NCBI GenBank assembly: GCA_902555065.1
Contig: CACDQQ010000003.1
Coordinates: 1-64,000, forward strand
Reading direction: 5' to 3'
Length of the DNA: 64,000 nucleotides
From: an uncultured Pelagibacteraceae bacterium
GTDB taxonomy: Bacteria > Pseudomonadota > Alphaproteobacteria > Pelagibacterales > Pelagibacteraceae
The translations under genes were made by a program, and so were the position numbers. Under the pieces are notes generated by a model, which worked only from the letters and a program-made list of their open reading frames with translations, did no database searches and had not been told where the DNA came from. Below, one piece after another: positions 1 through 64,000 of the stretch (its first letter is position 1; the number at the start of each line of letters is the position of its first letter).

Positions 1-340
1 CAATTTCATGACCTAAGTCCTTGCCATCTCCCTCGTCGTAATATCCAACTGCAAAACTAGGAGAGAAGGTGGTTGAATTAGATTTTTGAGTTAATTGATA
101 ACCTGTATAAATATATATTGCATCGTCAGCTGTTATCATTCCGCCTGATACAGGTTGAACATTTCCTAAGAAAATGTCTCTGCTAGCATTAAAATTTATA
201 TACTCAGCACCGAAAAGATTTGCTTTCTTACCATCATCGCTGAAATCAAACATGCCAGTGTAAAGGCTCCATTTATTTTCTGCATTAGAAAATGAGATAG
301 TAAGAAATAAAATTATTATAGCTTTAATTAAAATCTTCAT
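1..340 (-). CDS. PagL-like outer-membrane protein, 5' part only
   Basis: The gene runs off the left edge; about 113 N-terminal residues are visible, starting at the ATG complementary to 338-340. Residues 1-20 form a signal peptide (MKILIKAII..., cut after SNA). The mature part reads like the acyloxyacyl hydrolase / lipid A 3-O-deacylase (PagL-like) barrel family: a FGAEYINF strand near the start, a YIYTGYQL strand, and the element PSFAVGYYDEGDGKDLGHEI typical of that family. The catalytic His-Ser pair would lie in the missing C-terminal part, so enzyme activity cannot be judged. It follows ccmH on the same strand 15 bp downstream and may share its transcript. Assignment is by recalled family pattern. 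Confidence 0.6.
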   Translation of the reverse strand, partial: MKILIKAIIILFLTISFSNAENKWSLYTGMFDFSDDGKKANLFGAEYINFNASRDIFLGNVQPVSGGMITADDAIYIYTGYQLTQKSNSTTFSPSFAVGYYDEGDGKDLGHEI

Positions 341-354
341 ATTAAAAATTCTTG

Positions 355-714
355 TTACTTTATAGATACTTTTCTAATAATTAAAAGACCGCCAAAAGCG
401 AATAAAATCAAAGGTATTGACCAAAGTAGAAAAGTATTTTTGTTAAATTCTGGTTCATATACAATCCATTCACCATATTTATTTTTTAAATAATCATATA
501 TTTCTTCATCTTCTTTACCTTCATCAATCTTATTTTTTACAACAAGCTTCATACTTATCGCAAAATCAGACTGGGAATCGTAAACAGATTGACCTTGGCA
601 TATTAAACACCTTAAGTTTTTTGTAATTTGATCTACTTTAGCGTTTATTTCATTAGCATAGGAAAAATTAAAACTAAAATATAGCAGCATTATTAATTTT
701 AAAATTTTAAGCAT
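355..714 (-). CDS. ccmH: Cytochrome c maturation protein CcmH
   Basis: A 119-aa protein with an N-terminal signal/anchor (1-20), the family's LRCLICQ redox motif at residues 34-40 (Cys36, Cys39) and one C-terminal membrane segment (about 93-113). In the family this periplasmic dithiol works with CcmF and CcmG to reduce apocytochrome c CxxCH motifs before heme ligation. Its length fits the short CcmH form; the CcmI/TPR extension found fused to some homologues is absent. It overlaps ccmG by 8 bp and is the last ccm gene in the run, which indicates translational coupling. Confidence 0.93.
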   Translation of the reverse strand: MLKILKLIMLLYFSFNFSYANEINAKVDQITKNLRCLICQGQSVYDSQSDFAISMKLVVKNKIDEGKEDEEIYDYLKNKYGEWIVYEPEFNKNTFLLWSIPLILFAFGGLLIIRKVSIK

Positions 715-1237
715 TTTTTTTTAATAAATTTTTTATTTCTATTAAATTTTCGCTCGTCAATGGACCAATATACTTTTTTATTATCTCATTGGTTTTACCA
801 CTTATAATGAAAGTTTCAGGAACACCAATGGCTCCAAATTCTATTGATTTTGTTCCATCATTATCTGTGATAATTTCTGAATAAGGGTTTCCAAGTAAGC
901 TTAAAAAATTTTTCGCATTTTTTGGACTGTCTTTATAATTAATTCCAATTATATTTATGTTCATATCTTTTAATTGCATTAAAAACTGATGTTCTTCTCT
1001 ACATGGTGCACACCAAGATGCCCAAATATTTACTACTGAAGGACTATTTTTATCAAATAAGTCTGAAATATTAATTATTTCATCAGAAAATAGTTTTTTT
1101 GCATTAAGTGAAAAATCTATTTGACTGTTTAATTTCTCGTTAGAGTAATCTTTCGATACGTTCAATCCCTTGAGCAAGATTATAAAAATTATTATTAATG
1201 TTAGTAGTAATCCTAAAAATTTAATATTTTTGCTCAT
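707..1237 (-). CDS. ccmG: Periplasmic thioredoxin CcmG/DsbE
   Basis: A thioredoxin-fold protein, 176 aa when started at the Met of MSKNIKFL. An in-frame start 15 bp upstream is possible but lies deeper inside ccmF. An uncleaved N-terminal membrane anchor spans about residues 7-23. The active site is WCAPC (75-79) inside IWASWCAPCREEH, and a cis-Pro follows in GVPETFII. In the family it keeps CcmH and apocytochrome thiols reduced for heme attachment. Its 5' end overlaps ccmF and its 3' end overlaps ccmH, so the three genes read as one translationally coupled unit. Confidence 0.95.
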   Translation of the reverse strand: MSKNIKFLGLLLTLIIIFIILLKGLNVSKDYSNEKLNSQIDFSLNAKKLFSDEIINISDLFDKNSPSVVNIWASWCAPCREEHQFLMQLKDMNINIIGINYKDSPKNAKNFLSLLGNPYSEIITDNDGTKSIEFGAIGVPETFIISGKTNEIIKKYIGPLTSENLIEIKNLLKKNA

Positions 1238-3101
1238 TTTTTCTAATAACACTTAATAAACCACCAAAACCAATAAATATAGTTGAGATCCATATCCAAA
1301 TCATTAAGGGTTTATATTGATATCTTACGTTATAATAACCATCGTCTTTTAGAATATTAAATACTAAAAAATTATCTGAAAATAATGTTGTCTTAATATC
1401 TGCTTCACTCGTAATAGTTAAAGGTTGCTGGTAAATTCTAACTTCTGGGTATAAAGCAAAAGAGGAATTTTTGTTTGTAACTTCAAAAATAGCTTTAAGA
1501 GATTTATAATTGTCCACATCTTTAACATTAACTTCTTTTAATTTTACAACTTTTTCATTGAACATTCTTTCATCTCCTACTTTCATATTTGAATTGAATT
1601 CATTAGAAAAAAGACCATTCAATAAGATACTTGTAATTAATAAACTAAAACCAAAATGTGAAATTTTTTGGCTAATCGAAGATCTACTAACAAAAAAATC
1701 TTTAATTGTTACTAATAAAAGATAGATGCTCAAAACTATCAGAGGAATAGATAACAAAAACGAATTTTCTGTTTTTGTTAAAATGACATATGAAATAAGT
1801 AGTGAGACAGAAAAAATAATTAAAATATTATAATTAAACTTTTTTAATTTATCTTTAATCCATTTCAAACTTGGGCCAAAACTCATGAATATTAAAAAAG
1901 GAATTAAGAAAGGTATTAAAAGATTATGATAAAAAGGTGGGCCAACAGAAATTTTTGAACCATTTAAAACTTCAAGAAAGATTGGATAAATTGTACCAAC
2001 AAGAACAACAGATAAAAAAAACATCATAAACCAGTTATTCACTAATATTGCAGTCTCTTTACTTAAAATAAAATTCTCTTTTGCTGCGTTTGATATTTTA
2101 TTCTGATTAAAAAAGAAAATTAATATAGACATCAATATTAGGATAAAGAGAAAAATTAATATAAATAACCCTCTTGATGGATCGTTTGCAAAAGTATGAA
2201 TTGAATTTAAAATTCCAGACCTAACAAGAAAAGTGCCACTCATACTCAGTGAAAAAGTTGTAATTGACAAAATAATAGTCCACTCTTTAAACGAATTTCT
2301 TTTCTGTAAAACAATTACTGTATGCAGGAGTGCAGTTAAGCAAAACCATGGCATTAATGAAACATTTTCTACAGGATCCCAAAACCAAAAACCTCCCCAG
2401 CCCAGCTCATAATATGCCCATATAGATCCTAGCAAAATACCGATCGTTAAAAATACCCAAGATACCAAAACCCATTTTTTAATATGTCTTGCCCACTTAT
2501 CTCCAATATTTCCGCTAATCATTGAGGCAAGTGAAGCTGAAAAGATAATAGATGTTCCAACATAGCCTAAATATAAAATTGGAGGGTGAATAGCTAAAGC
2601 AGGGTCTTGTAAAATAGGGTTCAAACCTAATCCCTCACTAGGAATTGGATAAAGCGTTTTGAATGGGTTGGAAGTTAATAAAATAAAAACTAGAAAACCT
2701 GAAATAATAATTTGTTGAAATAGTATCGTTAGAAGTTTGTATTTAGTATCTTGTGATCTTGAATTTAATAAAAAAATAAATAAAAAAATTGAAAGAACTA
2801 ATAACCACAATAATAAACTTCCCTCGTGATTTCCCCATGTGCCTGAAACTTTATAAAATAAAGGTTTTAAAGTATGAGAATTGTTGAAAACAGTTTCATT
2901 ACTAAAATCTGAAATTACAAAAGCTGCAACTAGACTAAAAAAACTTACCATAATCATTATCGTTTGTATTGAAGTAATTAAAATAAAGTTTTTATCTAAA
3001 TTTTTATTTTCTGAATTTGCATCCAAGTATGACTTAAAAATTAAATAAACAGATGCAATTAAAGCAATATATAAAGAATAATTTCCTAAATAATTAGACA
3101 T
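1221..3101 (-). CDS. ccmF: Cytochrome c heme lyase CcmF
   Basis: A 626-aa polytopic membrane protein with the tryptophan-rich WWD signature at about residues 234-252 (GWGGFWFWDPVEN...MPW). Conserved histidines lie in WGNHEGS (His92), HPPILYLGY (His172) and SIHTF. In the family CcmF takes heme from holo-CcmE and ligates it to reduced apocytochrome c. Length is near the usual 630-660 aa. ccmE lies 5 bp upstream and ccmG overlaps its end. It is full length, with no sign of the CcmF split seen in some lineages. Confidence 0.97.
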   Translation of the reverse strand: MSNYLGNYSLYIALIASVYLIFKSYLDANSENKNLDKNFILITSIQTIMIMVSFFSLVAAFVISDFSNETVFNNSHTLKPLFYKVSGTWGNHEGSLLLWLLVLSIFLFIFLLNSRSQDTKYKLLTILFQQIIISGFLVFILLTSNPFKTLYPIPSEGLGLNPILQDPALAIHPPILYLGYVGTSIIFSASLASMISGNIGDKWARHIKKWVLVSWVFLTIGILLGSIWAYYELGWGGFWFWDPVENVSLMPWFCLTALLHTVIVLQKRNSFKEWTIILSITTFSLSMSGTFLVRSGILNSIHTFANDPSRGLFILIFLFILILMSILIFFFNQNKISNAAKENFILSKETAILVNNWFMMFFLSVVLVGTIYPIFLEVLNGSKISVGPPFYHNLLIPFLIPFLIFMSFGPSLKWIKDKLKKFNYNILIIFSVSLLISYVILTKTENSFLLSIPLIVLSIYLLLVTIKDFFVSRSSISQKISHFGFSLLITSILLNGLFSNEFNSNMKVGDERMFNEKVVKLKEVNVKDVDNYKSLKAIFEVTNKNSSFALYPEVRIYQQPLTITSEADIKTTLFSDNFLVFNILKDDGYYNVRYQYKPLMIWIWISTIFIGFGGLLSVIRKNEQKY

Positions 3102-3106
3102 ACAAA

Positions 3107-3529
3107 TTAATTATTTTTCATAGCTTCGCTGACTTCAGGAGGCATATAATTTTCATCATGTTTTGCTAAAATCTTGTCAGCATTTAGAAAACTTTTATCC
3201 TTTAAGAAACCTTCAGCAACTACACCCTTACCCTCCTCAAACAAATTAGGTACAGATCCATTAAAGTTGACTAATAATTCATTTTTGAAATCCGTAATTA
3301 CGAAAAAAATTTCTTTATCGTTTATTTTAATAGAATTTTTTTTCACCATTCCACCAACTCTAATTTTTTGAGCATTTTTGATTTCATTAAGGTTTTTAAT
3401 GTCTGTTGGAGACTTAAAATATACCACGTTTTCCTCAAGAGTTTTAACCACCAAAAAAATTGTAAGAACTAATGAAATTAAAATTAAAAAAATAAAAAGG
3501 GCTCTAAATTTAACTTTTTTTCCGTACAT
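3107..3529 (-). CDS. ccmE: Heme chaperone CcmE
   Basis: A 140-aa protein with one N-terminal membrane anchor (about 9-29) and a periplasmic OB-fold. The heme-binding signature [12 protein letters not shown] carries the covalently heme-binding His124 and the conserved Tyr128. In the family it accepts heme at the CcmC/CcmD complex and delivers it to CcmF. It sits between ccmD and ccmF with gaps of 11 and 5 bp. Confidence 0.96.
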
Positions 3530-3540
3530 GTGAATTTTAG

Positions 3541-3774
3541 TTAAACTTTAGATGTAGAAGTGTTTGCTAATATTTCTCTGTACGTTTTTTGCTTAGCTAC
3601 TGATGCAAGTTTCTTTTCATCTAGTGATTTATAATTTTCCTCAAATTTCTTTTTCTCTTTAATTAAGTTTAATTTTACTACCACATATAAGAAACTAAAA
3701 GAAAGTAGAGTGAATATAAATGATGACCAAACATATACACCGTATCCATTCATATTTAGTAGTTCGTTAATCAT
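3541..3774 (-). CDS. ccmD: Heme exporter subunit CcmD
   Basis: A 77-aa protein with a short N-terminal GYGVYVWSS element (residues 11-19) and a single membrane helix (about 15-37), then a charged cytoplasmic tail with a Lys/Glu-rich helix. The GYGxYVWxS motif and the position between ccmC and ccmE identify CcmD, which stabilises the CcmC-heme-CcmE complex. It is a little longer than the usual 45-70 aa because of its tail. It overlaps the end of ccmC by 4 bp. Confidence 0.85.
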
Positions 3775-4478
3775 AATCTATTAAGACCTTTATTTTTAAT
3801 CTTTAACAGTTCTGTATTATATTTCATTAAAAATATCAAAAGTGAAAATAGAGCAAATGCCGCAGTCATTATAGCTAATGGTGTCAACATTGAAGAGTGA
3901 ATTGTTGTTTCTTCTAAAATTTTTACTGACGCAGGTTGGTGTAAAGTATTCCACCATTCTACTGAGAATTTTATAACTGGAATATTTATAAGACCAATAA
4001 TTGCTATTATTGAGCTAATTTTTTCTGCTTTACTAGTATCTGTCGTAATCTTCCAAGAAGTAATGAACAATAAATAAAAAATTGAAAGTAATAGCATTGA
4101 AGTTATTCTTGCATCCCAAGCCCACCAAGTTCCCCAGGTTGGTTTTCCCCAAATTGATCCTGTAACTAAGGCTATTATGCTAAAAACAAAACCAGATGGT
4201 GCTAAACTTTTTGTTATTAAAGAAAAATTTTTATTTTTAAAAACAAAAACTCCAAAAGAAAGAATTGAAATAAATGAAAATATTCCAAGTGATATCCAAG
4301 CTGATGGAACATGGACATACATAATCCTAACTGAATCACTCTGCTTATAATCTTCGGGAGAAAGAACTAAAGCTTCAACTAATCCAAGTATCAATACAAT
4401 TATAAATAGCGCAAATACAAACTTTTGTATTTTATTAATTATCTTTAAAGTATTATTTGGATTGAAATAATTAATCAT
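3771..4478 (-). CDS. ccmC: Heme delivery protein CcmC
   Basis: A six-helix membrane protein, 235 aa from the ATG at 4478; an in-frame GTG at 4493 would add five residues. It has the WWD heme-handling motif (WGKPTWGTWWAWDAR, about 110-124) and the two flanking periplasmic histidines in MYVHVPSAW (His56) and LHQPAS (His180). In the family it loads heme onto CcmE with CcmD. It heads the ccm run. The ABC part CcmAB and CcmI are not in this window. Its upstream region holds a nested inverted repeat (4510-4624). Confidence 0.95.
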   Translation of the reverse strand: MINYFNPNNTLKIINKIQKFVFALFIIVLILGLVEALVLSPEDYKQSDSVRIMYVHVPSAWISLGIFSFISILSFGVFVFKNKNFSLITKSLAPSGFVFSIIALVTGSIWGKPTWGTWWAWDARITSMLLLSIFYLLFITSWKITTDTSKAEKISSIIAIIGLINIPVIKFSVEWWNTLHQPASVKILEETTIHSSMLTPLAIMTAAFALFSLLIFLMKYNTELLKIKNKGLNRL

Positions 4479-4509
4479 AATTTTATATAACACATAAATT
4501 TTAGATTAA

Positions 4510-4624
4510 AATTGTCCAAAATTTTCTGACCAAGAATACAGAGGGAGATAGAGGAAAAAACAGTACTCTTGATCAGAATTAAATATTTTATAACAAACAG
4601 ATATGACAGAGATTTGGGACAATT
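4510..4624 (-). ncRNA. Candidate structured RNA or 5' leader of the ccm operon
   Basis: Two nested complementary pairs occupy the hspQ-ccmC gap. The outer arms are 4510-4520 and 4613-4624 (11 pairs with one bulged base). The inner arms are 4524-4535 and 4567-4578 (12 pairs). On the plus strand the inner stem has one C-A mismatch; read as minus-strand RNA the same position is a G-U wobble, so the stem is unbroken. That favours transcription with hspQ and ccm. The inner 31-nt loop is pyrimidine-rich on the minus strand (CCTCTATCTCCCTC). The structure ends 32 nt before the ccmC ATG. No U-tract terminator follows. It matches no RNA family I recognise. Confidence 0.4.
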
Positions 4625-4646
4625 GTGTTTAAATATTGGCTATTAG

Positions 4647-4967
4647 TTAATTTGAAGGCTTGAAGTAGCTTGATCCACGCTTACCTGAAAAAATTTCATT
4701 AATTAGAGGGTGTTTAATAGGCTCTTCAGAGTCATCAAATAATAGATTTTGCTCAGACACATAAGCCTCGTAAGTAATTTCGTCATTCTCTGCTAGTAAA
4801 TGATAAAATGGCTGATCCTTTCTAGGTCTCACGTTTTTTGGAATCGATTGATACCACTCTTCTGAGTTATTAAATTCAAAGTCAACATCGTAAATCACAC
4901 CTCTAAAATCGAAGTGTCTATGTTTTACAATGTCTCCAATTGAAAATTTAGCTTTTTGAGTGCTCAT
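4647..4967 (-). CDS. hspQ: Heat shock protein HspQ (YccV-like)
   Basis: A 106-aa soluble protein matching the HspQ / hemimethylated-DNA-binding YccV domain: KFSIGDIVKHRHFDFRGV at the N-terminus, then EWYQSIP and DQPFYHLL, and the family's YEAYVSEQNL element. In enterobacteria HspQ is a heat-induced specificity factor and substrate of Lon protease. It stands alone on the minus strand, 168 bp upstream of ccmC. A candidate RpoH-type promoter lies at 4976-5003 with only 8 nt between its -10 element and the ATG, so the mRNA may be leaderless. Confidence 0.9.
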   Translation of the reverse strand: MSTQKAKFSIGDIVKHRHFDFRGVIYDVDFEFNNSEEWYQSIPKNVRPRKDQPFYHLLAENDEITYEAYVSEQNLLFDDSEEPIKHPLINEIFSGKRGSSYFKPSN

Positions 4968-4975
4968 GATATTAA

Positions 4976-5003
4976 ATATGGATATTTGATGATAAAAATC
5001 AAT
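4976..5003 (-). promoter_or_regulatory. Candidate RpoH-type heat-shock promoter of hspQ
   Basis: Read on the minus strand: ATTGAT (-35, 4998-5003), a 14-nt spacer, then ATCCATAT (-10, 4976-4983). The RpoH consensus recalled from proteobacteria is CTTGAA - about 14 nt - CCCCATNT; the match is 4 of 6 and 6 of 8. Spacing and -10 are the same as at hslV in this window. Inference from sequence only. Confidence 0.5.
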
Positions 5004-5045
5004 AAAAAAAATATAAATGTTTTATTAATCTGTTAATATGTAGCA

Positions 5046-5597
5046 GTGAATAAATCACTTCTAAAATTTATTACAGACGTTGGGCCTTTGGCTATTTTTT
5101 TCTTCTTTTATTATAACAGTGATAAAAATTTAAAAGTTGCAATACCACCTCTAATTGTCGCAACAATAATTTCTGTTCTTTTGGTTTGGATACTGGAAAA
5201 AAAAGTTCCGATGGTTCCTTTGTTAGGAGGAATTTTAATTACTCTATTTGGAGGTTTAACAATTTATTTTGATAATCCAATTTTTATTTATATGAAACCC
5301 ACTATTATAAATATTTTATTTGCCTTAGCTTTATTCTTTGGAAAATACTTCACCAATGAGCCAGTTTTAAAATTAATACTAGGAAAAACACTGCCAATGT
5401 CTGATGAAGGTTGGAAAATTTTAAATAATAGATGGACTTATTTTTTTATTTTTTTAGCTATATTAAATGAAATTGTTTGGAGAACTCAAACAGAAGAATT
5501 TTGGGTTAACTTTAAAGTTTGGGGAATGTTACCAATTACATTCATTTTTACAGCATCCCAAGTTGGGTTGATTAATAAACACAAATTAAATGACTAA
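5046..5597 (+). CDS. yciB: Inner membrane septation protein YciB/IspZ
   Basis: A 183-aa membrane protein with about five or six helices and the family's hallmarks: KFITDVGPLAIFFF near the start, KPTIINILFALALFFGK in the middle, and GWKILNNRWTYFFIFLAILNEIVWR toward the end, quoted here as three separate motifs of the family with Trp/Arg pairs. YciB is an inner-membrane protein linked to septation and envelope synthesis. The start is a GTG at 5046; no clear Shine-Dalgarno precedes it. It is divergent from hspQ and overlaps the DUF2794 gene by 8 bp. Confidence 0.9.
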   Translation: MNKSLLKFITDVGPLAIFFFFYYNSDKNLKVAIPPLIVATIISVLLVWILEKKVPMVPLLGGILITLFGGLTIYFDNPIFIYMKPTIINILFALALFFGKYFTNEPVLKLILGKTLPMSDEGWKILNNRWTYFFIFLAILNEIVWRTQTEEFWVNFKVWGMLPITFIFTASQVGLINKHKLND

Positions 5598-5925
5598 TTT
5601 AAAATTAGTAATAAATAATTCAAATAAAGAGCAAAACCAAAGGTACTTTTTTGAAAAAAAAGAACTAAAAATTATATTAGACCTATATGCTAAAATGGTA
5701 TCCGAAGGATCTTGGAAAGACTATGGCCTCTCAATATCAAGTAAAAGAGTAAGTTTTAGTATTTTTAAAAATGCAGCAGAAAAAGCTATCTACAACATTA
5801 GTAAAAATTTTAAACCTTCTAATAAGAATTTGAAATATCTAATAACTGATAGAAATGGTAAAATTTTAAATAATGCTTATGATTTAGAAATACTTCTGAA
5901 AAAAACAAATTGGAAAAAACTATAG
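5590..5925 (+). CDS. DUF2794 protein
   Basis: A 111-aa soluble protein of the alphaproteobacterial DUF2794 family, recognised by the F-x-K-K-E-L-K-I-I-L-D-L-Y pattern followed by MVSEGSWKDYGL and a VSFSIFKNAAEKAIYNI strand. No biochemical role is established for the family as far as I know. It overlaps yciB by 8 bp and is probably translated from the same transcript. It ends 7 bp before the convergent Bax-inhibitor gene. Confidence 0.8.
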   Translation: MTNLKLVINNSNKEQNQRYFFEKKELKIILDLYAKMVSEGSWKDYGLSISSKRVSFSIFKNAAEKAIYNISKNFKPSNKNLKYLITDRNGKILNNAYDLEILLKKTNWKKL

Positions 5926-5932
5926 TTTTTGA

Positions 5933-6691
5933 TTATCTTCTTTGACCAAACAATCTTAAAAGCATTATAAATAAATTTATAAAATCCAAGTATAATGTTA
6001 AAGCTCCCATGACAGCTTTCTTCCCAATTACTTCGCCTGAATCTGAAGCTGCGTACATGTTCTTAATTTTTTGTGTATCGTATGCAGTTAATCCAACAAA
6101 TATAAGAACTCCAATGATTGAGATAGCAAAGTACATCATTGAGGATTTTAAGAAAATATTTACTAAAGATGCGATTATAATACCGATCAAACCCATCATT
6201 AAGAATGATCCAAATTTTGTTAGGTCTCTTTTAGTTGTGTAACCATATATACTCATAGCTCCAAATGTTGCTGAAGATATGAAAAATACTCTCGTCACAC
6301 TAAGTCCTGTGTAAACTAATAAAATTGATGATAGTGATAAGCCCATCAAGGCTGCAAAAATCCAAAAAGTAGTTTGAGCTTTTGAAGAACTCATTTTATT
6401 TATCCCAAAACTCATATAAAAAACAATTCCGAGAGGAGCTAACATAACCACCCATTTTAATCCAGATAGATAAATTGCATTTCCGAACTCAGTTAAAGCA
6501 ACTATTGATCCACTTGCATCTGTAACTACTGACATTTTAAAAGATAGCAATGCAATGATCCCCGTTAGCAAAACTCCGGTTGCCATGTAGTTGTAAACTT
6601 TAAGCATGTAGGCTCTAAGGCCTTCATCCATTACAACAGCTTTTTTTGCTGTCGTTGATCTATTTAAAATATTGTCTCTATTGAATTCCAT
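5933..6691 (-). CDS. Bax inhibitor-1/YccA family membrane protein
   Basis: A 252-aa protein with a 25-residue soluble N-terminus and seven predicted membrane helices. It shows the BI-1 family's first-helix pattern (YMLKVYNYMATGVLLTGIIA) and the C-terminal FVGLTAYDTQKIK element with the Asp-Thr pair before the last helix. Members act as membrane ion/pH-responsive channels or FtsH-associated modulators (YccA). The exact function here is not determinable. It is a monocistronic gene on the minus strand, divergent from the aldo/keto reductase. Confidence 0.9.
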   Translation of the reverse strand: MEFNRDNILNRSTTAKKAVVMDEGLRAYMLKVYNYMATGVLLTGIIALLSFKMSVVTDASGSIVALTEFGNAIYLSGLKWVVMLAPLGIVFYMSFGINKMSSSKAQTTFWIFAALMGLSLSSILLVYTGLSVTRVFFISSATFGAMSIYGYTTKRDLTKFGSFLMMGLIGIIIASLVNIFLKSSMMYFAISIIGVLIFVGLTAYDTQKIKNMYAASDSGEVIGKKAVMGALTLYLDFINLFIMLLRLFGQRR

Positions 6692-6763
6692 AATTTAATA
6701 TATAGTAATAAATTTTAAATTTTTCAAGCAGTCAAAATATAGGTAACAAATACTTAATGTTTA

Positions 6764-7798
6764 ATGAATTATAAAAAATTAGGAACAACTGATATAGATA
6801 TTAGCACAATTTGTCTCGGCACCATGACTTGGGGTGAACAAAATAGCCAAGAAGAGGCCTTCGAACAAATGGATTTCTCACTAGAAAATGGGGTTAATTT
6901 TTGGGATACAGCAGAACTTTATGCGGTACCCCCTAAAGCTGAAACTTTTGGTCATACAGAGACAATCATTGGAAATTGGTTTGAAAAAACAAAAAAAAGA
7001 AAAGATGTGATACTTGCAACTAAAGTTTGTGGTCCTGCGAGAGATTATATTAGAAATGGTGAAAATAGTTTTGTAGGGAAGAATCTCGAAACTGCACTTC
7101 ATAACAGCCTTAAAAGACTTAAAACTGATTATATAGATTTATATCAGCTTCACTGGCCAGAAAGAAATGTAAACAATTTTGGAAGACTGGGTTACGTGCA
7201 TAAAGAAAATGAATGGAATAAATTCGAAGACGTGTTGGTTGAATTACAAAAGTATATTGAGCAAGGTAAAATAAGACATGTAGGTTTATCTAATGAAACT
7301 CCTTGGGGTGTTATGAATTATCTCAAACTTTCAAAGGAAAGGAGTTTGCCTAGAATGATGTCCATACAAAATCCCTATAGTTTATTAAATAGGTCATATG
7401 AAGTTGGATTAGCTGAAGTGTCTATAAGAGAAAATATTGGCTGCTTATCTTATTCTCCTTTAGCCAGTGGTTTTTTAAGTGGCAAATATAGAAATAAGCA
7501 ATTTCCAAAAGGATCTCGGATGGAAAGAGATTGGGATTTTTGGACAAGATATCGAAAACCAAATACTAATGAAGCTGTTGAAGAATATTTTAAAATTAGT
7601 GAAAAATACAACATTGATATGAGTCAAATGTGTATAAAATTTTGTGAGATACAGGATTTTATGTCTAGCGTTATTATTGGTGCAACAACAATGGAGCAGT
7701 TGAAAACAAACATAGAAAGTGTAAAAGTGAATCTTGATAAAGAAATAATTAATGAAATTAATGAAATTCAAAAAAAATATCCAAATCCATGTCCATAA
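6764..7798 (+). CDS. NADP(H)-dependent aldo/keto reductase, Tas-like
   Basis: A 344-aa (alpha/beta)8-barrel oxidoreductase. The catalytic tetrad is visible: Asp48 and Tyr53 in WDTAELYAVPP, Lys87 in ATKVCGP and His130 in LYQLHWPER. The AVPP insertion and GLSNETPWG segment are characteristic of the Tas (YccK/YghZ-like) subgroup. The C-terminal SSVIIGATTMEQLKTN segment forms the nucleotide-binding end. The physiological substrate is unknown. It overlaps the following IalB-like gene by 10 bp. Confidence 0.9.
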   Translation: MNYKKLGTTDIDISTICLGTMTWGEQNSQEEAFEQMDFSLENGVNFWDTAELYAVPPKAETFGHTETIIGNWFEKTKKRKDVILATKVCGPARDYIRNGENSFVGKNLETALHNSLKRLKTDYIDLYQLHWPERNVNNFGRLGYVHKENEWNKFEDVLVELQKYIEQGKIRHVGLSNETPWGVMNYLKLSKERSLPRMMSIQNPYSLLNRSYEVGLAEVSIRENIGCLSYSPLASGFLSGKYRNKQFPKGSRMERDWDFWTRYRKPNTNEAVEEYFKISEKYNIDMSQMCIKFCEIQDFMSSVIIGATTMEQLKTNIESVKVNLDKEIINEINEIQKKYPNPCP

Positions 7799-8289
7799 TT
7801 TTTAAGATAATTTTTTTTATTCTCTTATTAGGATCAACTTCTTATTCAGAAGAATTAAATAAAATAGGAACATTTAAAGACTGGGATGCAATTGTTGTTA
7901 CTAATGGGGATAGTAAAGTATGTTTTGCTCAATCTAAACCTGTTCTTCAATCTCCAAAAAAAAATGATAGAGATGCAAGATTATTTGTGACTTTCAGACC
8001 ATCTGATAAAATTAAAGACGAAGTAAGCACAACGTCAGGCTATGAATACAACAGTCAAAATTCAATTACAGCTAGCTCTGGTAAATCAAAATATAAATTT
8101 GATATAGCTCAAGATAATTTTGCATGGATTTCAAGCAATAAAATTGAAAAAAAAGTTGTTAAAAGAATGAAAAAGGCCTCTAGATTAATGGTTACTGGAT
8201 ATAATAAATCTGGTTCTCAAACAATTGATCACTATTCCTTGATGGGCTTCACTAAAGCATACAACGCAGCTAAAAAAAGCTGCAGTTAA
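7789..8289 (+). CDS. IalB-like (invasion-associated locus B) exported protein
   Basis: A 166-aa protein with a signal peptide (residues 1-20). The mature domain follows the IalB family pattern: FKDWDAIVV, Cys45 in KVCFAQSKP, a strand LFVTFRP, then DNFAWISS and the terminal HYSLMGFTKAY...SC. The two cysteines (45 and 165) may form a disulfide. The family is common in alphaproteobacteria and is not tied to invasion in free-living species; its function is unknown. The start overlaps the aldo/keto reductase stop and argG follows 3 bp later. Confidence 0.75.
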   Translation: MSIIFKIIFFILLLGSTSYSEELNKIGTFKDWDAIVVTNGDSKVCFAQSKPVLQSPKKNDRDARLFVTFRPSDKIKDEVSTTSGYEYNSQNSITASSGKSKYKFDIAQDNFAWISSNKIEKKVVKRMKKASRLMVTGYNKSGSQTIDHYSLMGFTKAYNAAKKSCS

Positions 8290-8292
8290 ATA

Positions 8293-9478
8293 ATGAAATC
8301 TAAGAAAAAGATAGTTCTTGCCTATTCTGGCGGTCTGGACACATCAATCATATTAAAATGGTTACAGGAAAATTATGATGCAGAAGTAATTTGTTATACT
8401 GCAGACATTGGTCAAGAAATAGATAGAAATAAAATTTTCAGAAACGCAAAAAAAACTTGGTGTAAAAAATATTATTATTCAAGATCTAAAAGATATTTTT
8501 GTAAAAGATTATGTTTATCCAATGATTAGGGGCCATGCAATATATGAGGGTGTTTATTTGCTTGGGACCTCAATTGCTAGACCTTTAATAGCCAAAGATC
8601 AAATTAGAATTGCTAAAAAATTTAAAGCCTATGCTGTGTCTCATGGATCAACAGGAAAAGGAAATGATCAAGTAAGGTTTGAATTAGGTTATCATTATTT
8701 TGGTCCTAAAATAAAAATTATTGCGCCTTGGAGAATTTGGAAGCTGAAATCTAGATCAGATCTAATTAATTATGCAAAAAAAAATAAAATTGAAATACCT
8801 AAAGACAAGAAAGGAGCGCCACCTTTTTCAGTAGACGATAATATTTTTCATACATCAACAGAAGGAAAGTTTTTAGAAAATCCAAAAAACTCTGCACCTG
8901 ACTTTATCTTTCAAAGAACGGTATCTCCAGAAAAAGCACCTAATAAATCTTCAATTGTAAAAATAGACTTTAAAGGTGGAGACCCGATTGCAGTGAATGG
9001 GAAAAAATTATCTCCATCTAAATTGCTTGGAAAATTAAACGACATAGCTGGAAAAAATGCTGTTGGAAGAGTTGATCTAGTAGAAAATAGATTTATCGGT
9101 ATTAAATCAAGAGGTGTATACGAAACACCAGGCGGAACTTTATTAATGCATGCTCATAGGGCCATAGAGTCTGTTACACTTGACAAAGATACAATGCATA
9201 AGAAAGAGAAAGTTATGCCTAGGTATGCGGAACTTATTTACAATGGATATTGGTTTTCTAAAGAGAGATTTAAAATACAAAGAATTGTAGATCTTAAGAG
9301 AACTAAAGTTAATGGATCAGTTAAATTGAGGTTATATAAAGGGAATGTTATTATTCATTCGAGAATAACTAAAAGTTCAGCTTATTCTATGAAAAAAGTT
9401 TCATTTGAGGAAAATAAAACTTTTAATAAATCAAATGTTGAAAGATTTATTAATTTTCACAAGAAAAAATTAAAATAA
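8293..9478 (+). pseudogene. argG: Argininosuccinate synthase argG, frameshifted in an A8 run
   Basis: Two adjoining reading frames together make one argininosuccinate synthase. Frame 1 (from 8293) carries the ATP-pyrophosphatase motif YSGGLDTS (residues 11-18) and breaks down after RNAKK. The second frame resumes as [11 protein letters not shown] and continues through GHAIYEGVYLLGTSIARP and VRFELGYHYFGP to 9478. An eight-A run at 8448-8455 sits at the junction; with seven A the frame is continuous and gives about 394 aa, the normal length. Either an indel error in the read/assembly or a true mutation. The enzyme ligates citrulline and aspartate in arginine synthesis, so loss would be unexpected. 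Confidence 0.9.
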
Positions 9479-9484
9479 AATATC

Positions 9485-10627
9485 ATGAATTTTGAACCAA
9501 GTCGGGCGCAAGCCACTAATAAACTAGATAATTTTGTTGAAAATAATCTTTCTGAATATTCAAGATTGAGAAATTTTGATTTTGGTCCAGATAAAAGATC
9601 AAATATATCTTGTATTTCTCCATATATATCTCATGGAATATTAAATGAGTTAGAAGTTATAGATAAAGCCTTAAAGAAATTTTCATTTTCTAAAAATGAA
9701 AAATTTATTCAGGAGGTTTTGTGGCGTACTTATTGGAAAGGATGGTTAGAATTAAGACCTAATGTATGGACAGATTATATAATAGAACTAAAAATTATAA
9801 GAGAAAAATACAAAGATAGTAAAGATTATTTAAATGCCATTGATGGAAATACAAATATAGAATGTTTTAATGAATGGGTTAAAGAATTAAAAGAATTTAA
9901 TTACCTTCATAATCATACAAGAATGTGGTTTGCCAGTATCTGGATTTTTACTTTAAATTTACCTTGGCAATTAGGAGCTGAATTTTTTATGAAGCATCTC
10001 TATGATGGAGATGCAGCATCTAATACATTAGGATGGAGATGGGTTGCTGGGATACAAACACAAGGTAAGCATTATTTGGCAAGTGAATGGAATATAAAAA
10101 AATTTACTAATAACAGATTTAATAACATTAATTTAAATGAGAATGCGCCACCTAAAGTTAGCAAGAAAATATACAAGGCTGTCTTAAAAGATTTTAGTAA
10201 TCCAGTAAGTTTGGATGAGCAAAATTTAATTATTTTTGATAATAATCTTTCTTTTGAGTTGACTGATTTCAAAGACCATAAATTTAAAAAGATTTATTTA
10301 GTTAATAATAATAACGACAGTAGAAATATTAAACTTAGTGAAAAAACAGTGAAATTTAAGACTAATTTAATTCAAGATCAAAAAAGAAGGTTGGATGAAA
10401 AATCTTTGGATTGTGGAGTTATTGATATTGGTAAGCTTAAAACAATTGAGAATAGTTATTTTTTATATCCTTGTGTTGGAGAAAACTTAGATTTTTTAAC
10501 TTCTCAAGGAATAAATAATATAAAATTTCTTTATCGTAATTTAGACCGGAGTTCTTGGAAATATTGCAATAAAGGTTTTTTTAATTTCAAAAAGTATATA
10601 CCAACTATAATTAAAGAATTTTTTTAA
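9485..10627 (+). CDS. Photolyase/cryptochrome-superfamily protein with an N-terminal FAD-binding domain
   Basis: 380 aa. Residues about 5-215 match the FAD-binding helical domain of photolyases: PSRAQATNKLDNF, SPYISHGI, EVLWRTYWKGW, NHTRMWFASIW (about 143-153), YDGDAASNTLGWRWVAG (about 173-189) and a terminal KKFTNNRF. The N-terminal alpha/beta antenna domain that normally precedes it is absent: the domain starts at residue 5. Residues about 235-380 are a separate alpha/beta-looking domain (NLIIFDNNLSF, KKIYLVNNN, CGVIDIGKL) that I do not recognise. It may be a DNA-repair photolyase relative or a flavin photosensor. It follows argG by 6 bp. Confidence 0.75.
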   Translation: MNFEPSRAQATNKLDNFVENNLSEYSRLRNFDFGPDKRSNISCISPYISHGILNELEVIDKALKKFSFSKNEKFIQEVLWRTYWKGWLELRPNVWTDYIIELKIIREKYKDSKDYLNAIDGNTNIECFNEWVKELKEFNYLHNHTRMWFASIWIFTLNLPWQLGAEFFMKHLYDGDAASNTLGWRWVAGIQTQGKHYLASEWNIKKFTNNRFNNINLNENAPPKVSKKIYKAVLKDFSNPVSLDEQNLIIFDNNLSFELTDFKDHKFKKIYLVNNNNDSRNIKLSEKTVKFKTNLIQDQKRRLDEKSLDCGVIDIGKLKTIENSYFLYPCVGENLDFLTSQGINNIKFLYRNLDRSSWKYCNKGFFNFKKYIPTIIKEFF

Positions 10628-10668
10628 AGAACTATTGTAAATTATCAAAATTATGAGATAACAATAAT

Positions 10669-10899
10669 ATGAATAACCCGCAAGTTCTTGAAATTATTGA
10701 AAATCTTAAAGGCAGAAGGAATTACGAAGATAAGAAAGCTTCAAAATTAGGTTTCAACTCTCTTTACGCATACATTGAAAATAAAATATTAAAAGAGAAA
10801 GAAGCTGAAGCAGCAAAAATTCTTGAACAATCAGCAGCTAGGGAAGAAGTAATTGAAGAAAAAAAATCAGAGAAAAAGACAAGTTGTTCTTGTTGTTAA
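10669..10899 (+). CDS. Small hypothetical protein ending in CSCC
   Basis: A 76-aa charged, soluble protein, mostly alpha-helical by composition, with a Glu/Lys/Ala-rich coiled stretch (about 43-70) and a Cys-rich end, TSCSCC. Not a family I recognise. The compositional contrast between the helical body and the Cys tail suggests a metal- or redox-linked terminus, but this is speculation. Its stop is 1 bp from the convergent beta-helix gene. Confidence 0.55.
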   Translation: MNNPQVLEIIENLKGRRNYEDKKASKLGFNSLYAYIENKILKEKEAEAAKILEQSAAREEVIEEKKSEKKTSCSCC

Positions 10900-10900
10900 T

Positions 10901-12289
10901 CTATTTTAGCTGGACACCTTCAGCATCAATACCATCAAACAACTGAGAATTAACAATTTTTATAATACCAGATCCAACATCTTCTTGCACTGCCTCTAAT
11001 CCAGTTTTATCACTATCATCATTGGTGTTTGTAATTGTACTTTCAATAAACGCTCTCACATCACCTACACCTTCCTCTTCAAGCACAATTCCTTTACCAC
11101 CATTTTTTACAGCAATTACACCATCAATACTTGCTATAACTGAACCATCATCTTCTTCAGAATTTTTAAAACCATCGTCTGTGTTATTTATAGAAATAGT
11201 GTTGTTGATAGTTAAAAATATATCACCATTATTTGCTTCATCAAAATCTAAACCTTCGTCTAAATTTCCATTTATAAATGAGTTATTAATGGTAACAACT
11301 AAATTTCCGGGACCAGCTTCATCAATATCAAAACCATCATCTAAATCTATGCCAAATTCAAATTCTTTAACAAAACCAGAGTCATACAAATCAACTTCTC
11401 TCTCAAAACATCTATCATCTGGGGTACCCTTAATCTTTCCAGGTATACTGTCTTCTTTTCTCACATTATCATCAAATTCACCTTCATCTTGTTTGGGCAT
11501 AAATGGTTTTAAAAGTTTTGGATCACAATATGCTCCATTTAAAACAAAAGATGAATTATTTACTGTAGCATTAACATTTCCAGCATTACCTTCATCTAAC
11601 TCAACTCCATCCGCACCAACAAGAGTAAACAGAGAGTTACTTGCTTTGAAATCGATATCACCAATGCCTCTTTCATCAATCCTAAATCCATCCGCATCAA
11701 ATCTTCCATTTCCTACATTACTAATTGTTAAATTATCAACTACAACTTTAATGGAAGCATCTGAACCTTCTCCCCCACCGCCTTGTCCACCACCACAGTC
11801 ATCGGCTAGACTGCAGTCAGAAATATGAATTCCATGACTGGCAACATCGTTAACAGAAACGTTATTTAAAATTACATTTACTAAACCTTTTTGGTCGTCT
11901 CTAACATCTACAAATATACCTTTGCCCCATCCTCCTTTTTTAATACTAAATCCACCTACTCCATAAAAATTTAAATTAGATATTGTAAGGTCAGCACCAT
12001 TTGAAATAAAGAGGAGTGTTTGATTTTGGGTAGTTTTAATAGACTGTCCTGACCCTACTATATCTAGGGGTTGTAGTCCTGTATATTCTAAAGTTGAATT
12101 AATAATTATTTCATCTTCAGTTGTAATTAATATTTTTGATGATTCTTTACTTTTAGATGCCTTTAAAAGTGCATGCCTTAGACTTTCAGGACCAGAATCT
12201 TTTGAATTTTTGACATTAAATGTTTTTGCTAGAGATTGTGAACTGTTGAAAAGTATTAATAATAGAATTAGTACTAAATTTCTTTGCAT
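10901..12289 (-). CDS. Secreted acidic right-handed beta-helix repeat protein
   Basis: 462 aa with a signal peptide (1-21, cut near SLA). The rest reads as a parallel beta-helix: an N-terminal pectate-lyase-like entry (ESLRHALLKASK, about 35-46) and then 27-residue units, each of form D-G-hydrophobic-x-hydrophobic-D/E-E-x3-G-D/N with an NN-S/T turn (about 121-147, 198-251, 316-423, 425-453). Two loop insertions interrupt the ladder, each with two Cys (159/165 and 255/294), fit for disulfides. Asp/Glu are strongly enriched, which suggests Ca2+ binding or an acidic surface. No catalytic motif is seen; it could be an adhesin or polysaccharide-binding protein. Confidence 0.7.
   Translation of the reverse strand: MQRNLVLILLLILFNSSQSLAKTFNVKNSKDSGPESLRHALLKASKSKESSKILITTEDEIIINSTLEYTGLQPLDIVGSGQSIKTTQNQTLLFISNGADLTISNLNFYGVGGFSIKKGGWGKGIFVDVRDDQKGLVNVILNNVSVNDVASHGIHISDCSLADDCGGGQGGGGEGSDASIKVVVDNLTISNVGNGRFDADGFRIDERGIGDIDFKASNSLFTLVGADGVELDEGNAGNVNATVNNSSFVLNGAYCDPKLLKPFMPKQDEGEFDDNVRKEDSIPGKIKGTPDDRCFEREVDLYDSGFVKEFEFGIDLDDGFDIDEAGPGNLVVTINNSFINGNLDEGLDFDEANNGDIFLTINNTISINNTDDGFKNSEEDDGSVIASIDGVIAVKNGGKGIVLEEEGVGDVRAFIESTITNTNDDSDKTGLEAVQEDVGSGIIKIVNSQLFDGIDAEGVQLK
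10931..11929 (-). repeat. 27-residue (81-bp period) coding repeats in the beta-helix gene
   Basis: Units at residues 121-147, 198-224, 225-251, 316-342, 343-369, 370-396 and 397-423 are each exactly 27 residues, with a looser last unit at about 425-453. They share the pattern DDGF-hydrophobic-DEAGxGN-V-TINNS. The repeats are degenerate at DNA level, so they are old rather than recent tandem copies. Confidence 0.75.
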
Positions 12290-12359
12290 GAAAAATTTAT
12301 AATTTAAATAAGATACAAAATTATTTCAGAAAGATTAAATAATTATTAAAATTAAATTC

Positions 12360-12488
12360 TTAGTTGTTCTTTGAACATTTCTTAGAACAATATTTCACTT
12401 TATCCCAGTTTAATTTCCATTTTTTTCTCCAAGTAAAAGGTCTCTTACATACAGGGCAAATTTTTGTGGGTAAATTTTCTTTTCTCAC
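12360..12488 (-). CDS. DUF2256 zinc-ribbon-like small protein
   Basis: A 42-aa protein from a GTG start (complement of 12486-12488). It shows the complete DUF2256 pattern: ENLPTKICPVC, RPFTWRKKW, KYCSKKC, with four cysteines in two CxxC/CxxxC-type pairs fit to hold one zinc. The GTG overlaps the TAG stop of the upstream photolyase-related gene (TAGTG), so it should be translated by re-initiation. DUF2256 proteins are often encoded beside, or fused to, photolyase/cryptochrome-related proteins, which supports the assignment and suggests a joint role. Confidence 0.85.
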   Translation of the reverse strand: MRKENLPTKICPVCKRPFTWRKKWKLNWDKVKYCSKKCSKNN

Positions 12489-13978
12489 TATGCAGTATTT
12501 TGTTTAATAAATTTTTCTGCCTCAGCTAAAATTAATTTTTTTCTATCAGGTTTCATTTTATCGAAAATTCTAACCATCATAGAAAGTCTGGGATTTTTTA
12601 AAAAGAAGGCTCTATTTCTATTTATGAATCTCCAATAAAGACCATCCATGGTATTGCACCATTCTCCTTTTTTAAAATCCATCATTTTCATGAAATAAGC
12701 GGAGCCGCAAATATATGGTTTTGTTGCAAATATTCCCCCATCACTGAAAAGCCCCATTCCATAAACATTCGGGACCATTACCCAGTCAGAGGAATCCACA
12801 AACATTTCCATAAACCATTTGTAAACATATGTTGGCTTAACTTCACATAAATTCATTATGTTTGATAAGATCATTAACCTTTCAATATGATGTGACCAAC
12901 CATAATTCAATGCATTTTTAATAGCATAATCTAAAGGTGGTAATCCTGTTGTTCCTTCGTACCATGAGTTTTTCATTTTTCTATTTTGTTTAAAAAAATT
13001 TCTAGTTTCCATTTCTTTTGAATAGCTTTGATATATTCCCCTCATAAATTCTCTCCATCCGATTACTTGACGAATATAACCTTCTAAGGAATTTAATCTT
13101 ATTTTATTTTTGTTGTGAAAATCTAAAACTTTTTTAATGATAAATTCTGGAGTGATAAGACCTAAATTGATGTAAGGACTTAAAGCACTATGAAATAATA
13201 TATTGTCTTTCTGATCAACTGCATCTTCATAATCCCCAAATAAATTTGATTTCTCTTTAATAAAAAAATTTAATAATTTAATTACATCATCATATTCCGT
13301 AGCAAACCAAAAATCTTTCGTATTACCTGGGTGACTTTTAAAGTTTTTATCAATTAAAATTTTTAGTTTTTTCGTATGAACAGTCTCAGTAATTTTAGGA
13401 AATTTGGGTATAGATATATTTTTTGGAAGTTTATTTCGATTTTCTTCGTCAAAACTCCATTTGCCTCCTTCTGGATTACCATCTTTTTTCATGAGTATAT
13501 CCAAATCTCTTCTAGTATCTTTATAAAAAACTGCCATAAAAGGTTTTTTTGATTTTGATAAATAGTTTTTAAATTTTTCTCTAGAATTTAAAAACATTGG
13601 TGTTTGAATAATATTCCATTTAATTTTTTCCCTTTTTAAAAAATTGTTAATTTTATTTTCAAAAAACTTATCCTCAATTTCGAAACTTGAAATTTCTTTA
13701 ATTTTTTTTGCTTTAATTATTTTTTTTAATTTTTCTGTGTAATCCAGCTTGAAAGGTTTATCCTCGATCGAAGAATATTCTAATTTAAATTTATTTTTTT
13801 TTAGTCTATCTGCGTGAGATCGCATGCAAGATAAGAACAATAATATCTTTTGTTTATGATGCTTTTCGTACGTACAGAGCTGATAATCTTCAGCCATAAA
13901 GAAAAAGTGGTCTTTTCTGTACTTTTCTAGATATTTCTCTGAGAAAAGCTGATTTCCAAGTAGAAAAAATAATTTCAT
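12488..13978 (-). CDS. Photolyase-related protein (DPRP / FeS-BCP-like cryptochrome family)
   Basis: 496 aa. The N-terminal Rossmann-type domain (LFFLLGNQL, MAEDYQLCTYEKHHKQK) and C-terminal FAD domain (YIRQVIGWREFMRG about 301-314, HHIERLMIL about 363-371, VPNVYGMGLFSDGG about 402-415, MDGLYWRF about 444-451) match the deoxyribodipyrimidine photolyase-related family that includes bacterial (6-4) photolyases. Characterised members bind a 4Fe-4S cluster through four Cys. Here only Cys378, Cys424 and Cys441 are near the site, and the usual DYCxxC stretch reads DFKKGEW, so the cluster is probably absent or altered. It is coupled to the DUF2256 gene by a one-base overlap. Confidence 0.85.
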   Translation of the reverse strand: MKLFFLLGNQLFSEKYLEKYRKDHFFFMAEDYQLCTYEKHHKQKILLFLSCMRSHADRLKKNKFKLEYSSIEDKPFKLDYTEKLKKIIKAKKIKEISSFEIEDKFFENKINNFLKREKIKWNIIQTPMFLNSREKFKNYLSKSKKPFMAVFYKDTRRDLDILMKKDGNPEGGKWSFDEENRNKLPKNISIPKFPKITETVHTKKLKILIDKNFKSHPGNTKDFWFATEYDDVIKLLNFFIKEKSNLFGDYEDAVDQKDNILFHSALSPYINLGLITPEFIIKKVLDFHNKNKIRLNSLEGYIRQVIGWREFMRGIYQSYSKEMETRNFFKQNRKMKNSWYEGTTGLPPLDYAIKNALNYGWSHHIERLMILSNIMNLCEVKPTYVYKWFMEMFVDSSDWVMVPNVYGMGLFSDGGIFATKPYICGSAYFMKMMDFKKGEWCNTMDGLYWRFINRNRAFFLKNPRLSMMVRIFDKMKPDRKKLILAEAEKFIKQNTA

Positions 13979-14005
13979 TAACTATATATAACTTTTTAAA
14001 AATTT

Positions 14006-14716
14006 ATGTCAGAAAAATATTTAGTAGTAGGTGCGACAGGATCTATCGGATCTAATTTAGCCGAACAGTTATACGCAGCCGGGAAAGAAGTACATTTAAT
14101 CGGTAGGGATGAAGAAAGAACAAAATCTTTGTCTGAAAAACTAAATTGTAAATATACAGTCTCTGATGTTTTAGAAAATGGTTTTGTTGAAAAGATTAAG
14201 TCCGAAATAGATGATATCAAAGGTATAGCTTATTGTGTTGGTTCAATTGATTTAAAGCCTTTGAGAATGGTTTCAGAAAAAGATTTTACAAAATGTATGA
14301 AACTAAATTTATATTCTGCAGTAGATTTAATTAAAGGTTATCAAGAAAGTTTAAAAAAAAATAAAGGATCGATTGTTTTGTTTTCAACTGTTGCTGCTCA
14401 AAGGGGTTTTACAAATCATGCAATTATAGCTTCAACTAAAGCAGCTGTTGAAGGATTAACTGTTTCTTTAGCAGCAGAATTTGCTCCTAATATAAGAGTA
14501 AATTGCATTGCTCCAAGTTTAACTAATTCAAAAATTGCAGAGCCAATGCTTAAAAATAAAGTTTTAGCTGATGGTATAGCAAAAGCCCATCCATTAAAAA
14601 GACTTGGAGAAGGTAAAGACTCGGCTTCGCTTGCAAAATTTCTAATAACTGAAGACAGTTCTTGGGTTACAGGACAAATTATTGCTGTCGATGGTGGTAG
14701 ATCAAAACTTTCATAG
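14006..14716 (+). CDS. SDR-family oxidoreductase lacking the catalytic Tyr
   Basis: 236 aa with a Rossmann-fold nucleotide site GATGSIGSNL (residues 9-18), an Asn/Gly-type CVGSI strand and the C-terminal VTGQIIAVDGGRS of classical short-chain dehydrogenases. The active-site Ser (FSTVAA, Ser127) and Lys145 are in place, but the Tyr four residues before Lys is Ile141 (AIIASTKAA). Catalysis by the standard Tyr mechanism is therefore doubtful. It lies between a divergent photolyase-related gene (27 bp) and a sugar dehydrogenase gene 1 bp downstream. Confidence 0.85.
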   Translation: MSEKYLVVGATGSIGSNLAEQLYAAGKEVHLIGRDEERTKSLSEKLNCKYTVSDVLENGFVEKIKSEIDDIKGIAYCVGSIDLKPLRMVSEKDFTKCMKLNLYSAVDLIKGYQESLKKNKGSIVLFSTVAAQRGFTNHAIIASTKAAVEGLTVSLAAEFAPNIRVNCIAPSLTNSKIAEPMLKNKVLADGIAKAHPLKRLGEGKDSASLAKFLITEDSSWVTGQIIAVDGGRSKLS

Positions 14717-14717
14717 A

Positions 14718-15782
14718 GTGAAGAAATTATTATTTCTTTTATCATTAATTCTATTCTCAACTAATTCATTTAGTAAAAATTTTAATTTTAATAAAATTAT
14801 TGAATTAGAAGCACCTTGGGGTTCGTCGTTCGTTAATGAAAATGAAATGATTGTTACCGAGAAAGGTGGAAAAATTAAATTTGTAAACATTTCTACAAGA
14901 GAGATAAATGAAATTGATCATAACTTAAATTTTGTAGAATATGGACAGGGAGGACTATTGGATATTCTGTATCATGAAGATTACATTTACATCTCATACA
15001 CAGAAAATAGAAATAATTGGAAGACTAGTACTTCAATTGCACGTGCAAAATTTAATAAAAACAAATTAAATTTTAAAAATATTTTTCAAGCCAATCCACC
15101 AATTGACTCGCCTTATCATTTTGGTTCAAGACTTGCAATTAAAGACAACTATTTATTTGCTTCTGCAGGTGAAAGAGGCGGGGGAATGATTGCTCAAGAT
15201 GGAAATAAACATCCAGGAAGTATAATTAGAATTTATCTAGATGGTGGCATTCCAAAAGACAATCCTCGTTTTGAGGGGAAATCAGACTGGCTACCTGAAA
15301 TATATCAAATTGGTGTAAGAAATCCTCAAGGTTTAGCTTTATCACCTTTTGATGGAAAAATTTATATGAGTAATCATGGTGCAAAAGGAGGCGATTGGTT
15401 TGGTGAAGCAAAGAAAGGTGAAAATTATGGTTGGAAAATTCTTGGATGGGGTGGCACAAATTATTCAGGTATACCAATAGGGCCAAAATGGAAACCTGGC
15501 TTTACAAAAGCCATTCAATATTGGGTTCCATCAATAGCCACAAGTGCAATCACAATTTATAAAGGTAATGAATTTAAAGATTGGAATGGTCATGCATTAA
15601 TTACTTCTCTTAAAGATAAGTCTTTAAGAAAATTAGAGTTTAATGATTTATCAAACGTAAAAGAGGAAATAATATTTAAAGATAAAATTGGAAGAATCAG
15701 AGACATACAAATTCATCCTATAAATGGTAAACTATATTTTTTAAATCAAGATGGATTGTGGTTGATGGAAAATTCTAGTTAG
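14718..15782 (+). CDS. PQQ-type glucose/sorbosone dehydrogenase-like protein
   Basis: 354 aa from the GTG at 14718. This start puts a clean signal peptide (VKKLLFLLSLILFSTNSFS) at the N-terminus; an upstream in-frame ATG inside the SDR gene would spoil it. The six-bladed propeller shows family signatures: GQGGLLDILYH, GSRLAIKDNYLFASAGERG, YQIGVRNPQGLALSPFDGK, MSNHGAKGGDW and GENYGWKILGWG. Homologues (soluble glucose dehydrogenase, YliI/Asd) oxidise aldose sugars in the periplasm with PQQ. No PQQ synthesis gene is in view. Cofactor and substrate are unproven. Confidence 0.85.
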   Translation: MKKLLFLLSLILFSTNSFSKNFNFNKIIELEAPWGSSFVNENEMIVTEKGGKIKFVNISTREINEIDHNLNFVEYGQGGLLDILYHEDYIYISYTENRNNWKTSTSIARAKFNKNKLNFKNIFQANPPIDSPYHFGSRLAIKDNYLFASAGERGGGMIAQDGNKHPGSIIRIYLDGGIPKDNPRFEGKSDWLPEIYQIGVRNPQGLALSPFDGKIYMSNHGAKGGDWFGEAKKGENYGWKILGWGGTNYSGIPIGPKWKPGFTKAIQYWVPSIATSAITIYKGNEFKDWNGHALITSLKDKSLRKLEFNDLSNVKEEIIFKDKIGRIRDIQIHPINGKLYFLNQDGLWLMENSS

Positions 15783-16776
15783 TATCAAAAAGCTCTTTAA
15801 ATAATTTAAATTCACCAATTTTAAAAATAATTGCATCATCTTTTTTAAATCCAAATTTTTCTGCATTTTGCTTAAACCTTAAAGGGGGCTCTAATATTGG
15901 TTCAAGTGATAAGACAAAAGTTCCCCAATGCATTCCAATTACTTTTTTACTTTTTAAATCTTTAGCAAGTCCAAGGGCTTCTTCAGGGTTAGTGTGGTAA
16001 GCAGAAGAATCTTTAATTGAAGCCATAGGATAAAAATTATATGCGCCAATGTTAATAAATGTTAAATCAATTGGACCATACTTATCTCCCAATTCTTTAT
16101 ATATTTTTCCAACACCAGTATCACATGAAAATAATATTTTTTTTCCTTTGTATTCAATCAAATAGCTGCCCCATAAAGTTTTGTTAGTATCCGTTAAACT
16201 CCTTTTTGACCAGTGGACTGATGGCAAAAAAGTAATATTTAAATTCTGATTTATTCTTATTTGATCATACCAATCCATTTCATTTACATCTTTAAATCTA
16301 TTAATTTTAAAATATTTTTTTAGTCCTAAAGGTAACAGAACTTTAGATTCTTTATAAGGAAATCTCATTATTGTTTTCATATCTTGATGATCGTAGTGAT
16401 TGTGAGTTAGTAGAAAAATATCTGTTCTTGGTATCTCATTAAGTTTTAATGCTGGTTCGGTAAATCTCTTTGGCCCAAAAAATAAAGGTCCTGCATTTTT
16501 TGAAAAAACTGGATCTGTTATTATTGTTATTCCCCCTAATTTTAATAAAAATGTTGCATGACCTATCCACGCTACATAATCTTCTTTTTGGAAATTATTT
16601 AAATCCAATAAAACTTTTTCTTTTTTAATGATATTACTTTCAGGAAAAGTCATATCTAATTTTTTTTTTTCTTGGTTAAAGACCTTAAACGACCAATTGA
16701 AATTCATATCAATCACCTTTGATCCTTCAGGATTACGAAATGTGCCATTTGCTAAATGATGATATTTTTTTTTCAT
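15775..16776 (-). CDS. MBL-fold metallohydrolase, NAPE-PLD-like
   Basis: 333 aa. The metal site THNHYDHQD gives His125, His127, Asp129 and His130, preceded by WIGHATFLLKLGG and ITDPVFS. Later motifs VHWSKRSLTD, FSCDTGVG and GMHWGTF supply the remaining ligands and match the N-acyl-phosphatidylethanolamine phospholipase D / RomA-like subgroup of zinc hydrolases. It may act on membrane phospholipids or their derivatives; the substrate is not known. The 3' end overlaps the convergent sugar dehydrogenase gene by 8 bp. Confidence 0.87.
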   Translation of the reverse strand: MKKKYHHLANGTFRNPEGSKVIDMNFNWSFKVFNQEKKKLDMTFPESNIIKKEKVLLDLNNFQKEDYVAWIGHATFLLKLGGITIITDPVFSKNAGPLFFGPKRFTEPALKLNEIPRTDIFLLTHNHYDHQDMKTIMRFPYKESKVLLPLGLKKYFKINRFKDVNEMDWYDQIRINQNLNITFLPSVHWSKRSLTDTNKTLWGSYLIEYKGKKILFSCDTGVGKIYKELGDKYGPIDLTFINIGAYNFYPMASIKDSSAYHTNPEEALGLAKDLKSKKVIGMHWGTFVLSLEPILEPPLRFKQNAEKFGFKKDDAIIFKIGEFKLFKELFDTN

Positions 16777-16782
16777 ATCCGA

Positions 16783-17391
16783 TTAATAATTTTTTGAAAT
16801 AATATCTTGAATTGTATTACTTATAACTATTGTTCCAGCTTTGTTAGGATGTATGCCATCCTGTTGATTTAGATTTGGATCAAGAGCAACACCCTCTAGC
16901 AAAAATGGAATTAAGGGTAAATTATATTTTTTTGACAATTTAGGATAAATAGCATCAAAATTTTTTTTATACTTAGTTCCATGAGTTGTTGGCGCAACCA
17001 TCCCAGCTATTATAATTTTTATTTTTTTACTGTTAGCGATTTTAATTATTTCTTCTAAATTTCTCTCAGTTTCATCTGGTTGAATTCCTCTAAGCATATC
17101 ATTTGCCCCAAGACCAAGGATGATTAGATCAATACCGGGTTCTGATAAACTCCATTCTGCTCTATTCAATCCACCAGAAGAAGTACTACCTGACACACTT
17201 CCATTTATTACCTTAATATTTAAACCACTCCTAACGAGATTACTTTCTAAAACCAAAGATAAGTGTTGCTCTTTAGGTAGACCATAACCCGCCATTAAAC
17301 TATCGCCGAATAATATAACCTTTTCTATTGCACTTGCATTTATGTGCACTAGAAAGAATAACAATATTTTTATAAATAAACTTTTATTCAT
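16783..17391 (-). CDS. tesA: Periplasmic SGNH esterase / acyl-CoA thioesterase I
   Basis: 202 aa from the ATG complementary to 17389-17391, which begins a signal peptide (MNKSLFIKILLFFLVHINASA). SGNH blocks: GDSLMAGYGL (Ser31), a Gly block GSVSGSTSSGGL, GANDML and the terminal DGIHPN with Asp and His. This is the TesA/arylesterase pattern, a periplasmic lysophospholipase/thioesterase. The neighbouring divergent ybbA-ybbP pair is the same arrangement as in enterobacteria. The start codon shares CATG with the ybbA start, so both initiators overlap. Confidence 0.92.
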   Translation of the reverse strand: MNKSLFIKILLFFLVHINASAIEKVILFGDSLMAGYGLPKEQHLSLVLESNLVRSGLNIKVINGSVSGSTSSGGLNRAEWSLSEPGIDLIILGLGANDMLRGIQPDETERNLEEIIKIANSKKIKIIIAGMVAPTTHGTKYKKNFDAIYPKLSKKYNLPLIPFLLEGVALDPNLNQQDGIHPNKAGTIVISNTIQDIISKNY

Positions 17392-18055
17392 GAACACACT
17401 TCTTAAATTAAAAAAAATAAATCTCAAATACCAAACTGGGAAGGACAATATCAATGTTTTAAAAAATATTGATTTAACTATAAAAAAAAAAGAAACTGTA
17501 TCTGTGGTTGGAGAAAGTGGGTCAGGAAAAACAAGCTTGATTATGCTTATTGGTGGACTAGAACGTCCAACCTCAGGGAAAATTATATTTCAAGACAGGG
17601 AAATAACAAATCTTAATGAAGACGAAGTATCTGAAATTAGAAAGCAAAATATAGGAATTATATTTCAATCTTTCTATTTAATTCCAAATTATACAGCTGT
17701 TGAAAATGTAGCTTTAACACTTGAACTTAATGAATTTAAAAATCCAGAGAAAGAAGCAAAAAGTTTATTAGATCGATTTGGTCTAAAACATAGATTCAAT
17801 AATCTTCCAAGTCAATTATCTGGCGGAGAGCAACAACGTGTGGCGATTGCTAGAGCTATTGCAATGAAACCAGATTTGATTTTAGCTGATGAACCAACTG
17901 GTAATCTAGATACCGAAAACTCAATAATGATCTCTGAAATTTTATTTAAATACGTCAAAGAAGAAGGGTCTTCTTTAATAATGGTCACACATGATCCAAA
18001 ATTAGCAGACAAAGCAAAACGAAAAATTAAAATCAAAGATGGAAAAATTAAATAA
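17390..18055 (+). CDS. ybbA: ABC transporter ATPase YbbA
   Basis: 221 aa from the ATG at 17390; an upstream in-frame ATG at 17342 would extend it into tesA and lose the family-like N-terminus MNTLLKLKKI. Walker A GESGSGKTS (41-49), Q-loop IIFQSFYLIP, signature LSGGEQQR and Walker B LILADEPTGNLD are intact. It belongs to the LolD/MacB/YbbA group that pairs with FtsX-type permeases and moves lipids or peptides across the envelope rather than importing solutes. Its stop overlaps ybbP by 17 bp. Confidence 0.93.
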   Translation: MNTLLKLKKINLKYQTGKDNINVLKNIDLTIKKKETVSVVGESGSGKTSLIMLIGGLERPTSGKIIFQDREITNLNEDEVSEIRKQNIGIIFQSFYLIPNYTAVENVALTLELNEFKNPEKEAKSLLDRFGLKHRFNNLPSQLSGGEQQRVAIARAIAMKPDLILADEPTGNLDTENSIMISEILFKYVKEEGSSLIMVTHDPKLADKAKRKIKIKDGKIK

Positions 18056-20576
18056 TTCTTCGGAGTTAAGTTTAATATTCAAGTATGCTTTAAAGGATTT
18101 AAGCAGAAATTATAAAAAAATTTCAAGCATTATTGTAACGCTGTTTATCAGTCTTTTTATTTTAAGTGCCATCTTTACAATCGAAGATAGTTTAAAAAAA
18201 GAGCTTAATGATAATGCAAAAGTTCTTTTGGGTGGAGATCTCGAAATCGATTATAACCGTAATCAGGGGGATCTTAATTTAGTCAATAAAGTAAAGGAAT
18301 TTTCAACTGTCTCACAAATGATAGAGTTCAGTACAATGCTTTCTACGACAGGCAGAGAAAAAAATAAATCATTATTTACAAGGATTAAAACAGTTGATGA
18401 AAAATATCCACTTTACGGTGAAGTTGTTTATGAGCCAGAAGATGCTTATGAAAGAATGCAAAAGGAACCAAAGACAATTTTGATTAATGAAAGTTTATCA
18501 AAAACTTTAAAGATAAAAATAAATGACAAAGTTAAGGTACAAGATCAAAGTTTCATAGTTGTTGGAATTATAAAATCTGTACCTGATGTCAGTGGGTTTG
18601 TAGCTTTTGGAGATTGGGCATTAGCAGGAAAACAAACTTTGGAGATACTAAAACTAAATGGAATAGGTAGTTTTTTAAATTATGAGTATAAAGTAAAATT
18701 TAATCCAAGTGATGATCCAGAAAAAATAGAAAGTAAGATCAAAGATATTTTTAAAGATGACCAAAAAGTAAAACTTAGATTTCCAGAAAATTCAGCAAGT
18801 GGCTTAAAAAGGATAATTAATAATTTTTCCCAATTTCTCTCTTTAGTTTCAATTAGTGCAATGTTAATTGCTGGAATAGGTATCGCTAATACATTGTTGT
18901 CTTTTATAAACCAGAACAATATGTCTATAGCTGTAAGAAAAGCTGTAGGATTTTATTCAGGAAATATAAAAACACTTTATTATCTTCAATTATTAATATT
19001 ATTATTTATTATTACTGTAATTTCTTATGGCTCAAGTTTTTTAATTGTACCAATTGCTGATAAATATTTATCTGATGGGTTGGGATTAAATGTTTATCCA
19101 AAATTCTCTTTAATTAATTTTATAAAAATATTTATTGTAGGTTTGTTAGTTCTTATAATTTTTTCAATACCAACAATAAGTTCAATTGATCAAGTTAGAG
19201 CATCAAACCTATTTAGAAATGTATTCCAAAACCTGCAATTTTATTACTCAAAAAAGTCAATTATTTTAAGTTTTATTTTGTTATCAATTTTAGTTTTATT
19301 GTTTACATTTGGATCCGAAAGACCTTCATATAGCTTGGGTTATTTTCTTGCTTTTTTTGTGTGTCTAATTGTATTTTTTTTACTTTCAAAAATTATAATT
19401 TATTTACTGAAAAAGTTTAATTTTAGTTCAAATATTTCTTTAAAAGTATCAATAAAAAATATAACTCAAACAAAAAGTATCACGCCTATTACAATTATGT
19501 CGTTAGGTTTGGGTGTAACTTTATTATTAACTTTAGCCTTAGTTGGAACAAATTTTAAAAGAGAAATTGCAAGGTCTATTCCAGATATTGCACCTGATTA
19601 TTTTTTTGTTGGAATTCAAAAAGGTGAAAAGGAAAAATTTGAACAAGGTATTTACAAAATGAATCCTGATGCGAATATTGAAATAGTGCCTATGGTTTCC
19701 TCCGGAATTGTAAAAATTAATGGTGTGAATCCAAATAGCTATATTAAACCAGATAATGATAGTTATTGGGTAATTGGAAGTGAAAGAAGATCTTCTTGGG
19801 TTGAAAATATCCCTAAAGATAACCCAATTTTAAAAGGAGAATGGTGGGATTTATCTAAACCTAACCAACTTCAGATTTCACTTGATGCAAAAGTGGCTAA
19901 AGATTTTAATATAGAGTTGGGAGATATTTTTACTTTAAACATTTATGGTCGAGAAATTGATGGAGAAATAGTTAATTTTAGAGAAGTTGATTATCGTGAT
20001 CTAAATATTAATTTTGCAATGTTATTTAATCCACAATTTGCAAAAAAAATTCCTCATGAATATTTAGCAACTGCTAAGTTTAAAAATCCAGATAATTTTG
20101 ATGAAACCAAAATGTTAGAAGTGTTACCGAGTTTGTCTATGATAAAAATTGCTGATTACTTAAACAAAGTAACATCAGTTTTAAATAAAGTTTTCATAGC
20201 TGTAACCTTAATTTCTGGTGTAACAATTGTCATTGGATTGATTGTTATCTCAAGTGCTATAATGGTCCAAGGAAAAGTAAAAGAGTACCAAAATCTTGTA
20301 TTTAAAATTTTAGGTTTTTCAAAAAAAGAAATTATATTTTCCTCTTTAATAGAATTTATAATTATCTTTATGTCGGTAATATTGATTGCAATCTTTTTTG
20401 CAGTGATTGGTTCAAAATTTATAATGGAAAATATCTTTGAATTAGTTTGGCAATTTGATTTAAAAGTTTTAATTTATCTTGGTATTTCTATAGGTATAGT
20501 AACCTTGATATTAATTATGCTAACTAATCTTAAGTACTTAAATCCCAAGGTTTATCCACTTATAAGAAATCAGTAA
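18039..20576 (+). CDS. ybbP: FtsX-type ABC permease YbbP
   Basis: 845 aa, the long YbbP architecture. An N-terminal helix (about 28-48) is followed by a large periplasmic MacB-like domain, an FtsX block of three helices (about 270-400), a central pair of helices, a second periplasmic domain (about 510-700) and a final FtsX triplet (about 720-840). The sequence VRKAVGFYSGNIKTLYYLQL typifies FtsX coupling helices. It forms a mechanotransmission-type ABC machine with YbbA. The start lies inside ybbA, which suggests coupled translation. Confidence 0.9.
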   Translation: MEKLNNSSELSLIFKYALKDLSRNYKKISSIIVTLFISLFILSAIFTIEDSLKKELNDNAKVLLGGDLEIDYNRNQGDLNLVNKVKEFSTVSQMIEFSTMLSTTGREKNKSLFTRIKTVDEKYPLYGEVVYEPEDAYERMQKEPKTILINESLSKTLKIKINDKVKVQDQSFIVVGIIKSVPDVSGFVAFGDWALAGKQTLEILKLNGIGSFLNYEYKVKFNPSDDPEKIESKIKDIFKDDQKVKLRFPENSASGLKRIINNFSQFLSLVSISAMLIAGIGIANTLLSFINQNNMSIAVRKAVGFYSGNIKTLYYLQLLILLFIITVISYGSSFLIVPIADKYLSDGLGLNVYPKFSLINFIKIFIVGLLVLIIFSIPTISSIDQVRASNLFRNVFQNLQFYYSKKSIILSFILLSILVLLFTFGSERPSYSLGYFLAFFVCLIVFFLLSKIIIYLLKKFNFSSNISLKVSIKNITQTKSITPITIMSLGLGVTLLLTLALVGTNFKREIARSIPDIAPDYFFVGIQKGEKEKFEQGIYKMNPDANIEIVPMVSSGIVKINGVNPNSYIKPDNDSYWVIGSERRSSWVENIPKDNPILKGEWWDLSKPNQLQISLDAKVAKDFNIELGDIFTLNIYGREIDGEIVNFREVDYRDLNINFAMLFNPQFAKKIPHEYLATAKFKNPDNFDETKMLEVLPSLSMIKIADYLNKVTSVLNKVFIAVTLISGVTIVIGLIVISSAIMVQGKVKEYQNLVFKILGFSKKEIIFSSLIEFIIIFMSVILIAIFFAVIGSKFIMENIFELVWQFDLKVLIYLGISIGIVTLILIMLTNLKYLNPKVYPLIRNQ

Positions 20577-20618
20577 TAATTTGTTTAATTTAATATTTTA
20601 AATATATTCAATATTAAA

Positions 20619-22307
20619 ATGGATAATCAAGAAAAAGCAAAAAAATTTTTCTTAGAAGGAATAAATTTATTTATTAATAAAGAATTTGATAAAGCAATCA
20701 TTGAATTTAAAAAATCATTGGAATTACAACCAAAAAGAGGATCCATAATTCTGAATTTGTCAAAAACATACTTTAAAGTAAAAAATTATATTAAAGCAAA
20801 AGACCACCTAGAAAAATTAATATCTTATAATGTTTCATTAGAAGAAAAAAAAGAAGCACTGTCATTGCTTTATGAAGTATATATTAATTTAGACGACATT
20901 CATGGAATTGAGAAATTAAAGAAAATTTCATCTTCAGAGGATTATTTTGATGATTTTACAAAAATGAAATTAAACCTTTATTACCCCAAATTATTTGATT
21001 CTGTAGATCAGATTAAAAATTTTAGGAAAGGTTATTCAGAAAATATTAAAAAAATTTTATATGAAGAAAATTTTAACACTTTAAATCTAGAAAAAAATCC
21101 ATTAGTGCCTCCAAATTTTTGGTTATCATATGATGGTCAGGATAATTTGGAAATTAATAAAAAATTTACAAAATTATTTAAAAAAATATATCCAGAACTG
21201 AACCAGCTTGATCTTAAAGATACACAAAGAAATAAAAAAATTAAAATAGGGTTTATCTCAGAATTTTTTACAAATCATACTATTTTAAAGTTATTTGAGG
21301 GTATAATTTATAAATTAGATAAATCAAAATTTGATGTTTATATATTTTATTCAGATAAGACACTGCCAGGAACAAGATATGAAGAATTGAAAAGAAACTC
21401 TATTATGTATGATTACGAAAACGTTTTTTTACCTGAGAATTTTTACCAAAAAGTTAATTTAATTAAAGAAAAATGCTTAGATATATTATTTTACACAGAC
21501 ATACACATGTCTCAAAATCTGTATTATTTGACATTAATTAGACTAGCAAAAATTCAAATGACTTCATGGGGCCACCCTGAAACAACTGGAAACTCAAAAA
21601 TTGATTATTTTTTATCATCGAAATTTCTAGAAATTGAAGATTGTCAAAAGAGATATAGTGAAAAAGTTTTGCTATCTAATTATCTACCAATGTATTTTTA
21701 CAAACCAAAAGTTATAAACCAACTAAGAGAAGACTTAATGGTAAAAAAAAATAATTATTCTTGTCCCCAAAATCTTATAAAAATGCATCCTTCTTTCGAT
21801 TTAGCAATAAATAAAATTCTTAAAAAAGACAAAAAAGCTGAAATTTATTTTATTAAAGATTCAAACGAAGAATTAACAAAAAAATTTTTCAATAGATTAA
21901 AAAAAACAGTAAAAACAAATATTGATCGTATATATTTTAAAGAAAAGTTAACCGTTGAACAGTTTATAAATGACTGTGGAAAATCCTCAGTATTATTAGA
22001 TCCATTTATTTTTGGAGCGGGAAATAGCTTTCATGAATCTATGTATTATGGAACTCCAACAGTTACAATGCCTACAAAATATTTAAAAAGTAGAATTGTT
22101 ACAGGTGCTTATAACCAAATGGAAATTGAGAACCCACCAATAGCAAAAGAAGTTGAAGAGTATGTTGATTTATGTGTTGAATTTGCAAATAATGTAAATC
22201 TTGATTTAAAAAAATATTACAGTGAACAAGCTAATAAAAATCTCTTCGAAAATGAAAAAGTAATTCAAGATTTAGAATTAAAATTTGAAAGTATTGTGAG
22301 CAATTAA
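20619..22307 (+). CDS. TPR protein with O-GlcNAc-transferase-like C-terminal domain
   Basis: 562 aa. Residues about 1-85 hold two or three TPR units (FNKAIIEF-like helices, e.g. KEFDKAIIEFKKSLELQPK). Residues about 205-555 resemble the SPINDLY/O-GlcNAc transferase catalytic region: IKIGFISEFFTNHTI, a Rossmann half with MTSWGHPETTGNSKIDYFL in place of the usual GYPGTTG, and LLDPFIFGAGNSFHESMYYGTPTVTMP toward the nucleotide site. It is divergent from the second OGT-like protein in this window. Likely a cytoplasmic glycosyltransferase acting on protein or surface glycan. Its stop abuts the convergent folD stop with no gap. Confidence 0.8.
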   Translation: MDNQEKAKKFFLEGINLFINKEFDKAIIEFKKSLELQPKRGSIILNLSKTYFKVKNYIKAKDHLEKLISYNVSLEEKKEALSLLYEVYINLDDIHGIEKLKKISSSEDYFDDFTKMKLNLYYPKLFDSVDQIKNFRKGYSENIKKILYEENFNTLNLEKNPLVPPNFWLSYDGQDNLEINKKFTKLFKKIYPELNQLDLKDTQRNKKIKIGFISEFFTNHTILKLFEGIIYKLDKSKFDVYIFYSDKTLPGTRYEELKRNSIMYDYENVFLPENFYQKVNLIKEKCLDILFYTDIHMSQNLYYLTLIRLAKIQMTSWGHPETTGNSKIDYFLSSKFLEIEDCQKRYSEKVLLSNYLPMYFYKPKVINQLREDLMVKKNNYSCPQNLIKMHPSFDLAINKILKKDKKAEIYFIKDSNEELTKKFFNRLKKTVKTNIDRIYFKEKLTVEQFINDCGKSSVLLDPFIFGAGNSFHESMYYGTPTVTMPTKYLKSRIVTGAYNQMEIENPPIAKEVEEYVDLCVEFANNVNLDLKKYYSEQANKNLFENEKVIQDLELKFESIVSN

Positions 22308-23153
22308 TTATTTTAAGTTCCTTTTAAAACATTCAATTGTATTTTTTAACAAACATGCAATAGTCATAGGTCCAACTCCACCCGGAACTGGAGTTAGTGC
22401 TTTTGCGACTTTTGATACTTCATCAAAAGCAACATCTCCTACTAAACCATTTTCAGTTTTGTTAATTCCTACATCAATTACAATAGCATCTTTTTTAACC
22501 CAATCACCCTTTACAAGTTCTGGAATGCCAACAGCAGCAACAATAATATCTCCTGTTAAACATTCTCCCTTAAGATCTTTTGTTTTTGAATGTGTAATTG
22601 TAACTGTACAATTTTCTTTTAACAGCAATTGTGTCATCGGCTTACCATTTAAATTTGATCTTCCTACAATAACAGCCTTTTTTCCATTAAGGTTTGGTTC
22701 AATTTTTTTTATTAATAAATAACAACCTAAAGGAGTGCATGGTATAGAGCTTTCATAACCTGATGAAAGATTACCAACATTCATTGGATGAAAGCCATCA
22801 ACATCTTTCTCCGGTATAATAGCCTCTATTACTTTTTGTTTATCTATATGTTTTGGAAGTGGCAACTGAACTAAAATTCCTGAAACAGAATCGTCTTTGT
22901 TAAGTTCCTCAATTTTTTTTAATACTTCAATTTCTTCAACACTATCAGGATATCTGATCACCTCTGATTTAAGACCTACTTCGTTCGCAGATTTTTCTTT
23001 ATTTTTAACATAAATTTGACTAGGCGCTAAATCCCCTATCAATATAACTGTTAAACCTGGTACTTTATTATGCTTATCTTTTAAAGCTAAGACCTCTTTT
23101 TTTAGCTCTTCTCTTAGATCAGCGGCAGTCTTTTTTCCATCAATTAAAATCAT
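22308..23153 (-). CDS. folD: Methylene-THF dehydrogenase/cyclohydrolase FolD
   Basis: 281 aa, normal FolD length. Signatures: YVKNKEKSANEVG with the catalytic Lys, GILVQLPLPKHID, the NADP-binding VIVGRSNLNGKPM and the C-terminal PVPGGVGPMTIACLL. The bifunctional enzyme interconverts methylene-, methenyl- and formyl-tetrahydrofolate for purine, thymidylate and methionine metabolism. It is the last gene of a minus-strand series hemC-hemD-mscS-yggT-folD with gaps of 1-4 bp or small overlaps. Confidence 0.97.
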   Translation of the reverse strand: MILIDGKKTAADLREELKKEVLALKDKHNKVPGLTVILIGDLAPSQIYVKNKEKSANEVGLKSEVIRYPDSVEEIEVLKKIEELNKDDSVSGILVQLPLPKHIDKQKVIEAIIPEKDVDGFHPMNVGNLSSGYESSIPCTPLGCYLLIKKIEPNLNGKKAVIVGRSNLNGKPMTQLLLKENCTVTITHSKTKDLKGECLTGDIIVAAVGIPELVKGDWVKKDAIVIDVGINKTENGLVGDVAFDEVSKVAKALTPVPGGVGPMTIACLLKNTIECFKRNLK

Positions 23154-23156
23154 TTA

Positions 23157-23447
23157 TTAAAATATAAGTGGTGCAACGTAAAGCTTCATACACATTTCTA
23201 TAAACCATATCAACAAAAGAAGTACGATAGGTGAAATATCAAAAGCCCCTAGGTTAGGTAAAAATCTTCTAATTCTCATTAGAATCGGTTCTGTCATCTT
23301 ATAAGTGAAATCTAATATTAAATATACAAACCGATTACTGGTATTTAAAACATTAAAAGCAACTAACCAGCTTATTACGACATTAGCGATTACAACATAT
23401 GAGTAAAGTTTTAAAATTTGAAGTGCTAAATAAAATATAGCAATCAT
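23157..23447 (-). CDS. YggT family membrane protein
   Basis: 96 aa with two hydrophobic regions and the family's central YKMTEPILMRIRRFLP element, followed by FDISPIVLLLLIWF. YggT proteins are small integral membrane proteins of uncertain role, linked in some bacteria to osmotic stress or thylakoid/division organisation. It overlaps the mscS-family gene by 4 bp (ATGA type), which suggests a membrane-stress pairing with that channel, and lies 3 bp before folD. Confidence 0.88.
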   Translation of the reverse strand: MIAIFYLALQILKLYSYVVIANVVISWLVAFNVLNTSNRFVYLILDFTYKMTEPILMRIRRFLPNLGAFDISPIVLLLLIWFIEMCMKLYVAPLIF

Positions 23448-24529
23448 TTTTTTTCAACATAAATGGACTGACTAGGAAATGCAAAGGCAGCTCCTTTACT
23501 TTCAACAATTTTTTTTATTTCAAGTGCCAAGTTTTCTTTAACTTGTAAATAATTAGTCCAGCTATTTGTTTTTGTAAAACATCTAACATACATATCAATT
23601 GAACTATCTGAAAACTTATCTATTCTAACAGCAACTCCCACAGACTGGTCATAATCTTCACCTTTATTAATGTGGTCTTCAATATTATCTCTTATTGTTT
23701 TTAATTGTTCAATAGTGGTGTCATATTGAAGAGTTATTATCCAACTAATAGCCCAATTAGTTTTTCTGGTATTATTAATCACTGCATTTTCTGCAAACTG
23801 AAAGTTAGGAATAATTGCTAATGACTTATCAAATTTTCTTATAACCGTTGATCTAAATCCGATGTTTTCAACAACTCCTTCAATAACCCCATCAACTTTG
23901 ATCCAATCGCCAATTCTAAATCTTTTTTCAACCAAAACTAAAATTCCAGAGATTAAATTTTTAAATAAATCCTGAGCACCTAATGCTACTGCTACTCCAA
24001 ATAAACCCAATCCAGCTATTATTGGTCCAATCTTAATTCCCCATAACTCAAGAACAGCCGCTGCACCTAATATAAAAATTAAAATTTTAAGAGACTTAAT
24101 AATCCAACCTATTAGTTCTTTTGTAAGAACCTTGTCTAATCCGCTTAATATGTAAGATAATGGTTCAATTATTTGATGAATTATCCAAAATATTAATATT
24201 GTGATTAAAGTTCTATTAATATTATCTATAAAGCCTCTAGTTTCATTATCAAATGACATGTAATAGCTTGCAAAAAAGACACCAAGAACTATTGGAAGAA
24301 ATCTCGCAGGTCCTTCCATAGATTTTACAAATGTATCATCTAATTTGTTTGTTGTTCTTTTTGAGATTAGTTCTAATTTTTTTATAACAAGTTTACTTAT
24401 TAGTCCTCTAAATATTAAAAATATTATAAATATTCCAATACCTATTATTATCTGGAAGAAATCTACTCCAAGTATCCCCTGTTTCCATACTGATAAAAAT
24501 AATTGATTGAGTTTATTTAAAACGTCCAT
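23444..24529 (-). CDS. MscS-family mechanosensitive channel
   Basis: 361 aa: four or five membrane helices, then the pore helix with GLGLFGVAVALGAQDLFKNL and the beta domain VEKRFRIGDWIKVDGVIEGVVENIGFRST that defines MscS proteins. The C-terminal alpha/beta vestibule (about 255-355) is complete. It would release solutes on hypo-osmotic shock; some relatives act as slow conductance channels. It has more N-terminal helices than the minimal 286-aa MscS. hemD lies 2 bp upstream. Confidence 0.93.
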   Translation of the reverse strand: MDVLNKLNQLFLSVWKQGILGVDFFQIIIGIGIFIIFLIFRGLISKLVIKKLELISKRTTNKLDDTFVKSMEGPARFLPIVLGVFFASYYMSFDNETRGFIDNINRTLITILIFWIIHQIIEPLSYILSGLDKVLTKELIGWIIKSLKILIFILGAAAVLELWGIKIGPIIAGLGLFGVAVALGAQDLFKNLISGILVLVEKRFRIGDWIKVDGVIEGVVENIGFRSTVIRKFDKSLAIIPNFQFAENAVINNTRKTNWAISWIITLQYDTTIEQLKTIRDNIEDHINKGEDYDQSVGVAVRIDKFSDSSIDMYVRCFTKTNSWTNYLQVKENLALEIKKIVESKGAAFAFPSQSIYVEKK

Positions 24530-24531
24530 TT

Positions 24532-25230
24532 TTAAATTTTATATAGTAAAAACTCTTCTTCACCAGAGTTAAATAAAAAAATTTTTTTCCATTTAACATC
24601 ATTTAAGACTGATGATGCTTTTTCGCCAATACACATTAGATTTGTTTCCATCCAAATATTGTCTAAATTATATTTTTTTATGATTTTATTGAAAGCCTTT
24701 GCGCTATTTTCAGAATAGATAAAAACAATGTCTGGTACAGAAGATTTAAGATCAATTAAGAAATTATTGTCTAAATTTTCATTGGGTATTGCAGTATAAT
24801 TTATAATTCTCTTAACAACGTAATTTTCAGAAATTAATTCTTTATCGAGATTGAATGAAACAACTTCTCCACTGACATAAAGCATAGATCCAATTTTTGG
24901 ATCAAAGTTTTGTAAAATTAATTCTTTTAGATTATTCACGTTTCCTTCTGCACAAAAAATATTTTGAAAACCTAATTCTTTTGCTTTTCGTTCAGTTGCA
25001 AGACCTACACAAAAACAAATTATATTTTTATCTATTTTTGAAGTATCTAAATTTTTTAATGCATTAGCACTTGTAAATATAATTCCTTTGAATTGTGTAA
25101 AATCTTTTTCTGTTATTTCTATCTTTTTAATTTTTAGTAGAGGTAAATGTGAAACTTTATGGTTCATCGAACTAAATTTTAATATTAATTGCTTACTGTC
25201 GTCCAATGGTCTAGTTAATAAAATATGCAT
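24532..25230 (-). CDS. hemD: Uroporphyrinogen-III synthase HemD
   Basis: 232 aa, a poorly conserved family. The assignment rests on the two-domain pattern LLTRPLDDSKQL, FTSANALKNL, CVGLATERKAKELGF, LYVSGEVVSFNLD, FIYSENSAKAF and MCIGEKASSVL, and on the position 1 bp after hemC. HemD closes and inverts ring D of hydroxymethylbilane to give uroporphyrinogen III. hemC-hemD is the standard tandem order. Confidence 0.9.
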   Translation of the reverse strand: MHILLTRPLDDSKQLILKFSSMNHKVSHLPLLKIKKIEITEKDFTQFKGIIFTSANALKNLDTSKIDKNIICFCVGLATERKAKELGFQNIFCAEGNVNNLKELILQNFDPKIGSMLYVSGEVVSFNLDKELISENYVVKRIINYTAIPNENLDNNFLIDLKSSVPDIVFIYSENSAKAFNKIIKKYNLDNIWMETNLMCIGEKASSVLNDVKWKKIFLFNSGEEEFLLYKI

Positions 25231-25231
25231 A

Positions 25232-26143
25232 CTAATTTTTATATGAACCTTTTGATTCTAATTTAAGTTTTTCTCCAATATATCTACTAGTAATTTTTAT
25301 TTTTTCTCTTTCTACACTTTCTTTAAGATAGTATCTTTTTTCTCCGTCGGTAGAAAAAAGCTCCGTAACTAAATCCACATACTCACCATTTATTTTTGCA
25401 AAGACACCTACAGCAGTATCACAGTCACCTTCAAGAACTTTCAAAACTTCCCTTTCGGCATTTGCAACAATTCGAGAATCCTCATCGTTTATGTTTTCCA
25501 GTAATTTTTTTATTTCATTGTCATCTTCTCTACATTGTATAGCTATAATTCCTTGTCCAGCACAAGGTATAAGTTCGTCAATACTAAATTCTTGTGAGAT
25601 TTTATGTTCTAATTGTAAAGCATCTATTCCAGCTTTAGACAGAAGTATTGCATCGTATTCGCCTTTTTCTAATTTTTTAATTCTTGTATCAACATTGCCT
25701 CTTATCAATTTATATTTCAAGTCAGGTCTTTTTTTTTTGAGCTGATATTCTCTTCTATATGATGACGTTCCTACAACAGAATTGGTTTGTAGATCCTCAA
25801 ATTTAACTTTATTTTTGCTTATTAAAATTTCATTTGGAGAATTTCTTTTTAAAAAATTATTCGTTAAAAGATTTTCTGTTTCTATAGTAGGCATATCTTT
25901 CAATGCGTGAACTGCTATGTCTATATTTTTATTTAATAAATCTTTCTCGATTTGTGATGAAAACAATCCTTTTCCACCTATTTTAGACAATCTTTGATCT
26001 TTTTTTTGATCTCCTGTTGTTAATATTTTTTTTAATTCTATTTCATTTGGAAAGTATTTCTTTAGTTTATTTTTTACATTTTTCGCATAAATCATTGCTA
26101 ACTTACTTCCGCGTGTTCCGATTATTAAATTAGTTCTTTTCAT
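25232..26143 (-). CDS. hemC: Porphobilinogen deaminase HemC
   Basis: 303 aa, usual length. Signatures: IGTRGSKLAMIYA, IAVHALKDMPT, VGTSSYRREYQL, RGNVDTRIKKLEKGEYDAILLSKAG given here as two linked motifs, and PCAGQGIIAIQCR. The cofactor-attachment Cys sits in LEGDCDTAVG, where most enzymes read GGC. It condenses four porphobilinogens to hydroxymethylbilane. The gene heads the minus-strand hem series and is divergent from tsaD across 59 bp that would hold both promoters. Confidence 0.96.
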   Translation of the reverse strand: MKRTNLIIGTRGSKLAMIYAKNVKNKLKKYFPNEIELKKILTTGDQKKDQRLSKIGGKGLFSSQIEKDLLNKNIDIAVHALKDMPTIETENLLTNNFLKRNSPNEILISKNKVKFEDLQTNSVVGTSSYRREYQLKKKRPDLKYKLIRGNVDTRIKKLEKGEYDAILLSKAGIDALQLEHKISQEFSIDELIPCAGQGIIAIQCREDDNEIKKLLENINDEDSRIVANAEREVLKVLEGDCDTAVGVFAKINGEYVDLVTELFSTDGEKRYYLKESVEREKIKITSRYIGEKLKLESKGSYKN

Positions 26144-26202
26144 AAAACTTATTTTTATTACATTGTTATAGTTTAATTGTATTAATTATAAAAAAATAAT
26201 TT

Positions 26203-27276
26203 ATGACTAAAAATCCAATAATATTAGGAATTGAAACAAGTTGTGACGAGACATCTGTATCAATTATCCAAGATGATGAATGTGGTATACCTAAAATTTT
26301 ATCAAATGTGATCTCGAGCCAAACGGATATTCACAAGGAATTTGGAGGTGTTGTACCAGAGCTAGCAGCAAGATCTCATGTTGAGAAAATAAATATTATT
26401 GCAAAAAAAGCTTTAAAAGAAAGTGGGATTAAATTGGATAAAATATCAGCTATTGCTGCTACAGCTGGACCTGGATTAATAATTTGCTTGAGTGTTGGTT
26501 TAAATTTTGGAAAAGCACTTGCATCCTCTTTGAATGTACCATTTATTGGTGTGAATCACTTAGAAGGCCATGCCTTAAGTCCAAAGCTACATAACAAATT
26601 AGATTATCCATATCTTCTTCTTTTAATTTCTGGAGGACACAGTCAATTCTTGAGAGTAAATGAGCTAAATGATTACACTAGATTGGGAACAACCATAGAT
26701 GACGCCCTTGGAGAAGCGTTTGATAAAACTGCAAAACTTTTAGACATAGAGTTTCCCGGAGGACCAAAGTTAGAGGAATTTGCTAAAAAAGGTAACTCAA
26801 ATAGATTTGATCTTCCTAAGCCAATTATAAATAAAGGCGGGTGTAATCTTTCGTTTGCTGGTCTTAAAACTGCAATATTAAAAATTACAAGAAATATAAG
26901 TTCACAAAAGGAAAAGTATGATTTGGCAGCTTCTTTTCAAAAAACGATTGAGGATATATTGTATATTAAAACAAAAATTGCTTTTGACGAATTTTTAAAA
27001 AATTTTCCTGTAAAAGAAAGAACATTTATAGTTGCTGGAGGTGTTGCGGCAAATAATGGAATAAGAAAAAAACTAATTCAAGTCAGCGATGAAAACCATT
27101 TTGTATCTATATTTCCAGACCTTAAATTATGTGGAGATAACGCAGCGATGATTGCAATGGTAGGTTTAGAAAAATTTAAAAAAAAACGATTTGATAATTT
27201 AGACTTACCCTCAAATCCAAGATTAGCTTTAGATAAAAAAGCAAAATTTCTTAAAGGTGCTGGAGTACAATTATAA
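26203..27276 (+). CDS. tsaD: tRNA threonylcarbamoyl transferase TsaD
   Basis: 357 aa of the Kae1/TsaD ASKHA fold. Visible motifs: GIETSCDETSVSI, the iron-binding NHLEGHALSP pair of histidines, LLISGGHSQ, DALGEAFDKTAKLL, and VAGGVAANNGIR plus LCGDNAAMIA. With TsaB/TsaE it makes t6A37 on ANN-decoding tRNAs, an essential modification. Its stop abuts the stop of the convergent OGT-like gene with no intervening base. Confidence 0.96.
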   Translation: MTKNPIILGIETSCDETSVSIIQDDECGIPKILSNVISSQTDIHKEFGGVVPELAARSHVEKINIIAKKALKESGIKLDKISAIAATAGPGLIICLSVGLNFGKALASSLNVPFIGVNHLEGHALSPKLHNKLDYPYLLLLISGGHSQFLRVNELNDYTRLGTTIDDALGEAFDKTAKLLDIEFPGGPKLEEFAKKGNSNRFDLPKPIINKGGCNLSFAGLKTAILKITRNISSQKEKYDLAASFQKTIEDILYIKTKIAFDEFLKNFPVKERTFIVAGGVAANNGIRKKLIQVSDENHFVSIFPDLKLCGDNAAMIAMVGLEKFKKKRFDNLDLPSNPRLALDKKAKFLKGAGVQL

Positions 27277-29343
27277 TTAAATATGTATGTGATCTGGTTT
27301 TTTACCTTTTGAATAATTTTCGTATACTTTCTCAAAAGCAATCTCAATATTTTTTGTAAATAATTTCGAATTAAATAATGATTTATTTTTAATATTTTCT
27401 TTTAATTTATTTCTAATTTTATTAAGCAATTCATTATTTTTAGCTAATTTAACAGCAAGATTAACATAATCATCTTGATTATCAGTTATTAATTCATTTA
27501 GATCAAGAGAAACAAGTAGACTAGCCGAAACCCTACTAGCAAATGATTGGCCGCTTAGAGTAATCAAAGGAAGTCCTGTTCTCAAAGCGTCACTTGCTGT
27601 TGTATGAGCATTACAGGGATAAGTATCTAAAAATAGGTCTGCAAGGCTATGTCTTTTCAGATGTTCATCAAGTGGTAATCTTTGAGCAAATTTTATTCTT
27701 TCAATATCAATTCCGTTTTTATTGAATTCTTTTTTTAGGTTTAACTCTGATATTTTATTATCACTAAGTAACCAAATTATACTATTTTCAACATTTTTAA
27801 GTATTTTTACCCATAAATTAAATATTTCTGGAAGTATTTTATAAGTTTGATTAAAACAACAAAAGACAAAGCTATCTTCCTTTAAGCCAAAATCTTTCCT
27901 AGTGAATTTTTTTGTAGAAATTTTTTTCTTACTTTCGTTAATTTGGTAAGAATTTGGCATATAAATAATCTTTTCAGTATAATATTTTCTGTTTTGATCA
28001 CTTATCAAAACACTGTCTGCTATTAAATAATCCATCGTATTACAGCCAGTAGTTCCAGGATATCCAAGGTAGCTGATTTGAATGGGTGCACATCTTTTTA
28101 TAAATAATCCAAAACGGTTATTGTCTGTAAATCCTTTAAGATCTATTGCAATATCAATATTATTTTCATTGCAAATATTTATAATTTCATCATTTGATTT
28201 TAAACTAACATCAAAAAATTTATCAAAAGATTTATTTAACCTATTTCTTATTTCAGAGTTATCATTCTTCCCAAATGAAAATGCATATATCTCAAACTTA
28301 TCTTTATTATGACATTCAAATAATTCTACCATTAAATGGCTAGTTGCATGTGAGTGAAAATCAGAAGAAAAGTAACCTAAGCGAACCTTATTATTTTGTT
28401 TATATTTATATTTCTCAATTTTTTTTATATTATTTGATAAATCTTTCACAAAAATTTCAGAAACTTTTTTTTGTAAAGATGGTGAGTCTATTAATGAAAT
28501 CACAGGAAAAGGATTTGAAAATTTTTTTTCACTCAATATGTTATTTTCTAAAATAATTTTATCATTCTCAATATCAGTCCAGTCGCAAATAGAACATTTA
28601 GATTGAATAATTGTACCTCCCAAAAAAGTTATATTTGGGTCAATTTTTAAAGCAATCTTATGATTAAAAATTGCTTCATTAAATTTTTTTTTATCTAAAA
28701 ATAAATTTCCTAGATTTTTATAAGCTTCCGAAAAATTGTTATTTAGCTCAATAGCTTTTTTATAATTGATTATTGCTTCATCCAATCTATTTAGAGCTTT
28801 TAAAACTTTTCCTTTATTATAAAAAGCTAGAGAATTATTTGTATCAATCACTAATGCTTTCTCATAACAATCTAGAGCATTTATGTAAGATTTAGTCTCG
28901 TTATAAACATTTCCTAAATTATTTAAAGCGTCTTTATTTTTTGGATTTATACTTAAAGACTTTTTATAATTTTCGATAGATTTATCATACTCATTTAAAT
29001 GGAAATAGACATTTCCTTTATTATAAAATGCATCAAAGTAATTAGGTTTGATATTAATTGCTTTGTCTAAATATTTTAATGCTTCTTTAAAATTGTTAAC
29101 TTGGCATAATACTAAAGAATATATGTTGTACAAATCAGGGATATTTGAGTTAATTGTAATTGCTTTATCTAAAAATTTGAATGATTGTTGATATTCTTTT
29201 AAATGAAATGAAATAATCCCCAAAAGGTATAACGCATCAAAATTATCTTGATCCATTTCTAATAATTTTAAAGAAACCTCTTTTGACTTTTCTAGATGAC
29301 CTTTTTGAAATAATTCAACTGCCGCATTAATTAATTTTTTCAT
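27277..29343 (-). CDS. TPR-repeat O-GlcNAc-transferase (SPINDLY-type) protein
   Basis: 688 aa. About seven TPR units fill residues 1-240 (e.g. YDKSIENYKKSLSINPKN, LDEAIINYKKAIELNNN). The catalytic region (about 310-680) keeps the OGT landmarks: VRLGYFSSDFHSHATSHLM with the His of the active-site region, SYLGYPGTTGCNTMDYLIAD, FCCFNQTYKILPEIF and the sugar-nucleotide site DLFLDTYPCNAHTTASDAL. Bacterial members glycosylate proteins or surface structures. It is better conserved than the paralogue at 20619-22307. It leads into the minus-strand MORN/SGNH group, its own start lying 48 bp after the MORN gene stop. Confidence 0.88.
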   Translation of the reverse strand: MKKLINAAVELFQKGHLEKSKEVSLKLLEMDQDNFDALYLLGIISFHLKEYQQSFKFLDKAITINSNIPDLYNIYSLVLCQVNNFKEALKYLDKAINIKPNYFDAFYNKGNVYFHLNEYDKSIENYKKSLSINPKNKDALNNLGNVYNETKSYINALDCYEKALVIDTNNSLAFYNKGKVLKALNRLDEAIINYKKAIELNNNFSEAYKNLGNLFLDKKKFNEAIFNHKIALKIDPNITFLGGTIIQSKCSICDWTDIENDKIILENNILSEKKFSNPFPVISLIDSPSLQKKVSEIFVKDLSNNIKKIEKYKYKQNNKVRLGYFSSDFHSHATSHLMVELFECHNKDKFEIYAFSFGKNDNSEIRNRLNKSFDKFFDVSLKSNDEIINICNENNIDIAIDLKGFTDNNRFGLFIKRCAPIQISYLGYPGTTGCNTMDYLIADSVLISDQNRKYYTEKIIYMPNSYQINESKKKISTKKFTRKDFGLKEDSFVFCCFNQTYKILPEIFNLWVKILKNVENSIIWLLSDNKISELNLKKEFNKNGIDIERIKFAQRLPLDEHLKRHSLADLFLDTYPCNAHTTASDALRTGLPLITLSGQSFASRVSASLLVSLDLNELITDNQDDYVNLAVKLAKNNELLNKIRNKLKENIKNKSLFNSKLFTKNIEIAFEKVYENYSKGKKPDHIHI

Positions 29344-29391
29344 TTATGAAAAAACATTATATCTGAAAAATTATCAAGAATTTATTATAAT

Positions 29392-30201
29392 TTAGCAACC
29401 TCCGCCACCGCCACCGCCACCGCCGCTCATACCTCCATGACTCCCACTTGCAACGGTTGCTTTTTCATGTGCCATCATTAGATCTTGTTTTTGATCTTCC
29501 ATATCTTTTTTACCCTTAGCTGTTAACACATATGTAGTCTGCATATTTGATGAAATATTTGCCGACATCTCATTTTGTTTTATGATTTCTAAATTTTTTT
29601 CATCAATTAATTCTTTAATTTTATCTTGGTCACCATAATCTTTTGAAAAAACTGAAGGTGTGTCAAAAATATCTAATTCTTTAATTAATTGAACTTCGGC
29701 AGTATTTTCCTCTGAAATTTCTGCTTCAAACCATTTACTTCTTAATTCACCTTCTCCTCTAATTTCAAAATAATTTACTTTCCCAAAAGCTTTATTTAAT
29801 TGAACTATTTCTCTTGTATTATTATTTATTGGATTACTAAGTTTATTATATTTCCATTTACCTTTTATTAAATTGCCTTCTTTATCAAGATAAACTCCAC
29901 TTCCATGAAACATATTTCTTTTAAATGTCCCTTTATATTGTGTTCCATCAGAAAATTTAAACACTCCATAACCATGTGCTTTTCCTTTTTTTATATCTCC
30001 TTGATAAATCGCTGTACCAAAATTTAAGGTTCCAACTGTTGTCTCTGATTTTAAAAATGGGATCTCCGGAAAATTTGTTTTGGCGTCATTAGCAATACCT
30101 GAAAAAAATTTCCATAATTTGCTATCTTGAATGATATCTCCTTTAACAACGGTATTATTTAATATTAAAAACAACAGAAAAAATAATAATTTTTTGCTCA
30201 T
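29392..30201 (-). CDS. Secreted MORN-repeat protein with poly-Gly-Cys C-terminus
   Basis: 269 aa: signal peptide (about 1-21, ending VVKG), then MORN-type units YQGDIKKGKAHGYGVFKF, YKGTFKRNMFHGSGVYL and IKGKWKYNKL (about 66-125), a mixed middle domain, and the tail SHGGMSGGGGGGGGGC ending exactly at the stop. MORN repeats often bind membranes or form beta-meander scaffolds. A run of Gly with a terminal Cys is not a sorting signal I know. It resembles the next gene upstream (30298-30810) in plan, including an identical last 20 nt of coding sequence plus stop. Confidence 0.75.
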   Translation of the reverse strand: MSKKLLFFLLFLILNNTVVKGDIIQDSKLWKFFSGIANDAKTNFPEIPFLKSETTVGTLNFGTAIYQGDIKKGKAHGYGVFKFSDGTQYKGTFKRNMFHGSGVYLDKEGNLIKGKWKYNKLSNPINNNTREIVQLNKAFGKVNYFEIRGEGELRSKWFEAEISEENTAEVQLIKELDIFDTPSVFSKDYGDQDKIKELIDEKNLEIIKQNEMSANISSNMQTTYVLTAKGKKDMEDQKQDLMMAHEKATVASGSHGGMSGGGGGGGGGC

Positions 30202-30297
30202 CAGATTAAACTATAATTTAATACATTATTTGTAAAATTTCTTTATATCAATAGATGAAAAAACCGTTTTTTTTAGCAATTACAGATTAGTTTTCAA

Positions 30298-30810
30298 TTA
30301 GCAACCTCCGCCACCGCTACCACCGCTACCAGCATCACCTCCACTGGCATTTTTTTTGTCTTGAGAAACCATTAACTCTCCTTTTTTAGAGAGTTTAAAT
30401 TCACCATCAATTATTTCAGCTGGATAATATTTTGAGAGACCTGCTACCTTCATTTGATTTTCGAGAACAATTCCTTTTTTTAAGTCAATCTTCACAAATG
30501 TTCTGGTCTTTCTACTATGCTTTTTAACAAACTTGTTACTTTTAAATTTACCTTCAAATATTGTGCCATCAGGAAGAACTAATTTTCCTTTTCCATGTAA
30601 TTTATTTTTTCTAATTGGTCCTACATAATTTGAACCATCATTAAATTTAACTTCGGCATTTTTCAAAGAAATTTTTTTTTTTGAAAGATCTAAATTATCT
30701 TTAATTTCTGGTGAGTTTATAATTGAAACTCCAAAGGATGTTGTTCCTGAATTAACATTAAAAATTAAAAAAAATGTAAATAGTAAAGATGTTATGAGTA
30801 TTTGTTTCAT
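30298..30810 (-). CDS. Secreted MORN-repeat protein with Gly-Ser-Cys tail
   Basis: 170 aa: signal peptide (about 1-21), MORN units YVGPIRKNKLHGKGKLVLP and FEGKFKSNKF (about 62-95), a small domain with KYYPAEIIDGEF, and the tail GDAGSGGSGGGGC. It looks like a shortened paralogue of the downstream gene: same signal-MORN-tail order and same terminal GGGGC. It starts 1 bp after the SGNH-like gene ends, so the two are probably co-transcribed. Function unknown. Confidence 0.72.
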   Translation of the reverse strand: MKQILITSLLFTFFLIFNVNSGTTSFGVSIINSPEIKDNLDLSKKKISLKNAEVKFNDGSNYVGPIRKNKLHGKGKLVLPDGTIFEGKFKSNKFVKKHSRKTRTFVKIDLKKGIVLENQMKVAGLSKYYPAEIIDGEFKLSKKGELMVSQDKKNASGGDAGSGGSGGGGC

Positions 30811-30811
30811 A

Positions 30812-31738
30812 CTAATTTTTACAATAATTACTCAATTTTATCAATGAGATTTGGTCAGATTTTAAATGTCTTTTATCTTTGGTTAATATTTCTTTATTAT
30901 CGGATATTAACTTAGAAATATAAACTTTATTAAATTTAGTTTGTCTATTAAAAGTATCACAAATTAATATCTTCAAGCGTTTTTCAATTGAATTAATTTT
31001 TAAAAATTTATTATCTGTATTTTCATATATCCAATAAGGCATTGTTAATACATAATCTATTTCAATATTCATTTTATTAATTATTTTATCTAATTTTAAT
31101 AAATACAAGGCTAAATATTTTTTTAGTTTCTCCACATCTCTACTCATAAATAGTTCTTGCATTTGATTTTCATTTTTCCTAGCTACAGTAAAATATTTGT
31201 TTTCTAAAAGACTTTTAGCAATTATTATTTTATATTTATAGGGTTTATCCAATATTTCTTCCAATTGATGACTCCTTAAAGCCACGAAATTTTCAATATT
31301 CCAATCTGGGTAAACTCTAAAAAGGTCTACAGAGAGATTAAAATTGATTACAATTTTTTCATTAACTATTTTATTGTTTAGTTTAATAAATTTTATTACT
31401 TCAAGTGGTCCATTATTTGGAGCCGCATAAATAACAAAATTATTTTTAAAATATTTTGAAAGGTAGTGTTGTGTTTGATTCTGAATATCTAAACCTAATA
31501 CCTGACTATCTCCAAATACTTGTAGAACATTATTTTTATCTTTAAAATATCTTCCACCAAAATTGTCGGTTTTAAAAATAATTTTTTCATTTCCATATTT
31601 TACGCAGAAATTGGTATTAATTGGCAGATGAACATAATGATCATTATGTCCGAAAGGCAAAAATTTAAGACATTCTTTTGATTTTAAATCATTAATTGGT
31701 AAAATCGTAAATACAAAAATAACTAATATGTTTCTAAT
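30812..31738 (-). CDS. Exported protein with a GDS motif (SGNH-hydrolase-like)
   Basis: About 308 aa if begun at the ATT complementary to 31736-31738, which directly precedes a signal-peptide-like stretch (IRNILVIFVFTILPIND). The frame is open upstream to an ATG at 31882, but that part is antisense to the ferritin-like gene and would place the hydrophobic leader 50 residues inside. The mature part carries VFGDSQVLGLDIQ, recalling block I of AlgJ/SGNH O-acyl hydrolases, then IYAAPNNGPLEV; the other blocks are not clear. Its divergent neighbours include a carbamoyltransferase and a DUF5989-like peptide, companions I recall for such hydrolases. Function uncertain. Confidence 0.6.
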   Translation of the reverse strand: MRNILVIFVFTILPINDLKSKECLKFLPFGHNDHYVHLPINTNFCVKYGNEKIIFKTDNFGGRYFKDKNNVLQVFGDSQVLGLDIQNQTQHYLSKYFKNNFVIYAAPNNGPLEVIKFIKLNNKIVNEKIVINFNLSVDLFRVYPDWNIENFVALRSHQLEEILDKPYKYKIIIAKSLLENKYFTVARKNENQMQELFMSRDVEKLKKYLALYLLKLDKIINKMNIEIDYVLTMPYWIYENTDNKFLKINSIEKRLKILICDTFNRQTKFNKVYISKLISDNKEILTKDKRHLKSDQISLIKLSNYCKN

Positions 31739-32444
31739 TCCAAAAAATAACTTAAAAAAATTCGAACCGTTAAGATGTTGTTTTGTTTTAAATGAATTTT
31801 CTGCTGCAGAATTTGCATCTGCATTAGAAATGTTGTTTGCAGCTAAAAATATAGATGATTTAAAGTTAAGCAAAGGTTTCATAAGACATTCTTTAGATGA
31901 GTATAAACATTTTTCTATATTTACAAATATCAAAAACCAAATTTCATTAGAACACGAACTAAATAATAAAGAAATAAGATTTATACCAATTCACCTTTTT
32001 GCTAAAGGGTATATTTATAAAGATAAATTTATATTTGAAAAAAAGAACATTAAAGATTTTGCAATTTTTATTGGGGCAAATGAAGAAATAGCAGAAAAAA
32101 AATTACATGACTTTCTTGATAATATTAGAAAATTTAAACCAGATCACTCTAAAAAAATTGACAAAATTTTGCTGGATGAAGAAAGACATGCCAAATACTC
32201 ACTAACATTTGCAAAAAAAAATAATTCTAAAATTGCTTATTATATTAAATTCTCTAAGGAGAATTTAATAAGTAAATTAAGACACCTCTATGCTAATAGC
32301 TTAACTAAAGTATCAAAAATTTTTAATCCAATTTTATACCTATTAATTTTAATTATGTATTTACCTGTAAAATTTTTGGATTTGGATAAATCCAAAGAAG
32401 ACAATGATGTTTTGAAAAATATTAATCCAAAATCAATACTATAA
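31728..32444 (+). CDS. Ferritin-like protein
   Basis: 238 aa. Two helical half-sites typical of ferritin-like diiron proteins are visible: EFASALEMLFAAK with a following LDEYKHFSIF (about 27-65), and EEIAEKKLHDFL with LDEERHAKYS (about 127-162); each gives a Glu plus ExxH. A hydrophobic helix near residues 205-225 may anchor it in the membrane. The substrate is unknown; relatives oxidise or hydroxylate fatty acids, quinones or other small molecules. The start overlaps the divergent SGNH-like gene. The carbamoyltransferase gene begins 5 bp later, so the two form one operon. Confidence 0.7.
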   Translation: MFLIPKNNLKKFEPLRCCFVLNEFSAAEFASALEMLFAAKNIDDLKLSKGFIRHSLDEYKHFSIFTNIKNQISLEHELNNKEIRFIPIHLFAKGYIYKDKFIFEKKNIKDFAIFIGANEEIAEKKLHDFLDNIRKFKPDHSKKIDKILLDEERHAKYSLTFAKKNNSKIAYYIKFSKENLISKLRHLYANSLTKVSKIFNPILYLLILIMYLPVKFLDLDKSKEDNDVLKNINPKSIL

Positions 32445-32449
32445 TTTTA

Positions 32450-34141
32450 ATGTTTTACATTGGTATTTCTGCTTATTACCACGAATCATCTGTTTTCTTA
32501 ACAGATGGAATAAATAATAATTGTTTTCTTAAAGAAGAATATTTTACAAGAATAAAAGGCGATAAAAGCTTCCCAAAAAGGAGTTTAGAATTTTTAATAG
32601 AAAAATATTCTTTAAGTGAAAAAAATATAAAATTTGTTTGTTTTTATGAAAAACCTTTCAAATCATGGTGGGAAATTTTTATTTATTCAATAAAAAAACC
32701 TCTAGAAAATAAAAAATTATTAATACATCATCTAAAAAATTTTAACACAGGTTCAATATTTTTTTTTACTCATTTAAATAAAACAATTAAAATATCTAAA
32801 GATAAAATTTTATATTCTTCTCATCATCTAAGCCATTGTTTGTATGGATCATTATATGTAAAAAATGTTGATGATTATGCATTTGTTAGTTGTGACGGAG
32901 TTGGAGAAGGTGAAACAATGACTATATATACAATCGACACTGAAAATTTGATAAAGAAACATTGGACAAACTTTTACCCTAATTCAGTTGGGTTATTTTA
33001 TTCTACAATAACTGATTTTCTAGGTTTTGATATAAATGATGGTGAATTTAAAGTCATGAGTTTAAGTTCATATGGTGATCCAATTTATGAAAAAGAAATG
33101 GAGCAAATTTTTGATTGCAAACAATTGAAATTAAATTCATCATATTTTGAATTTCAAAAAGATCCTGAAAGATCATTTTCTGAAAAACTTATAAAAATTT
33201 TTGGTAAGCCTTATTTAAATTTAGCTATTAAAGAAAATTTTAAAAAATACTCAAATATAGCAAGTTCAGCACAACTAATATTAAATAAATCTGTAAAAAA
33301 CCTTATTTTAAAAGCAAAGAAACTTACAGGCAAAAACAAAATAGTTTTAACTGGTGGCGTTGCATTAAATTGTAAAATGATACATGATTTATCAAAACAA
33401 AATATATTTGATGAATTAATTGTTCCTCCATCGCCTGGTGATTCTGGCTCTGCAATTGGAGCTACTAATTTTTCGTATTTTCACGAAAATAATAGATTTT
33501 TAAAAAATATAGGTTTATTTCCTGGACCAGATAAAAATCAAATAAATAAAAAATTCCAACTAAATGAGTTTTTTGAAAAAATTTCTAAACAGGAGAACTC
33601 TTTAGAAACAGCCACTGAATTAATAAGTAAAGGTCACATTCTTACAACTTATATTGATAAAACAGAAACTGGTCCAAGAGCATTGGGTAATACTTCCATA
33701 ATTTGTAACGCTAAAGATAAATTGGCTGTTGAAAATTTAAATAACAGAATAAAAAAAAGGGAATTTTATCAACCTCTTGCTCCCATGTTACTTAAAGAAA
33801 AATTTGAAAAATATTTTTCTATTCAAGATAATATAAAAAATAATTTATACTCAATGGGAACTTTATGTGAAGCAAAAGAGGATTTAAAAAATGATTACTT
33901 CTCTATAATTCATACTGATAACACATGTAGAGCACAAGTTATTGACAATGAGAATTCATTTATTTTTAAATTATTAAAAAGACTAGCTGAAAACGATATT
34001 AACATAATTGTAAATACATCTTTTAATATTTCAAAAGATCCAATGGTATTCGATTTATTTGATGTTTATACAAATATGAGAAGAATGAATATTGAATATA
34101 TTATAATGAACGAAGGTATATTTAAAGCTAAAGAGATATGA
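32450..34141 (+). CDS. NodU/TobZ-family O-carbamoyltransferase
   Basis: 563 aa with the two-domain plan of NodU-type enzymes. The N-terminal Kae1/TsaD-like domain (MFYIGISAYYHESSV, SSHHLSHCLYGSLY with metal His, FVSCDGVGEGET, LTGGVALNCKM) makes carbamoyl adenylate from carbamoyl phosphate and ATP. The C-terminal YrdC-related domain (GPRALGNTSI, REFYQPLAPMLL, RAQVIDNENSF, IIVNTSFNISKDPMV) transfers carbamoyl to a hydroxyl acceptor, often a sugar or natural product. The acceptor here is unknown. Its stop overlaps a 53-aa membrane peptide gene (ATGA). Confidence 0.92.
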   Translation: MFYIGISAYYHESSVFLTDGINNNCFLKEEYFTRIKGDKSFPKRSLEFLIEKYSLSEKNIKFVCFYEKPFKSWWEIFIYSIKKPLENKKLLIHHLKNFNTGSIFFFTHLNKTIKISKDKILYSSHHLSHCLYGSLYVKNVDDYAFVSCDGVGEGETMTIYTIDTENLIKKHWTNFYPNSVGLFYSTITDFLGFDINDGEFKVMSLSSYGDPIYEKEMEQIFDCKQLKLNSSYFEFQKDPERSFSEKLIKIFGKPYLNLAIKENFKKYSNIASSAQLILNKSVKNLILKAKKLTGKNKIVLTGGVALNCKMIHDLSKQNIFDELIVPPSPGDSGSAIGATNFSYFHENNRFLKNIGLFPGPDKNQINKKFQLNEFFEKISKQENSLETATELISKGHILTTYIDKTETGPRALGNTSIICNAKDKLAVENLNNRIKKREFYQPLAPMLLKEKFEKYFSIQDNIKNNLYSMGTLCEAKEDLKNDYFSIIHTDNTCRAQVIDNENSFIFKLLKRLAENDINIIVNTSFNISKDPMVFDLFDVYTNMRRMNIEYIIMNEGIFKAKEI

Positions 34142-34299
34142 AAAAAATTTTAAATTACATTTATCTAATTAATGATTTTAAAAAAAAATATGGTTATATA
34201 AAATTAATATTTTTTATAATATTCATTTTATTAATTTTGATTTTTTCTATTTTTGTTTTTGTTCAAGTTTTTATACCTTTTACTTACATAGCAATTTAA
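34138..34299 (+). CDS. DUF5989-like single-helix membrane peptide
   Basis: A 53-aa protein starting inside the carbamoyltransferase stop (ATGA overlap). It has a basic N-terminus (KKILNYIYLINDFKKKYGY), one long hydrophobic helix (about 23-48) and the end VQVFIPFTYIAI. This matches the small DUF5989 type that I recall sitting next to carbamoyltransferase and SGNH-hydrolase genes. It may be a membrane tether for the modification enzyme, which is inference. It is easily missed because of its length. Confidence 0.65.
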   Translation: MKKILNYIYLINDFKKKYGYIKLIFFIIFILLILIFSIFVFVQVFIPFTYIAI

Positions 34300-34313
34300 T
34301 ATAACTTATTTAA

Positions 34314-34733
34314 ATGCAATATTGGTTATTAAAATCAGAGCCTGACGTTTGGTCTATAGAACAACAAAAGAAGTCAGGATCAAAAGGCGCTGATTGGGAT
34401 GGTGTACGAAACTATCAAGCTGCTAACAATTTAAAAAAAATGAAAAAAGGAGATCTATGTTTTTTTTACCATTCAAATATAGGTAAAGAAATCGTTGGTA
34501 TTGTTGAAGTAATTAAAACAGCATTTATTGATCCTACGGACAAAGAGAAGCGATTTGTAGCAGTTAAAGTTAAGTATAAAAATAAACTAAAAGTGCCAGT
34601 TTCATTAGAAAATATTAAAAAAAATAAAGATTTAAAAGATATAGCTCTTATAAAACAAAGTAGACTTTCGGTTATGCCAATAGATACTAAATGCTGGAAA
34701 ATTATTTTGAAGATGGGTAGTATCAGCAAATAA
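34314..34733 (+). CDS. EVE-domain protein
   Basis: 139 aa, a complete EVE domain: [16 protein letters not shown] at the start, [21 protein letters not shown] with the Arg-Asn of the binding pocket, [15 protein letters not shown] and [14 protein letters not shown] at the end. EVE domains (thymocyte nuclear protein 1 type, PUA-like) are thought to read modified DNA bases. The gene stands alone on the plus strand 14 bp after the DUF5989-like peptide and 7 bp before acs. Confidence 0.9.
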
Positions 34734-34740
34734 ATATTCC

Positions 34741-36774
34741 ATGCTAAAAAAAAAGAAAGCAAAAAAAGTTAGAAAAAAGATTAAAAAGAAATCTAAAAAA
34801 AAAAAGATTAAAAAGAAATCTATAACTTCAAAAGTAGAAAAAGAATTAATCTATAAAACAAAGAAAGACTGGATTAATAAAGCTCTCGTAAATAAATCGC
34901 AATATGAAAAAAAATATAAGTCTTCTATAAAGGATAATGATGGATTTTGGAAAAAAGAAGGAAAAAGAATTAATTGGATAAAGCCATACACAAAGATCAA
35001 AGATGTAAAGTACAGTAGTTCCGATGTAAGAATTAAATGGTTTTATGATGGAACATTAAACGCTTCAGCCAATTGTATAGATAGACATTTAAAAAAGAAT
35101 AAAGACAAGACTGCTATAATTTGGGTTGGTGATGATCCAAAAGTACAAAAGAAAATATCATACAAAGAATTACACAAAGAAGTTTCAAAGGCAGCTAATG
35201 GTTTGAAAGAACTCGGTGTAAAAAAGGGTGATCGTGTAACAATTTATTTAACAATGATACCTGAATTAGCTTATACAATGTTGGCTTGTGCAAGAATAGG
35301 AGCAGTTCATTCGATAATCTTTGGAGGATTTTCTCCAGATAGTATTTCTGGAAGAATAAATGACTGTGAGTCTGATTACTTAATAACCGCAGATGAAGGT
35401 GTTCGGGGAGGAAAAATTATTCCTCTAAAATCAATCGCTGATGAGGCTTTAGTAAATTGCCCAAATGTAAAAAAATGTGTTGTTGTTAAAAGAACGGGCA
35501 ATAGAATAAATTGGGATGAAAGAAGAGATGTTTGGTACCACGAATTGACAAAAAAAGTTTCAAACAAATGTGAACCCGAAGAAATGAATGCAGAAGATCC
35601 TTTATTTATTTTGTATACATCGGGATCAACGGGGAAACCAAAAGGGGTTATGCATACGACTGGTGGGTATATGGTTTATGCATCAATGACCCATCAATAT
35701 ATATTCAATTATAAACCTAAAGATATTTATTGGTGTACAGCTGACATTGGTTGGGTAACTGGTCATAGCTATATTATTTATGGACCATTATCAAATGGTG
35801 CAACAACAATAATGTTTGAAGGAATTCCAACTTTTCCTGATAGTTCAAGATGGTGGCAAATCGTTGATAAATATAAAGTAAACATTTTTTATACAGCCCC
35901 AACTGCAATTAGAGCTTTAATGAGAGAAGGTGATAAGCCTGTTAAAAAAACGTCAAGAAAATCTTTGAAATTATTAGGAACAGTAGGAGAGCCAATCAAT
36001 CCAGAAGCGTGGGAATGGTATTATAAAACAGTTGGAGATTCTAACTGTCCAATTGTCGATACTTGGTGGCAAACAGAAACAGGAGGAATATTAATAAGTC
36101 CACAAACAGGTGCTATTAATTTAAAACCTGGATCAGCTACTAAACCTTTCTATGGTATTAAACCAGTGATAGTAGATAAAAATGGAAAAACTTTAAAGGG
36201 TGAGGCAGAGGGACGTTTATGTATTGCACAGTCATGGCCTGGCCAAATGAGAACAGTGTATGGAGATCACCAAAGATTTATAGACACCTATTTCTCACAA
36301 TTTGATGGAAAATATTTCACAGGTGATGGGTGTCGTAGAGATAAAGACGGATATTATTGGATTACTGGAAGAGTTGACGATGTAATTATTGTATCGGGTC
36401 ATAATTTGGGAACTGCTGAAATAGAGAGTGCCTTTGTTGCCCATCCTAAAGTTGCTGAGGCAGCAGTTGTAGGATATCCTCATGATATTAAAGGAAACGG
36501 TTTATATTGTTATGTCACATTGAATGTAGGAGAAAAATCTACACTTGATTTAGAGAGAGATCTAAAACTTTGGGTTCGAAAACAAATTGGTCCAATAGCT
36601 ACACCAGATTTAATACAATTTTCACCAGGTCTTCCGAAAACTAGATCGGGTAAGATTATGAGAAGAATTCTTAGAAAAATTGCAGCAAATGAACATGATC
36701 AATTAGGTGATACAACTACTTTAGCCGATCCTAGTGTAGTAAAAAGTTTAGTTGAAAATAGAAAAAATACTTAA
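34741..36774 (+). CDS. acsA: Acetyl-CoA synthetase with poly-lysine leader
   Basis: 677 aa. The body (about 45-670) is a normal AMP-forming acetate-CoA ligase: [37 protein letters not shown] (P-loop), [35 protein letters not shown] and [10 protein letters not shown] with the acetylatable catalytic Lys. The first 27 residues carry 19 Lys/Arg and no other feature; no Met follows until deep in the fold, so the leader appears genuine. It converts acetate to acetyl-CoA. Its stop overlaps the convergent hypothetical gene by 4 bp. Confidence 0.95.
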
Positions 36775-37400
36775 AAATTTATTAGTTCAATAAATTCCTT
36801 TTTAACATTATCCCATTTCAGGATCATAGAATTTAAAACTATTTTCTTGTCTAAAGATTTTAACTCTTCAGCTATTGGTGACCATTCATATAAAGACAAA
36901 GCACTTGTGTTAAATGGTAATGATTCATGATATTCGCTCCAATTAATTTTTTCATATCTTTCAAGAAATTTTTTTTTTGCATTTTCATATACTTCCTTTG
37001 GCATTTCATTTTTCTGAAGTTCATTATCCAAAATTTCAAAATAAATTTCATTTGCTTTTTCAGTATCATGTTGATTTCTGATATTTTTTAAAAAAGAGAT
37101 CGTATAAAAAGTTAAATCCTGTAATGCAGTTGAGTAAATATTCCATTTAGCTTTGTTTATCGATCCTAAAAATATTTCATCTTCAAACATCAATACATAT
37201 TTTGCCCCCATTCTAGTTTTCAAATATCCATAAAGAGTTACTTGACTTACCCATGCAGATTTTTTTTGAATGAATTCTTTTAAATCGGAATAATTTTCGA
37301 TTTTTTTTGTTTTTTTGAAATATTTTAAGAATGGAATAAAATATTCCTTTAAATACTCAAATTTTAAATCTTTGAGCTTTAATTTATATTTAATGCCCAT
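36771..37400 (-). CDS. Conserved alphaproteobacterial protein of unknown function
   Basis: 209 aa, soluble, helical, without signal peptide. It contains [21 protein letters not shown] and [19 protein letters not shown], which I recall as a conserved core in alphaproteobacterial hypotheticals near acs or symporter genes, with no known activity. It overlaps the acs stop by 4 bp convergently and is divergent from the DUF4212/symporter operon across 111 bp. Confidence 0.65.
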
Positions 37401-37449
37401 TTAGAACCGATATTACAACTTTTACTATAAATATATGCCATTTTTTACC

Positions 37450-37503
37450 CTTTAAATATCACTTTAAATGAGTATGAATTATATCTTTAACCTATAGGGA
37501 GGA
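37450..37503 (+). promoter_or_regulatory. Leader of the symporter operon: 8-bp direct repeat and strong RBS
   Basis: CTTTAAAT occurs at 37450-37457 and again at 37462-37469, a 12-bp period that could be an operator or chance in AT-rich DNA. GGGAGG at 37498-37503 lies 8 nt before the ATG at 37512, one of the few strong Shine-Dalgarno sites here. Confidence 0.4.
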
Positions 37504-37511
37504 TTAAAATA

Positions 37512-37769
37512 ATGTCAAACAAAGAAAAGCACTGGGAAAAAACCAAAGGATTAATGATTATTACATTAATTATTTGGTTTGTTTTCGGTTATCTGATCTT
37601 CATGTTTGGTTCTGACCTAAACACTTCAAGTTTTATGGGATATCCATTAGCGTATTACATGTGTGCGCAAGGTTCCATCATTGCATTTGTGGTCCTTATT
37701 TTTTGGTTTGCAAATAGACAGGAAAAAATCGATGAAGAGTTTGGTTTTACCGAAAAGGAGGATGATTAA
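37512..37769 (+). CDS. DUF4212 small symporter subunit
   Basis: 85 aa with two membrane helices (about 14-35 and 50-68) and a basic start HWEKTKGLMI, plus the family's FANRQEKIDEEFGF tail. DUF4212 proteins are the small partner encoded directly upstream of VC_2705-type sodium:solute symporters. Strong ribosome site GGGAGG upstream; the gene shares TAATG with the symporter start, so the two are coupled. Confidence 0.92.
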   Translation: MSNKEKHWEKTKGLMIITLIIWFVFGYLIFMFGSDLNTSSFMGYPLAYYMCAQGSIIAFVVLIFWFANRQEKIDEEFGFTEKEDD

Positions 37770-39607
37770 TGTTTAAAGGCAATTTTATTGACAACCTACC
37801 AAAAATTTACGGAACATATACTGGGGGCTTCTTTATATTCATCATTTTGATGGCAATAGCAGAGCAAGCAGGTATGACCGCAAAAACAATTGGTATTTTG
37901 TTTGTCGCCTTTACAGTTTGTATATATGCCATAATTGGATATCTATCTAGAACTGTACAGGTCGACGCTTATTATGTTGCTGGAAGACAGGTACCAACAG
38001 TATTTAACGGAATGGCGACTGCAGCTGACTGGATGTCAGGTGCTTCATTCGTTGCAATGGCTGGTGGTATTTACTTTGGTGGTTATACTTATATGGCTTT
38101 CTTAGTCGGATGGACTGGGGGATACGTTTTAGTATCATCACTTTTAGCACCATACTTAAGAAAATTTGGATGTTATACTGTGCCAGATTTCATTGGAACA
38201 AGATATGGCGGAAACTTCGCAAGGTTCTGTGCCGTAGTTGTTTTAACATTGGCATCTTTCACTTATGTAACAGCTCAAATTAACGCAACAGGAACAATCG
38301 CATCAAGAGCACTAAGTATTCCATTTGAATTAGGAGTTTGGGTTGGACTAGTAAGTATTTTACTTTGTTCAATGCTAGGCGGAATGAGAGCGGTAACTTG
38401 GACACAGGTTGCTCAATACATAGTATTGATTATTGCTTATCTAATTCCAGTATTCTGGATTAGTAACAAATCAGGATTTGGTTTCTTTCCACACTTTATG
38501 TTAGGTGAGGAAGTAGCTAGATTAGGTGCACTTGAATCGCAATTTGGATTAGTTAAAAATGCTGCTGCAGATATTAAAGCTGCAGGTGTACCAGGTGGTC
38601 TAAAATCTATCGCTGTATCACACGCAGGTGTGCCAGAAGGTGGAATGGCTGCATGGAAGTTTATTTCATTAGCACTATGTATGATGGTAGGAACAGCTTC
38701 TTTACCACACATTTTAATGAGATACTTCACTACTCCAAGTGTTAAAGCTGCAAGAAAATCAGTGGCATGGTCACTATTCTTTATTGCATTGCTTTATACT
38801 TCAGCGCCAATGCTTGCAACATTATCCAAAATCTCACTAATAGATCCAAACTTACCAACAGGTATTATTGGAAAACCAATTGCTGAAATTATGCAAATTG
38901 AGTGGGTAAATGCTTGGATTAATGTAAAACAAGCCTTCATAGCAGACTTTAACGGAGATGGTATTCTTCAGTTAAATGAATGGTTTATGAGAGGTGACGT
39001 AGTTGTACTAGCAACTCCTGAAGTTGCTGGATTACCATACGTAATCTCTGGACTAGTTGCTGCAGGAGGAATGGCTGCTGCGATGTCAACTGCTGATGGT
39101 CTAATTCTTGCTATCGCTAACGCTTTATCACATGATATTTATTACAAAATCATTGATCCAAAAGCGGATGTAAGAAAAAGATTGTTAGTTGCTAGAGCAC
39201 TTCTAATAGTTATTGGTGCCGCTGGAGCATATATTGCATCGATGAGGATCACTAGTATCCTTGGTGCAGTTGCTTGGGCATTTGACTTTGCAATGTCGGG
39301 ATTGTTCTTCCCATTAATACTTGGTGTATGGTGGAAGAGAGCAACAAGACAAGGAGCAATAGCAGGTATGATAGCAGGTCTTGCATCAGGAACGGCTTAT
39401 CTAATTTATGTGTATCCTAAGTTTATGGGTAACGCACCTTGGTTAGGTATTGACCATTTACGTTTCGGTATAATCGGAGCGTCGGTCTGTTTAGTTGTAA
39501 TGGTTGTAGTAAGTTTAATGACTGAAGAACCAGATAAAGCTACACAGCAAATGGTAGACGAAGTTCGTGTTCCATCAGGTAAGACAATACTTGGTAAGCA
39601 ACACTAA
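37769..39607 (+). CDS. Sodium:solute symporter, VC_2705/ActP type
   Basis: 612 aa with about 13 membrane helices and SSS-family motifs AYYVAGRQVPTVFNGMATAADW, GWTGGYVL, YTVPDFIGTRYGG and SGLVAAGGMAAAMSTADGL, given here in part. It belongs to the acetate/pyruvate-type group that partners DUF4212. Proximity to acs suggests a short-chain monocarboxylate substrate, by inference. An extramembrane loop between helices holds DFNGDGILQLNE (393-404), a textbook EF-hand calcium loop. AGGAGG at 37756-37761 precedes the start. The gene uses more G/C-ending codons than its neighbours and ends in a strong terminator. Confidence 0.92.
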   Translation: MFKGNFIDNLPKIYGTYTGGFFIFIILMAIAEQAGMTAKTIGILFVAFTVCIYAIIGYLSRTVQVDAYYVAGRQVPTVFNGMATAADWMSGASFVAMAGGIYFGGYTYMAFLVGWTGGYVLVSSLLAPYLRKFGCYTVPDFIGTRYGGNFARFCAVVVLTLASFTYVTAQINATGTIASRALSIPFELGVWVGLVSILLCSMLGGMRAVTWTQVAQYIVLIIAYLIPVFWISNKSGFGFFPHFMLGEEVARLGALESQFGLVKNAAADIKAAGVPGGLKSIAVSHAGVPEGGMAAWKFISLALCMMVGTASLPHILMRYFTTPSVKAARKSVAWSLFFIALLYTSAPMLATLSKISLIDPNLPTGIIGKPIAEIMQIEWVNAWINVKQAFIADFNGDGILQLNEWFMRGDVVVLATPEVAGLPYVISGLVAAGGMAAAMSTADGLILAIANALSHDIYYKIIDPKADVRKRLLVARALLIVIGAAGAYIASMRITSILGAVAWAFDFAMSGLFFPLILGVWWKRATRQGAIAGMIAGLASGTAYLIYVYPKFMGNAPWLGIDHLRFGIIGASVCLVVMVVVSLMTEEPDKATQQMVDEVRVPSGKTILGKQH

Positions 39608-39615
39608 ATTAAACT

Positions 39616-39646
39616 TTTTGGGGGCGGTATCCGCCCCCATTTTTTT
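39616..39646 (+). terminator. Intrinsic terminator of the symporter operon
   Basis: A perfect GC-rich hairpin, GGGGGCGG (39620-39627), loop TAT, CCGCCCCC (39631-39638), extended by a T-A pair and followed by seven T (39640-39646). It starts 12 bp past the symporter stop. It is the only hairpin-plus-U-tract of this strength that I found in the window. Confidence 0.93.
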
Positions 39647-39653
39647 CAGATAA

Positions 39654-39989
39654 ATGCCTTTATATATTTTAGTTATAGACTACATTTTAGGTATCATTAT
39701 GTGGACTTTAATTGGAAGATCTGCAATGAACATTTTTCAAAAAGAAGATTCTGAATTCTTTTTTATGAAAGTATTTGTAAAATACACAAATCCAATTATT
39801 AAAATTTTTAAATTCATAACTCCTAGTTTCATTATAGGACCATTAGTTCCACTTTATGTAGCGTGGTTTTTTTATATGTTTAGATTTTATTTAATGCCTT
39901 ATTTAATGGGTTATTCTGTTATGGGAATGTTATCGTTTCCATTAGAAAGTGAAATAGCTGCGGAAATTTATAAAATATTTGGTAAATAA
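39654..39989 (+). CDS. YggT-like membrane protein
   Basis: 111 aa with two to three membrane helices and a central VKYTNPIIKIFKFITPSFI element that recalls the YggT amphipathic core (NPxx...ITP). The N-terminal DYILGIIMWTLIGRSAMNIF resembles alphaproteobacterial proteins placed beside VC_2705 symporters. It begins 8 bp after the terminator T-run, so it may depend on read-through or its own promoter. Role unknown. Confidence 0.65.
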   Translation: MPLYILVIDYILGIIMWTLIGRSAMNIFQKEDSEFFFMKVFVKYTNPIIKIFKFITPSFIIGPLVPLYVAWFFYMFRFYLMPYLMGYSVMGMLSFPLESEIAAEIYKIFGK

Positions 39990-40036
39990 TAATTCAAATA
40001 TATTCAAAAATTGATAGTACTAGTTTTTATTTATTA

Positions 40037-40696
40037 ATGAAAAATATACAAATTTCGCCTTCAATACTTTCTGCAGATTTTAGCCAATTAGGTGAGGAAA
40101 TTAAAAGATTAGAAGATGGTGGCGCTGACTTAATTCATGTCGATGTAATGGATGGACATTTTGTTCCCAATATTACAATTGGTCCCCCAGTGATAAAAAC
40201 ACTCAGAAATTATACAAAATTACCTTTTGATGTACATTTAATGATCTCACCAGTTCATAAATATATAAAAAATTTTGCTGAAGCAGGATCTGATATAATA
40301 ACAATTCACCCTGAAGCAACCGACAATTTGATTGAATCAATTCATCTTATAAAACAATTAAAGAAAAAAGTAGGCATATCTTTAAATCCAAATACGGAAG
40401 TAAGCGTCATTGAAAAATTATTAAAAGAAATAGATTTAGTTTTAATTATGAGTGTATATCCTGGTTTTGGTGGTCAAAAATTTATACCAGAAGTCATTGA
40501 TAAAATTAAAAAACTATATCAAATAAAAAAAGATAATAACTTAAAATTTGATATTGAAGTTGATGGTGGAATAAATTTCTCTAATTCAAAAGAGGTTATA
40601 TCAGCAGGAGCAAATATATTAGTTTCTGGAACAACAATATTCAAAGAAAACAATGGTGATATAAAAAAAAATATAGAAACTCTAAAATCAATGTAA
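40037..40696 (+). CDS. rpe: Ribulose-phosphate 3-epimerase
   Basis: 219 aa TIM barrel of normal length. Signatures: PSILSADFSQLGEEI, HVDVMDGHFVPNITIGP with metal His/Asp, LMISPVHKY, IMSVYPGFGGQKFIP and the phosphate site EVDGGINFSN...SGTTIF. It interconverts ribulose-5-P and xylulose-5-P in the pentose phosphate pathway. rpe, heparinase-like and purH genes follow each other with a 1-bp gap and a 25-bp overlap, an arrangement I recall from other alphaproteobacteria. Confidence 0.97.
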   Translation: MKNIQISPSILSADFSQLGEEIKRLEDGGADLIHVDVMDGHFVPNITIGPPVIKTLRNYTKLPFDVHLMISPVHKYIKNFAEAGSDIITIHPEATDNLIESIHLIKQLKKKVGISLNPNTEVSVIEKLLKEIDLVLIMSVYPGFGGQKFIPEVIDKIKKLYQIKKDNNLKFDIEVDGGINFSNSKEVISAGANILVSGTTIFKENNGDIKKNIETLKSM

Positions 40697-40697
40697 G

Positions 40698-42323
40698 ATG
40701 TATTTAAAAAATTCTTTAATTTTAATAAATGAATTTTTTTACTACACTAAAAATCAAATAAGAAATTTATACTTAAAATCAAGGTTTTATAATAATAAAA
40801 TTTCAAAAATTGAGATAAGCAACATTTCCTATAGACCAAGTCTAAGTATTTTAAGCTGCTTGGTTAAATATGATAAAAAAAAAATTAAAATTGAAGAATT
40901 GGATAAAGATAATATTTGGGAAAATGAATTATTAATTAGTAATAACCTCAATAAACTAAATAATTTTTATTGGTTATTTAGTATCGATTTAAAATCTTCT
41001 CCAAGTATTACACAATCAATAATAACAAAATGGATTGAAAAAAATCAAAGTTATAATTCATTAACATGGCAAACAGATATTTTATCAAAGAGAATAATAT
41101 CTTGGATTGCAAACTCTAAATTATCTTATGATGAAAGTGATACTAAATATAAAAATAAATTTAATTTTTCTGTAAATAAACAGATTAATCATTTAATAAA
41201 TGAAATAAGTAAATCTCGATCTGTTAATGATAAATTATTAGGCTGTATAGCAATAATAATTACAGGATTATCATACGCAAATGAAAAATTTTTAAATTAT
41301 GGATTAGAATTACTGAGAAAAATTATTATTAATTCTTTTGACGATGAGTATTTTCCAAAAACGAGAAGTATCAGGCAATTAAATTTTTATTTAAAATATT
41401 TTATTCTTGTTAGAGAATTATTAAAGGAATCTTTTAATGATATACCTGAGTACCTTGATGAAATAATTTTCTATCTAGGAAAATCTTATTCTGTTTTTTC
41501 TAAAATCGAACAAAGTTTACTATTCAATGGGAATCATCAAAATGATTTAAAGGAATTTAATAAATATCTTTCGCTTTATAAATATAAGTTTGAAAATTCA
41601 AATAATGAAGTAGGAGGATATGCCATTTTAAAAAACAAAAATTGTATTCTTGCAATGGATGTTGGAAATTCACCCCAAAAAGCTTTTTCACATAACTATC
41701 AAAGTGGAGCTCTTTCATTTGAATTCTTCTATAAAGATAAAAAACTTATTTCAAATTCTGGTTACTTTCAGGATTATAAAAACAAATTAAATCTAATTTC
41801 AAAATCTACTGCCGCTCATTCAGCACTTATAATTGATAATCATTCAAGTTGTTCATTTAGAAGCAATGGAAAATATAAAACATTAGAAAACGGTTTAAAA
41901 ATTAGTGATAAAAATATTGTTAATGAAAAAAACTATTGGTTAATGAAAGCATCTCATAATGGCTTTTTAAAAAAATTTGGAATTTTATATGAAAGATCTT
42001 TGGAATATTTCGTTGAAAAAAATAAATTGATAGGAACTGATAAAATAATTTCAAAAAACAAGTTAGAAACAAAAAAATATGATATTAGATTTCATATGGA
42101 ACCAGGTGTTAAATTGACAAAAACTCTAGATAACAAAACTATACTAATTGAAATTGAAAACTCTGGATGGAAATTTTCAACTAACTGCGAGATTATAAAT
42201 ATTGAATCGGGTATATATTTCGGTAATAAAAATGTTACTAGTGATAATCAGAATATATGTTTATCAGGTAAAATAAAAGATATAACTCAGGAAATTAAAT
42301 GGGTATTCGAAAAAATACAATAA
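40698..42323 (+). CDS. Heparinase II/III family protein
   Basis: 541 aa without an obvious signal peptide. An N-terminal alpha-toroid part (about 60-285, WQTDILSKRIISWI, QLNFYLKYFILVRELL) is followed by a beta-sandwich heparinase II/III-like domain (about 300-530): YAILKNKNCILAMDVG, HNYQSGALSFEFFY and STAAHSALIIDN. The family covers polysaccharide lyases; the alphaproteobacterial version beside purH has no proven substrate. Its 3' end overlaps purH by 25 bp. Confidence 0.82.
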   Translation: MYLKNSLILINEFFYYTKNQIRNLYLKSRFYNNKISKIEISNISYRPSLSILSCLVKYDKKKIKIEELDKDNIWENELLISNNLNKLNNFYWLFSIDLKSSPSITQSIITKWIEKNQSYNSLTWQTDILSKRIISWIANSKLSYDESDTKYKNKFNFSVNKQINHLINEISKSRSVNDKLLGCIAIIITGLSYANEKFLNYGLELLRKIIINSFDDEYFPKTRSIRQLNFYLKYFILVRELLKESFNDIPEYLDEIIFYLGKSYSVFSKIEQSLLFNGNHQNDLKEFNKYLSLYKYKFENSNNEVGGYAILKNKNCILAMDVGNSPQKAFSHNYQSGALSFEFFYKDKKLISNSGYFQDYKNKLNLISKSTAAHSALIIDNHSSCSFRSNGKYKTLENGLKISDKNIVNEKNYWLMKASHNGFLKKFGILYERSLEYFVEKNKLIGTDKIISKNKLETKKYDIRFHMEPGVKLTKTLDNKTILIEIENSGWKFSTNCEIINIESGIYFGNKNVTSDNQNICLSGKIKDITQEIKWVFEKIQ

Positions 42324-43858
42324 AAATTAAGACAGCTTTAATTTCATTGTCAGATAAATCCAATTTAAGGCCATTATTAAATTTACTAAAAAAATATAAA
42401 ATCAAAATAATAAGCTCAGGTGGCACATACAAAAAAATTAAAAGTATGGGTTTTAAATGCTTAGAAGTATCTAAATTTACAAATTCAAAAGAGCTGCTAG
42501 ATGGAAGAGTGAAAACATTGCATCCAAAAATTCATTCTGGGATTTTAAATGTTAGGCAGAATAAAAAGCATCAAAGAGAAATGAAAATTAACAATTATGA
42601 AAATATAGATCTAGTTATTATAAATTTTTATCCATTTGAAAAAGTTTTATTAAGTAATTCTGGTCACAAAAATATAATTGAAAATATAGATATTGGGGGA
42701 CCAACAATGGTTAGAGCAGCTGCAAAAAACTATAATGATGTGGTTATCCTAAGTAACGCAAAACAGTATGGTGATTTAACTATTGAATTAAATAAAAATA
42801 AAGGTTCAACGCATTTAAAATTTAGAGAAAAATTGGCTGAAGAAGCATTTATGGAAACAGCATATTATGAATCAAAAATTTTTAATTATTTCAAAGGTAA
42901 GTCTGAAAACCTTTTCCCAATCAAGAATATATTTTCTGGAAAATTAGTTGAGAAGACAAGATATGGGGAAAACCCTCATCAAAAAGGAGCAATATATTCA
43001 CAAAATAATAAGCAGGAAATTATTCAAATTAGTGGAAAACAACTTAGTTACAACAATTATAACGATCTATATTCTGCCCTAAGTATATCTAAAACTTTAC
43101 CAAAAAATAAAGGTGTGGCAATAATTAAGCATGCTAATCCTTGTGGAGTTTCCATCAATCCAAAAAAAATCAAATCTTTTAAAGAGGCTTTAGAAAGTGA
43201 CCCAATTAGTGCCTATGGTGGAATTGTATCATGTAACTTTAAATTAAATATTAGTTTAGCCAAAGAGATTAATAAAATATTTTTTGAGGTAATAATTGCA
43301 AATGGATTTGACGAAAAATCAGTCAAACTTTTAAAAAAGAAAAAAAACGTAAGGCTAATTGATTCTAGTAAAGTAAATAAAAATTTTAAATTTAATTTTA
43401 TAAATAAATTTAATTCTATTTTAGTTCAAGATCCAGATACTCAACATTTTTCTAAGAAAGATTTTAAAATTGTATCAAAATTAAAACCTACAAATAAAAC
43501 TTTAAATAAGCTTATTTTTGCATTTAATATATGCAGAAGTGTAAAATCGAATGCGATAGTCATTACAAAAGATTACAAGACAATAGGCATAGGCTCTGGT
43601 CAACCAAGTAGGTTAGATAGTTGCAAAATAGCAATTGATAAAATGAAAAAGTTTCAGAAAATGAGCGATCGTGATGAAATCTTAGCAGCATCTGATGCGT
43701 TTTTCCCGTTTGTGGATGGTATAGAAAAATTGGTACAAGCAGGAATTTCAGCAGTAATTCAACCGTCGGGTTCAAAAAATGATAAAGAAATTATTAAATT
43801 TGCTAACCAAACAAATACTATTTTAGTATTTTCGAAAACAAGACACTTTATTCACTAA
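42299..43858 (+). CDS. purH: Bifunctional AICAR transformylase/IMP cyclohydrolase
   Basis: 519 aa, normal length. The cyclohydrolase part has ALISLSDKSNL, SSGGTYKKI, VKTLHPKIHSGIL and NIDIGGPTMVRAAAKN. The transformylase part has RYGENPHQKGAIYS, KHANPCGVSI (catalytic Lys-His), SAYGGIVSCN, GSGQPSRLDSC and DAFFPFVDGIE...IQPSGS. It carries out the last two steps of IMP synthesis and uses formyl-THF supplied through FolD. Its stop abuts the convergent phhB stop. Confidence 0.97.
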   Translation: MGIRKNTIKIKTALISLSDKSNLRPLLNLLKKYKIKIISSGGTYKKIKSMGFKCLEVSKFTNSKELLDGRVKTLHPKIHSGILNVRQNKKHQREMKINNYENIDLVIINFYPFEKVLLSNSGHKNIIENIDIGGPTMVRAAAKNYNDVVILSNAKQYGDLTIELNKNKGSTHLKFREKLAEEAFMETAYYESKIFNYFKGKSENLFPIKNIFSGKLVEKTRYGENPHQKGAIYSQNNKQEIIQISGKQLSYNNYNDLYSALSISKTLPKNKGVAIIKHANPCGVSINPKKIKSFKEALESDPISAYGGIVSCNFKLNISLAKEINKIFFEVIIANGFDEKSVKLLKKKKNVRLIDSSKVNKNFKFNFINKFNSILVQDPDTQHFSKKDFKIVSKLKPTNKTLNKLIFAFNICRSVKSNAIVITKDYKTIGIGSGQPSRLDSCKIAIDKMKKFQKMSDRDEILAASDAFFPFVDGIEKLVQAGISAVIQPSGSKNDKEIIKFANQTNTILVFSKTRHFIH

Positions 43859-44197
43859 TCAATTTATCTTATCTATTTTAGCGGCTAAAATAAAATCACT
43901 CTCAGCAAGACCTTTAATTGCATGTGTAAATATTTTAATTCTTGCGTAACCCCAGCCAAACCATAAATCGGGATGATGTCCTTCTGACTCAGCAATCTCA
44001 CCAACTTTATTGACAAATTCTTGACTTTGTAAAAAGTCGTCAAATTTGAAATTTTTTATTAAATGAAATCCATCAATTTTATCTTCAATGACCTCCCATC
44101 CATCAACTTGTTTTAAATACTTATGAATTTCTTCTGTATTAAAAGGTGGGATGTTTCCTTCACATGGTATACATTTTTTACTTGCTAGTTCACTCAT
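43859..44197 (-). CDS. phhB: 4a-hydroxytetrahydrobiopterin dehydratase
   Basis: 112 aa of the PCD/DCoH fold: FKFDDFLQSQEFVNKVGEIAE is followed by the active-site EGHHPDLWFGWGYARI and the C-terminal GLAESDFILAAKID. It dehydrates carbinolamine pterin after aromatic amino acid hydroxylation, though in bacteria lacking that hydroxylase it may serve molybdopterin or pterin metabolism. No hydroxylase gene is in this window. It is monocistronic, with tRNA-Gly just upstream on the same strand. Confidence 0.92.
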   Translation of the reverse strand: MSELASKKCIPCEGNIPPFNTEEIHKYLKQVDGWEVIEDKIDGFHLIKNFKFDDFLQSQEFVNKVGEIAESEGHHPDLWFGWGYARIKIFTHAIKGLAESDFILAAKIDKIN

Positions 44198-44213
44198 AAT
44201 TTAATTCCTATAA

Positions 44214-44288
44214 TGGAGCGGGCAATGGGACTTGAACCCACGACCTTCTCGTTGGCAACGAGACGCTCTACCACTGAGCTATGCCCGC
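44214..44288 (-). tRNA. tRNA-Gly(GCC)
   Basis: On the minus strand a full cloverleaf can be drawn: acceptor GCGGGCA/TGCCCGC, D arm AGCTCAGTGGTAGAGC, anticodon stem CTCGT/ACGAG around loop TGCCA with anticodon GCC, and T arm with GTTCAAGTC. The discriminator is T and the 3' CCA is encoded (44214-44216). It lies 16 bp upstream of phhB on the same strand. Outside it, 44289-44443 shows only AT-rich sequence and a short GC patch. Confidence 0.97.
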
Positions 44289-44443
44289 TTGTTCTATAAG
44301 CATTGAAACTATTAGCTTTTTTTAAATTAAGCAATAGGCAAAATGTTATAAATTAGAAACGAACTGTGGCCGAAAGTGTAGCCGAGAAGTATAATAATAT
44401 TATAAAGGAGTATCAAAAGATTAATAGTATAATTTAGAATATT

Positions 44444-45289
44444 GTGGATTACATAAATCATAATTCAAAAATAATCGCATGCGATATAGGTGCTAGTAGT
44501 TGCGATCCTACTCCACATATTGATAATTTATTAAAAAATACTAACTCAAAATTATACGGTTTTGAGCCAAATAAAATTGAATTTGAAAAATTAATATCAG
44601 AGAACAAAAATGAAAAGAGAGAATTTTTTAATTACGCAATTGGCGATGGGGAAGAGAAAATTTTCAATATTTGTGAGTACCCGGGTTGGAGTTCTTTTCT
44701 TGAAGCAGATATAGATTACGTAAAAAACTTTCACAGATTTGAGTTAGATGCTGTAATTAAAGAAAAAACAAAAATAAAGACAAAAAAATTAGATGAGATT
44801 AAATTTGAAAGCAAAGTAGATTTTCTAAAGATAGATGTACAAGGGTTAGAATCTGAAATTATAGAATGCTCAAAAGATACAATTAAAAATTGTCTAGTTG
44901 TAGAGTTAGAATTATCTCCAATACCACTTTATAAAAAGGAAAAGAGATTTTCTTATGTTTGTAAACAAATGGAAGATTTAAAATTTAATTTAAATATGTT
45001 TCAAAAAATTAATACAAAAACATTTAAACCTGTTATTTTAGGTGGAAGTTCGCTAAATGGTTTACACACTTTAATTCAATTAGATTGTGTATTTGTACCT
45101 AGTTATGAAATTATAAATAAATTAAAAAGTGAAGATCTTAAAAAATTAATCAAGATTATGCATTATTCTTACCATTCTTATGATTTTGCTGATTTCTTAA
45201 TACGTTTACTTGAAAAAAAGGAGAATATAAATATTGTAGAAAAATATAGAGACGATGTTTCAAAACTAAAAATCTTAAAAAAATATTAA
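44444..45289 (+). CDS. FkbM-family methyltransferase
   Basis: 281 aa with a GTG start and no close Shine-Dalgarno. SAM-binding motif I is DIGASSCDP, then GFEPNKIEFEKL, FFNYAIGDGEE and the FkbM-typical FLKIDVQGLESEII. The C-terminal 60 residues are helical and unassigned. FkbM enzymes methylate hydroxyls of sugars or natural products. It stands alone between tRNA-Gly and the LON-domain gene. It differs from the second FkbM gene inside the his cluster. Confidence 0.85.
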   Translation: MDYINHNSKIIACDIGASSCDPTPHIDNLLKNTNSKLYGFEPNKIEFEKLISENKNEKREFFNYAIGDGEEKIFNICEYPGWSSFLEADIDYVKNFHRFELDAVIKEKTKIKTKKLDEIKFESKVDFLKIDVQGLESEIIECSKDTIKNCLVVELELSPIPLYKKEKRFSYVCKQMEDLKFNLNMFQKINTKTFKPVILGGSSLNGLHTLIQLDCVFVPSYEIINKLKSEDLKKLIKIMHYSYHSYDFADFLIRLLEKKENINIVEKYRDDVSKLKILKKY

Positions 45290-45338
45290 ACCAAATTTGT
45301 CCAATTGTATCTTGCAAATGAATGACTATAATTAAAAT

Positions 45339-45980
45339 ATGAAGCTTGAAGAATTACCAAAAACTATACCAATTTTCCCATTATCAAATTTTATTATGTT
45401 TCCTGGCACAACTGTTCCACTGAACATTTTTGAGCCAAGGTATCTACAGATGGTAAATGACAGTATGAAAAAGCATCGAATGATTGGAATGATACAGCCA
45501 AAAAAAACAGGGTCTTTGAAAAAACCTGATTTATACGAAATAGGATGTATTGGAAAAATCACAAGTTTCAATGAAACAGAAGACGGAAGAATACTTATTA
45601 TTTTAAACGGGATTTGTAGATACAAAATTAACTCAGAGTTAGATACCAACAAAATGTACCGTGAATGTAATGTTCAATATGATCATTTTTCAAAAGATAT
45701 AATACAAAAAAGTAACGAAGTTAACTTTTCAGACTTAAGCTTAATTATGAAAAACATGAAAACATTTTTCAAAAAACAAGGCTATATTGTGAACTTAAAA
45801 GACTTAGAAAAGAAAGATCTTAGCCAAACTCTTAATGATCTATCAATGGCATCGCCATTCTCATTGGAGGAAAAACAAATATTATTAGAAAGTCTTGATA
45901 TAAATGTAAGAAAAGAAAAAATGGAACAAATCTTAAATAATTATATTAAAGACGAGTTTGAAAATACTACTCTTCAATAA
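45339..45980 (+). CDS. LON substrate-binding-domain protein
   Basis: 213 aa consisting of a Lon N-terminal (LAN) domain: PKTIPIFPLSNFIMFPGTTVPLNIFEPRY, given here as the opening motif in part, and IGCIGKITSFNETEDGRILIIL. The C-terminal helical half (about 120-213) matches the stand-alone LON proteins of alphaproteobacteria. No AAA+ or protease domain is attached. The role is unknown, perhaps substrate handling. It is convergent with the UbiH-like gene (1-bp gap). Confidence 0.88.
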   Translation: MKLEELPKTIPIFPLSNFIMFPGTTVPLNIFEPRYLQMVNDSMKKHRMIGMIQPKKTGSLKKPDLYEIGCIGKITSFNETEDGRILIILNGICRYKINSELDTNKMYRECNVQYDHFSKDIIQKSNEVNFSDLSLIMKNMKTFFKKQGYIVNLKDLEKKDLSQTLNDLSMASPFSLEEKQILLESLDINVRKEKMEQILNNYIKDEFENTTLQ

Positions 45981-45981
45981 T

Positions 45982-47064
45982 TTATAAATTTAATCCTCTA
46001 TCAGATAAAATATTAGTATACTTTTTAAATATAGAATTTTTATTTAAAATTCTAAATACTGGTTTTGAAATTGAATTGTTAAGATTACTATCTAATCTAA
46101 AGAACTCATATATTCCATCAATTGCTTTTCCATATAGATAATTAAGATGCTTTGTAGATTTCTGGAATTCATCAGCAACAGAAATATCTATTGGTAGACC
46201 TAAAGAAATTTTTTCATTAACAATTTTTGATACTATTTTTATATCTCTTATTGTCATATTGAAACCTTGTCCTGCAAGGGGATGTATACGATGTATTAAA
46301 TCACCAAACGCAAGGATATTATTATGGGTATAATTTCTAAGCATTTCAAACGTTAGGCTGAATTTTTCAATTTTACTAATCTTTATTAATGAATAGAAAG
46401 TATTATATTTTTTAAATATATCGATGATTGTCTTATCATCTATTTCTCCTCCCTTGTAAGAAAAAACTATTGAAGTTTTTGTATTAGATAACGGCAAAAA
46501 CGCCAAAGGTCCAAGTTTTGTAAAAACTTGAATGGCTATATTATTATCTTTACGTTGGTGATTTATTAGAAATGTATAAGCTCTACTTCTATAATTTTTT
46601 TGTGTTTTATTACTAAAAAATTTATTTGAGATGAAATTTTTATTTTCACTATTTATAACTAGATCATATTTTTTAATTTTTTTTTGCATAGATGGACTGG
46701 AAGTATCTAAATGATGTAATTTTATAATTTTAGATTTTTTTATTTTTTTTAAAAAAATTTCATTTAATTTTGAATATGGTATTAAATTAAAAACTTCTTT
46801 ATTTTTTTTTTTAAAGTTAATAATTTCTTTGGATTGAGATTTTTCTGTAAAAATTTTAATTTCTTTACTTTTCCAAGGTATAATACTCGATTTTGCTAAA
46901 AAATTTAAATAATCGAAATTTTCGCTTGATAAAGCTATTGTTCTATTTGATTTATTGTTTTGAATTTTTTTATTTGAATATATGTCAACATTGAGTTTTT
47001 TTTCCTCAAAAACCCTAGCGAGAATTAAATTTGTTAAATTTTGGCCTATAAGACAAATTTTCAT
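45982..47064 (-). CDS. UbiH/UbiF-type FAD monooxygenase
   Basis: 360 aa. The C-terminal FAD site GDLIHRIHPLAGQGFNMTIRD is diagnostic for ubiquinone hydroxylases (UbiH/UbiF/Coq6). The N-terminal dinucleotide motif is degenerate (GQNLTNLILA) but in the right place, and NRTIALSSEN follows as expected. It would hydroxylate a ring position of a polyprenyl-benzene intermediate in ubiquinone synthesis; which position cannot be read. It is shorter than the usual 390-400 aa. Divergent from ftsK across 61 bp. Confidence 0.85.
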   Translation of the reverse strand: MKICLIGQNLTNLILARVFEEKKLNVDIYSNKKIQNNKSNRTIALSSENFDYLNFLAKSSIIPWKSKEIKIFTEKSQSKEIINFKKKNKEVFNLIPYSKLNEIFLKKIKKSKIIKLHHLDTSSPSMQKKIKKYDLVINSENKNFISNKFFSNKTQKNYRSRAYTFLINHQRKDNNIAIQVFTKLGPLAFLPLSNTKTSIVFSYKGGEIDDKTIIDIFKKYNTFYSLIKISKIEKFSLTFEMLRNYTHNNILAFGDLIHRIHPLAGQGFNMTIRDIKIVSKIVNEKISLGLPIDISVADEFQKSTKHLNYLYGKAIDGIYEFFRLDSNLNNSISKPVFRILNKNSIFKKYTNILSDRGLNL

Positions 47065-47125
47065 AACAAAATAATTTTAACAATAAAAATTAAATGATAC
47101 AAAGTGACAAAAGCAGTTTTGATTC

Positions 47126-49204
47126 ATGATACTTAAAAATTATATCAATAAAATAGGCGATTTTATTGCAAGAAGACTGGCTGAATTGGTTGGTATTTTT
47201 CTGGTGTTTGCATCTATATTACTTTTTATATCTTTGATTAGCTATTCGCCGGAGGATCCAAATTTTATATTTCCTGAAAATCAGGAGATAAAAAATTTTC
47301 TTGGATTTAGGGGGAGTTTTATCGCTGATATATTTTTTCAATCAATCGGGATAATATCATTTTTGATTCCTTTTTCTCTTCTATTTACTGGATTGTCGAT
47401 AACAATTAACAAAAAATTTGTAGTTATTATTGAAAATATTTTTTTCATTATTCTTTACATTATTTTTGCAACATTTTTCTTTGGTATTTTCCATAAGGAG
47501 ACCTATTGGTTAATAATAAATGGCAATAATGGTTTTATAGGTGATTTAATGTCTGAAACTTTAATTGCAGACTTTTTAAAAATTAACAAAACAATGAGTT
47601 ATTATTTGTTAATTTTTTTTATTTTATTATTTTTTCTTTTAAGTAGTAATTTCAAAATTTCGTATATCTTAAATTTTTTTTTATTAGTGAAAAAGATGTT
47701 TTTATCAAAAAGAAGTAGTTCTAATAACCAAGAAAATATAATCAAGGATAAACCCATAATTGAAAAAGTTAAGGATCCTCCTATTCAAGAAGATTTATTT
47801 TCTAACAATAAATCAAATTTAAATGATGTAAAAATTAAATTACCTTTAATTGATTTTTTAAAAAAACCTGAAAAGATTTCTAACAAAAAAGAAGATGTCA
47901 GAATTAATGCTGAAGGATTAGAAAAAATACTTCTGGATTTTGGAGTAGAGGGAAGCATAAAAAAAATAAGTCATGGACCTGTTGTTTCTCTCAACGAATT
48001 TGAGCCAGCGGCTGGGGTTAAAGTTTCTAAAATTATTAATTTAGCAGAGGACATTGCTAGAAACACAAGTTCAGAATCTGCAAGGATAGCTACAATACCT
48101 GGAAGTAATACTGTGGGTATTGAACTGCCCAAGGTATCAAGAGAAAATGTTTTTTTAAGGGAAATAATTTCAGATAAGAATTTTAGAAAAAGAGATATAA
48201 AATTACCAATTGCTCTTGGTAAAAGTATATCTGGAGAGCCGATAACAAGCGATTTAAGTTTGATGCCTCATTTATTAATAGCTGGAACTACTGGCTCGGG
48301 AAAATCAGTATGTATTAACACAATTATCCTATCACTAATTTACAAACATACTCCTGATGCTTGTAAGTTCATTTTGATCGATCCAAAAATGTTAGAACTT
48401 TCAACTTATGAAGGGATACCACATTTATTATGTCCGGTTATTACCGAAGCAAAAAAAGCAGCATCTGTTTTGGGTTGGGTAGTTAAAGAAATGGAAAGCA
48501 GATACAGACTAATGACAAAAGTAGGTGTAAGGAACATTGACGGTTACAATGAAAAGCACAAAGTAAAAATGCCTTATATTGTTGTTATTGTTGATGAAAT
48601 GTCTGATCTCATGTTGGTAGCTGGTAAAGAGATTGAAAATTACATTCAAAAATTGTCACAAATGGCTAGAGCAGCTGGAATTCATATTATAATGGCAACA
48701 CAGAGACCAAGTGTAGATGTAATAACTGGAACTATAAAGGCTAATTTTCCAACTCGTATTTCATTTCAAGTAACTTCAAAAATTGATAGTAGAACAATTT
48801 TAGGTGAACAAGGAGCTGAGCAACTTTTAGGTAAAGGAGATATGTTGTATATGTCTTCTGCAAACAGAATTACAAGGATACATGCACCTTATGTATCAGA
48901 AATAGAAATAGATAAAGTAAATAATTTTTTGAGAAATCAAGCAGAGCCAGATTACGTTGATGAAATTTTAAACTTTGCTGATGAGAAAGAGATAGGCGAA
49001 AAAAATAAGGATAATTCTGATACTGATGAATTATATAGTGAAGCATTAGAAATAATAAAATCAGAAAGAAAAGCATCAACTTCATTTTTGCAAAGAAAAT
49101 TACAGATTGGTTATAACAGGGCTGCAAGAATAATCGATCAAATGGAAGTAAATGGTGAAGTAAGTAAAGCCAATCATGTAGGTAAAAGGGAGGTTTTGAA
49201 ATAG
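47126..49204 (+). CDS. ftsK: DNA translocase FtsK
   Basis: 692 aa, compact. Four or five N-terminal helices (about 20-180), a short linker (about 180-260; long in enterobacteria), then the alpha/beta motor with GTTGSGKSVCIN (Walker A), ILIDPKMLELS, PYIVVIVDEMSDLM (Walker B) and MATQRPSVDVITG. The C-terminal winged-helix gamma domain (SFLQRKLQIGYNRAARIIDQM) is present and would read polar KOPS-like sites. It coordinates chromosome dimer resolution with septation. Its TAG overlaps the lolA GTG. Confidence 0.97.
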   Translation: MILKNYINKIGDFIARRLAELVGIFLVFASILLFISLISYSPEDPNFIFPENQEIKNFLGFRGSFIADIFFQSIGIISFLIPFSLLFTGLSITINKKFVVIIENIFFIILYIIFATFFFGIFHKETYWLIINGNNGFIGDLMSETLIADFLKINKTMSYYLLIFFILLFFLLSSNFKISYILNFFLLVKKMFLSKRSSSNNQENIIKDKPIIEKVKDPPIQEDLFSNNKSNLNDVKIKLPLIDFLKKPEKISNKKEDVRINAEGLEKILLDFGVEGSIKKISHGPVVSLNEFEPAAGVKVSKIINLAEDIARNTSSESARIATIPGSNTVGIELPKVSRENVFLREIISDKNFRKRDIKLPIALGKSISGEPITSDLSLMPHLLIAGTTGSGKSVCINTIILSLIYKHTPDACKFILIDPKMLELSTYEGIPHLLCPVITEAKKAASVLGWVVKEMESRYRLMTKVGVRNIDGYNEKHKVKMPYIVVIVDEMSDLMLVAGKEIENYIQKLSQMARAAGIHIIMATQRPSVDVITGTIKANFPTRISFQVTSKIDSRTILGEQGAEQLLGKGDMLYMSSANRITRIHAPYVSEIEIDKVNNFLRNQAEPDYVDEILNFADEKEIGEKNKDNSDTDELYSEALEIIKSERKASTSFLQRKLQIGYNRAARIIDQMEVNGEVSKANHVGKREVLK

Positions 49205-49758
49205 TGAAATATATAATATTTATTTTAATATTTTTTTATCCATTAAATATTTTTGCATCTTCAAAGCAACTAATAAAAAATAAATTAGAAGATACTAATA
49301 ATATATCTTTTAAATTTATACAAAAAATTGGAGAAAAGGCTGAACAAGGAGAATGTATAATTTCGTATCCAAAAAAAATTTTATGTAAGTATGACGATAT
49401 TTATAATAAAATTTTAGTATCTAATGGAAGATCATTGGTAATTAATAGTAAAAAAATTAATAATTATTTAAGGTATCAACTTAAAGATACACCTCTTAAT
49501 TTAATTTTAGATAAAAAATTTCTACTAGACAAACTAGATCAGGTGGAAACAATTAAAGAAAATGATGAAACGTTTTCTTTTAAAATTGTACATAACAAAA
49601 ATTTATTAAATATTTTTTTTGATAAAATTAATTATAAAATTAAAGGATGGAGTACAACTGACATTTATCTAAACAAAGTTGAAACCAAATTAATTAATGT
49701 AGAAACAAATATAATAATTGATCAAAAATTATTCAGAGTTCAAAATTATATTAATTAA
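49204..49758 (+). CDS. lolA: LolA-like outer-membrane lipoprotein carrier
   Basis: 184 aa with a signal peptide (about 1-18, ending FAS). It shows the LolA half-barrel pattern: ISFKFIQKIGEKAEQGECIISYPKKILCKY is the recognisable opening, quoted in part, followed by LVSNGRSLVINSKK and TPLNLILDKKF. LolA shuttles lipoproteins across the periplasm from LolCDE. It starts at a GTG inside the ftsK stop (TAGTG), and ftsK-lolA is a common proteobacterial pair. The 3' end overlaps the convergent GNAT gene by 8 bp. Confidence 0.88.
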   Translation: MKYIIFILIFFYPLNIFASSKQLIKNKLEDTNNISFKFIQKIGEKAEQGECIISYPKKILCKYDDIYNKILVSNGRSLVINSKKINNYLRYQLKDTPLNLILDKKFLLDKLDQVETIKENDETFSFKIVHNKNLLNIFFDKINYKIKGWSTTDIYLNKVETKLINVETNIIIDQKLFRVQNYIN

Positions 49759-50260
49759 TATCTAAATTAATACTTTCAGATTTAAAAATTTTCATACCTC
49801 TTCCTAAATAATTTTTTAGAGCGTGTTTGTGATCTAGAGAGCAAGTATGCAACCAAACTTTTTTAGTATTTCTTCTAAAGCCTAACTTTAAAGCTTCTGT
49901 TAAGAGATATTTTCCATATTTTTTTCCTATATATTGATCTAAAATTCCAAAATATGCTACTTCACATTTTCTTGTTTCGGGATAAAATAAGAGCTCAAAA
50001 AAACCAATTAAGTCATCATTTTCTCTCAATATATAAGTTTCTAAATTAGAATTATTTGTGTAACTCATCCATTTCGCATCGTTCCAAGCGAGTCGATCTA
50101 TCCAACGATAGCTTTTTCCAATTTGCTTATAAAAAAATTTATTTATTTGAAAATCTGGTGGATTTTTAATTTCAATTTTACAGTTAATCTTCGGCTCAGA
50201 TGAATTGATTTCGTCTAGAGAATTAATTTCCAAGTACTTTCTATCAACTCTGGTTATCAC
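49751..50260 (-). CDS. GNAT acetyltransferase
   Basis: 169 aa with a C-terminal GNAT core (about 75-160): YILRENDDLIGFFELL, CEVAYFGILDQYIGKKYGKYLL in the region of the acetyl-CoA loop (Q-x-x-G-x-K/G), and KKVWLHTCSLDHKHALKNY. The substrate is not predictable. The start ATG overlaps the HIT gene stop by 4 bp, so the two are co-translated. It is convergent with and overlaps lolA. Confidence 0.85.
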   Translation of the reverse strand: MITRVDRKYLEINSLDEINSSEPKINCKIEIKNPPDFQINKFFYKQIGKSYRWIDRLAWNDAKWMSYTNNSNLETYILRENDDLIGFFELLFYPETRKCEVAYFGILDQYIGKKYGKYLLTEALKLGFRRNTKKVWLHTCSLDHKHALKNYLGRGMKIFKSESINLDIN

Positions 50261-50622
50261 GAAACCATTTTTCCAACTTTTTCACCACCAAATAAATGAA
50301 AATGTAAGTGTGGTACTTCTTGACCACCATAGTCACTAATATTAGCAAGAGCTCGATATCCCTTACCATCAATCGATGAAATTCCCAACTTTTTTGAAAC
50401 AATAGTTATTCCTTTCATCAAACCTACTATTTCATCATTTGAAGCATTTGAATTGAAGTCATCTAAATCTATATATTTTCCTTTTGGAATGACTAAAGCA
50501 TGTATTTTTTTTTGGGGATTAATATCGTAAAAAGATAAAACAAATTCATCCTCGTAAATTTTATTACACGGAATTTCTCCTCTTAGAATTTTTGCAAATA
50601 TATTGTTATTATCATAACTCAT
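50257..50622 (-). CDS. HIT-family nucleotide hydrolase (HinT-like)
   Basis: 121 aa. FAKILRGEIPCNKIYEDE at the start, DINPQKKIHALVIPK in the middle, and the histidine triad VPHLHFHLFGG near the end. It belongs to the HinT branch, which hydrolyses purine nucleoside phosphoramidates. It overlaps the GNAT gene by 4 bp. The 51 bp between it and the prepilin gene hold nothing evident. Confidence 0.94.
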   Translation of the reverse strand: MSYDNNNIFAKILRGEIPCNKIYEDEFVLSFYDINPQKKIHALVIPKGKYIDLDDFNSNASNDEIVGLMKGITIVSKKLGISSIDGKGYRALANISDYGGQEVPHLHFHLFGGEKVGKMVS

Positions 50623-50673
50623 TGTTATTAATATTATATTATCAAGTTAAAATATTATTCAATAATTTAATAT

Positions 50674-51150
50674 TTAATCTGACCATTTTACTTCATCATA
50701 AATTAATTTTTTGCTATCAATATAGGTTGAAAATGTACAATATCCTCCTGATTTACTCCATATATAAGTCCTACCTTCTTTACCGTAATTACAACAATTG
50801 CCACCCCAAGCTTGATTGTCTTGATCCTTGCTTCTTGCAACTGAACCTGCGTAAGGACTTTTAATTTCTTTAAAATGATGTTGAAATGATGGACAATCAA
50901 ATGCTAAATTTTTTTGATTAAAACTTTTTGTTGACCCTCCATTTATTTTTCTATTTATGCTTCCATTAATTTCGAATTCAATAACTAAAGTTGTAAACTG
51001 TTTCACCATTAAATTATGATTTTGTTTAGTAACATTTTTTTTTGTACTAGATGTATAACCATTATAAGCAACAACGCCAACGGCGGCTAAAATTCCAATT
51101 ATTGCTACAACAACTAATAACTCAATTAAAGTGAAACCATTCTGTTTCAT
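50674..51150 (-). CDS. Type IV prepilin-like protein
   Basis: 158 aa with a class III leader MKQNG and cleavage before F (G/FTLIELL), then the conserved hydrophobic helix FTLIELLVVVAIIGILAAV with Glu5 of the mature pilin. The globular part has four cysteines (one in DCPSF, two adjacent in NCCNYG, one in YCTF). No pilus assembly genes are nearby. It may be a major pilin or a minor pilin for DNA uptake. Confidence 0.9.
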   Translation of the reverse strand: MKQNGFTLIELLVVVAIIGILAAVGVVAYNGYTSSTKKNVTKQNHNLMVKQFTTLVIEFEINGSINRKINGGSTKSFNQKNLAFDCPSFQHHFKEIKSPYAGSVARSKDQDNQAWGGNCCNYGKEGRTYIWSKSGGYCTFSTYIDSKKLIYDEVKWSD

Positions 51151-51189
51151 ATTACAAAAATATTTTATTAAAATTTTTAAAGTTTTTCA

Positions 51190-51217
51190 TTGTTAAAATG
51201 TATGCAACTAATAAGAT
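51190..51217 (+). promoter_or_regulatory. Candidate promoter of the TRAP operon
   Basis: TTGTTA (51190-51195), 16-nt spacer, TAAGAT (51212-51217), a moderate housekeeping-type match 24 nt before the dctP ATG. A purine-rich ribosome site, AGAGAGGG, lies at 51231-51238. AT-rich DNA makes such matches frequent. Confidence 0.35.
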
Positions 51218-51241
51218 ATTAATTTAAAAAAGAGAGGGAAA

Positions 51242-52258
51242 ATGAATATATTTAAATCAACATACAAAGCTATAGTTAGCTTAATATTTATTTTTTCATT
51301 TGTTCTTACTTCAACATCGGCATTCTCAGAAATAGTTGGACGACTATCTGTTCACTGGAGCCCGAAACATCATAGTGCAAAGCATGCACAAATTTTTGCA
51401 GATGAAGTTAATAAAAGAGCAAAAGGAAAATTAAAAATCGAAGTTTATCCATCTAAACAGTTATTTGGAATTCGAGAAGTAATGGGAGCGGTCACATCTG
51501 GTGCAGTTGAACTAGGAGGGATTGTTGGAGTAGTAAGTTTTCCACCAATCAATAAAAACTTTAACGTTGCTTCATTTCCTGGATTATTTAATTCATGGGA
51601 ACAACAAAGAGGCTTTTTCCAAAACTCACCTAAAGGAAAAGAAATTTGGAGTGAGTTAACTAAAAAAACTAATTCAACATTAGTTATGTATAACCCTGTT
51701 GGGCCTGTAATGACTTTTTCAAGTGCTAAAGAATTAACAGGTATAGATGCTATGAAAGGTCTTAAAGCTAGAAGACTATTAAAAAGTGAAGAGCCAATGT
51801 GGGATGCTCTAGGAGCTAACAGAGTTTCTTTACCTACAGGTGAAGTTTATACATCTTTACAAACTGGAATGATTGATACAATTAATAGTCCTCCAGGAAG
51901 TATAGAAGCATATAGTTGGTGGGAGTTTTTAAAATACGCACAAAAACCTTATCAATATTATGCTGATGCATATATCATGGCAAACTCAACTTGGTTTAAT
52001 AGTCTGTCTCCAGACTTACAAAAAATCATAATGGATGTTGGTAAAGAAATTGGTAAAAGATCAACCGACTTAATTATGGATACAGGAGAAAGCACTCTTA
52101 AAAAATTCCAAGAAAGAGGTGGAGTTGTTACTACACTTTCAGGTGCAGAAAAAGCTAAGTTTGATAAGCTTATGAAAGATGAAGTAATGCCAGCAATGGC
52201 TAAAATGATTGATGCAGATGCCTTAGAGGCTGCACAAGCATATGCTAAGAGTAATTAG
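51242..52258 (+). CDS. dctP: TRAP transporter solute-binding protein DctP
   Basis: 338 aa with a signal peptide (about 1-29, ending AFS). The DctP family pattern is clear: HAQIFADEVNKRAKGKLKIEVYPS, LFGIREVMGAVTSGAVELGG, GLKARRLLKSEEPMWDALGA with the substrate-contacting Arg, LPTGEVYTSLQTGMIDTINS. The ligand is an organic acid by family; I cannot specify which. Strong SD AGAGAGGG upstream suggests high expression, as is usual for periplasmic binding proteins in this lineage. Confidence 0.93.
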   Translation: MNIFKSTYKAIVSLIFIFSFVLTSTSAFSEIVGRLSVHWSPKHHSAKHAQIFADEVNKRAKGKLKIEVYPSKQLFGIREVMGAVTSGAVELGGIVGVVSFPPINKNFNVASFPGLFNSWEQQRGFFQNSPKGKEIWSELTKKTNSTLVMYNPVGPVMTFSSAKELTGIDAMKGLKARRLLKSEEPMWDALGANRVSLPTGEVYTSLQTGMIDTINSPPGSIEAYSWWEFLKYAQKPYQYYADAYIMANSTWFNSLSPDLQKIIMDVGKEIGKRSTDLIMDTGESTLKKFQERGGVVTTLSGAEKAKFDKLMKDEVMPAMAKMIDADALEAAQAYAKSN

Positions 52259-52286
52259 AAGAAGTTAAACTTTTTCTATAAAGATT

Positions 52287-52781
52287 ATGAGAGCATTGCG
52301 AGCTATTAATAATTTGCTAGCAAAAGCTGCAACTTCGCTCGCAATGTTCATTGTCTTTTTAATGGTGGCAGCTTTAGCATTAAGCGCCACAACAAGATTT
52401 ATCACAGGTACAGGATTTGCATGGTTTATTGAATTACCCCCAGTAATGGTGAGTTGGTTGGTATTTCCATTACTTGGTCCTTTATTAAAAAAAGGGCATC
52501 ATATTAAAGTAGATTTTTTAAGTCATTATTTATCTGAAAAATCAAAAAATGTTATTGGAACAATTGTAAATTTGATAGCTTTAATTTCTGCATGCATATT
52601 CTTTAAGGCAGGGGTTGATGCAACAAAAATGTATTACAACTTAGGGCAAATGATGGAATTAGAAATTAATATTCCAATTTGGTGGATGTTTTTAGCATTT
52701 CCAGTTGGTTTTTTAATTTTAGCCTTAACTTCTTTAGAACTAATTATAGATAATTTAAAAAAACTTTCTGGAAAAGAATAA
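52287..52781 (+). CDS. dctQ: TRAP transporter small permease DctQ
   Basis: 164 aa with four membrane helices, family pattern GTGFAWFIELPPVMVSWLVF and LLKKGHHIKVDFL with the conserved His-Ile-x-Val-Asp. It forms the membrane complex with DctM. Gap 28 bp from dctP, stop and dctM start directly adjacent. Confidence 0.93.
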   Translation: MRALRAINNLLAKAATSLAMFIVFLMVAALALSATTRFITGTGFAWFIELPPVMVSWLVFPLLGPLLKKGHHIKVDFLSHYLSEKSKNVIGTIVNLIALISACIFFKAGVDATKMYYNLGQMMELEINIPIWWMFLAFPVGFLILALTSLELIIDNLKKLSGKE

Positions 52782-54047
52782 ATGTTTGGACTAGCTTTTA
52801 TTTTATCTCTTACAACATTAGTTATTTCTGTTCCTATATTTTTAGTTTTTGGTTTAGGAAGTTCATTAGCTGCAATTGCAGGTTTGAATTTACCATGGTC
52901 AGTTTTAATTCAAGTTTCATTTGGAGCACTGACAAAACATGTGCTTATAGCTGTTCCATTATTTATTTTTACTGGTATGGCAATGTTGAAGGGTGGTGCT
53001 GCATCAAGATTAGTTAAGTTTACAACAACGCTAGTTGGTCATTGGCCAGGTGGATTGGGGGTTGCAATGGTTATTGCGATGGGTTTCTTCGCAGCTTTTT
53101 GTGGATCCATACTTGCAGCAATCACTGCTGTTGGGACAATCATGATGCCAAAGATGATTGAACAAGGTTACCCAACTCCTTTTGTTGTAGTTCTTGCAGC
53201 TTCTGCTGCTCTATTAGAAGCATTGATACCTCCGTCTAATGCAGCAATATTATTTAGTGCATTAACTAATGTACCTGTGTCAAAAACATTTGCTGCAGGT
53301 GTTATTCCGGGCTTAGTTCTCCTTGTTTTGATGGTTCTTCTAGTTTTGTTTAAATGCAGGCATATTAGAACAGATGAGAAAGCTTCTTTAAAAGAAAGAG
53401 TAAGCTCTTTCATCTCTGCGCTACCTGCACTGATCACCCCAGTGATAATTTTAGGTGGAATTTATGCTGGAATACTTACTCCATCTGAGTCGGCTGCTGT
53501 CGCTGGAGTTTATGCAGTCCTTATAGGATTTTTAATTTATAGAGAGCTAACTTTTTCATCTTTAATGAGCTGTTTAAGAGAAACAGCCATCATTACAGCT
53601 GTAATTTTTGCAATAATAGCAACTGCTACATTCTTAAGTGTAGTTTTAACTTACACACAAGCTCCTCAAAAAATTATAACATTCTTCACAGATAAAGGTG
53701 TGAGCGTAAATCTATTCTGGATAATGCTAGGAGCAATTTGTTTAATTCTTGGAACATTTATTGAAATAGTACCTGTATTTTATTTAACTGTTCCAATATT
53801 TGCAGCAATTACATTATCATTTAATCAAAGCTTACTTCATCTATACGTGGTATTCGTAGCCTTTGCAGGAATAGGTATGATAACTCCACCTGTATGTGTC
53901 GGTATATATACAGCTGCAGGTGTTATTAAAGAAAATCCAGCAAAAGCATTTAAAGAGGTACCGTTATTTACAATTGTTGGAATAATTTATGGTATATTAA
54001 TGATAATGTTTCCAATATTTTCAACCTGGCTACCAAGCAAACTATAA
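52782..54047 (+). CDS. dctM: TRAP transporter large permease DctM
   Basis: 421 aa, about 12 helices. Motifs: VPLFIFTGMAMLKGGAASRLV, FFAAFCGSILAAITAVGTIMMP, a LLEALIPPSNAAILF stretch and GMITPPVCVGIY near the end, all typical of DctM/SiaT-type sodium-coupled permeases. It completes a three-gene TRAP importer. It starts directly after the dctQ stop. Confidence 0.95.
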   Translation: MFGLAFILSLTTLVISVPIFLVFGLGSSLAAIAGLNLPWSVLIQVSFGALTKHVLIAVPLFIFTGMAMLKGGAASRLVKFTTTLVGHWPGGLGVAMVIAMGFFAAFCGSILAAITAVGTIMMPKMIEQGYPTPFVVVLAASAALLEALIPPSNAAILFSALTNVPVSKTFAAGVIPGLVLLVLMVLLVLFKCRHIRTDEKASLKERVSSFISALPALITPVIILGGIYAGILTPSESAAVAGVYAVLIGFLIYRELTFSSLMSCLRETAIITAVIFAIIATATFLSVVLTYTQAPQKIITFFTDKGVSVNLFWIMLGAICLILGTFIEIVPVFYLTVPIFAAITLSFNQSLLHLYVVFVAFAGIGMITPPVCVGIYTAAGVIKENPAKAFKEVPLFTIVGIIYGILMIMFPIFSTWLPSKL

Positions 54048-54069
54048 TTAAAAAATTTATAGGTCTTTT

Positions 54070-54744
54070 ATGGAAAAAATTAATTTGGTTATACCAGCAA
54101 AAGAAAAGTTAACCAACTTACATAGGATAATAAAACCTTTAATAAAAAGAAGGCAGATTAATAAATTTATATTAGTTCTACATAAAAAACCTGAAATCAA
54201 ATTTATTAAACATACCAAATTAAAAATAATAGTTCAGAAAGAAAAAGGATATGGATCAGCAATCAAAGAAGGCTTCAAAATATCTAAGGCAAAATTTTCT
54301 TGTATTTTTAATGCAGATGGGTCTTTTAATATTAATGATGTGATTAAAATGATTAATAAGTCGAAAAACAATGATTTTATATTTGCTTCAAGATATTTAA
54401 AAGGAGGTGGAAGCGATGACGATAATTTTATAACATTAATTGGTAATTATATTTTCTCATTGATGGGTAGAGTATTACTAAATATTAATTTGAGCGATAT
54501 TTTATATACATATGTATTGTGTAATACAAAAAAATTTAATTCTTTAAAAATTACAAATAAGGATTTTAGATTTTGTATTGAATTACCATTTAAAGTTGCA
54601 AAAAATAAATATTCCTACACAGAATTTGCATCAAAAGAATTTAAGAGAAAATTTGGAAAAAAAAATGTAAATGAGTTGAAAGATGGTTTTTTAATTTTAA
54701 CAGAGGTAATTAAATGTTTTATAAAAAATATACTGAAAATCTAA
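54070..54744 (+). CDS. Family 2 glycosyltransferase
   Basis: 224 aa GT-A fold: NLVIPAKEKLTNLHRII at the start, KEKGYGSAIKEGFKIS and CIFNADGSFNINDVIKMI, where NADGS replaces the usual DxD area; SRYLKGGGSDDDN follows. It resembles dolichyl-phosphate-mannose-synthase-like enzymes that charge a polyprenyl phosphate, but it has no C-terminal membrane helices. It is followed, with a 31-bp overlap, by a multi-helix membrane protein that could use the lipid-linked sugar. Confidence 0.82.
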   Translation: MEKINLVIPAKEKLTNLHRIIKPLIKRRQINKFILVLHKKPEIKFIKHTKLKIIVQKEKGYGSAIKEGFKISKAKFSCIFNADGSFNINDVIKMINKSKNNDFIFASRYLKGGGSDDDNFITLIGNYIFSLMGRVLLNINLSDILYTYVLCNTKKFNSLKITNKDFRFCIELPFKVAKNKYSYTEFASKEFKRKFGKKNVNELKDGFLILTEVIKCFIKNILKI

Positions 54745-56303
54745 TATATTTTTTTTCTTTTATATCTCTTATTATTTTCTTCCTTTATACAAAAAATTCG
54801 CTTTTCTCACACTGGTCAGACATCTTAGATCAAGATGTAACTTTGGTTTACAACTCATTACTAGTTGAATCAAATATACCTCAACAATACTTAGATCATC
54901 CAGCATATACTACATTTTTTTTTTTAAGTTTTTTTTACAAGATAGCATATTTTTTTAATATAATTGATGTTCAAAACATAAACGATCTTTTAAATCATCC
55001 GAATAAAAACGATGCACTGCAAATCATCCACAACATTTCACAATTTGTACATCTATCTTATTCTTTAATTCTAATTTTAATATTTAAAAGAATATTATAT
55101 GGAATTATAAAAGACAATTTAGGTTCATTTTTATTAAGCATAATTTTTTTGATCTCACCATCTTATGTATTTCTCTTCGAACTTATTAGATCAGAAATTT
55201 TAAGTTTAATTTTTATATTTTTATTTTATATAAACTTAGAAAATTGTTTAAAAAAAAATTTTTATAATATTATATTTTCCGGAATTTTTTTTATTTGTGC
55301 TTTACTTTCAAAAATTCAAGTAATTTTATGTTTATTTCCTTTATTAATAATATTTTTTATAAATAGTTTAAAAATACAAAATTATAAAATAATTAGAGTT
55401 CCAAATATAATAAGTATTTTTTTAAATATTTTAATAATTGTATTTTTAATTGCGATTGTAGATAATTATTTTTACAAGAGAATTGATAAAATCTTTTTCG
55501 TATTCGTAGTTTTCACTTTTATATTTGCTTTTTCTATTTCTGAAAAAAAAATTACTGGTCAGCATAATACAAACATTACTCTCTCATTTTTTTTTTTAGG
55601 CTGCAGTATAGCAGTAATATTTTTTAAATTATTGTCTGAATTAGAATTTGTATCTTTTCATCCTGCATTAATTGATATTATTACGAGTCCGATTTCTCAA
55701 ATGTCAAATATCTCAACTGGATATAAAATTGGTAGATCAGATAATTTTGAATATATATTAAAAATCAAAGAATTTTTTTTTAGTGTTAGAGAAGATTGGA
55801 ACATAAAAACAATATCTTTTCTTCTAGATAAATTTAATATTTTTGTATATTTTTCTTCTTGTTTATTTGTATTTTATTTTTTGAGTAAAAAAAAATATTT
55901 AAAGTCAATTCTTGTATTTATTTTAAATATTTCAATCATTACTATTATTCTTATATTTAATTTTCGTCCATATCAGTTTTATGATATATATATTCTACCA
56001 TTTAATTTAATTTTAATTTCAATTTTAATTGACAAAATCCAATATAAGAAAATAATTTGTTTTATTATTTTTTTTATTTATTTTGGATTTAATTTATCAA
56101 ATATTAATGCGATGTTAGATATGAGAAGAGTTAGTGGTATATTTGATAATAAGATTAATCCTAAAAGTAATATGCAGATCATATGTTTGAAAGAAAATAT
56201 TTTAAATAAATATAGCTATATGAGATACTGGCATCATATGTATGATGAGGCTTTCTTAAATGATCTATGCTCATCCTACTTTAAGAAAATATCACAAAAT
56301 TAA
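54714..56303 (+). CDS. Polytopic membrane protein, possible GT-C glycosyltransferase
   Basis: 529 aa with about 10-12 membrane helices. The first extramembrane loop carries acidic residues (HWSDILDQDVTLVYNSLL, about 32-50), the position where GT-C enzymes such as ArnT/PMT keep catalytic Asp/Glu. LDHPAYTTFFF also recalls that group. No firm family call. It overlaps the upstream family-2 gene by 31 bp, consistent with a lipid-sugar donor/transferase pair that modifies protein or glycan at the envelope. Strongly AT-rich, with many Phe/Ile runs. Confidence 0.55.
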   Translation: MFYKKYTENLIYFFSFISLIIFFLYTKNSLFSHWSDILDQDVTLVYNSLLVESNIPQQYLDHPAYTTFFFLSFFYKIAYFFNIIDVQNINDLLNHPNKNDALQIIHNISQFVHLSYSLILILIFKRILYGIIKDNLGSFLLSIIFLISPSYVFLFELIRSEILSLIFIFLFYINLENCLKKNFYNIIFSGIFFICALLSKIQVILCLFPLLIIFFINSLKIQNYKIIRVPNIISIFLNILIIVFLIAIVDNYFYKRIDKIFFVFVVFTFIFAFSISEKKITGQHNTNITLSFFFLGCSIAVIFFKLLSELEFVSFHPALIDIITSPISQMSNISTGYKIGRSDNFEYILKIKEFFFSVREDWNIKTISFLLDKFNIFVYFSSCLFVFYFLSKKKYLKSILVFILNISIITIILIFNFRPYQFYDIYILPFNLILISILIDKIQYKKIICFIIFFIYFGFNLSNINAMLDMRRVSGIFDNKINPKSNMQIICLKENILNKYSYMRYWHHMYDEAFLNDLCSSYFKKISQN

Positions 56304-56340
56304 CTTTAGCATTTAAGTCTCAGTAAAATGGACATAAATT

Positions 56341-56484
56341 CTAAAAAAAGAAATGATAAAATAATAATCCTACTAAAATTCCCTTAATGAAAGATATCCA
56401 TGCAAGACCATGCTCAGAAAGTCCAAACTTTTTCTTCCACCACTGAATTTGTCTTTTTTCCCAATTTATATAACCTTGAATCAT
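56341..56484 (-). CDS. 47-aa single-helix peptide downstream of hisE
   Basis: A short open frame from the ATG complementary to 56482-56484: MIQGYINWEKRQIQWWKKK, then GLSEHGLAWISFIKG and a hydrophobic end ILVGLLFYHFFF. Basic-aromatic N-terminus followed by one membrane helix. It starts 2 bp after the hisE stop, as if the last gene of the his transcript. I do not recognise a family. The clean spacing and amphipathic plan argue for a real gene. Confidence 0.55.
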   Translation of the reverse strand: MIQGYINWEKRQIQWWKKKFGLSEHGLAWISFIKGILVGLLFYHFFF

Positions 56485-56486
56485 AG

Positions 56487-56759
56487 TTATTTTTTTCGAC
56501 TTTTTAATTCTTCCATTACTTCTTCAATTTTTATTCCACTTTTTTCAAGGTACATGATTAAGTGATATAGAACATCTGCTGCTTCATGTATTTTATTTGA
56601 GTCTTGCTCTATAGATTCTATTAGTTCATTTATCTCTTCTAAAACCTTTTCTTTCGCTAAAGATTTGTCTTCTAAGAGCTTATTAGTATATGAGCCTTCA
56701 ACAGGATTACTTTTTCGCTCTCTTGCAAGGGTAACGAGATCTTCTAATATCTTAAGCAT
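56487..56759 (-). CDS. hisE: Phosphoribosyl-ATP pyrophosphatase HisE
   Basis: 90 aa from the Met of MLKILEDL; a longer frame upstream lies inside hisF and is not family-like. Signatures KSLAKEKVLEEINELIESI and HEAADVLYHLIMYLE contain the acidic residues for Mg2+ in the all-alpha NTP pyrophosphatase fold. It hydrolyses PR-ATP in the second step of histidine synthesis. It starts 1 bp after hisF ends. No HisI domain is fused. Confidence 0.94.
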   Translation of the reverse strand: MLKILEDLVTLARERKSNPVEGSYTNKLLEDKSLAKEKVLEEINELIESIEQDSNKIHEAADVLYHLIMYLEKSGIKIEEVMEELKSRKK

Positions 56760-56760
56760 T

Positions 56761-57513
56761 CTAAATCCTAACAGGTATATCTTTTGAAGCCAAATATTGC
56801 TTAGCTTCATTTACTGAATAAGTACCATAATGAAATATAGATGCAGCTAAAACAGCACTAGCACCTGATTTTATTCCATCAACTAAGTGATCTAGTGTTC
56901 CAACTCCACCTGAGGCAATAACTGGGATATTGACCATAGAAGATATCTTTTGCATTAATTCAATATCATATCCAGATTGTGTTCCATCCTTATCCATTGA
57001 TGTTACGAGAAGCTCTCCAGCGCCACATTTTTCCATTTTAGATGCAAATTCCAAAGCACTTATGCCAGTTGGATTTCTTCCACCATGAGTGAAGATTTCC
57101 CATCCATCATCTTTTCTCTTTGCATCAATTGCAACAACAATGCACTGTGATCCAAATTTTCTAGAACTATCTTCAACAACTTTTGAATTTTGGACAGCAG
57201 CTGTATTTATAGATACTTTATCAGCTCCGCAATTGAGTAATTTGTTAATATCATCAATACTTCTAACTCCTCCACCAACGGTTAAGGGCACAAAACATTT
57301 CTTAGAAGTTTTCTCTACCACTTCATATATAGTATCTCTATTTTCATTTGAAGCAGTGATATCCAAAAAACAAATCTCATCTGCACCACCATCACTATAA
57401 ATTTTCGCTTGTTCAACAGGGTCTCCTGCATCTTTTAAATCTATAAAGTTAATGCCCTTTACAACACGGCCATTTTTAACATCTAAACAAGGTATAATTC
57501 TTTTTTTAAGCAT
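56761..57513 (-). CDS. hisF: Imidazole glycerol phosphate synthase subunit HisF
   Basis: 250 aa TIM barrel. Signatures: [19 protein letters not shown] with the catalytic Asp, [35 protein letters not shown] with the second catalytic Asp and [10 protein letters not shown]. It uses ammonia from HisH to make IGP and AICAR, the latter recycled by PurH. Overlaps hisA by 8 bp. Confidence 0.97.
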
Positions 57514-58225
57514 CTATTTCTTTTACAAGTTCATCTAACTTAATATCTCCATCGTATATAGCCTTTCCGACTATAACACCTTCAATATTATTTAAATTTT
57601 TAGCTTTTTTAATATCATTAATTGATGATACACCACCAGATATAACTACTGGACAATTTGAAATATCTGCCAATTTTTGTGTTTCATCAAAATTTGGGCT
57701 TTGCTTAGTTCCATCTCTATTAATATCTGTATAAATAATTCTACTAACACCGTAATCATTTACTTTTTTTAAATATTCAGTTGTTAGTTTGTCAGATTCC
57801 TCTGTCCATCCTGAAATCGCAAGATGACCATCTTTAGCGTCTAAACCTAATGCGATTTGGTTTGGAAAGTTTTTACACGCTTCTTCTAAAAATCTTCTAT
57901 CTTTTATAGCAGCACTTCCTAATATTACTTTTTCAACACCAGCATCGATGTATTTTTGAATAGTTTCAAAATTTCTTATACCACCACCTATTTCTACTTT
58001 AAGATTAAATTTACCAATAATATCTTGAATAATATCAGTATTAATTGGCTCCCCGGTTAATGCACCGTCTAGATCAACTATATGTAAATTTTTAAATCCA
58101 TTTTCTTTATATTTTCCAGCTTGCTCTACAGGAGATATTTCATATTCAGTTTTATTTTCAAAGTCGCCTTTAATTAATCTTACGCACTTTTTATCTTTAA
58201 TATCGATTGCAGGAAATATTTTCAT
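57506..58225 (-). CDS. hisA: ProFAR isomerase HisA
   Basis: 239 aa barrel related to His[66 protein letters not shown] and VVISGGVSS. Asp8-equivalent and Asp in YTDINRDGT are the acid-base pair. The start codon overlaps the stop of the FkbM-type gene (ATGA), so translation is coupled to it. Confidence 0.97.
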
Positions 58226-59004
58226 TTATAAGATCTAATATTTGTGTACAAGTAATCTGGTCTAAATTTTGATTTGAAAATATAATCATAATTAATCGAT
58301 TTAAAAAAATTATTAACTTTATCAAAATTCCCATCACTTATTTCTATCAAAATCATACAATTGTTATTTTTAAGATTATTTACTAATCCTCTCAAGGTAT
58401 AAAGTTCATGTCCTTCCACATCAATTTTAATCGATAAATTTTCATTTTTAAAATTTAAAACATTATCTCCTATTTTGACATCTGCTTCTTTAATTTTAAA
58501 ATAACTGATATCAAAATTATGAGAATTATCTAACACGGCTGAATTTGATTGAACAAATCCATTTTTTATCATAGATCTAATCTTAACCTTTTTTTCTTCA
58601 TTGGATAAGCCAAAATTATAGATTTCAATATTATTTAAAAAATTTTTTTTTAAAGTTTTATTAAACTTTACATATGCTTCGGTGTTTATTTCAAAGGCTT
58701 TTACTTTTAAACTTTTAAATTTTTCTGCAAAATAAAATGAATAGTATCCAGAATTAGAACCAATATCTATAAAATGTGAAAAAGAATATGTCCCCATAAT
58801 TTGTTCTAAAAAAGAAACTTGATCGTTCTCATAATTTTTATTTAGTATTATGTTTCTGTCTATTGGGTCTAAAAAATCTAAAAAATAATTTATTTTTCCT
58901 ATTTTATAATATCCTCGGTTTCTTTTTAATAATTTTAAAATTCTTGTACTTACAGATGAGATTAACCTTTTAAAAAAAGGTAATTTATTAAAATGTTTTA
59001 ACAT
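58222..59004 (-). CDS. FkbM-family methyltransferase embedded in the his operon
   Basis: 260 aa. Motif I FIDIGSNSGYYSFYFAEKF, then AFEINTEAYVKF, IYNFGLSNEEKKV and the FkbM hallmark LSIKIDVEGHELYTLRG. The N-terminus (about 1-40) is basic and helical. It overlaps hisH at its start (TAATG) and hisA at its stop (ATGA), so it is locked into the his translation chain although it has no known role in histidine synthesis. Its residues differ from the FkbM gene at 44444-45289. Confidence 0.87.
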   Translation of the reverse strand: MLKHFNKLPFFKRLISSVSTRILKLLKRNRGYYKIGKINYFLDFLDPIDRNIILNKNYENDQVSFLEQIMGTYSFSHFIDIGSNSGYYSFYFAEKFKSLKVKAFEINTEAYVKFNKTLKKNFLNNIEIYNFGLSNEEKKVKIRSMIKNGFVQSNSAVLDNSHNFDISYFKIKEADVKIGDNVLNFKNENLSIKIDVEGHELYTLRGLVNNLKNNNCMILIEISDGNFDKVNNFFKSINYDYIFKSKFRPDYLYTNIRSYK

Positions 59005-59630
59005 TATAAATTTATAAAATTGTCGATTATTTTAAGCCCGATTTTATCACTTTTTTCTGGGTGAAATTGAGTTCCAAAAATATTTTCATTTTCAATAGCA
59101 CAGACTATATTAGACGCATAGTCTGTTGTTGCAACTGTAACTGAATCATCGTCTGGAATAAATTCATAGCTGTGAACAAAATACATGTGGGGGTCGTTTT
59201 CTATATCTTTAAACATTTTACTATCTTTAATAATATTTATTTGATTCCAACCAATATGAGGAAGTTTATATTTACCGTTTTGATTATCAATTTTAGATAC
59301 TTTGCCTGGAATCCATCCAAGTCCTTTAGTCTCAACTTCTTCATAGCCAACATCTGCAAACATTTGAAGACCAACACAAATTCCTAAAAGTGGCTTTTTA
59401 TTATTTAATACAAATTCACTCAAAGTATCAATTAAACCATTTATGCTTTTTAAACTGTCTATACAGCTCTTAAACGATCCCTGCCCCGGCAAAACTACTT
59501 TATCGCATGATTTAATTTTATTTAAATCTGAGGTTACTCCGATATTAACTTTATCTTTAGCAACTTCATTAAAAGAGTTAATTACTGAGCTAATATTTCC
59601 AGATTTATAGTCAACAATTGTGACGTCCAT
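59004..59630 (-). CDS. hisH: IGP synthase glutamine amidotransferase HisH
   Basis: 208 aa class I amidotransferase: TIVDYKSGNISSV, VVLPGQGSFKSCI, the nucleophile region LLGICVGLQMFAD (Cys), and the triad partners VHSYEFIP and GTQFHPEKS. It supplies ammonia to HisF. In most alphaproteobacteria hisH is followed directly by hisA; here an FkbM gene intervenes. Confidence 0.97.
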   Translation of the reverse strand: MDVTIVDYKSGNISSVINSFNEVAKDKVNIGVTSDLNKIKSCDKVVLPGQGSFKSCIDSLKSINGLIDTLSEFVLNNKKPLLGICVGLQMFADVGYEEVETKGLGWIPGKVSKIDNQNGKYKLPHIGWNQINIIKDSKMFKDIENDPHMYFVHSYEFIPDDDSVTVATTDYASNIVCAIENENIFGTQFHPEKSDKIGLKIIDNFINL

Positions 59631-59635
59631 TAATC

Positions 59636-60226
59636 TTATAAAGAGCCTTTTGTTGAAGGAATTGTACTTTTATTCCTTGGATCTAATTCTAACGCAGCTC
59701 TTAAAGTCCTTGCTAGGCCTTTGTAACAAGACTCTATGATGTGGTGACTATTATCGCCGTAAATGTTTTCAACATGCAAAGTAATTCCCGCAGCTTGAGA
59801 AAAAGCTTGGAACCATTCTTTAAACAATTCTGTGTCCATTTCACCAAGTTTCTCAACTTTTAATTTTACATTCCAAATTAAATAAGGTCTGTTTGAAACA
59901 TCTATTGCAACTCTTGTTAATGTTTCATCCATAGGCAATAATATGTGAGCATATCTTTTAATGCCTACAAATTTTTTTGAAGCTTTCTTTAAGCATTCTC
60001 CAATTGCAATTCCAGTATCTTCAGTTGTATGATGAAGATCAATGTGCGTATCGCCCTTAGCTTTAAGAGTTAAATCCATTGATGAGTGTTTAGATAGTTG
60101 CTCGAGCATGTGATCCAAGAAACCTATTCCTGTGTCAACTTTGTACTTACCTTTGCCATCAATATTAAGGTCAACACTGATATTGGTTTCTTTTGTTTTT
60201 CTAGCTATTTTTGCTTTTCTTTTCAT
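59636..60226 (-). CDS. hisB: Imidazoleglycerol-phosphate dehydratase HisB
   Basis: 196 aa, the monofunctional form. Duplicated metal-binding motifs: [20 protein letters not shown] with [14 protein letters not shown], and later [21 protein letters not shown]. It dehydrates IGP to imidazole acetol phosphate. It leads the minus-strand his block and is divergent from hslV across 90 bp. Confidence 0.97.
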
Positions 60227-60281
60227 AATTTAAATTAGGTATATAGGTATTTTTGATTATATCAATAATACTAAGCCTGGG

Positions 60282-60309
60282 CTTGAACTATTTAAATTCA
60301 TATCCATCT
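60282..60309 (+). promoter_or_regulatory. Candidate RpoH-type heat-shock promoter of hslVU
   Basis: CTTGAA (60282-60287), 14-nt spacer, ATCCATCT (60302-60309). Compared with the recalled RpoH consensus CTTGAA - about 14 - CCCCATNT, the -35 matches 6 of 6 and the -10 6 of 8. The -10 ends 7 nt before the ATG, so transcripts would be leaderless or nearly so. Confidence 0.6.
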
Positions 60310-60316
60310 ATAGTTC

Positions 60317-60832
60317 ATGACAACAATTGTACTTGTAAGAAAAAATAACGACGTAGTTGTGGCCAGTGACGGTCAAGTTAGCATGGGTAATACTGTAATT
60401 AAGAAAACTGCTAACAAGGTTCGTAAAATTGAGAAAAGAAATGTGATCGCAGGTTTTGCTGGATCAACAGCTGATGCTTTAACATTGTTTGAAAGATTAG
60501 AATCAAAGCTTGAAAAGCATGCGGGTAATCTAACAAGAGCTGCTGTAGAATTAGCAAAAGATTGGCGTACAGATAAATATTTAAGAAGATTAGAGGCCTT
60601 AATGGCAATAGGTGATAAAGAAAAAAGTTTTATAATTTCTGGAACAGGTGATGTTCTTGAACCTGAGGGAGATGTTATTGGGATTGGTTCAGGTGGAAAT
60701 TATGCTTTCGCAGCTGCAAAGGTATTAATGGATACTGATATGTCTGCAGAAGAAATTGCTAAAAAGTCTATTAAAGTTGCTTCTGATATTTGTGTATTTA
60801 CTAACGACAATTTGAGTATGGAGAAAATATAA
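60317..60832 (+). CDS. hslV: HslV protease subunit
   Basis: 171 aa. The mature N-terminus after Met removal is Thr2 ([10 protein letters not shown]), the proteasome-type nucleophile; GGD-like [30 protein letters not shown] and [12 protein letters not shown] follow. It forms the double hexamer capped by HslU. Stop overlaps the hslU start by one base (TAATG). Heat-shock-type promoter just upstream. Confidence 0.97.
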
Positions 60833-62199
60833 TGGAAAAATCGAATGTTACATCGTTTCCAAAAGGCAAAGTTGCAAAAGAGAAAACTACAATTGCAAAT
60901 TCATTATCACCAAGAGAAATTGTTTCAGAATTAGACAGGTTTGTTGTTGGACAAAATAAAGCTAAAAGAGCTGTTGCTATCGCTTTAAGAAATAGGTGGA
61001 GAAGACAAGCATTAGAAGATGATATGAAAGATGAAGTTCTTCCAAAGAATATTTTAATGATTGGGCCAACTGGTGTTGGTAAAACTGAAATCTCAAGAAG
61101 ACTCTCAAAATTAGCAGAAGCACCGTTTGTAAAAGTTGAAGCTACAAGATTTACTGAAGTAGGTTACGTGGGACGTGATGTAGAGCAAATTGTAAGAGAT
61201 TTATTAGAAATTGCAATCGCAATGGAGAAAGTAAAGAAAAGAAAAGAAGTTCATGCTCAAGCACAAAAATTAGCTGAAGACAGAGTTTTAGATGCACTGG
61301 TTGGTAATAAAGCAAGTGTTGCAACAAGAGAAAGTTTTAGAAAAAGACTGAGAGATGGAGATCTAGATGATAATGAAATTGAAATAGCTGTTAGTGAGTC
61401 TAATCAAATGCCATCTTTTGAAATACCTGGAATGCCTGGCGCAAATGTTGGAATGATTAATATTTCTGACATGCTCGGAAAATCTATGGGGCAAAAGCCA
61501 AAAAAAAAGAAAATGTCAGTAAAAGAGTCTCACGAAATTTTAATTAATGAAGAGTCTGATAAACTTATTGAACAAGATAAAATTATTAAATCTGCAAAAG
61601 ATTCAACTGAAAATAATGGAATAGTTTTCTTGGATGAAATAGATAAAATTTCTGCAAGAACAGATAGAGTTGGTGGTGATGTCTCAAGAGAAGGTGTTCA
61701 AAGAGATTTATTACCATTAATTGAAGGAACAACGGTTAGCACTAAATATGGACCTGTTAAAACAGATCATATTCTATTTATTGCTTCTGGTGCATTTCAA
61801 TTGGCAAAACCATCAGATCTTTTACCTGAGCTGCAAGGTAGACTTCCTATAAGAGTTGAGCTTGATGCACTAAATAGTGAGGATTTTATAAGAATATTAA
61901 AAGAACCCGACAACAGTTTGATAAAGCAGTACAAGGCTCTTTTAAAAACAGAGAATGTTGATTTAGAATTTACAGAAGATGGGATCAATACAATCGCTCA
62001 TATAGCAAGTGAAGTTAATTCATCAGTAGAGAATATAGGAGCAAGAAGATTGCATACAATCATTGAAAGAGTGTTAGATGAAATTAGTTTTACAGCAACA
62101 GATAGAGCTGGAGAAAAAATTACTGTAGATGGTAAATATATAAAAGATAATATTGGTGAGTTAGTAAAAGATACTGATCTTTCTAAGTTTATTTTATAG
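60832..62199 (+). CDS. hslU: HslU unfoldase ATPase
   Basis: 455 aa AAA+ protein: [33 protein letters not shown] opening (quoted here only by its [20 protein letters not shown] core), Walker [15 protein letters not shown], a charged I domain (about 110-250), Walker [12 protein letters not shown], sensor [21 protein letters not shown] in part, and the C-terminal LSKFIL tail that docks in HslV. An SD-like GGAGAA lies 9 nt before the start. The 3' end overlaps the convergent Smr gene by 11 bp. Confidence 0.97.
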
Positions 62200-62602
62200 T
62201 TTTCAAGAATATATCAAAATTTCCTTTTGAAGGGCTATTAATCGATTCAAAATCAATTTTAACAATTTTGTTCATCAATTCAGCATTATTTTTGATATAC
62301 TCAGGTACGGAATATTTTAAAATGCTTAAGTCTTTAGATCTATATGGATCCTCCAGATTTTTTGACCTCATCCCTTTACCAGTAATCACGTTAACTTTTT
62401 TTACTTTATTTATATAACAATTTTCAATGAATTCAGAAATTTTTATGTTAGCTTCTTCTAAAGTATACCCATGAAGATCGATTGATCTTTCTAAGATTAT
62501 TTTATTATTTACCTGATCAAATTCTTTACTCTGGAGTTTCTCCGAGCTTTCTAAGAAATTTAGCCAATCTTTTTTATCTTTATCTGATAGCTTGCTAGTC
62601 AA
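62189..62602 (-). CDS. Smr-domain protein
   Basis: 137 aa: a charged helical N-terminus and a C-terminal Smr (MutS2-related) domain with [27 protein letters not shown] and [12 protein letters not shown]. Smr domains nick or bind DNA/RNA; in this context (alphaproteobacterial smr beside timA and hslU) the role is unknown. It overlaps the Tim44-like gene by 4 bp upstream and the hslU 3' end by 11 bp. Confidence 0.88.
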
Positions 62603-63186
62603 GCTTGTGTATCAATTAATAACCAATTTGGGTTGGCAGATCTACTGTCTTTTGAAAATTTCCAAGTGTCTAAAACTTTTTTAATTTTCTCTGGGTCTCC
62701 CGAAACTATTTTATTATCTTTATCTTTAACACATGATATTATTTCACTAACAAACTCAACAGTTACTTCTAACATATTTTTATTTTGTTTGTGCTCTTTT
62801 ACTTCAGCTGAATTAATGCCGATGAAAGTTGTCTCAGAAGATAAACTTTTTGCATCTCTATCTTTAATGGCTTGTTCGAACTGTTTATATACATTTTTAT
62901 CTAATAGTGACTTTATGTCTTTTAGCTTTCCGTTTGCAAAGTTTGTGATTATAGTTTCATAAGCAATTCTCGCTCCTTTAACAAAATCTTTCCTAGCATT
63001 TTCATCAAACGTGTTTGCATTCAAGTCAACATTTTGCTTAGTAGGTGGCGCCTCATGTGCGAAGCTTGCGTCTATATCTTCTTCAAATCCAGTTTTTTTT
63101 CCTAAAATTCCCCTTAATCTTAGAAAAATAAACCCCGCTATCATTGCAAGAAGTATAATATCGATGTATTCAAAGCTATAACTCAT
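62599..63186 (-). CDS. Tim44/TimA-domain membrane-associated protein
   Basis: 195 aa: one N-terminal membrane helix (about 8-26) followed by RLRGILGKKTG, an acidic linker and a Tim44-like NTF2-fold domain (about 70-195; FVKGARIAYETIITNFANGKLKDIK in part, [34 protein letters not shown] in part). This is the alphaproteobacterial TimA family, relatives of mitochondrial Tim44, proposed to work in membrane or outer-membrane protein biogenesis. It is divergent from fxsA and near secB, a setting consistent with protein export. Confidence 0.9.
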   Translation of the reverse strand: MSYSFEYIDIILLAMIAGFIFLRLRGILGKKTGFEEDIDASFAHEAPPTKQNVDLNANTFDENARKDFVKGARIAYETIITNFANGKLKDIKSLLDKNVYKQFEQAIKDRDAKSLSSETTFIGINSAEVKEHKQNKNMLEVTVEFVSEIISCVKDKDNKIVSGDPEKIKKVLDTWKFSKDSRSANPNWLLIDTQA

Positions 63187-63243
63187 ATACTTATAATATT
63201 TACTATGTTGATAATTTCAACCTGCTAATTAAATTATAGACAA

Positions 63244-63669
63244 ATGAACACAGTATTACTTTTAATTATTGGTATTCCTCTTATTGAAATTTACTTGTTT
63301 ATTAAAATCGGTTCACAAATAGGAGCATTTAACACTGTTTTACTCATTTTAACTACTGCAATAGTGGGTGTTGCGTATGCAAGATTTGAAGGATTTAACA
63401 CTTTTAAGTCTGGAATGAGCCAGTTAATTAAAAATGAAATGCCAATTTATGAGTTAATCTCTGGAGCAACATTAGCTTTTGCTGCTTTACTTTTGATATT
63501 TCCTGGGTTTGCAACAGATTTTGTTGGGATCTTACTAGTTATACCAATAACAAGACGATTAATATTGAGAAAATTTATAAAAAAAGGGCAGTATAAAAAA
63601 AGAGAGAGAAATAATTATATTGATGGCGAATATGAAGATTTAGGTGAAGATGATGACAAAAAAATATGA
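63244..63669 (+). CDS. fxsA: FxsA-family membrane protein
   Basis: 141 aa with four helices or so and the FxsA pattern IGIPLIEIYLFIKIGSQIGA, TAIVGVAYARFEGF, GATLAFAALLLIFPGFATDFVG and an acidic tail. In E. coli FxsA overproduction suppresses F exclusion of phage T7; normal role unknown. It overlaps the secB start by 17 bp. Confidence 0.92.
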   Translation: MNTVLLLIIGIPLIEIYLFIKIGSQIGAFNTVLLILTTAIVGVAYARFEGFNTFKSGMSQLIKNEMPIYELISGATLAFAALLLIFPGFATDFVGILLVIPITRRLILRKFIKKGQYKKRERNNYIDGEYEDLGEDDDKKI

Positions 63670-64000
63670 AATAATTTTAAAGTATATTAAAGATATATCA
63701 GTAGAAATTCCTAATGCAGAAACATATGTCTTAAGCAGAGAATATATTACTAAATATACATTAGGAATAAACATAACAACTAATCCATTAAAAAATGAGA
63801 TGATAGAAATAATTACAAAAATTAACTATAAAGATACGAGTAAAAATAAAAAAAAATCATACTTTGAATTATCTTTTGCTACAGTAATAAAATTAAAGGA
63901 TAAAAATTTAAATAAAGAAGATTTAGAAAAAGTCATACTTTGTGAAGTACAAAATGACATATACCCAGAACTAGAAAAGAGTTTTTTGAGGATTATAAAA
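63653..64000 (+). CDS. secB: Protein-export chaperone SecB, 3' end cut by window
   Basis: 116 residues are visible from the ATG at 63653 (a second ATG three bases earlier is equally possible). SecB pattern: YIKDISVEIPNAE near the start (the Y-x-K-D-x-S-x-E-x-P motif), FELSFATVIKL, and a divergent rest. SecB holds preproteins for SecA. The fxsA-secB neighbourhood agrees with the alphaproteobacterial secB-fxsA-timA block. Confidence 0.88.
   Translation, partial: MTKKYEIILKYIKDISVEIPNAETYVLSREYITKYTLGINITTNPLKNEMIEIITKINYKDTSKNKKKSYFELSFATVIKLKDKNLNKEDLEKVILCEVQNDIYPELEKSFLRIIK

Follow-up and report, generated by a model that had tools for sequence, protein, structure and literature searches.

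Predicted RpoH-type promoters next to the start codons of hspQ, hslVU and further stress genes in Pelagibacteraceae, with probably leaderless or nearly leaderless messages

The genes hslVU, hspQ, lon, grpE, groESL, and dnaK are classic sigma32 targets in E. coli, where messages of the sigma32 regulon carry leaders. In the window, i.e., the whole 64,000-nt stretch of contig CACDQQ010000003.1 from an uncultured Pelagibacteraceae bacterium that was analyzed here, a two-block element ends 8 nt before the start codon of hspQ and a similar one ends 7 nt before that of hslV. This raises the question of whether both elements are promoters of the heat-shock sigma factor RpoH and, if so, whether they leave room for any leader at all.

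The hspQ and hslVU upstream regions

The two loci comprise the following features.

4976..5003, minus strand: predicted RpoH-type promoter of hspQ, with -35 ATTGAT at 5003-4998, a spacer of 14 nt, and -10 ATCCATAT at 4983-4976
4968..4975, minus strand: gap of 8 nt between the -10 and the hspQ ATG (4967-4965)
4647..4967, minus strand: hspQ coding sequence, 106 aa (TIGR02097 HspQ, 121.6 bits, cut-off 38.05)
60282..60309, plus strand: predicted RpoH-type promoter of hslVU, with -35 CTTGAA at 60282-60287, a spacer of 14 nt, and -10 ATCCATCT at 60302-60309
60310..60316, plus strand: gap of 7 nt between the -10 and the hslV ATG (60317)
60317..60832, plus strand: hslV coding sequence, 171 aa (TIGR03692, 267.3 bits)
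60832..62199, plus strand: hslU coding sequence, directly 3' of hslV (TIGR00390, 607.6 bits)

Since the coding sequences of hslV and hslU overlap, the two genes probably form one operon. Transcription is predicted to start at the ATG or within 1-2 nt of it for hspQ, and at the A of the ATG for hslV. At gathering scores, Rfam matches the window only at a tRNA gene (44217-44288, minus strand).

A sequence-only reading of this DNA had described ATTGAT before hspQ and CTTGAA before hslV, each followed by 14 nt and ATCCAT(A/C)T, at 8 and 7 nt from the ATG, respectively, and had judged such a shared layout hard to obtain by chance. The sequence confirms the former, and the latter holds as well. Given the base composition found upstream of genes, and for a pattern chosen after it had been seen, TTGA-N17/18-CCATNT at any of four permitted distances from a start has a probability of approximately 1.6e-5 per start, which corresponds to about 0.001 expected matches among 60 starts; moreover, the hslV box is retained in the relatives examined. 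HslV matches were obtained in 57 of 61 genomes, 30 of the 57 being examined by locus and 11 of the sister family by coordinates. In all 30 same-genus loci, hslV is preceded by CTTGA-N17-CCA(T/C)NT with a gap of exactly 7 nt to the ATG (ATG being the start in every one of these loci, with starts chosen automatically). The same layout with the exact 7-nt gap was found in all of the best 80 of 578 HslV matches, which belong to Pelagibacteraceae or Pelagibacterales (SAR11) and contain 70 distinct upstream 60-mers. Across these 70 sequences CTTGAA and TCCAT(C/T)TA are invariant, whereas the gap bases from -6 to -1 are variable; 67 of the 70 have a pyrimidine (C or T) at base -1.

The hspQ box was found in each of the 25 same-genus loci with a readable upstream region (25 of 30 loci, one being cut at a contig end and four belonging to the sister family). 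Its -10 reads CCATAT (15 loci), CCATAC (7), or ACATAT (3), and its distance to the start codon is 7 (6 loci), 8 (17), 9 (1), or 10 nt (1). The start codon of hspQ is ATG in 17 and GTG in 8 of the 25 loci. The -35 block ATTGAT is weak; it departs from CTTGAA and matches the RpoH consensus in part.

Further genes with the layout, and heat-shock genes outside it

The same arrangement was observed upstream of lon, grpE, and regA, for all of which the start is ATG at every locus (starts chosen automatically). The lon gene is preceded by ATTGCA-N16-CCATAT in 11/11 same-genus loci, with a gap of 7 (9 loci), 8 (1), or 9 nt (1); these are 11 of 17 rows, the 6 sister-family rows, two of which showed the wrong ORF, having been kept apart. 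The genome that carries the window (1.2 Mb, assembly 82% complete) has no lon match over the cut-off. For grpE, CT(A/G)G-N18-CCATAT was found in 14/14 same-genus loci (14 of 22 rows, the other 8 being from the sister family), with a gap of 8 (12 loci), 7 (1), or 2 nt (1), the last value resulting from the automatic choice of start, as an earlier in-frame ATG is present. Both lon ATTGCA and grpE CT(A/G)G are partial matches to the -35 CTTGAA, and the lon -35 is weak.

The regA product is the redox response regulator ActR/PrrA/RegA (NF033791, 312.6 bits, cut-off 250), and to our knowledge regA lies outside the E. coli sigma32 regulon. The layout stands near its start codon in 25 of 26 same-genus loci (L417-L442; 26 of 30 loci, leaving out one cut locus and three of the sister family), with gaps of 7 (17 loci), 8 (3), 9 (1), and 10 nt (4). 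The regA -10 is CCATAT in 23/26 and CTATAT in 2/26 loci; the occurrence of both at the same spot would join the two -10 forms. Taken together, the spread of the gap is small: none for hslV, 7-10 nt for hspQ, 7-9 nt for lon, 7-8 nt for grpE (13/14 loci), and 7-10 nt for regA (25/26 loci).

Shine-Dalgarno words are nearly absent before hslV (0/30 same-genus loci), hspQ (0/25), lon (0/11), and grpE (1/14), and were found before regA in 6/26 loci. Over a larger sample of 206 genes they occur in 28, vs. 14 expected by shuffling.

Two chaperone genes deviate from the layout. Both groES and dnaK have a related two-block promoter, with a -10 that is mostly (C/T)TATATGA (CTATATGA/TTATATGA type), and its distance to the start varies from 24 to 37 nt for groES (28 of 30 loci) and from 14 to 23 nt for dnaK (29 of 30 loci; the loci left out in both cases are of the sister family). 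A Shine-Dalgarno word is present in 28/28 groES loci but in only 14/29 of dnaK, which has a leader. A pyrimidine-purine step, as commonly seen at start sites, places a purine 8 nt past the -10 hexamer in 24/28 groES loci, and the same register would put the hslV transcription start at the A of the ATG. This register is not unique, as base 10 also qualifies in 18/28 groES loci and the dnaK step falls at base 8 in 12/29 and at base 12 in 11/29 loci, which counts against an exact start assignment.

In 23/23 SAR11 genomes searched, 10 of which are at least 90% complete, ClpB gave no match over the family cut-off. A candidate match in the genome carrying the window was rejected, as it falls inside hslU. 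The sequence-only reading had expected the motif to be enriched at dnaK, groES, clpB, and lon, and had suggested an RpoH regulon with leaderless messages. The first expectation came true for lon (11/11), whereas dnaK and groES show the variant -10 at a longer distance and no ClpB scored over the cut-off in the genomes searched. The second is strongly supported by the comparison of genomes and extends to lon, grpE, and regA, but because dnaK and groES are off the layout and no ClpB passed the cut-off, it applies to a sub-regulon, not to the whole regulon.

Specificity of the layout in genome-wide scans

The loose pattern TTGA-N16-18-CCATNT gave 87 matches in the genome carrying the window vs. 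49 in the backward control, with no match at the dnaK or groES promoters. The motif alone is therefore unspecific; the specificity lies in the combination of the motif with its distance to the start codon. Layout scans of 12 same-genus genomes yielded 55 matches (31 with a 7-nt and 24 with an 8-nt gap), the backward controls 14 (6 and 8, respectively). Judged by translation, 42 of the 55 open hslV (11), lon (8), grpE (11), hspQ (6), or regA (6), one of the lon matches being assigned by its sequence without its locus having been fetched; the other 13 open ORFs of at most 26 aa. As the patterns used in these scans derive from the other four genes, hslV, hspQ, lon, and grpE, regA is a new find.

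A two-species test was based on about a third of the genome carrying the window and of a closed relative (G012), between which 282 reciprocal best pairs were obtained, 216 of them with a usable start pair and 206 after the removal of overlaps. CCATN(T/C) or CCA(T/C)NT was located 4-12 nt from the start in both species for 3 of the 206 pairs, namely the heat-shock genes hslV, hspQ, and grpE, vs. 0-2 genes for nine-nt windows further upstream. When the full layout was sought with both -10 forms and all aligned starts (280 of the 282 pairs), 4 pairs matched in both species, and 6 in the genome carrying the window, whereas five mononucleotide shuffles gave 0 matches. These 4 pairs are hspQ, grpE, a BI-1/YccA-family gene, and glutaredoxin 3; hslV, the fifth member, was missed because the -10 of the relative reads CCACCT. 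Thus the motif is not equally frequent at random genes, in agreement with the sequence-only reading, provided that its distance to the start is taken into account (3/206, 4/280, and 42/55, as opposed to 87 vs. 49 for the loose motif anywhere). The motif is conserved, its distance to the start codon is kept, and among the genes scanned it is restricted to those named here.

A leave-one-out matrix scan of the 206 genes ranked hslV second and grpE third, and also raised the BI-1/YccA-family gene and glutaredoxin 3; in the relative, however, another site at a distance of 87 nt scored best for hslV. Neither hspQ, whose rows had not entered the matrix, which limits the use of the scan, nor dnaK is among the 22 rows listed. 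For TATAAT-like boxes, a weak excess was observed 8-12 nt from starts when the species were counted singly. A general trend toward leaderless messages of sigma70 genes was considered and rejected, as the two-species test gave 8/206 over ten distances, vs. an average of approximately 6 over all distances.

The BI-1/YccA-family gene and glutaredoxin 3 are looser members of the set.

6700..6728, minus strand: predicted RpoH-type promoter of the BI-1/YccA-family gene, CTTGAA-N17-CTATAT, 8 nt from the ATG at 6691
5933..6691, minus strand: gene of a BI-1/YccA-family membrane protein, 252 aa (PF01027 Bax1-I, 214 bits)
G000:C1:99708, plus strand, same genome but outside the window: candidate promoter of glutaredoxin 3 (TIGR02181), CTAGTA-N16-CTATAT, 8 nt from the ATG

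The BI-1/YccA-family gene, with a box of its own, is situated near hspQ. In the closed relative it is preceded by CTTGAA-N17-TTATAT with a gap of 7 nt. Among 20 stretches taken from relatives the gene is present in 19, of which 11 have a gap of 7-10 nt, whereas the other 8 have a spacer shorter by 3 nt and a gap of 10-13 nt; the gap is thus less constant among relatives than in other members of the set. Glutaredoxin 3, which has CTAGTA-N16-TTATCT and a 7-nt gap in the closed relative, is a possible further member.

Sigma factor, message form, and competing explanations

RpoH (TIGR02392) scores over the cut-off in the genome carrying the window (G000:C1:177086-177892) and in 18 of 23 genomes searched, the other 5 having fragments or only RpoD-like matches. 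According to PMC13198564, SAR11 bacteria have only sigma70 and sigma32, along with four two-component systems. For S. meliloti RpoH1, PMC4843759, citing Barnett 2012, gives the consensus CTTGAA-N15-16-CCTATAT. The hslV promoter, CTTGAA-N16-CCATYT, agrees with it in the -35 block, the 15-16-nt spacer, and the C/T-rich beginning of the -10, and the genes concerned are likewise heat-shock genes, groES being a close match. Unlike these S. meliloti promoters, the SAR11 set has mostly CCATNT as the -10, located 7-10 nt from the start.

In the sister family of the same order, hslV is preceded by CTTGAA-N16-CCACAT at 9-10 nt from the ATG in 11/11 loci examined and hspQ by CTTGAA-N16-CTTATT at 9-10 nt in 4/4, whereas inspection by eye found no such layout in 4 lon, 8 grpE, and 3 regA rows. 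The HslV proteins of the 11 sister-family loci (L447-L457) have eleven residues before the TTI motif, as compared with the initiator methionine alone in the family of the window (L001-L030); despite these eleven residues the hslV promoter stays near the start in the sister family.

On this evidence, the hspQ and hslV sites are probably RpoH (sigma32-type) promoters of a conserved sub-regulon whose messages are leaderless or nearly so. The RpoH holoenzyme would recognize the promoters of hslVU, hspQ, lon, grpE, and regA, the BI-1/YccA-family gene and glutaredoxin 3 being looser members, and heat would be expected to induce these genes. As the -10 mostly ends 7-8 nt before the start codon, RNA polymerase would initiate at the A of the ATG or 1-2 bases earlier, an exact position that we infer from the sequences. 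The resulting messages would have neither a 5' leader nor a Shine-Dalgarno word, and the ribosome would bind the 5'-terminal AUG by the leaderless route. Gaps of 8-10 nt would fit a 1-3-nt leader equally well. The groES and dnaK messages would come from the same kind of promoter and keep their leaders, with a Shine-Dalgarno word in groES.

It seems unlikely that the leaders are merely short (approximately 3-7 nt), the promoters still being those of RpoH and their nearness to the start reflecting intergenic regions that genome streamlining has compressed, so that leaderlessness would have no function in itself. Gaps of 8-10 nt in hspQ, regA, and the sister family are compatible with such leaders, as are the BI-1 spacing, which varies between genomes, and the slightly raised number of TATAAT-like boxes at 8-12 nt before starts when species are taken singly. 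However, the hslV gap is constant in all of the best 80 of 578 loci although most of its bases vary, while the groES and dnaK distances drift; sigma70 boxes adjoining starts show no clear excess in the two-species test (8/206, average approximately 6); and the close gap of hslV is seen in both families although the propeptide is absent in one.

The hspQ box can also be read as a weak sigma70 (RpoD) promoter, e.g., TTGATT-N16-CATATT, and the -35 blocks of hspQ and lon are devoid of the leading C. Nevertheless, the -10 CC is kept in 30/30 hslV, 11/11 lon, 14/14 grpE, 22/25 hspQ, and 23/26 regA loci, and only stress genes, of all those scanned, have the layout, which makes sigma70 sites unrelated to heat shock quite improbable. 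Least probable of all, to a degree that we find hardly credible, is an element at the start codon that regulates through protein or RNA (an operator or a translational signal), combined with an unseen promoter upstream: strong conservation right beside the start codon would suit it, but the two-block spacing and the sequence are those of RpoH promoters, groES and dnaK have similar blocks further upstream, and the tRNA gene is the sole Rfam match of the window at gathering scores.

Leaderless messages of the predicted kind have been mapped in other Alphaproteobacteria, namely 171 in S. meliloti (PMC3616915), 375 in Caulobacter (PMC4117421), and 192 with exact starts in Bradyrhizobium (PMC4842269). 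As in those messages, where it was mapped, transcription is predicted here to start at the start codon, so that there is no room for a Shine-Dalgarno sequence. The promoter search for leaderless genes in S. meliloti allowed 5-12 nt between promoter end and start (PMC3616915), a range that contains the gaps listed above for hslV, hspQ, lon, grpE (13/14 loci), and regA (25/26 loci); those of the BI-1/YccA-family gene span 7-13 nt. Leaderless starts in S. meliloti are all AUG (PMC3616915), and in E. coli the efficiency of GUG on leaderless messages is much lower, Caulobacter showing a similar tendency (PMC9031893); the GTG starts of hspQ in 8/25 loci are therefore a point against a leaderless hspQ message. 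In the accessible portion of these papers, no single sigma factor accounts for the alphaproteobacterial leaderless sets, and PMC4842269 states that specific promoters have not been described for such genes, whereas the predicted SAR11 set is a coherent stress sub-regulon. It would constitute a sigma-factor-specific leaderless group, and no title or abstract describing a leaderless RpoH or heat-shock set, in SAR11 or Pelagibacter or elsewhere, was found in the literature searched, with subscription papers mostly outside it. The predicted 5' ends at the start codon make the gene set sequence-defined and directly testable, and regA would form a link between heat shock and redox control in these bacteria.

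A more tentative proposal, which we rate as somewhat less than an even chance, is that the SAR11 heat-shock regulon is split by message form, the proteolysis and redox-control genes (hslVU, lon, hspQ, grpE, and regA) being leaderless and favorably translated by non-canonical initiation in stress, and groES and dnaK being leader-dependent. If true, stress control in a cell that has two sigma factors would gain a translational layer, and the heat-shock sigma factor would govern the global redox regulator RegA. That leaderlessness serves stress-specific translation is speculation. Leaderless translation increases in E. coli under oxidative stress (review PMC9031893), and Caulobacter translates leaderless messages as well as others in normal growth, so that leaderlessness need not be a stress device (PMC4117421).

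A second RpoH-like sigma factor was found in none of the 15 same-genus genomes searched, and below the family cut-off it is present in the 8 genomes searched of the sister family (G037, G038, G039, G045, G048, G050, G054, and G056).
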